From positions 1-23,830 of the IMG/VR virus record IMGVR_UViG_3300010970_000079: 23,830 nucleotides of DNA. One strand, given 5' to 3'. Below the pieces are notes generated by a model. That model did not search any database and was not told where the DNA came from. It saw only the letters and a program-made list of their open reading frames with translations. Position numbers and translations under genes: made by a program. Source of the DNA: a virus. Below are positions 1 to 23,830 of the stretch, in pieces. The first letter of the stretch is position 1, and each line of letters begins with the position of its first letter.

Positions 1-2
1 AG

Positions 3-1190
3 CTTGTAAAGATGTCGAAGCCCGTGAGTGGTAAGCGTTTGTTGGACGTTGCTACCATCTCGGCTAACAACGACTCAAAACTTGGTGCTATAATCGCTGA
101 CACGTACAGCAAGGTTTCACACGTCACCGTTGAGAACAGTCGTACTACCAAGACACACACAGAGATTGTTAACGGCATCAAGGTTGACAGAGGCTTCACT
201 AGTAGGTTCTTCGTGAACGACGTAAGAAAGAACGAGTGCGTGCTGAACAACCCTTGGGTTCTTATCACGAACCAGGAGATCACTAACCTAGAGCACATGA
301 TAGCAATTTTGGGACCAATCATCGAGAGGGGTGAGTCTTTGCTGATAGTAGGTCAGATGAACTTACAGACAATACAGACGTTGAACAAGAACGTGTACGA
401 GGGTCGCATCAAGGCTGCTAACATCATCCCTCCGAGCATGGGGTACCGTCAGGACGAGTTGATGACTGACCTTGCGATCGCACTGGGTGGCAAGTACTAC
501 TCCGCAACAACTGGTGACAACGTCGCAAACGTAGACTTTGCTGGACTAGGACGTGCGTCGAAGGTTATTGTCGGGCAGTCTAAGACGATCATCATCCCGT
601 CAGAGGAAGTTAACGAAAACCTTGACACGCATTTTAAAGCCCTCACAGAGAGTTTAGACCTTAAGATTGACCAAGAGGACATCGAGTTCACTAAAGAGCG
701 TCTAGCCAACATCTCTGGAGGTGTGGGCGTAATCTACGTTGGTGCTAACTCTGACATCGAGCAGAAGGAATTGAAAGATAGAACGGACGACGCTGTGCTG
801 GCTGTAAAGGCTGCCATCGAGGAGGGCGTACTTCCTGGAGGCGGCATCGCACTGTTACGGGCTGGGTCAATCATCGAGCTTGGCAAGTCTAAGTCTTATG
901 ACCAGGCGGCAGACATCATGTTGTGGGCAATCGAGGAGCCTTTCAGACGGATACTTAAGAACGCTGGCAAGAACCACATCGAGGTGGGCGTAGAGATTTG
1001 CAACAGCAAGTCAAAGTACTACGGCTACGACGTGAAGAACGACAAGTTCGGGGACATGATGAAGATGGGCGTAATCGACCCGACGAAGGTTACTAGGTCT
1101 GCGCTTAAGAACGCAGTATCTGTAGCCACGACGATACTAAGTACAAACGCAATAATAACAAACATTCGAGACGATGAGGGTTCTAGGTAA
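3..1190 (+). CDS. groEL: Phage GroEL-type chaperonin (Cpn60), 5'-truncated by the window edge
   Basis: This is a chaperonin subunit that would form an ATP-driven folding cage in the host cytoplasm. The visible part aligns by eye with E. coli GroEL from about residue 140 to the end. It shows the TISAN motif, the apical segment (VNGIKVDRGF, like VEGMQFDRGY), the GGVGVIYVGA strand, EEGVLPGGGIALLRAG, and DPTKVTRSALKNAVSVAT near the C-terminus. The aspartate equivalent to the catalytic Asp398 is present (codon 789-791, TDDAV). The reading frame is open to the left edge. The ATG at 12 falls inside conserved sequence, so it is probably not the start, and the equatorial nucleotide-binding N-terminus (GDGTT motif) should lie upstream. 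The GGM-repeat tail of bacterial GroEL is missing; the protein ends NIRDDEGSR. The 3' end overlaps groES by 17 nt. C-ending codons match the neighbouring phage genes, so it is not a recent host copy. Confidence 0.93.
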   Translation, partial: LVKMSKPVSGKRLLDVATISANNDSKLGAIIADTYSKVSHVTVENSRTTKTHTEIVNGIKVDRGFTSRFFVNDVRKNECVLNNPWVLITNQEITNLEHMIAILGPIIERGESLLIVGQMNLQTIQTLNKNVYEGRIKAANIIPPSMGYRQDELMTDLAIALGGKYYSATTGDNVANVDFAGLGRASKVIVGQSKTIIIPSEEVNENLDTHFKALTESLDLKIDQEDIEFTKERLANISGGVGVIYVGANSDIEQKELKDRTDDAVLAVKAAIEEGVLPGGGIALLRAGSIIELGKSKSYDQAADIMLWAIEEPFRRILKNAGKNHIEVGVEICNSKSKYYGYDVKNDKFGDMMKMGVIDPTKVTRSALKNAVSVATTILSTNAIITNIRDDEGSR

Positions 1191-1434
1191 CTACATTATA
1201 ATTGAAGAATCAGTCGTGGACCACAAGGAGTCCATGACTGGTTTGATAACAACAGCAGACAACGCATCCAAGATGCGGTACCACGACGGTGTGGTAATGC
1301 ACATCGGTCCAGAGGTCAAGTATGTCGAAGTTGGACATAAGTTGATGTACGACAAGGCTCAGGGTCATCACATAACAATCGACGACAAGACCTACCGCAT
1401 CATTCGGGAGCAGGATGTTGCCGTCGTTCTTTAG
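1174..1434 (+). CDS. groES: Phage GroES-type co-chaperonin
   Basis: This 86-residue protein has the layout of GroES (about 97 residues), the lid of the GroEL cage. It has an N-terminal strand (MRVLGNYIIIEE), then a charged stretch with a Gly-Leu-Ile tripeptide at about residues 23-25 where GroES carries the mobile-loop GIVL that contacts GroEL. The strand HDGVVMHIG matches RGEVLAVG, VEVGHKLMYD matches VKVGDIVIFND, and the C-terminal REQDVAVVL matches SESDILAIVE. It starts inside the end of groEL (17-nt overlap), so the two are translationally coupled. The order groEL then groES is the reverse of the bacterial operon. The last 35 nt overlap the convergent gene on the other strand. The fold assignment is confident; the partner is presumably the adjacent phage GroEL, which is an inference. 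Confidence 0.88.
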   Translation: MRVLGNYIIIEESVVDHKESMTGLITTADNASKMRYHDGVVMHIGPEVKYVEVGHKLMYDKAQGHHITIDDKTYRIIREQDVAVVL

Positions 1435-1921
1435 TTTCCTTGTTCATTCTTTTTATAGCCATTGCGTACACCTTGTCGGTGTAGCTCCCACTGCTACTCA
1501 TAACTGGGTTGTGGTGGGACAGTGGTATAAGTTCTTCTCCGTTTAGTTTCTTGTAGATGGAGTTTACCATTCTTTTAGCCTTGTAGGTTAGCTCGTAGAG
1601 TCTTATCTCCTTCCACCCTGACCTACGCCACACGTGTATCAGGTCCTTCTCTTTCATTGTCTTGAATCGAGCCTTGTCCCAGTGCATTATGTTACAGAAC
1701 TCTACGAAGGTTGAGTAGTTGAACAGACGCTCTGAGTACAAGAACAGCGCAACGTCTAGCTCTGGTCCCGTTATGTCGTACTGACGCATCGCCCAGTAGC
1801 GGACAACTCTGTAGTACTTCAGGTAGTCGTTGTCTGGTGTGAACCGTTGGTACTTAGGTACTGGCTTCTTTTTTCTCTTTCGCTCTAGCGTGTATATTGA
1901 CTTTCCATTAATTTTAATCAT
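1400..1921 (-). CDS. Probable winged-helix DNA-binding protein
   Basis: This is the only leftward gene in the window, 173 residues when started at the ATG at 1921; an in-frame TTG at 1927 would add two residues but lies inside the promoter. The N-terminus is strongly basic (ERKRKKK at about 13-19). The middle (about 40-105) reads as a run of helices, including ITGPELDVALFLYSERLF, then STFVEFCNIMHWDKARFKTM, then a KDLIHVWRR strand. That pattern fits a MarR-like winged helix: helix, recognition helix, wing. I recall similar proteins in crAss-like phages but cannot name the family. The promoter reads leftward (TACATTTG at 1932-1925) only 3 nt from the ATG and overlaps the rightward tail-fibre promoter, so autoregulation or a switch is plausible. 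The 3' end runs 35 nt into groES. A transcription-factor role is inference. Confidence 0.7.
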   Translation of the reverse strand: MIKINGKSIYTLERKRKKKPVPKYQRFTPDNDYLKYYRVVRYWAMRQYDITGPELDVALFLYSERLFNYSTFVEFCNIMHWDKARFKTMKEKDLIHVWRRSGWKEIRLYELTYKAKRMVNSIYKKLNGEELIPLSHHNPVMSSSGSYTDKVYAMAIKRMNKETKERRQHPAPE

Positions 1922-1924
1922 GCC

Positions 1925-1955
1925 CAAATGTAGTGTTTTTTAACTATCTTTGCAA
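1925..1955 (-). promoter_or_regulatory. Leftward Bacteroidota-type promoter of the winged-helix gene
   Basis: On the minus strand, TTG (1955-1953) is followed by a 20-nt spacer and TACATTTG (1932-1925). This fits the known Bacteroidota consensus TTG-N17-23-TAnnTTTG. The ATG at 1921 is 3 nt downstream, so the transcript should be leaderless or nearly so. The spacer contains the whole -7 element of the rightward promoter. Confidence 0.68.
1945..1952 (+). promoter_or_regulatory. Rightward promoter (TATCTTTG) of the tail-fibre gene
   Basis: A perfect TAnnTTTG element follows a T-tract and AAC, a context shared by several promoters here. The start codon at 1961 is 8 nt downstream. I see no TTG at the -33 position. 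It overlaps the leftward promoter, so polymerase should not occupy both at once. Confidence 0.7.
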
Positions 1956-1960
1956 TTAAT

Positions 1961-4117
1961 ATGAGCATTTTTCCACGTCCATTAAAGAAAGTACTAGGCA
2001 AGATAATACCGTTCTCGCTGGTAGACCTGATCCCAACGTTCAACCTTGGGACTGGGGTGGCTAGCACCGCCACGTTCTTGAGGGGAGACCAGACATGGTC
2101 CACTGTTCCTGCCATAAGCGGTGGAGGTGGTAACAACGTGAACTACTACCTTAACGGTGGCACAGCTGCAAGCGTTGGGACCTACTATCAGATGAGCAAC
2201 ACACCAGTCATTGGCACTGGGGTTGACTTTTCGTTATCTGGTAACGGGTTAATAACTCAGTGGCTAACAGACGCTGGGAACCCTAACACCACAGAGATCC
2301 CTGCTGGGAACTGGAACTTTGAGATGTTCATGAGCGCAAGCTCTTCAGGGGGCGTACCTAAGTTCTACATGGAGATACTCAAGTACGACGGGTCGACGTT
2401 CACTACTATTGCCAACAACTCAGCGGTCCCAGAGGGTATAACTGGTGGCACATCGATTGATCTGTACCTATCAAGTGTTGCCGTCCCATTCACGTCGCTT
2501 CTAATAACCGACAGAATAGCTGTCAGGGTATACATAGTGGACAACACGCCAGGACGGACGATCACTCAGCACACCCAGGACTCGCACCTATGCCAGATAA
2601 TAACGTCGTTCTCTAGTGGGATATCGTCGATAAACACGCTAACAAAGAACACGCAGTACATCGTTGCTGGAACGTCTGGATCTGACTTTAACGTGTCGTC
2701 ATCTGTTGACACACATACGCTCAACCTACCAACCGCCAGCGCATTAAAACGTGGCGCAGTAAGTTCGGTAGACTGGAGCACGTTCAACGCTAAGCAGAAC
2801 CCCATAACGTTAACCACTACTGGAACGGGTGCTGCAACATTCGTTGCAGATGTATTGAACATCCCTACGCCTTCGGCAGGTGGTAGTAGTGGTATTTTTG
2901 GTATATCTGATTCAGCAGGAGTTTATACCTATTATGCTACATTTTCTTTAGCTATGACTGCTGCTACAAGTGGTAAAACAATTGAAATGTTCGCTGATGT
3001 TGTTGAAACAACAAATATTGCAATTACATTAAAAGATGGGGTCAATATTAATGGAAATGGACATACATATACTTTAAATCAAGTTGGAACAGCAAATTGT
3101 ATTCAAGATGGTGGATTGGCTGTTAATTGTAGTATTTCAAATATTACATTTAAGCGTTTAGGAGGCACCGCCAGTTCTATAAATACAATTTGCATGTACA
3201 TTACTGGAGCCTCTAAAATAAAAGCCTATTCAACAATATTAATTGGAGGAGCCACAAATATGAGATGCCTTACAATTAACAATGCAAATGCGGAAGTTTA
3301 TGGAATATATGCAGAAGGATATAACCCAACAATAACAGTTACAAATGGAACCCTAAATGATTCTACTGCAAAAGGGTTAAATGGAGGTGGAATATCAGTT
3401 GGAGCTAGTGGAAAAATAGTTAAATGTATTGGATATGGTGTAAATGTAGGTGGCATAAACAATGCTGGGTTAGCAATAGATTGCACGGCATATGATGGTG
3501 GCGTAAGTGGGTTTGGAAATACTGGAACCGCTATAAATTGTATTGGATGGTCTGGTGGTCAATATGGATTTGCGGTTGGTGGGGGTTCTACTAGCATTAA
3601 TTGTATAGGATATTCAACGGTTAATGCTGGATTTCATGTAAATGGAGCTGTAAATGTAATTTCATGCAAAGGATATTCAACGGCAAATGCTGGAATAGTA
3701 TTTATAAATGGTATAGCATATGATTCAATTGGATTTAGTGCTGTATCTAATGGCATTATAGCAACTAATTCTGGCTCAACGATTACGGAGCTAAGAAGTT
3801 GTAAAGCGATATCATTGGCTTCAATCGCAATATTTATGAATAATTTAATTTCAGGTTGTAAAATTTATAATACAGAGGTATATTCAAAATGGAATAATGC
3901 TGGGGGACATGGTATAAAAGTATCAGGAAATAATGCTGAAATTGTACAATGTACAATAGAGGTAAGTAATGCTTCAGCAAATGCAATTAATGCAGTATCA
4001 GCATTAACAACTAAATATGCAAATAATGCATTTAAAGGGGCAACTACGGCAATTAATGCGAACATAACTCAAGGAATGATAAATGTTCACGATTTACAAG
4101 GAAATATTTTAATATAA
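1961..4117 (+). CDS. Tail fibre or spike with a beta-helix receptor-binding region
   Basis: A 718-residue adhesin-like virion protein, probably the host-recognition fibre. The N-terminal part carries the fibre motif GVASTATFLRGDQTWSTV (about 32-49), common in phage tail fibres, followed by a Gly-rich hinge and NYYLNGGTAA, seen in Bacteroidota phage fibres. Residues 70-200 look like a beta-sandwich. From about residue 310 the protein is Asn-, Gly- and Ile-rich and repetitive, with coils of about 20 residues that each carry a Cys (INCIGYG, IDCTAYD, INCIGWS, INCIGYS, ISCKGYS). This is typical of a right-handed parallel beta-helix of the pectin-lyase-like type. No catalytic residues could be assigned, so depolymerase activity is unproven. 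Base composition changes sharply at about base 2880, from C-ending codons to very AT-rich. The tip appears to have been acquired separately. The start is set by the promoter 8 nt upstream. Confidence 0.85.
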   Translation: MSIFPRPLKKVLGKIIPFSLVDLIPTFNLGTGVASTATFLRGDQTWSTVPAISGGGGNNVNYYLNGGTAASVGTYYQMSNTPVIGTGVDFSLSGNGLITQWLTDAGNPNTTEIPAGNWNFEMFMSASSSGGVPKFYMEILKYDGSTFTTIANNSAVPEGITGGTSIDLYLSSVAVPFTSLLITDRIAVRVYIVDNTPGRTITQHTQDSHLCQIITSFSSGISSINTLTKNTQYIVAGTSGSDFNVSSSVDTHTLNLPTASALKRGAVSSVDWSTFNAKQNPITLTTTGTGAATFVADVLNIPTPSAGGSSGIFGISDSAGVYTYYATFSLAMTAATSGKTIEMFADVVETTNIAITLKDGVNINGNGHTYTLNQVGTANCIQDGGLAVNCSISNITFKRLGGTASSINTICMYITGASKIKAYSTILIGGATNMRCLTINNANAEVYGIYAEGYNPTITVTNGTLNDSTAKGLNGGGISVGASGKIVKCIGYGVNVGGINNAGLAIDCTAYDGGVSGFGNTGTAINCIGWSGGQYGFAVGGGSTSINCIGYSTVNAGFHVNGAVNVISCKGYSTANAGIVFINGIAYDSIGFSAVSNGIIATNSGSTITELRSCKAISLASIAIFMNNLISGCKIYNTEVYSKWNNAGGHGIKVSGNNAEIVQCTIEVSNASANAINAVSALTTKYANNAFKGATTAINANITQGMINVHDLQGNILI
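3410..3850 (+). repeat. Degenerate 20-residue beta-helix coil repeats in the fibre
   Basis: Successive coils of about 57-66 bases each start near a TGT or TGC codon in the context INCIGY. The best-conserved pair at the DNA level is ggatattcaacgg followed by an aatgctgga stretch, at about 3608-3632 and 3669-3693. Successive cysteines are 20, 19, 21 and 21 residues apart, and the next coil has Ser in the Cys place. Confidence 0.75.
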
Positions 4118-4122
4118 TAATT

Positions 4123-4305
4123 ATGGAAAATTTACAGCAAATAGTAGTACAATTAACAACGGCTCCAATCGTAAGAGCATTGGCTCAATATGGAGAATCA
4201 TTTATGCCTGAAATACAAATAGAAATAATTTATTCAGAACTTTCTGAAGAACAAAAAATTATATTTGATTCATTCATTGAAATGATTAAAACACAAGTTG
4301 AATAA
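4123..4305 (+). CDS. Small acidic protein downstream of the tail fibre
   Basis: A 60-residue acidic, mostly helical protein (ENLQQIVVQLTTAPIVRAL then SELSEEQKIIFDSFIEMIK). It starts 5 nt after the fibre stop, so it is co-transcribed with it. It shares the AT-rich base composition of the fibre tip rather than that of the rest of the genome, which suggests the two moved together. Short genes behind fibres are often fibre-assembly partners or capping proteins, but no family is recognised and the function is unknown. Confidence 0.7.
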   Translation: MENLQQIVVQLTTAPIVRALAQYGESFMPEIQIEIIYSELSEEQKIIFDSFIEMIKTQVE

Positions 4306-4326
4306 TTGAAATTTTAACTATCTTTG
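4298..4326 (+). promoter_or_regulatory. Promoter with TTG and TATCTTTG elements
   Basis: TTG (4298-4300), an 18-nt spacer and TATCTTTG (4319-4326) match the Bacteroidota promoter consensus. The ATG at 4331 follows after only 4 nt, which implies a leaderless message for the small basic protein. Confidence 0.75.
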
Positions 4327-4330
4327 TATC

Positions 4331-4465
4331 ATGAAAGAATCGAAAGAGAAGTACTCATCTAAGAAGGCTGAGATGAAGCACGAAAAGTCTGAGGGAAAGA
4401 AGGAGCGCATGCAGGAGTATGGCAAGCGTGGGATGGAGTTCTGTAAGGGCGGTAAGAAGAAGTGA
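4331..4465 (+). CDS. 44-residue lysine-rich small protein
   Basis: A very short gene identified from a promoter 4 nt upstream of its ATG and from tight coupling to the next gene. The product (MKESKEKYSSKKAEMKHE... ending CKGGKKK) is about one third lysine, with several Glu and a single Cys near a GGKKK tail. Its base composition and codon use match the neighbouring genes. It could bind nucleic acid, or be a small virion or capsid-cargo protein; neither is shown. Its TGA overlaps the GTG start of the next gene (GTGA). Confidence 0.7.
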   Translation: MKESKEKYSSKKAEMKHEKSEGKKERMQEYGKRGMEFCKGGKKK

Positions 4466-4653
4466 TCCAGGTCGTCAAGAAGCACAAGGGTCTTGGTGAC
4501 ACTGTAGAGTTTCTGCTCGAACGAACGGGTATTGCATATGCCGTCAAGATGGCTGCCCAGTCGGTAGGTATCGAGGACTGCGGATGTGAAGGACGGAAGG
4601 AATATTTAAATGAAAAGGCACCTTATGATAGGAAAGACAGCGAAGTTTTATAG
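4462..4653 (+). CDS. Small conserved protein with a DCGCxxRKxxLN motif
   Basis: This 63-residue protein starts at a GTG that overlaps the preceding stop in a GTGA arrangement, so translation is coupled. It has a basic N-terminus (VVKKHKGLGDTVEFLLERTGI) and a C-terminal DCGCEGRKEYLNEKAPYDR. I recall the GLGDTxE...TGI...CGCxxRxxxLN pattern as a recurring small protein in Bacteroidota phages of unknown function. The two cysteines could bind a metal, perhaps in an oligomer. The 3' end overlaps the next gene by 44 nt. Confidence 0.72.
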   Translation: MIQVVKKHKGLGDTVEFLLERTGIAYAVKMAAQSVGIEDCGCEGRKEYLNEKAPYDRKDSEVL

Positions 4654-4870
4654 AGAAAATCCTGACGCTAGGGCTGTTCACCAGGCTAGCTCAAAGAAGG
4701 CAGCTGCAAAGCCGTTAGCAATCAAGAAGCGTGGTGAAGCTAACAAGGCTCGCAAGGAGTTAGGGTTAAAGAAGGGAGACAAGAGAGACGCAAGTCATAT
4801 GCCTAACGGCAAAATAGTAAAGGAAGATAGAAAAATTAATAGAGCCCGTGGGGGTTCAAAAAAGTGTTAA
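4610..4870 (+). CDS. 86-residue basic protein of the KFYRENPDAR type
   Basis: A Lys/Arg-rich protein with the motif GKTAKFYRENPDARAVHQ near the N-terminus, a middle of KKRGEANKARKELGLKKGD, and an end of DASHMPNGKIVKEDRKINRARGG. I recall such short proteins in marine and Bacteroidota phages. Longer relatives carry an HNH-like DxHH...N...NR segment, and the SHMPNGK...NR stretch here may be a reduced form of it. It lacks the second His of an HNH site, so nuclease activity is doubtful. The ATG at 4610 has an A/T-rich context (tatttaa) favourable in Bacteroidota; the alternative ATG at 4625 would start at MIGKTAKFYR. It is probably a DNA-binding or virion protein. Confidence 0.72.
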   Translation: MKRHLMIGKTAKFYRENPDARAVHQASSKKAAAKPLAIKKRGEANKARKELGLKKGDKRDASHMPNGKIVKEDRKINRARGGSKKC

Positions 4871-4873
4871 GAT

Positions 4874-5170
4874 ATGCCAAACTCATGGAATGAAGTACTA
4901 ACTGCTAGACAAGGGTCTGTAGTTGTAAATAAACAAGATACATTTTCTGCAAACATGTATGTAATAACATCAATATCTGATGCGACTGTAGTAACAGAAT
5001 TATTGCAGGACGGGGTAGATGTTACAGATCAATACATAATATCACCAGTAAATCCTATGCCTAGAGGAGGAATTATCACACCTATAGATATAAAGAAGCC
5101 ATTCACGTCTATCACATTATCAGCTGGTGCTGTATGTGTAACGCTAGGAGCTGCTACGCCAGTAGTTTAA
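4874..5170 (+). CDS. Small beta-rich protein, possible virion component
   Basis: A 98-residue protein of unknown family, starting 3 nt after the previous stop. It is neutral and rich in Val, Thr and Ile, with alternating patterns that suggest a beta-sandwich (SVVVNKQDTFSANMYVITSI; SITLSAGAVCVTLGAATPVV). There is no signal peptide or membrane segment. Size, composition and placement among structural and lysis genes suggest a decoration or fibre-associated protein, which is inference. It is more AT-rich than the lysis genes that follow. Confidence 0.65.
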   Translation: MPNSWNEVLTARQGSVVVNKQDTFSANMYVITSISDATVVTELLQDGVDVTDQYIISPVNPMPRGGIITPIDIKKPFTSITLSAGAVCVTLGAATPVV

Positions 5171-5184
5171 TTAACTGCCACATA

Positions 5185-5208
5185 ATCAGTGCTATATAAC
5201 TGACTGAT
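5185..5208 (+). terminator. Weak inverted repeat, possible terminator
   Basis: ATCAGT (5185-5190) and ACTGAT (5203-5208) can pair over a 12-nt loop. A T-tract follows only after 9 nt, where it also belongs to the next promoter. The stem is short and A/T-rich, so termination is uncertain. Confidence 0.25.
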
Positions 5209-5226
5209 ACTAAACTGTTTTTTAAG

Positions 5227-5234
5227 TACCTTTG
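5227..5234 (+). promoter_or_regulatory. Promoter (TACCTTTG) of the lysis cassette
   Basis: TACCTTTG lies behind a T-tract (gttttttaag), and the holin ATG at 5239 is 4 nt downstream. I see no clear TTG about 20 nt upstream. The spacing predicts a leaderless holin message. Confidence 0.7.
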
Positions 5235-5238
5235 TAGA

Positions 5239-5676
5239 ATGAAACATCACATCGTAGAAGCCTCAACGGCAGTTCTTAAGGGCATGCTTTTTTTCTTTTC
5301 ACCAGTAGCATTCTTAGTACTTGGAGTAGCGTTAGTATCAGTAATAGATTCAATATACGGAATTAAGAAGGCAAAAAAGAACGGAATAAAGCCGTCATCA
5401 AAAAAGTTTAGGTACGGATTCGTTCCCAAGGTAGGTGGATACACGGTTGTTATACTGTTGACATACTTCCTTGACTTCTATCTGATCAACGAGTTCACCA
5501 AGTCATGGGTGAGTATACCTTACGTTTCAACAAAGATTATATCAATCATATTCATTGCCAACGAGGTTGTGTCGATAGACGAGAACTGGCAGGTTATAAA
5601 GGGATACTCGTTCCTTAAGAAGTTTTACGGATTAGTGGTCAAGGTAAAGGACGTTAGAAAAAAGATAGAGGAATGA
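5239..5676 (+). CDS. Phage holin (three predicted membrane segments)
   Basis: A 145-residue inner-membrane protein that would form lesions to time lysis and release the endolysin. Hydrophobic segments lie at about residues 15-37 (FFFSPVAFLVLGVALVSVID), 66-85 (GGYTVVILLTYFLDFYLI) and 94-112 (PYVSTKIISIIFIANEVVS). The first is followed by the DSIYGIKKAKKNGIK basic loop seen in the Bacteroidota and Firmicutes phage holin family (Phage_holin_4 type). The tail is basic and cytoplasmic. It opens the lysis cassette, with its stop overlapping the spanin start by 4 nt (ATGA). Order and overlap with spanin and endolysin support the call. Confidence 0.82.
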   Translation: MKHHIVEASTAVLKGMLFFFSPVAFLVLGVALVSVIDSIYGIKKAKKNGIKPSSKKFRYGFVPKVGGYTVVILLTYFLDFYLINEFTKSWVSIPYVSTKIISIIFIANEVVSIDENWQVIKGYSFLKKFYGLVVKVKDVRKKIEE

Positions 5677-6116
5677 AGTTCATAACATTATTCATACTTA
5701 CGATTATATCCACGTCAATGTTAATAGGTGCGTTGAGTTGTTCTGACGCTCGTAAGGCGCAGCAAGGATATAAGAAGTTCATCAAGTTTGGCGGAAAGGT
5801 TAAGAACGATACGCTAGTTATTACTATAACAGACACAGTAAAGGGTAAGGACGGTAAGGACTCTATCATCTATAGAACGGTTAGCACCATCTGTCCAGAA
5901 CCAGTTTTTCCTCCTACAAGGTACGAGGTTAGGTACAAGTGGAAGACACAACACGACAGCATAGAGGTTGTAAAGACACAGATAAAGTACATATACAAGA
6001 CTAATAAAAAAGAGATCAAGCAAGAGAAGAAGAGGGGTATAGCTTACAACCTTAGGTTCATAGCTATCATTGCGTTCCTTATATTATTAATCGTTTTATT
6101 ATTCAAATGGAAATAG
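5673..6116 (+). CDS. Putative unimolecular spanin (lipoprotein with C-terminal membrane anchor)
   Basis: A 147-residue protein with an N-terminal signal (MKFITLFILTIISTSMLIGA) ending in ALSC, so Cys23 is the likely lipid-modified residue. It then has a periplasmic domain of about 100 residues with DTVKGKDGKDS and charged, beta-prone repeats (YEVRYKWKTQHDSIEVVKTQ), and a C-terminal membrane helix at about 127-145 (LRFIAIIAFLILLIVLLFKW). An outer-membrane lipid anchor joined to an inner-membrane helix is the architecture of u-spanins such as T1 gp11, which fuse the two membranes at the end of lysis. The lipobox is weak by E. coli rules (Ala at -3), though Bacteroidota rules are looser. It sits between holin and endolysin and overlaps both. 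Confidence 0.75.
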   Translation: MKFITLFILTIISTSMLIGALSCSDARKAQQGYKKFIKFGGKVKNDTLVITITDTVKGKDGKDSIIYRTVSTICPEPVFPPTRYEVRYKWKTQHDSIEVVKTQIKYIYKTNKKEIKQEKKRGIAYNLRFIAIIAFLILLIVLLFKWK

Positions 6117-6706
6117 AAAAATACAAGGGAGTCACGATTAATGGGTCACACTTTCCTGACAAGCCAATCTTAAATAACGTTAAGATTTCATTCAACGATG
6201 AGATCTTGAAGGAGTACATTCCAGCGATTGAGAAGATGGACATATCCAAGGGGCTTAAGCTGCTTTTAATCATAATGACGGACCATGAGGGATTCTATAA
6301 GGGGACACGAAGTTATAGAACAAACAACCCTGGGAACATTGGCAACACTGACTCAGGAGCGAACGTTAAGCTGTCATCTCTGACGGTAGGCATCCAAAGA
6401 CAGATCGACTACTTCACTAAGATAATTAGCGGTAGTTCTAGGACATATCCGATGAACAAGGAGGTGAACATCAAGCCATTCTATTCTGCTGAGATTGCAA
6501 AGAACATTAAGACGTACCAGATGTCTCCTTACCTTCCTGGGTATAGGTTCATATTTACTGGACAGCTAGACCAGTTCATAAAGATATACTCGACTGGAGC
6601 AAGGGCAGGTAATAACTACCTGAACGAGATCCTTTCGTTCTTCAAGAATCATGGCATCGTTATAGGAGCAGAGACGACGCTGTACGACATAAACAGAATA
6701 CAGTAG
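6107..6706 (+). CDS. Endolysin, lysozyme-like or transglycosylase-like glycosidase
   Basis: A 199-residue soluble protein with no signal peptide, expected to need the holin to reach the peptidoglycan. The core motif TDHEGF (Glu61) is followed by SYRTNNPGNIGN (69-80), a pair typical of lysozyme-superfamily peptidoglycan hydrolases: the Glu is the likely general acid, and the RTNNPGNI segment shapes the cleft. Next come LTVGIQRQIDYFTKII and a C-terminal helical part with GRLD-like YRFIFTGQLDQFIKIY and GNNYLNEILSFF. It overlaps the spanin gene by 10 nt and closes the cassette. Muramidase and lytic-transglycosylase chemistry cannot be told apart from sequence. The N-terminal 45 residues have no clear match. 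Confidence 0.82.
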   Translation: MEIEKYKGVTINGSHFPDKPILNNVKISFNDEILKEYIPAIEKMDISKGLKLLLIIMTDHEGFYKGTRSYRTNNPGNIGNTDSGANVKLSSLTVGIQRQIDYFTKIISGSSRTYPMNKEVNIKPFYSAEIAKNIKTYQMSPYLPGYRFIFTGQLDQFIKIYSTGARAGNNYLNEILSFFKNHGIVIGAETTLYDINRIQ

Positions 6707-6721
6707 GTCAAGGAAAATAAC

Positions 6722-6729
6722 TACCTTTG
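6722..6729 (+). promoter_or_regulatory. Promoter (TACCTTTG) of the 141-residue fibre-like gene
   Basis: TACCTTTG is preceded by ataac and followed by catt and the ATG at 6734, a 4-nt gap. No -33 TTG is evident. A leaderless transcript is predicted, ending at the hairpin at 7187-7220. Confidence 0.7.
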
Positions 6730-6733
6730 CATT

Positions 6734-7159
6734 ATGGGAAAAATAAATAACTATCCAGTTGAGTCGGTCAACGCAACAGACAGAATTTTAACTTCAGACG
6801 CAGTCACTGGCGCAACTAAGAACGTTACTCCAGAGGGCATCGTTTCTTATCTTGGGTCTAAGTACTACAACTGCTTACTAAACCAAGCATCAACAGCAGC
6901 ACCAGTTGCTACTGTGTTGGGTACAAATACGATTGGTACAATTGTGTGGGCTAGAACAAGTGCTGGAGTATATACTGGAACACTATCAAATGCGTTCGTA
7001 AATGACTCTTTATTTATTGTAGCAACCCCTACAGATGTTTTACATACGTTCTCAATAATCAAGACTTCAATAAATGTTATAACGCTTAAGTCATACTTGA
7101 GTGGGACGCTTAGCGACGACATATTAATAAACCAGGGACTAAAAATACAAGTTTATTAA
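6734..7159 (+). CDS. Short fibre-like structural protein
   Basis: A 141-residue protein with its own promoter and terminator, so it is expressed as a single-gene unit. The N-terminus (INNYPVESVNATDRILTSDA then TGATKNVTPEGIVSYL) resembles the attachment segment that begins many Bacteroidota phage fibre or head-fibre proteins. The remainder is Ser/Thr/Val-rich with beta-strand patterns (TIGTIVWARTSAGVYTGTLS; DVLHTFSIIKTSINVITLKS), fitting a small trimeric head domain. The second half is slightly more AT-rich. A head or tail appendage is likely; which one cannot be told. Confidence 0.7.
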   Translation: MGKINNYPVESVNATDRILTSDAVTGATKNVTPEGIVSYLGSKYYNCLLNQASTAAPVATVLGTNTIGTIVWARTSAGVYTGTLSNAFVNDSLFIVATPTDVLHTFSIIKTSINVITLKSYLSGTLSDDILINQGLKIQVY

Positions 7160-7186
7160 CCACTATATTATCAGCAATAACATACA

Positions 7187-7220
7187 GACCCACGAGCTTA
7201 TTCGTGGGTTTCTTTTTTTT
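7187..7220 (+). terminator. Strong intrinsic terminator
   Basis: A 9-bp stem (7187-7195 with 7202-7210; core ACCCACG paired with CGTGGGT) closes a 6-nt loop (GCTTAT) and runs directly into a T-rich tract ending at 7220. It ends the transcript of the 141-residue gene and lies only 3 nt before the next promoter. Confidence 0.9.
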
Positions 7221-7223
7221 AAC

Positions 7224-7231
7224 TATATTTG
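7224..7231 (+). promoter_or_regulatory. Promoter (TATATTTG) of the packaging operon
   Basis: TATATTTG follows the terminator T-tract and AAC. The ATG at 7252 lies 20 nt downstream, so this message would have a short AT-rich leader, unlike the 4-nt-gap promoters. It probably drives genes from 7252 through the portal. Confidence 0.7.
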
Positions 7232-7251
7232 TACAACTAAAATTAAATAAA

Positions 7252-7485
7252 ATGAAATTAACGTCAGAAGAATTAGAGCAGTTTACAACAGCAAGAAAAG
7301 AGTACTCAGAGTTGAGAAGCCGTCTATGTGACATCACGTTAGCAGAGGAGAGACTTAAAACTGACAAGCAGGTTACGCTTATGAACATTAGTGAGTCTAC
7401 AGCAGCTCTGTCAGAGTTACACGCAGAACTTCAAGAGAAGTACGGTGACGGAGCAATCAACATGTTAACTGGAGAGGTGTCATGA
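7252..7485 (+). CDS. Small coiled-coil protein upstream of the terminase
   Basis: A 77-residue acidic, helical protein. The ATG at 7252 (MKLTSEELEQF) is preferred because an earlier in-frame GTG at 7204 lies in the terminator hairpin, upstream of the promoter. Residues 3-65 form a heptad-like helix (EELEQFTTARKEYSELRSRL; AALSELHAELQEKYGDGA), ending in GDGAINMLTGEVS. I recall the YGDGxIN..TGE ending in small proteins of other Bacteroidota phages, without known function. The stop overlaps the next ATG by 4 nt. It may be a small virion or packaging helper. Confidence 0.72.
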   Translation: MKLTSEELEQFTTARKEYSELRSRLCDITLAEERLKTDKQVTLMNISESTAALSELHAELQEKYGDGAINMLTGEVS

Positions 7486-7712
7486 TAATCAGAAAGATAT
7501 CAATAGGCAACGACCTACTGAACGCCATGCACTACCAGGTTGGTAAGAATGCGATGGGCGGAACGGCTATCATATCTGACATCATAAAGAACAGTGAGGG
7601 GTCATACGACATCTACGTTCAGCGTGAGGAGGACGGAATCCCAGAGGTTATCATGTGGAAGAACATCGGTCACACGGTGGCTGTGTCGATAGAGTATAAC
7701 CTAGAGTTCTAG
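7482..7712 (+). CDS. Conserved small protein of crAss-like late operons
   Basis: A 76-residue protein starting in an ATGA overlap. Motifs IRKISIGNDLLNAMHYQVG, GGTAIISDI, YDIYVQ and a final SIEYNLEF give alternating strands. I recall similar short proteins close to the terminase in crAss-like genomes, with no function assigned. No membrane segment, signal or metal site is seen. Its place in the packaging operon suggests a role in assembly, but that is inference. Confidence 0.7.
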   Translation: MIIRKISIGNDLLNAMHYQVGKNAMGGTAIISDIIKNSEGSYDIYVQREEDGIPEVIMWKNIGHTVAVSIEYNLEF

Positions 7713-7714
7713 AC

Positions 7715-8278
7715 ATGACATCACCTAACTACTTCATTATAAAGCCATATAATGGGGTTAGGTATGACAACATCAGAAAGTTTGGTGACGTTGAGTTTAT
7801 TATATCTTCTTCAATTGAGGACCATACGGTAACTAATAGACTAGCCACTGTCATATCTACTCCAGACTGGTACAACGGTCCTATATCTAAAGACGATGTA
7901 GTCGTTGTGCATCACAACACGTTCAGACTTTACTACAACATGAACGGCAACGAGACTAGCGGATGGAGCTACATAAAGGACGACATCTACATACTAGACT
8001 ACGAACAGATATACCTATACAAGAAAGAAGGTGCTGGCTGGATGGCTACGTACCCTTACTGCTTCATTAAGCCACAAAGGAACGACGACTCGACGACTGT
8101 TCTTAACCACTACGTCGAGAAGAACTTGTACGGCACAGTTGAGTTCAAGCCTGAAGAGGTAGACACTGTAGACGTTGGGGACGAGATATCGTTCAAGCCA
8201 GGGTCAGAGTACGAGTTCAAGATAGACGGAGAGAAGCTATACAGAGTAAAAATAAACAACATATGTCTGAAGATTTAA
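7715..8278 (+). CDS. Probable tandem GroES-fold protein near the terminase
   Basis: A 187-residue protein that appears to hold two copies of a GroES-like beta-barrel. Copy 1 (about 5-105) has YFIIKPYNG, then TVTNRLATVISTP, ISKDDVVVVHHNTF, and DIYILDYEQIYLYKK. Copy 2 (about 110-187) has YCFIKPQRND, then NLYGTVEFK, VDVGDEISFKPGSEYEFKI, and GEKLYRVKINNICL. Each matches the GroES strand order RGEVLAVG, VKVGDIVIF, EEVLIMSESDILAI. Similar proteins with HHNxFR and EYEF motifs occur near the terminase in crAss-like and other marine phages. The tandem barrel layout recalls chloroplast Cpn20. I see no convincing mobile loop, so it may instead be a structural protein. It starts 2 nt after the upstream stop and overlaps the next gene by 16 nt. 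Confidence 0.6.
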   Translation: MTSPNYFIIKPYNGVRYDNIRKFGDVEFIISSSIEDHTVTNRLATVISTPDWYNGPISKDDVVVVHHNTFRLYYNMNGNETSGWSYIKDDIYILDYEQIYLYKKEGAGWMATYPYCFIKPQRNDDSTTVLNHYVEKNLYGTVEFKPEEVDTVDVGDEISFKPGSEYEFKIDGEKLYRVKINNICLKI

Positions 8279-8556
8279 AGGACAAAAAGAATAGGGTGCT
8301 AGTCGCTGCTGAAAAGGCTGTCGATGAGTTAATCAAGGTCCTTGAGATGCCTATCCTTACGTCTACCGAGGAAGACTTGACGGCAGACAAGATGAAGAAC
8401 GCTGCGTCGGCTAAGAGGTTAGCCTACGAGGATGCTATATATATGATTGAAAAGATAGAGTCAGAGAGGAACAAGCTAGACGCAGGCATTATACCAGTTG
8501 TGACACTTGGTTCTAATGGATTTGCTGAGGGTAAGATCAAGAAGAATGGAAGATAA
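8263..8556 (+). CDS. Small helical protein before the large terminase; small terminase candidate
   Basis: A 97-residue protein, helical and charged (DKKNRVLVAAEKAVDELIKV; LTADKMKNAASAKRLAYEDA; MIEKIESERNKLD). Its gene directly precedes and overlaps the terminase by 11 nt. The LTADKMKNAA...DA segment resembles short proteins found at this position in crAss-like phages. Small terminase subunits are short, helical and usually encoded just before TerL, so it is the best candidate here. No helix-turn-helix is clear by eye. The start at 8263 overlaps the preceding gene by 16 nt. Confidence 0.62.
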   Translation: MSEDLKDKKNRVLVAAEKAVDELIKVLEMPILTSTEEDLTADKMKNAASAKRLAYEDAIYMIEKIESERNKLDAGIIPVVTLGSNGFAEGKIKKNGR

Positions 8557-10780
8557 GTACGCACTATATAGGATACTGGACGACCACATCTCAGCCCAGA
8601 CTATCAGACAGAAGAACAAGGCTAAGTCATGGAAGTACGGCTACGACAAGGAATACGACGTGGTTGTTATATCTAAGACTGGTGAGATCGGTCAGGTATA
8701 CGAGATAGAGGGATTAATAATCGCCCTTCCTAAGGTATTTGAGAACATAGAGTCGGTAAATAATAAGTGGATACCGTCAGAGTATCCGAAGGAACTACAG
8801 CGCATCAAGACGTTCTTTGACTGGAATAGGTTCGACAACGAGTTTAAGTCTAAGTACGTCGACTATATCGAGGAGGAGTTTGATAGGAGAGACAAGGGTT
8901 ACTGGTTTGTTAACAACGGCAAGCCAACATACATAACTGGGACACACTACATGTACTTGCAGTGGTCCAAGATTGATATTGGTCTACCTGACTTTCGTGA
9001 GGCTAATAGGATATTCTATATACACTGGGCTGCATGTGTAGCTGACAGCAGGTCGTTTGGTCAGTGCTACCTAAAGAACAGACGTTCTGGGTTCTCGTTC
9101 ATGTCGTCGGCAGAAATGTCAGACACTGCAACACTGTCGAGTAACTCAAAGTTGGGTATACAGTCCAAGTCGGGATCCGATGCCAAGACAATGTTTACAG
9201 ACAAGGTCGTACCAATTGTTAACAACTACCCGTTCTTCTTTAAGCCACTTCGAGATGGTATGGACACGCCAAAGACTGAGATATCGTTCAGACTTCCAGC
9301 GTCCAAGATTACTAAGAAGAACATGAACGAGGAGAACACTAGCACCATTGAGGGACTGGATACTATAATTGACTGGAAGAATACGGCAGACAACTCCTAC
9401 GATGGTGAGAAGTTACTGAGACTAATTGAGGATGAGGCTGGTAAGGTCGAGAAGCCTAACAACATACTGAACGGATGGAGGATTAGAAAGACGTGCCTCC
9501 GTCTAGGTAGTAAGATTATTGGTAAGTGCATGATGGGGTCAACCTCTAACGCACTTGCAAAGGGTGGCGAGAACTACAAGAAGATGTTCAACGACTCTAA
9601 CGTCAACATGCGCTCCAAGAACGGTCAGACCAAGAGTGGGCTGTACAGCTTGTTCATTCCTATGGAGTGGAACTTCGAGGGCTACATCGACGAGTTCGGG
9701 TTCCCAGTGTTCGAGGACCCTAAGAAGCCAGTGCTTGGTATTGACGGAGAGATGATCGACATTGGCGTTATTACCTACTGGGAGAATGAGGTGTCAGCAC
9801 TTAAGAACGACCCAGACGCATTGAATGAGTTCTATCGACAGTTTCCTAGGACAACCTCTCATGCGTTCAGGGACGAGTCTAAGCAGTCTTTATTCAACCT
9901 AACGAAGATATACCAGCAGATCGACCATAACGAGTCTCTAATCAAGGATAGGGTACTTACAAGAGGTGGATTCAGTTGGAAGAACGGAGTAGAAGACTCA
10001 GAGGTAATATGGACTCCAGAGAACAACGGACGTTTCTTAGTCTCGTGGATACCACCGACAACACTCAGGAACAAGGTTGTGAAGGACAGACACGGAAACA
10101 GACAGCCTGGAAACAAGCACATCGGTGCGTTTGGTTGTGACCCTTACGACATCTCAGGTGTTGTAGGCGGAGGCGGATCTAACGGTGCACTCCACGGTAA
10201 GACAAAGTTCCACCTAGAGAGTGAGGCTCCAACTGGACAGTTCTTCTTAGAGTATGTAACAAGGACACAGACCGCAGAGATATTTTTTGAGGACGTGCTA
10301 ATGGCTTGCATATTTTACGGCATGCCAATACTTATAGAGAACAACAAGACTAGGCTGCTGTACCACTTCAAGAATAGGGGCTACAGAGCGTTCTCACTTA
10401 ACAGACCAGACAAGCACATATCCAAGCTGTCAAAGACCGAGCTAGAGCTAGGTGGTATTCCTAACTCGTCGGAGGACGTGAAGCAGGCGCACGCATCTGC
10501 TATCGGGTCGTACACAGAGGAGAACGTTGGGTATGACTTAGAGGGGACGTACAGAGATCCTGACGAGATGGGTAACATGTACTTCACCAAGACATTAGAG
10601 GACTGGGCTAGGTTTGATATAAACAATCGTACCAAACATGATGCATCCATTAGTTCTGGTTTAGCTATTATGGCTACACGTGAGTATATCATTAAACAGC
10701 AAACTGAAAATACGAAAATTTTGCTTAATTTTGCAAGGTATGATAACAGCTCATCAAAAAGTCAATTCAAGAGGCAATGA
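8546..10780 (+). CDS. terL: Terminase large subunit (TerL)
   Basis: A 744-residue DNA-packaging motor with an N-terminal ATPase and C-terminal RNase H-like nuclease. The length suits crAss-like TerL. The start is set at the ATG at 8546 (MEDKYALYRILDDH); 13 further upstream codons from an in-frame GTG are possible but lie deep in the previous gene. A divergent Walker A region is LKNRRSGFSFMSSAE (about 176-190), and Walker B with the catalytic Glu is LLRLIEDE (about 290-297). The nuclease shows an acidic motif GAFGCDPYD (Asp at about 532), a second block around FFLEYVTRTQTAEIFFED, and an ENNKTR stretch. Its stop overlaps the portal start (ATGA). The last 170 bases are more AT-rich and contain a possible internal promoter. 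Confidence 0.92.
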   Translation: MEDKYALYRILDDHISAQTIRQKNKAKSWKYGYDKEYDVVVISKTGEIGQVYEIEGLIIALPKVFENIESVNNKWIPSEYPKELQRIKTFFDWNRFDNEFKSKYVDYIEEEFDRRDKGYWFVNNGKPTYITGTHYMYLQWSKIDIGLPDFREANRIFYIHWAACVADSRSFGQCYLKNRRSGFSFMSSAEMSDTATLSSNSKLGIQSKSGSDAKTMFTDKVVPIVNNYPFFFKPLRDGMDTPKTEISFRLPASKITKKNMNEENTSTIEGLDTIIDWKNTADNSYDGEKLLRLIEDEAGKVEKPNNILNGWRIRKTCLRLGSKIIGKCMMGSTSNALAKGGENYKKMFNDSNVNMRSKNGQTKSGLYSLFIPMEWNFEGYIDEFGFPVFEDPKKPVLGIDGEMIDIGVITYWENEVSALKNDPDALNEFYRQFPRTTSHAFRDESKQSLFNLTKIYQQIDHNESLIKDRVLTRGGFSWKNGVEDSEVIWTPENNGRFLVSWIPPTTLRNKVVKDRHGNRQPGNKHIGAFGCDPYDISGVVGGGGSNGALHGKTKFHLESEAPTGQFFLEYVTRTQTAEIFFEDVLMACIFYGMPILIENNKTRLLYHFKNRGYRAFSLNRPDKHISKLSKTELELGGIPNSSEDVKQAHASAIGSYTEENVGYDLEGTYRDPDEMGNMYFTKTLEDWARFDINNRTKHDASISSGLAIMATREYIIKQQTENTKILLNFARYDNSSSKSQFKRQ
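10726..10733 (+). promoter_or_regulatory. Possible internal promoter (TAATTTTG) before the portal gene
   Basis: A TAnnTTTG match lies inside the 3' end of the terminase gene, 43 nt before the portal ATG, in a locally AT-rich stretch. There is no TTG at a suitable distance, so this may be chance. Confidence 0.3.
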
Positions 10781-13212
10781 TTAAACCAACAATAAGTGTA
10801 AAGAACGTACCATTTCCTAACCAGATGGCATCAGACACAGAGAAGTCATCACCAGAGTATGGGATGGCAGTCGCTCGTGCTATTGAGGGTGAGTGGTTTA
10901 AGAAGACGTCAGGAAATTCTTGCAGATACTACGACCAGGCTAATGACTTTCATCAGCTAAGACTTTACGCTAGGGGAGAGCAGTCAATCCAGAAGTATAA
11001 GAACGGGATGGCAGTTGATGGAGACTTATCATACCTAAACCTTGACTGGGCTATCGTGCCTATCGTGCCTAAGTTCGTCGACATCGTTGTCAACGGGATG
11101 CAGGATAGGATGTACGCTATCAAGGCAGAGTCACAAGACATTTCGTCAGCAGAGAAGAAGAACCTATTCCAAGAGACTGTAGAAAAAGACATGGTCGCTA
11201 AGGACTTCCTTAAGCAGTCCAAGGAGCAGTTCGGTGTTGACGCATTCAACGTTCCAGAGGAAGAACTTCCAGCTGACAACGAGGAGCTATCGATTTACAT
11301 GCAGTTGAAGTTCAAACCTAGTGTTGAAATTGCTGAAGAGGTTGCTATCAATACTTTGTTTGAAGTCAACGAGTATGAAGACTCGATAAAGCCAAGAATA
11401 AATTACGACATTACTACCATAGGAATCGGTGCTGCAAAGCACTCGTTCTTGCCAGGTGCTGGCGTTCAACTAGACTACGTTGATCCAGCTAACCTAGTGT
11501 ACAGCTACACAGAAAAGAATGACTTCTCAGACATCTACTATGTAGGAGAGGTTAAACAGATACACTACACAGAGCTAAAAAAGATTAACCCAAGCATCAC
11601 AGACGAAGACTTGCAAGAGATTAAGAAGTGGGGTAACGCTTGGTACAACGACTACACTATCATTGGTCAGCTACAAGACGACCCGTTCAACTCAGAGATG
11701 ATCTCGGTCCTATACTTCAACTACAAGACAGACAAGAAGTTTGTGTGGAAGAAGAAGTTCTTAGACAACGGTGGAGAGAGGGTAATAAAGAGAGACGACT
11801 CGTTCAATCCTCCAGTTGACGCAGAGGAGAGGTTCGAGAGAGTTGAGGCTACAAAAGACGTGTGGTATGAGGGAGTTTTAGTTCTTGGGTCCAACATGCT
11901 TGTTAGCTGGGACCTATGCAAGAACATGGTACGACCAGAGGCTGCAAGTCAGAAGGCTGTATGTAACTACGTCATCTCAGCACCTAGGATGTACAAGGGA
12001 AGAATCGAGTCTCTAGTAAAGAGAATGATTCCGTTCGCTGATCAGATTCAGTTGACACACCTAAAACTTCAGCAGGTCCTTTCGAGAGTTGTTCCAGACG
12101 GTGTATTTATTGATGTCGACGGTGTCAGCGAGGTTGACCTTGGTACTGGAGCAGCGTACACGCCACAAGACGCACTGAACCTATTCTTTCAGACTGGTTC
12201 GGTTGTAGGACGTAGCTACACTGGAGACGGTGAGTTTAATCAGGCACGTGTTCCAATCCAACAGCTGAACAGCTCAAGTGGTCAGAACAAGATGCAGGCA
12301 CTAATCGGTGCTTACAACTACCAACTCAATATGATACGTGATGTGACTGGACTCAACGAGGCTAGGGACGCATCGACTCCAAATCCAGACGCACTGGTTG
12401 GGCTTCAGAAGTTGGCAGCGTTAAACAGTAACATCGCAACAAAACATATCCTAGATAGTGGACTATCTATAACTAAGAGACTGGCTACGTGCCTATCACT
12501 TAGAATTGCTGATATATTAGAGTACGCAGACTTCAGAGATGAGTTCGCTATGCAGATCGGTAAGTATAACATCACGATACTTGAGGACATCAAGAACTTG
12601 TACCTACACTCGTTCGGTATCTTCATTGAACTTGAGCCAGACGCTGAAGAGAAAGCTCAACTTGAGGCTAACATTCAGATGTCACTCCAACAACAACAGA
12701 TTGACTTAGAGGACGCAATAGACATCAGGATGGTTAAGAACCTGAAGATGGCTAACGAGATCCTTAAAATCAAGAGAAAGAAGAAGCAGAAGGCTCTAGA
12801 GGACAGACAAGACATGCAGTCTCAGATTCAGATGCAGACTAACATGCAGTCACAGCAAGCTGCCGCAGAGCAGAAGCAACAGACAGCACAGATTGAGGCA
12901 CAGTCTAAGATTGCTATTAAGGAGGCAGAGATGAACTTTGCAATCCAGACCCTAGCAGCAGAGGTTGCTAGTAAGAAGGAGTTGATGCAGTTAGAGTTCG
13001 ACTACAACATGCAGCTTAAGGGCATCGAGACTGAGAACCTAACAAGGAGAGAAGACAAGAAAGAAGAGGCTAAGGACAAGAGGGTTGACATACAAGCTAC
13101 GGCTCAGTCAAAGCTAATTGACCAGCGCAAGAATAACCTTCCTCCAGTGAACTTTGAGAGTAACGAGGACAACCTATCAGACTTTGACTTGTCTTCGTTT
13201 GAACCTAGATAA
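10777..13212 (+). CDS. Portal protein, crAss-like
   Basis: An 811-residue protein expected to form the dodecameric ring at the packaging vertex. Support comes from position directly after TerL (4-nt overlap), length typical of crAss-like portals, an early YYDQANDFHQLRLYARGEQS segment, the DWAIVPIVPKFVDIVVNGM helix, the AYNYQLNMIRDVTGLNEARD segment typical of portal stem regions, and a long C-terminal extension. Residues about 640-770 are Gln-, Lys- and Met-rich coiled coil (MQSQIQMQTNMQSQQAAAEQ), and the end is acidic (SNEDNLSDFDLSSF). In crAss-like portals the C-terminal extension projects into the capsid. A 9-bp tandem repeat at about 11050-11070 encodes IVPIVP. Confidence 0.9.
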   Translation: MIKPTISVKNVPFPNQMASDTEKSSPEYGMAVARAIEGEWFKKTSGNSCRYYDQANDFHQLRLYARGEQSIQKYKNGMAVDGDLSYLNLDWAIVPIVPKFVDIVVNGMQDRMYAIKAESQDISSAEKKNLFQETVEKDMVAKDFLKQSKEQFGVDAFNVPEEELPADNEELSIYMQLKFKPSVEIAEEVAINTLFEVNEYEDSIKPRINYDITTIGIGAAKHSFLPGAGVQLDYVDPANLVYSYTEKNDFSDIYYVGEVKQIHYTELKKINPSITDEDLQEIKKWGNAWYNDYTIIGQLQDDPFNSEMISVLYFNYKTDKKFVWKKKFLDNGGERVIKRDDSFNPPVDAEERFERVEATKDVWYEGVLVLGSNMLVSWDLCKNMVRPEAASQKAVCNYVISAPRMYKGRIESLVKRMIPFADQIQLTHLKLQQVLSRVVPDGVFIDVDGVSEVDLGTGAAYTPQDALNLFFQTGSVVGRSYTGDGEFNQARVPIQQLNSSSGQNKMQALIGAYNYQLNMIRDVTGLNEARDASTPNPDALVGLQKLAALNSNIATKHILDSGLSITKRLATCLSLRIADILEYADFRDEFAMQIGKYNITILEDIKNLYLHSFGIFIELEPDAEEKAQLEANIQMSLQQQQIDLEDAIDIRMVKNLKMANEILKIKRKKKQKALEDRQDMQSQIQMQTNMQSQQAAAEQKQQTAQIEAQSKIAIKEAEMNFAIQTLAAEVASKKELMQLEFDYNMQLKGIETENLTRREDKKEEAKDKRVDIQATAQSKLIDQRKNNLPPVNFESNEDNLSDFDLSSFEPR

Positions 13213-13234
13213 ATGGGGGTATTACTTTTTTAGT

Positions 13235-13242
13235 TAATTTTG
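13235..13242 (+). promoter_or_regulatory. Promoter (TAATTTTG) of the scaffold and capsid unit
   Basis: TAATTTTG follows a T-tract (acttttttag) in the 51-nt gap between portal and scaffold candidate. The ATG at 13264 is 21 nt downstream behind an A-rich leader. No -33 TTG is seen. The transcript probably runs through the capsid gene to the terminator at 15786. Confidence 0.6.
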
Positions 13243-13263
13243 TAATAATTAAATCAAATATAA

Positions 13264-14322
13264 ATGGAAGGATTAACGTTCAAGAAGGTAGACTACGAAG
13301 ACAAGTCTATCGCTGAAAAAGAACAAGAGGTTATTGAAGAGGTGGTTGCTGATGAAGCAGTTGCTGATGAAGTAATAGAAGAAAAAATTGAAGAAGCTCC
13401 AGTCGTTGAGTTAGATGACGACGCAGTTCTTTCACATATTAGAACAAAATACAATAAGGAGGTAGACACTATCAATGACTTATTCAAGGAGAGAGTAATC
13501 TCTGAGGAGTTGTCTGAAGACGTGGCTGCATTCAACAAGTATAAAAAAGAGACGGGTAGAGGTATCGAAGACTTTGTGAACTTACATAGAGACCTAGATA
13601 AGGTAGACCCAACAAAACTGTTATCTGACTTCTACAAAGAAAACGGAGACGACGAAGAGGACGTAGAGTATCGAATGAGAAAGTTCAGGTACGACGAAGA
13701 CTTAGACTCTGAAGACGAGATTGAAGAAAAGAAGATAGCACTAAAACAAGAGCTAAAGAAGGCGAAGAAGCACTTCAATGAGCAGAAGGAGCAATACAGC
13801 ACATCTCTTGAGTCAAGAGAACCGCTAGTACCAGAGGCTGATAGAAATGATTTTGAGTCCTACAAAGCAAATAAGACCAGAGTTGCAATAGAGCAAGAGG
13901 AACAACTTAAGAAGTCGAATTATTTTGTTGAAAAAACTAATGAGTTGTTTACCGATAGTTTCGAAGGTTTCGGATTTAAAGTGGGTGACGACAAGGTAGT
14001 ATATAAGCCAACAGATATGAACGCTGCTAAAGCACAGACTGCATTGACAGATCTTATAGGATCATTCCTAGACGACAACGGATATGTTAAGGACGTGGAG
14101 AAGTTCCAAAGAGCTATGACTGTAGCTGGTGATCCAGAGAAGTTCGCAAACTTCTTCTATGATAAAGGGAAGTCCGATTCAGTGACAAACTTTGAGAAGG
14201 ACGGAAAGAACATCGACATGGTTAGAGGAGCATCAGTTCCTTCATCTAAGTCATCTGGGTTACAGCTTAAGGTAGTAAACGATGGTAATAATAGTAACCA
14301 GTTTAAAATAAAAAAACGCTAA
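13264..14322 (+). CDS. Probable capsid scaffold protein
   Basis: A 352-residue, strongly acidic, helical protein between portal and major capsid genes, the usual scaffold position, including in crAss-like genomes. Residues 15-55 are almost all Glu, Val, Ala and Asp, with a short repeat VADEAVADEV. The middle has coiled-coil stretches (EIEEKKIALKQELKKAKKHF). The C-terminal half contains a small folded region (NELFTDSFEGFGFKVGDDK) and ends basic (NQFKIKKR), which suits a capsid-binding tail. The gene begins 21 nt after a promoter and precedes the capsid gene by 12 nt. Identity rests on position and composition rather than a family motif. Confidence 0.72.
   Translation: MEGLTFKKVDYEDKSIAEKEQEVIEEVVADEAVADEVIEEKIEEAPVVELDDDAVLSHIRTKYNKEVDTINDLFKERVISEELSEDVAAFNKYKKETGRGIEDFVNLHRDLDKVDPTKLLSDFYKENGDDEEDVEYRMRKFRYDEDLDSEDEIEEKKIALKQELKKAKKHFNEQKEQYSTSLESREPLVPEADRNDFESYKANKTRVAIEQEEQLKKSNYFVEKTNELFTDSFEGFGFKVGDDKVVYKPTDMNAAKAQTALTDLIGSFLDDNGYVKDVEKFQRAMTVAGDPEKFANFFYDKGKSDSVTNFEKDGKNIDMVRGASVPSSKSSGLQLKVVNDGNNSNQFKIKKR
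13345..13372 (+). repeat. Two 13-bp direct repeats in the scaffold candidate
   Basis: GTTGCTGATGAAG occurs at 13345-13357 and again at 13360-13372 (period 15), encoding VADEAVADE. It is probably a replication-slippage product in a low-complexity acidic region. Confidence 0.8.
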
Positions 14323-14334
14323 AAATTAGAAAAC

Positions 14335-15774
14335 ATGGCAGGATCAATTAATGTATCTCCAGGAGTAGAGTTAACTCCTAGTTCAGTGCAACAAGCACTA
14401 CAAACAAATTATATTACAGACTTCGATTTCTTAACACAGTATCTTCCAGAAACTGACAAGAACGAGTTCGAAGGATACGGAAACCGTACAATCACTGGAT
14501 TCTTACGTAACGTAGGTACAGCAGAGATTCCTTTTGCATCAGACTTAATTAAATGGTCAGAGCAAGGACGTTTGCATACTAAGTATACTGGAGTTAATTC
14601 AAATGATGCTCTTGGTTCAGATACAGCACAATTTACAATTGCATCTGGAGTATGTAACTTTAGAAAAAATCAAGTTGTATTTTTATCTTCTGAAACAACA
14701 TCTGCATCTGCAAAAGCAGTAGTATCTAAAGTTGGTGCAGCAGATTTATTAGCTGTTGATACATTCGAAGTTAAATTTTACACAGCAGCTGGTTCTCCAT
14801 TTGTTGAAGATACTGAAGATGTAACTGCATTCGTTTATGGTTCTGAATTTGCAAAAGGAACTGACGGAATGAGAGGTTCATTAACACCAGAGCCAAAAAT
14901 CTTTGATGTTAAACCAGTTATTATTAAAGACCGTTATGAGATCTCAGGATCTGATATGTCTCAAATTGGTTGGATTGAAGCTACATCTGAAAACGGTGCT
15001 AACGGATTCTTGTGGTACATTAAAGCTGAAGCTGAAACACGTCTACGTTTTGATGACCAGTTAGAGATGATGTCTGTTGAGCATACTAACGCTGAAGCAA
15101 CTTCTGCTGCATTGGCTTACTTATCTCCATCAACGTCTGCTGCTCCTGGTGAAGCTGCTGCTAGTACAGCTGCTGGATCTCAAGGTTTATTTGCTGCAAT
15201 TGAGGAGAGAGGAAACGTATGGGCTGGAGGTAATCCAACTACACTAGGTGACTTCGATACAATTGTTGAGCGTCTTGATGGTCAAGGTTCTATCGCTGAG
15301 AACACATTATTTGTTAATCGTGCATTCTCTTTAGATGTTGATGACATGTTAGGTGCTCAATCTACAGCTACTGGAACATCTTACGGTATGTTTGATAACG
15401 ACAAGGACATGGCTTTGAACTTAGGATTCACTGGATTCCGTCGTGGATCTTATGACTTCTATAAGTCTGACTGGAAGTACTTGAATGACGTAACTCTTCG
15501 TGGAGGTTTAGTTGGTGGAGCAGTTAATGGAGTTTTAGTTCCAGCTGGAACAACTACAGTATACGATCAAGTTCTTGGTCAAAATGCTACTCGTCCGTTC
15601 TTACACGTTCGTTACAGAATGGCTAACAAAGAAAATAGAAAGTTGAAGACTTGGGTGACTGGTTCAGCAGGTGGAGCTTCTAATAGTTCTTTTGATGCTA
15701 TGTACATCGACTACTTATCTGAGAGAGCACTTTGTACTCTTGGTGCACAAAACTTCTTCAAGTTTAACGCATAA
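14335..15774 (+). CDS. Major capsid protein, crAss-like HK97 fold
   Basis: A 479-residue protein that would form the icosahedral shell. It carries the segment EFEGYGNRTITGFLRNV followed by KWSEQGRLHTKY (about 44-84), which I recognise from crAss-like major capsid proteins; the length also fits. Further blocks include MRGSLTPEPKIFDVKPVIIK, DRYEISGSDMSQIGWIEA, FVNRAFSLDVDDML, and a C-terminal LSERALCTLGAQNFFKFNA. Codon choice differs from flanking genes, with more T- or A-ending codons (GCT, TCT, GAA, GGA), as expected for the most highly expressed gene. It lies 12 nt after the scaffold candidate and is followed by a terminator. Confidence 0.93.
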   Translation: MAGSINVSPGVELTPSSVQQALQTNYITDFDFLTQYLPETDKNEFEGYGNRTITGFLRNVGTAEIPFASDLIKWSEQGRLHTKYTGVNSNDALGSDTAQFTIASGVCNFRKNQVVFLSSETTSASAKAVVSKVGAADLLAVDTFEVKFYTAAGSPFVEDTEDVTAFVYGSEFAKGTDGMRGSLTPEPKIFDVKPVIIKDRYEISGSDMSQIGWIEATSENGANGFLWYIKAEAETRLRFDDQLEMMSVEHTNAEATSAALAYLSPSTSAAPGEAAASTAAGSQGLFAAIEERGNVWAGGNPTTLGDFDTIVERLDGQGSIAENTLFVNRAFSLDVDDMLGAQSTATGTSYGMFDNDKDMALNLGFTGFRRGSYDFYKSDWKYLNDVTLRGGLVGGAVNGVLVPAGTTTVYDQVLGQNATRPFLHVRYRMANKENRKLKTWVTGSAGGASNSSFDAMYIDYLSERALCTLGAQNFFKFNA

Positions 15775-15785
15775 CACCTAATACC

Positions 15786-15820
15786 AGAGAGGAGTAGAAA
15801 TATTCCTCTCTATTTTTTTT
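15786..15820 (+). terminator. Intrinsic terminator after the capsid gene
   Basis: An 8-bp perfect stem, AGAGAGGA (15786-15793) with TCCTCTCT (15804-15811), has a 10-nt loop and is followed at once by a run of eight T. It should end or strongly reduce the capsid transcript. Confidence 0.88.
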
Positions 15821-15838
15821 AATTCTAATCTAATAATA

Positions 15839-16597
15839 ATGAAAAAACCGATTGAACTAAAGGACCGTACCTATGTACTGTCAAACGACATGGCTCCACT
15901 GAGCATGTATATTGCATCTAAGGATGGAAGACGTAGCAGGTTGCTATACAACGACCCAGAGACTGGTAGAAATAGATCTATGCGTTACTCACGTAACCAT
16001 GCATCACCATTTTTAGATGAACAAGACGATACAGCTATCGTTGAACCAATAATTTTTTTAGAGGGTATATTAAACGTACCAAAGACTGATAAGTCAAAAC
16101 AAGATTTTTTAGCTATTCATCCTGGTAATGAGGCTAATGGTGGTGGAGTTTTCTTTGAGTACGACCCAGAGGTTGAGGCTCAAGTGAGAATGGAAGAGTT
16201 AGACCTTCGTACAGACGCTATCATTGCTGCAAAACAGTTGGACTTTAATACTATGCTAGGATTAGCAAGAACGTTCTTACGTGGAAACGTTGACAAGATG
16301 TCAACTGCTGAGGTTAAGTATGACCTAATGCGATACGCAGAGAACCACCCATCAGAGTTCTTAGATGCTATTGGAGATCCAGACATGGAACTTAATAACT
16401 TAGCATCTAGAGCAATACAAGAAAAGGTAGTTACAATTAGAGGAGACAAGGATATTTTCTATAACCTAGCTGACAACAAGAAGAAGATTCTTACAGTTCC
16501 TTTTGGGATGAAGCCAGTTGATGCGTTGTCGTCTTGGTTACACTCTGACGAGGGGTTAGACTTCTTCAAGGTTCTTGAGAACATGTTTGCAGAATAA
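15839..16597 (+). CDS. Conserved capsid-downstream protein of crAss-like phages
   Basis: A 252-residue protein encoded just after the capsid gene. The segment YNDPETGRNRSMRYSRNHAS, then PFLDEQDDTAIVEPIIFLEG and LAIHP, is a pattern I recall downstream of the capsid gene in crAss-like phages. The C-terminal half is helical, with LDFNTMLGLARTFLRGNVD and KYDLMRYAENHPSEFLDAIG, resembling repeats found in some phage neck or head-associated proteins. No enzyme motif is seen. It starts 18 nt after the capsid terminator with no visible TAnnTTTG promoter, so it may depend on read-through. A virion or assembly role is likely but unproven. Confidence 0.75.
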   Translation: MKKPIELKDRTYVLSNDMAPLSMYIASKDGRRSRLLYNDPETGRNRSMRYSRNHASPFLDEQDDTAIVEPIIFLEGILNVPKTDKSKQDFLAIHPGNEANGGGVFFEYDPEVEAQVRMEELDLRTDAIIAAKQLDFNTMLGLARTFLRGNVDKMSTAEVKYDLMRYAENHPSEFLDAIGDPDMELNNLASRAIQEKVVTIRGDKDIFYNLADNKKKILTVPFGMKPVDALSSWLHSDEGLDFFKVLENMFAE

Positions 16598-16601
16598 TTA
16601 G

Positions 16602-16609
16602 TACCTTTG
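16602..16609 (+). promoter_or_regulatory. Promoter (TACCTTTG) of the small decoration candidate
   Basis: TACCTTTG lies 4 nt after the previous stop. A TTG at 16575-16577 is 24 nt upstream, slightly long for the consensus. The ATG at 16640 follows a 30-nt AT-rich leader. Confidence 0.65.
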
Positions 16610-16639
16610 TGCCAGTTATTAACTATTAAACATTTTAAA

Positions 16640-16960
16640 ATGGCAAGATTTTTAGAATTCACAATTGGTGCAGCAACATCATTAGTAAAGGATTATATCC
16701 CTACAGATGCAAATTATTTTGTAACAACACCATCAAACGCAACGGTAGTACTTACTGCTGTAGGAGGTGTAGCTACTGCTGATGTAATTACGATTACATT
16801 TACAACTGCTGATGCAACTTATGCATCTCATGCTGCTGTAATTAATGCTTTAGCACAAGATAAAGATTTTAAAGCTGTACCATGTCCAGCTATTATTATT
16901 GTTGACTTACCATTAGTTGGAGCAACACAACAATTGATTACGTCTATCGCAATCGCATAA
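16640..16960 (+). CDS. Small beta-rich protein, capsid decoration candidate
   Basis: A 106-residue protein read from the ATG at 16640 (MARFLEFTIG); an earlier in-frame TTG at 16607 lies within the promoter and is rejected. It is Ala-, Thr- and Val-rich with strand patterns (NYFVTTPSNATVVLTAVGG; ADVITITFTTADATY) and a short helix (HAAVINALAQD), with almost no charge. Codon use is A/T-ending like the capsid gene, implying high expression. It has its own promoter and a strong terminator, so it is a single-gene transcript. An abundant small virion protein, such as an auxiliary capsid protein, fits best. No family is recognised with certainty. Confidence 0.7.
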   Translation: MARFLEFTIGAATSLVKDYIPTDANYFVTTPSNATVVLTAVGGVATADVITITFTTADATYASHAAVINALAQDKDFKAVPCPAIIIVDLPLVGATQQLITSIAIA

Positions 16961-16982
16961 CCCTATTCTATTAGGCTTATTC

Positions 16983-17010
16983 AAGGCACTGCTTCGGTAG
17001 TGCCTTTTTT
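16983..17010 (+). terminator. Intrinsic terminator with a UUCG tetraloop
   Basis: A 10-bp stem (16983-16992 with 16997-17006; one G-T pair) is closed by C(TTCG)G, the very stable tetraloop, and followed by a T run to 17010. It ends the 106-residue gene transcript. The next promoter starts 3 nt later. Confidence 0.93.
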
Positions 17011-17012
17011 AT

Positions 17013-17020
17013 TATCTTTG
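17013..17020 (+). promoter_or_regulatory. Promoter (TATCTTTG) of the neck and tail operon
   Basis: TATCTTTG lies directly behind the terminator T-run. The ATG at 17036 is 15 nt downstream. It probably drives the two ring proteins, the muzzle gene and beyond, as these are spaced by 3, 1 and -4 nt with no other promoter visible. Confidence 0.72.
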
Positions 17021-17035
17021 TATAAATTATAATCA

Positions 17036-17728
17036 ATGATTGACAGCGTTAGAAATACAGTACTATCTATCATCAGCAAGGACAATAGAGGCTACATAAC
17101 TCCGTTCGAGTTTAATCTGTTTGCTAAGCAAGCTCAGATGGAGATATACGAGGACTACATATACACGTACTCAAATGCCATGAACAAGCAGAACGCTCGC
17201 TTGAATGGTATAGGATACTCAAACATAGTTAGAAAGGCAGAGGAGGTCCTAGATATGTTCAGACCAGAGCCACTAGCTCTTACGTACGTGGTGTCACAGT
17301 TTCCACTTCCATCTGACTTATACCTAACACAGACGGTAATATACAACGACTCAGTAGAGGTTGACAAGGCTCCTAGTAATATTTTGAACTTACTAACGTC
17401 AAACATGACTGCTCCTACCACAACGTATCCAGTGTACACACAGTCTAACAACGCCATAAAGGTTTACCCTACAAATATAGTTTCTGACATAACGCTAGAC
17501 TACTTGAGGACCCCAGTTGACCCTAAGTGGACGTGGTTTGGTCTTACTGACGGTGCGCCAATGTTTAACCAGGGAGCGTCCGACTACCAAGACTTTGAGT
17601 TACCAATAGCGGACGAGCCTAAGCTAGTTGTAAAGATCCTTCAGTACGCTGGTATTTCAATCAGGGAGGCAGACATTGCTCAGGCAGCGTCATCTGAAGA
17701 GGTTCAAGATAAACAAGATAAACAATAA
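17036..17728 (+). CDS. Neck or tail ring protein, crAss-like
   Basis: A 230-residue connector protein. The N-terminus, with DNRGYITPFEFNLFAKQAQM (about 17-36) followed by an aromatic helix (YEDYIYTYSNAMNKQNAR), is a pattern I know from crAss-like ring or tail-connector proteins encoded just upstream of the muzzle gene. The middle contains YVVSQFPLPSDLYL and SDITLDYLRTPVDPKWTW, which resemble the beta-domain of podovirus tail-tubular and connector proteins. The C-terminus is acidic and ends in a duplicated DKQ. The next gene starts 3 nt downstream. Which ring of the published crAss001 neck it forms cannot be settled from sequence alone. Confidence 0.8.
   Translation: MIDSVRNTVLSIISKDNRGYITPFEFNLFAKQAQMEIYEDYIYTYSNAMNKQNARLNGIGYSNIVRKAEEVLDMFRPEPLALTYVVSQFPLPSDLYLTQTVIYNDSVEVDKAPSNILNLLTSNMTAPTTTYPVYTQSNNAIKVYPTNIVSDITLDYLRTPVDPKWTWFGLTDGAPMFNQGASDYQDFELPIADEPKLVVKILQYAGISIREADIAQAASSEEVQDKQDKQ
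17705..17728 (+). repeat. 9-bp tandem repeat at the gene end
   Basis: CAAGATAAA occurs twice in tandem (17705-17713, 17714-17722) followed by a partial copy CAATAA that contains the stop codon. It encodes the QDKQDKQ tail of the ring protein and probably arose by slippage. Confidence 0.8.
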
Positions 17729-17731
17729 CAG

Positions 17732-18616
17732 ATGCCAATTACTCCATACCAGTATTACTCAGATCCAGAAAACTATGGGTCGTATCAGTACACAACGTTA
17801 GCGGACATCGTCAACAACTTTATGATAATGTATGTCGGCAACGACAAGCAGATAAATAACGTCAGAAGACACGAGATTATTTTCTACGCCAAGGAGGCTA
17901 TAAAGTTACTGAACTTTGACGCCAAGATAAAGCCAGTCAACTCTATTGAGCTTGAGGTTGGAGACGACTTAAAGTTTATCCTTCCGTCTGACTACGTGAA
18001 CTACATACGCATCTCAATTAACGTCGGAGGAACGCTAAGACCGTTGTACGAGAACAGAATGGCTAACACAGCGTTAGGGTACCTGCAAGACAACAACCTA
18101 AACTTGTTGTTCGACATAGACGGTAACGTACTGACTGGAACATCTAACCTTGACCTATCTAGAGTCAGCCAGACACAGTACAGCGGACCTGGAATCTATA
18201 ACGGATGCATGGGATGGTGCGTAGACGACTGCTGGTACTTCGGATACAACGTCGGTGCTAGATACGGTGCAGACACTAGAGATATGTTCTCAGGACCGTC
18301 CTTTAGAGTAAATAACGGTGTGATAGACTTCTCATCTGGAATTGCTAACCAGTTCGTTGTGTTAGAGTACATATCTGACGGAATGGCTAACGGTGTTGAC
18401 GCTAACATCAACGTGCACAAGTTCGCTGAAGAGTTCGTCAACAGATACATCAAGTGGAAGATACTTAACGGCAAGGTTAACATCCCAGTGTACGACAGAA
18501 AGTTGGCACGTGACGAGAAGCAGGCAGAGTTTAGGAACGCAAAGTTAAGACTAAGCGACATGCACCCATCAAGATTATTAATGAGCCTTCGTGGTCAGAG
18601 TAGACAATTAAAATAA
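17732..18616 (+). CDS. Ring or head-completion protein, crAss-like
   Basis: A 294-residue connector. The N-terminal half (YTTLADIVNNFMIMYVGNDK; RRHEIIFYAKEAIKLLNFDA; DLKFILPSDYVNYIRISIN) matches a protein placed between ring and muzzle genes in crAss-like phages and resembles P22 gp4-type head-completion or T7 gp11-type adaptor proteins: a helical bundle followed by a strand with LPSDY. The C-terminal part has aromatic Gly-rich strands with Cys (GCMGWCVDDCWYFGYNVGAR), then a helix KFAEEFVNRYIKWKIL and a basic end. It begins 3 nt after the previous gene and ends 1 nt before the muzzle gene. Assignment to the first ring below the portal is likely but inferred. Confidence 0.82.
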   Translation: MPITPYQYYSDPENYGSYQYTTLADIVNNFMIMYVGNDKQINNVRRHEIIFYAKEAIKLLNFDAKIKPVNSIELEVGDDLKFILPSDYVNYIRISINVGGTLRPLYENRMANTALGYLQDNNLNLLFDIDGNVLTGTSNLDLSRVSQTQYSGPGIYNGCMGWCVDDCWYFGYNVGARYGADTRDMFSGPSFRVNNGVIDFSSGIANQFVVLEYISDGMANGVDANINVHKFAEEFVNRYIKWKILNGKVNIPVYDRKLARDEKQAEFRNAKLRLSDMHPSRLLMSLRGQSRQLK

Positions 18617-18617
18617 T

Positions 18618-21600
18618 ATGGCAGACATTACAAACGTTTTTGTTGCAGGTAGGATGGACAAGGATCTCGACGAGAGATTAATCCAAGAGGGTGTGTACCG
18701 TAACGCCTTGAATATTGACGTGGACACGGATGAGAATTCCAACATAGGGTCGGCACGTAACTCGTTAGGGAACACACTAATGACTGACCTAGCAAAATTA
18801 TTTAATGTAGAAGAGATATACGCTAAGACCATCGGAGCTGTAACGTACGAGACAGACAACCTAGTGTACTGGATAATTACTGGGGACTTCGACGCTGTTC
18901 TTGAGTACAACGCAATCACTGGTGCTACGACAAGGGTTCTTGCGTGCACAGACGGGACACTTAACTTTAACGAGAACTACATAATCACTGGCATAAACTA
19001 TATAAACGGGTTCCTTTACTGGACAGATGACTTGAATCCACCTAGAAAGATAAACATATCTAGAGCAAAGTCGTATACCATAAATGATCCACTCATTGCA
19101 GACGACATCAGCGTGATAATGGCTCCACCTTTAAACCCTCCTACGCTTAGGTTGTTTAATGACAACACGACGCAAGCTAACAACATGTCTGAGAAGTTTC
19201 TATCGTTCTCTTACAGATACAAGTACATAGACGGTCAGTACAGTGCGATGTCTCCATTATCAGCTATTTCATTTAGTCCGAAAGCTTACGTGTACGACTA
19301 CGCATCTGGGCACAACAAGGCTATGATTAACAAGTTCAACACTGTAGATATAACATTCAATACTGGTGGAAAGAACGTGACTGACGTACAAGTACTTATG
19401 CACGACGAGATGAGTTCTAATATTAGTGTCGTTGAAATATTTAACAAGAAGAAGCTAGGGTTCAGTAACGGGGTACTTCGAACGCTAACATTTAACAACA
19501 ACAAGACATACACGATACTTACATCTGATCAACTTACCAGAACGTTTGATAACGTGCCTCTTCATGCTAAGGCTCAAGACTACGTTGGAAGCAGGCTGAT
19601 GTACGGAAACTACACACAGTTCTACAACGTTGTAGGTGTGAATAACGAGCCAATAAACATCAAGATAAACCTAAAAACTGAATCTGAGGAAGTTAGTTCA
19701 GAGGACCCAAAGAGAACATTTAGATCAGACAGAGACTACGAGGTTGCTATCGAGTACTTAGACAAGTATGGCAGACATACAACTGCACTTACGTCTGCAT
19801 ACTTTAATAATGCTGGATCAAATAACACAGCAAACAATACAATATACATCCCTGCAACACAGTCTGATACAGCTAATAGTCTTATAGCTAGTGTATATAA
19901 TGAGCCACCAGTATGGGCTACTAACTATAGGTTGCTAATAAAGCAGAATAAGAAGGAGTACTATAATATATTCCCAATTCTATACTATATAGACGGTTTT
20001 AATAGACACTTCTTAATAGCTGAATCTGATAGAGATAAGTTTGCGGTTGGTGGGTATGTTATATTTAAGTCAACATCTGGAGGACCTACATACTCTAATA
20101 AACAGTACAAGATACTTCAGTTAAAAAATCAACCTGCTGATTTTTTAGGATATGCTGGTAGTGAGGCAGCTGGTCTTTATTTTACGATAAAGGTAGATTT
20201 CACAACAGAATTAACTAATATCAATCAATTTAATTATTATTCTGTCGGTGTTGGAGGAACAACAGTTTGGGGGAATAATTTAACTGATAGAAATCCTTGT
20301 TTATTATATTATGGAACTTTACCAAGTAATGGATTAATAGCTACATTAGGTACAGTTGATAATCCAATATATTATGGTGCTGGAAATAGCAATGGTATAA
20401 TAGTTGACCCTTCTACAAGTAATGTATTTACACCTACTCCATTACAGTATGATGATGAAAGAATATCTATAGTGATAGATTCTCCTACTACATATACAGC
20501 ATATAAAAATTCAATATCTATTGGTCAACAGTACAACACTAGTCAAGTATTAGCGTCAAATCAACCAATAACATATCTATCAACCGTTAATATAGGAAAT
20601 TATTTTTATGTTCAATTTACACAATCAGCATATACTGTTGGAGATAAATGGGTTTTTAATTGTAGAGCATTTGCAAATCCTTTTCAATTACAAGAAAAAT
20701 CTGCTGTAGCTATAATTCCTGGAGGAGGATCTTGGTCTCCATCAACTCCAGAAGTAGATAGAAAAATATTGCAAAATGCTATTATAAAAATACAAGTAAT
20801 AGAGGACACATTTAATCCTGGAGGATCACAGCAAGGAATGCAACAATTTACACCATCTAATGCTACATATGATAATATTGAGGAGTGGTGGTATGAATCT
20901 GGAGCAAGAGAGGAATTTTCATATATAGATGTTCATCAAAATGATATAAAAGGTAGTTTAGTTAGATTTAGAAGGGGGTCAAATTGGCAAAAAAATAATA
21001 ATGGTGGGCTTTCAGATTTTGAAACAAATCAGATAGAATACGTATCTCTTTTATCTCCAGTTAGAATGTTTATTGCATCTAGCATGCCTAATAACGAAAG
21101 CACAAGTAATTCTGGTTTTGATGCCGACCTATATGATCAACATGGAAACAATCAGAGTAAGTTTCAAGTGTCATTCGAGATTACACAGACCGACACTCCG
21201 ACACTTTGCGAGACAGTTGCGAAGGAGTCTCCACTTGATTTGTACCACGAGACAGCACACACGTACCCAATTATAAAGGGTAAGCACATAGTTAGATGGG
21301 CGTACAAAGACTATACGGCACCTAGTTACGTGGTAATAAATAGTATACAGTACACTAATATTGGTCAACTAATTCCAGGCACACCGATTACATCATCCGA
21401 TATGGAGCACTGGTTCACTGTCGGTGATACAGTTTTCGTGTTATGGAATAATGACGCTAACAACACACTTACTGGGATGTATGAGGTACTACTTATACCT
21501 GACGGATATAACATAGTTATTAACTTACCATTTCCAGGACCAGGGCTAGCAACTCCAGGTAAGGTGTCGTTTAGTGTTACAGATGTAGACCAGACCAACT

Positions 21601-22652
21601 ATATAAATGGATTTGCAAACATCAAGATAAACAACCCTAACACTGTCAACTCAACGTTCAACGGATGGTGCTTCGGTAACGGTCTGGAGTCAGATAGAAT
21701 ATACGATGACTTCAACGCAACTGAGCTACAGTACAGCCCAAGAGTTAACGCTATAGTTGACGAGTACAAGGAGCGTCATAGTTATAATGCGATATGTTAC
21801 AGCGGAATATATGGTCAAAATACTGGCGTTAATAACTTAAATGAGTTTAATTTATCTATCGCAAACTTCAAGTACCTACACAGCGAGTTTGGAACAATTC
21901 AGAAGCTGTACGCTAGAGATACCGACCTTATGGTATTCCAAGAGAACAAGGTGTCTCAGGTTAAGTACGGCAAGAACTTACTGTACGATGCTGTTGGAGG
22001 GAGTCAGGTGGCGTCAATTCCAGAGGTACTTGGAACACAAGTAGCGTACGGAGGAGATTATGGGATTAGTAATAACCCAGAGTCGTTTGCTGAGTGGGGA
22101 GATAACGTGTACTGGACAGACGCAAGACGTGGTGCTGTTCTACTTATGGGGTCGTACGAGACTAGAGGAAACCAGATAGAGCCTATATCATCTATCGGCA
22201 TGACTGGATTCTTTAGGTCTTCAATGAGAAATAGTCCAAACACACAACTTCTAGGAGGATACGATCCGTACACACGAAAGTATGTGCTTGCGGCTAACAA
22301 ACAGAGCGTTCTTAGTTGCTCAGACTTAGACCTGAGTAGATACAGCTTATCTATTCCAAAGGGAGTGTCACTTGCGTTCGTTGATCTATTCACAATCATA
22401 ACTAACTCAACTTGGAATTTAAATTTAGTAGACAACGGGTACGGCACGTCTTGGTTGACACTTCCAGTAACTGATGGATCTGGAACGCAAGACATACTAG
22501 GACTAGTTCAGGTTAACACTAGTGTGACAAGATCAGTAAAGGTGCGTGTAACTTACTGCGACGGACTTACAAAAGACTTTCTATTAACTCAGGCAAGAGG
22601 ACCAAAGGGTACGGTAGTTCTTTTAGTTAAAAATAATGACACAAGACTATGA
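18618..22652 (+). CDS. Tail stabilisation (muzzle) protein with a C-terminal BACON-like domain
   Basis: A 1344-residue virion protein. The opening DITNVFVAGRMDKDLDERLI then GVYRNALNIDV (3-36) is a hallmark of the large stabilisation protein of crAss-like phages, corresponding to the muzzle at the tip of the crAss001 tail and functionally to P22 gp10. Repeated NxxSYRYKYIDGQYSAMSPLS and YEVAIEYLDKYGRHT segments fit its beta-propeller and fibronectin-like parts. A late block (LYARDTDLMVFQENKVSQVK; AEWGDNVYWTDARRGAVLLM; GGYDPYTRKYVLA) is also typical. Residues about 1240-1326 look like a BACON domain (WNLNL, SWLTLP, VQVNTSVTRSVKVRV, LLTQA). The middle third (bases about 19800-21130) is markedly AT-rich compared with both flanks. 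The next gene overlaps its stop by 4 nt. Confidence 0.88.
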   Translation: MADITNVFVAGRMDKDLDERLIQEGVYRNALNIDVDTDENSNIGSARNSLGNTLMTDLAKLFNVEEIYAKTIGAVTYETDNLVYWIITGDFDAVLEYNAITGATTRVLACTDGTLNFNENYIITGINYINGFLYWTDDLNPPRKINISRAKSYTINDPLIADDISVIMAPPLNPPTLRLFNDNTTQANNMSEKFLSFSYRYKYIDGQYSAMSPLSAISFSPKAYVYDYASGHNKAMINKFNTVDITFNTGGKNVTDVQVLMHDEMSSNISVVEIFNKKKLGFSNGVLRTLTFNNNKTYTILTSDQLTRTFDNVPLHAKAQDYVGSRLMYGNYTQFYNVVGVNNEPINIKINLKTESEEVSSEDPKRTFRSDRDYEVAIEYLDKYGRHTTALTSAYFNNAGSNNTANNTIYIPATQSDTANSLIASVYNEPPVWATNYRLLIKQNKKEYYNIFPILYYIDGFNRHFLIAESDRDKFAVGGYVIFKSTSGGPTYSNKQYKILQLKNQPADFLGYAGSEAAGLYFTIKVDFTTELTNINQFNYYSVGVGGTTVWGNNLTDRNPCLLYYGTLPSNGLIATLGTVDNPIYYGAGNSNGIIVDPSTSNVFTPTPLQYDDERISIVIDSPTTYTAYKNSISIGQQYNTSQVLASNQPITYLSTVNIGNYFYVQFTQSAYTVGDKWVFNCRAFANPFQLQEKSAVAIIPGGGSWSPSTPEVDRKILQNAIIKIQVIEDTFNPGGSQQGMQQFTPSNATYDNIEEWWYESGAREEFSYIDVHQNDIKGSLVRFRRGSNWQKNNNGGLSDFETNQIEYVSLLSPVRMFIASSMPNNESTSNSGFDADLYDQHGNNQSKFQVSFEITQTDTPTLCETVAKESPLDLYHETAHTYPIIKGKHIVRWAYKDYTAPSYVVINSIQYTNIGQLIPGTPITSSDMEHWFTVGDTVFVLWNNDANNTLTGMYEVLLIPDGYNIVINLPFPGPGLATPGKVSFSVTDVDQTNYINGFANIKINNPNTVNSTFNGWCFGNGLESDRIYDDFNATELQYSPRVNAIVDEYKERHSYNAICYSGIYGQNTGVNNLNEFNLSIANFKYLHSEFGTIQKLYARDTDLMVFQENKVSQVKYGKNLLYDAVGGSQVASIPEVLGTQVAYGGDYGISNNPESFAEWGDNVYWTDARRGAVLLMGSYETRGNQIEPISSIGMTGFFRSSMRNSPNTQLLGGYDPYTRKYVLAANKQSVLSCSDLDLSRYSLSIPKGVSLAFVDLFTIITNSTWNLNLVDNGYGTSWLTLPVTDGSGTQDILGLVQVNTSVTRSVKVRVTYCDGLTKDFLLTQARGPKGTVVLLVKNNDTRL

Positions 22653-23830
22653 ATACAAACCAAGGATTTAACTACACTGGTAGCAGCAACTACGAGTTTG
22701 CTAACGTTGATATAAGCGACAACGGGTTGTCTTTATTCGACTCACTTACTGGGATAGGCGGTGTAGACTTTATGCCGTACGACGGCTCAACTGTTGATAT
22801 ATTTACTGGGCTAATAAATACAAATCCAGCGACAAAGGATCTACAACCAAACCTAAATAACAAGGCTTACTACTTGGTAACTAATGTGTTGTATAGCAAC
22901 ACAGACAAGGACCTAATAATATCACTAGCAACACCAGTCTCGATGTTATTGTCTGGAGGCAGGTATAAGGGCACGTTTGTGTTCAACAATCCCAACGACT
23001 ACGAGTACTTGTACTTGATATGGGACTACACAGACAGCCTTGATGGTGGAACGGCATCTTACGCTGGGGTGGCGTCTACAAAGTACCTAGACGTGGACTT
23101 TGGGTCGGACATTGGTAACGCAGCTGTTGACTACATCGTGGATACCACTGGAGGTCCAGCTAGGCTAATACTAAAGTATAACAGAAACACGGTTGGTGAC
23201 ACTGGGTATGTAGGTATAAACAGTCTATCGAACTACAACGCACTAAAGGCACTAGACATACCAGATGAGAACATATCTTTGGTGTATCCTTACGACGGAC
23301 TGGTTGACAATGGCACTGGCTCAATAAATTTCAACAAGTTCTTACCAACGGGGTCGGGCAGCCTGACGGTATACTCGCCTCTTGTATTTACTGGATGGGA
23401 CCTCGCTAGGGTTGATCCAACGTTGACATCCTTCTGGATTAATATATCTGCTGGGACTGTATCTAACGTATGTGCCCAAGCACCTACAACTAACTACTAC
23501 CATGACGGTGTAGGAGCTACACCAACGGTTGGTGATAGGATCTATACAGTGTCTGACGGTAGCGCAACATTTGACGGGACCAGTTCGTACCACCTGATAA
23601 GCACTACATTCTCAACTCTTCCACCAGTTTCAGGTGGCAAGTACGTTGTTGTGAATGCTGACGGTCTTTGTATACTGTACGGAGAGTGCGACTGTCCAGA
23701 GGTTGCTATACCAGTAATCGATCAGGCAGACATTAACATAACTCAGAACAGATACGTAAACCTAGCATTCAGTGCTACAAATAACCCTAGCAACTGGACT
23801 GTAATATCTACACACGCCTATCCATACCTA
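22649..23830 (+). CDS. Structural tail protein, 3'-truncated by the window edge
   Basis: An open frame of 394 codons from the ATG at 22649 (MNTNQGFNYTGSSNYEFANV) to the last base, with no stop in the window. The start overlaps the muzzle stop in an ATGA, so it belongs to the same operon. The product is Gly-, Thr- and aromatic-rich and beta-prone, with blocks such as YEYLYLIWDYTDSLDGGTAS, then a Cys pair ECDC, and a segment YYHDGVGATPTVGDRIYTVS followed by ATFDG that occurs in surface proteins of Bacteroidota phages. The last residues (VIDQADINITQNRYVNLAFS) may begin an Ig-like domain. Codon use is C-ending like the muzzle flanks. It is likely a tail or appendage protein; the exact role is unknown. 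Confidence 0.78.
   Translation, partial: MNTNQGFNYTGSSNYEFANVDISDNGLSLFDSLTGIGGVDFMPYDGSTVDIFTGLINTNPATKDLQPNLNNKAYYLVTNVLYSNTDKDLIISLATPVSMLLSGGRYKGTFVFNNPNDYEYLYLIWDYTDSLDGGTASYAGVASTKYLDVDFGSDIGNAAVDYIVDTTGGPARLILKYNRNTVGDTGYVGINSLSNYNALKALDIPDENISLVYPYDGLVDNGTGSINFNKFLPTGSGSLTVYSPLVFTGWDLARVDPTLTSFWINISAGTVSNVCAQAPTTNYYHDGVGATPTVGDRIYTVSDGSATFDGTSSYHLISTTFSTLPPVSGGKYVVVNADGLCILYGECDCPEVAIPVIDQADINITQNRYVNLAFSATNNPSNWTVISTHAYPYL

Follow-up and report, generated by a model that had tools for sequence, protein, structure and literature searches.

The analysed stretch, referred to here as the window, is an entire IMG/VR record of 23,830 bases from an uncultured phage and opens on groEL (3..1190, + strand), a group I chaperonin gene that is truncated at its 5' end by the start of the contig, extends from approximately residue 131 to the C terminus and has Pfam, PHROG and PDB matches. 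It is followed on the same strand by groES (1174..1434), which encodes a co-chaperonin of 86 aa with a short roof segment, so that the end of groEL and the start of groES overlap by 17 nt (1174..1190, + strand). A convergent gene of 175 aa on the opposite strand (1400..1927, phrog_17028) overlaps the 3' end of groES with its own 3' end; many related loci have this neighbour in the same tail-to-tail position, with 98 matching ORFs, and in ctfjg026 it carries a 'repressor protein' annotation. Further along the + strand lie a gene for a tandem Cpn10-like protein of 187 aa with a predicted Cpn20-like fold (7715..8278), the adjoining gene for the terminase large subunit (8507..10780; phrog_6681, E 3e-165), the portal protein gene (10777..13212; phrog_6547, E 1e-141) and a gene for a virion structural protein of 479 aa (14335..15774; phrog_13704, head and packaging, E 4e-109), the product of which is, judging by its position, probably the major capsid protein. 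Between the groEL-groES pair and the terminase gene, a possible endolysin gene (6107-6706) is a guess from position alone, the PHROG search having returned no match. Positions 18618-22652 and 22649-23830 match different parts of phrog_14478, a single family of virion proteins 1474 residues long, as though a long structural protein had been split into two genes in the window.

The groEL frame comprises 395 aa with an open 5' end, since the contig begins within the gene. Its product matches Pfam Cpn60_TCP1 (PF00118; E 9e-31, 107.5 bits against a cut-off of 34.3) and the PHROG family 'chaperonin groEL' (E 4e-84), and aligns with cellular GroEL from about residue 131 through to the C terminus, which places it by sequence in the Cpn60 family as a predicted group I chaperonin. 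The window protein itself possesses D398, the GGG motif and D495, and the N-terminal quarter that carries the D52 and D87 loops lies outside the contig. The first-pass annotation had pointed to this upstream part as the place to look for the nucleotide-binding motif, and both motifs are present, as TKDGVSVAK (D52) and AGDGTTT (D87), in L005, a 97%-identical full-length relative from the IMG/VR scan with a groEL frame of 527 residues. In the alignment, D52, D87, D398 and D495 are invariant across the lineage, and the ATP site (D52, GDGTT with D87, D398, GGG and D495) is intact in close relatives. Between the window and L005, dN/dS is 0.05 for groEL (0.020/0.40) and 0.22 for the non-overlapping part of groES (0.049/0.22), and both genes are thus under purifying selection. 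In a second close relative, G005 (61,147 bases; L011/L012), groEL spans the contig ends; these carry an exact direct repeat of 127 bases, although IMG/VR classes the record as linear, and G005 is therefore probably a closed genome with an intact groEL. The absence of a GGM tail, noted at first pass, is characteristic of the lineage: the window protein ends in ...IRDDEGSR, and the tail is found in 0 of 92 lineage sequences vs 72 of 80 from bacteria.

Window GroES matches Pfam Cpn10 (PF00166) with E 3e-10 and 40.4 bits against a cut-off of 21.1, and its AlphaFold2 model (pLDDT 84) matches solved structures of GroES, with E down to 4e-5, and of T4 gp31 (1g31), and the protein is thus assigned by sequence and by predicted structure to the Cpn10 family and fold. 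The mobile loop (1219..1254, + strand) was located by alignment and corresponds to a low-confidence part of the model, residues 16-26. Within it, the tripeptide Leu-Ile-Thr (1243-1251, + strand) replaces the Ile-Val-Leu of E. coli, and most of the lineage has LIL or LLL. Position 27 is accordingly Thr in the window, and since L27A or L27D in E. coli GroES abolishes binding (PMC5575113), lid binding would either rely on other contacts or be weak. The roof segment (1294..1335, + strand) aligns as 14 residues and is shortened in all lineage lids, 83 of 92 having exactly 14 residues; by comparison, the E. coli roof has 23 residues, and among 80 cellular lids 44 have 18 and three have 14. T4 gp31 is without roof loops and forms an expanded cage (PMC6318259).

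Direct reading of the sequence bears out the overlap described at first pass, with the groES ATG at 1174 and the groEL stop codon ending at 1190, and the order was rightly called reversed relative to bacteria, in which groES comes first in 80 of 81 cellular loci and last in 0 of 81. Among the relatives, 94 rows, including a few contigs seen twice, have groES 3' of groEL in the same orientation. About half of the rows overlap; 25 of the 94 do so by exactly 17 nt, and others have a 4-nt or 1-nt overlap or a gap between the frames; the overlapping nucleotides were inspected for 21 loci, the window included. A chance overlap is ruled out, since dozens of related phages share both the order and the overlap. 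The groEL-then-groES order is a standing arrangement of a deep phage clade that comprises approximately 90 IMG/VR loci, the Flavobacterium elemoviruses and ctfjg026, and it is already present in GenBank for ctfjg026 and the elemoviruses. Phages with groES first are immuto, Calle_1, MaF61 and DAC19, and probably cthkR962, where the upstream gene falls below the Pfam cut-off.

The first-pass view that phages usually carry only one of the two genes does not hold, as both are annotated or detected in the elemoviruses, ctfjg026, Panino, Calle_1, immuto, MaF61 and DAC19, and the paper on Panino itself states that GroEL and GroES are present (PMC11590407). A GroEL relative is present in 218 phage records, the pair is no rarity in Bacteroidota phages, and it is conserved across a large phage lineage that has already been partly sequenced. 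When terminase relatives were picked regardless of groEL, four of the five records of at least 55 kb possessed the gene. In record G019 (55 kb) groEL was not found; that record is without a terminal repeat and may be incomplete. Terminase relatives infect Flavobacterium, Cellulophaga, Maribacter and Tenacibaculum, and the host of the window phage is, by analogy, likely to be flavobacterial or at least a member of the Bacteroidota.

On a phylogenetic tree of 67 GroELs, the window sits in a phage-only clade of 28 rows (the window and 27 others; SH-aLRT 99) that is separate from all bacteria, while the long branches of an elemovirus (L003), L093 and Panino are placed unsurely. Lineage GroELs are at most 43.9% identical to the sampled bacterial GroELs, and together with the phage-only clade this rules out a recent copy of a host operon; a decaying gene is likewise ruled out by frames that are open throughout, by low dN/dS and by the intact ATP motifs of L005. 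The description of the locus as a phage-adapted chaperonin pair therefore stands, and the suggestion that it is a recent host copy or a gene in decay, in favour of which no evidence emerged, is given next to no weight. Elsewhere on the tree, GroELs from the Vibrio phages 2.275.O and phiTY18 (L101 and L109) branch beside E. coli GroEL, and phages have therefore taken chaperonins from hosts more than once. GroELs from two IMG/VR contigs (L280 and L281) group with cellular GroELs of Bacteroidota and have no groES detected nearby, and represent either a separate acquisition from a host or bacterial sequences contaminating the viral set.

Distance matrices of GroEL and GroES are strongly correlated (rho 0.83, n=86, reached in 0 of 999 permutations), and in eight related records in which groEL was undetected groES was missing from all eight as well, although all of these may be fragments. 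Both results fit joint inheritance of the two genes as one unit, with the proviso that adjacency alone also yields correlated distances, and window GroEL, whose cognate groES is adjacent and co-inherited, may depend on a GroES-type lid. The apical groove differs from that of bacteria at specific residues: L234 is replaced by Glu in 80 of 92 sequences, and V263 and V264 are replaced by Ala, Asn or Lys, the window having Asn-Lys at the corresponding helix I codons (384..389, + strand; E. coli numbering, alignment to E. coli GroEL). A re-shaped groove of this kind points to altered clients or an altered lid. As a set, the groove residues are no more variable than other conserved apical positions, and the case for the groove thus rests on these specific substitutions and not on their rate. 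Covariation of lid and groove, proposed at first pass, is visible as an association, a polar residue occupying GroES 27 in 7 of the 10 pairs where GroEL 264 is Lys or otherwise polar but in 0 of the remaining 78 pairs (Fisher 2e-8), and GroEL 264 being polar, in nearly all cases Lys, wherever GroES 27 is polar. Its statistical side does not stand, as the pattern reflects only 3-4 changes on the tree and 2-4 independent pairs and is not significant.

Two stacked heptameric rings are typical of bacterial GroEL, though not of mitochondrial mtHsp60. The conservation of ring-ring contacts was assessed at K105, A109, R452, E461, S463 and V464 against a base of 341 positions that are conserved in bacterial GroEL. 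Identity is kept in the lineage at 98% for ATP-site positions and at 13% for the six ring-contact positions, the latter having a mean entropy of 3.10 bits vs 1.13 for conserved equatorial positions (0 of 20,000 permutations). In a subset of 61 sequences with a median identity of 60%, close to the 66% of bacteria, the corresponding values are 2.93 and 0.96. The contact positions are among the most scattered equatorial sites in the lineage, whereas the ATP site is invariant, and in the window the codons for R452, E461, S463 and V464 (945..983, + strand) encode R, N, I and E. The canonical ring-ring contacts are thus eroded, which suggests that lineage GroELs form single rings, weakly paired rings or rings joined by a different contact. 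Human mtHsp60, which is mainly single-ring, is without two of the same contacts, namely both inter-ring salt bridges (PMC5575113).

The 187-aa protein has a full-length match to phrog_13932, 'co-chaperonin GroES' (E 1.4e-12), and scores 14.6 bits with Pfam Cpn10, which is under the cut-off. Its AlphaFold2 model (pLDDT 82) has Chlamydomonas Cpn20 (7ekq_R) as its best PDB match (160 residues, Z 10.7); GroES structures and gp31 come next, and most of these further matches cover the C-terminal domain only. A C-terminal Cpn10-like domain is well supported by the model, and the N-terminal Cpn10-like domain is predicted from the Cpn20 alignment. To our knowledge, Cpn20-type architecture is otherwise known only from plastids and apicoplasts. 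Profile comparison of the two halves gave no signal of internal duplication, in an alignment of low effective depth, and the family profile yielded only weak GroES matches among PDB sequences (E 0.13); Cpn20 sequences went unmatched at E up to 1. Homologues are present upstream of terL in most loci fetched by terminase, and in all eight of the related records in which groEL was undetected; elemovirus and Cellulophaga phi38:1 records already annotate them as co-chaperonins, and cpn10 is listed as a core protein of 'Pervagoviridae' (PMC8776804). The protein is likely to be a second co-chaperonin-like factor that belongs to the head module and is independent of the phage GroEL. In Flavobacterium phage MaF61 (L106), the gene directly upstream of groEL (2412-2975) encodes another 187-aa phage lid, which contains two Cpn10 stretches and is possibly an independent tandem lid.

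The favoured reading, to which we assign a probability of about 0.75, is that the locus encodes a folding cage dedicated to the phage, together with the lid that belongs to it. It draws on the presence of both proteins, the ATP site of close relatives, purifying selection, joint inheritance, the reversed order, the short roof and the eroded contacts, all of which are read from sequence. GroEL subunits would assemble into a heptameric ring, single or loosely paired with a second, that binds an unfolded phage protein through the re-shaped apical groove and hydrolyses ATP, and a heptamer of the phage GroES would cap this ring via its mobile loop and enclose the client. The overlapping frames probably couple lid and chamber at the level of translation, which would set the ratio of the two proteins, and the short roof may enlarge or open the top of the chamber, as in T4 gp31, letting a protein of capsid size fold. 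The major capsid protein is a plausible client. T4 gp23, at 56 kDa, is already slightly over the size of the GroEL-GroES cage (PMC6318259), and very large tail proteins are therefore unlikely to be encapsulated; proteins 757, 811 and 1344 residues long probably exceed the cage, and the 479-aa capsid-like protein, at roughly 51 kDa, would fit better. GroEL from the related phage phi38:1 has been detected both in infected cells and in samples of free virions (PMC13288928).

The phage GroEL could instead mainly hold a single phage protein, such as an endolysin, and keep it unaggregated without enclosing it under a lid, as the EL chaperonin gp146 does in stopping aggregation of the EL endolysin with no need of a co-chaperonin (PMC7185714), and as the AR9 and OBP chaperonins do likewise (PMC9598537). 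The possible endolysin gene lying between the pair and the terminase gene, guessed by position, would suit this account, but a lid-free holdase needs no groES, and a cognate groES is joined to groEL and co-inherited with it in nearly all relatives, making such a role unlikely. Service to the infected host cell, for example as general stress relief in place of the folding of specific phage proteins, is considered less probable still. Group I chaperonins are general and purifying selection acts on both genes, as that account would have it; however, bacterial hosts normally possess GroEL-GroES of their own, and the groove substitutions at L234 and V263/V264 point to altered clients or an altered lid.

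A further alternative concerns the ring-state part of the favoured reading only: double rings may persist through a different, lineage-variable contact, in which case the eroded residues would be uninformative on ring number. mtHsp60 crystallises as a double-ring football despite having neither inter-ring salt bridge (PMC5575113), and the double rings of EL come apart with ATP (PMC7185714), yet the variation within the lineage (a mean of 3.1 bits over six sites) is hard to fit to one conserved contact at these sites, and we rate persistent double rings at somewhat below an even chance. Returning to the encapsulating cage, its most extended form is put forward as a tentative and rather doubtful proposal: the chaperonin of this widespread lineage would be naturally single-ringed and encapsulating, and would be served by two phage lids, one a ring-matched, roof-reduced GroES and the other a tandem, Cpn20-like lid that belongs to the head module and has host or phage GroEL as its target.

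It has long been asked whether group I chaperonins require two rings. A GroEL engineered to form single rings fails since GroES stays bound, and works only at intermediate lid affinity (PMC5575113). The lineage supplies dozens of natural ring-lid pairs in which ring contacts are eroded and the lid loop varies, making the two-ring question testable, and the 187-aa tandem lid-like protein, if confirmed, would bring Cpn20-type architecture into phages. Neither a lineage-wide inversion with conserved overlap, nor lineage-wide erosion of ring contacts, nor a Cpn20-like partner was found described in the literature searched, the coverage of which excludes the main virioplankton chaperonin survey, which may note part of this.

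Among known systems, the closest are the elemoviruses (NC_055853) and ctfjg026 (MW202828, Caudoviricetes sp.), which share with the window the gene order, the neighbours and the tandem gene next to or near terL, and whose GroELs share 36% and 43% identity, respectively, with the window fragment; these pairs are known from annotated records, and their frames overlap by 1 nt in the elemoviruses and lie 4 nt apart in ctfjg026 by the start chosen, as opposed to the 17-nt overlap of the window. The flavobacterial phages Maribacter phage Panino and Cellulophaga phages phi38:1 and Calle_1 possess related terminases: Panino has GroEL and GroES with a small ORF between them, Calle_1 has groES before groEL with one gene between, and phi38:1 combines GroEL with the tandem gene, there annotated as co-chaperonin GroES. 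E. coli GroEL-GroES shares the ATP site, overall fold and group I signature and is about one third identical, but differs in having groES first, a GGM tail, conserved ring contacts and a longer GroES roof. T4 gp31 resembles window GroES as a phage lid without roof loops (PMC6318259; model match 1g31), but serves the host GroEL, whereas the window phage has its own. Plastid and apicoplast Cpn20, with two Cpn10-like domains per chain, is the best structural match to the 187-aa protein over nearly its full length, a likeness in predicted structure that has no profile-to-sequence counterpart at E up to 1. EL gp146, OBP gp246 and AR9 gp228 are phage-encoded GroEL relatives, those of OBP and AR9 being single rings, and all three work without a co-chaperonin (PMC9598537); they are distant, giant-phage GroELs showing 21-26% identity in the phage search, and the dedicated groES adjacent to groEL in almost all relatives of the window argues against membership in this lid-free group of giant-phage chaperonins.
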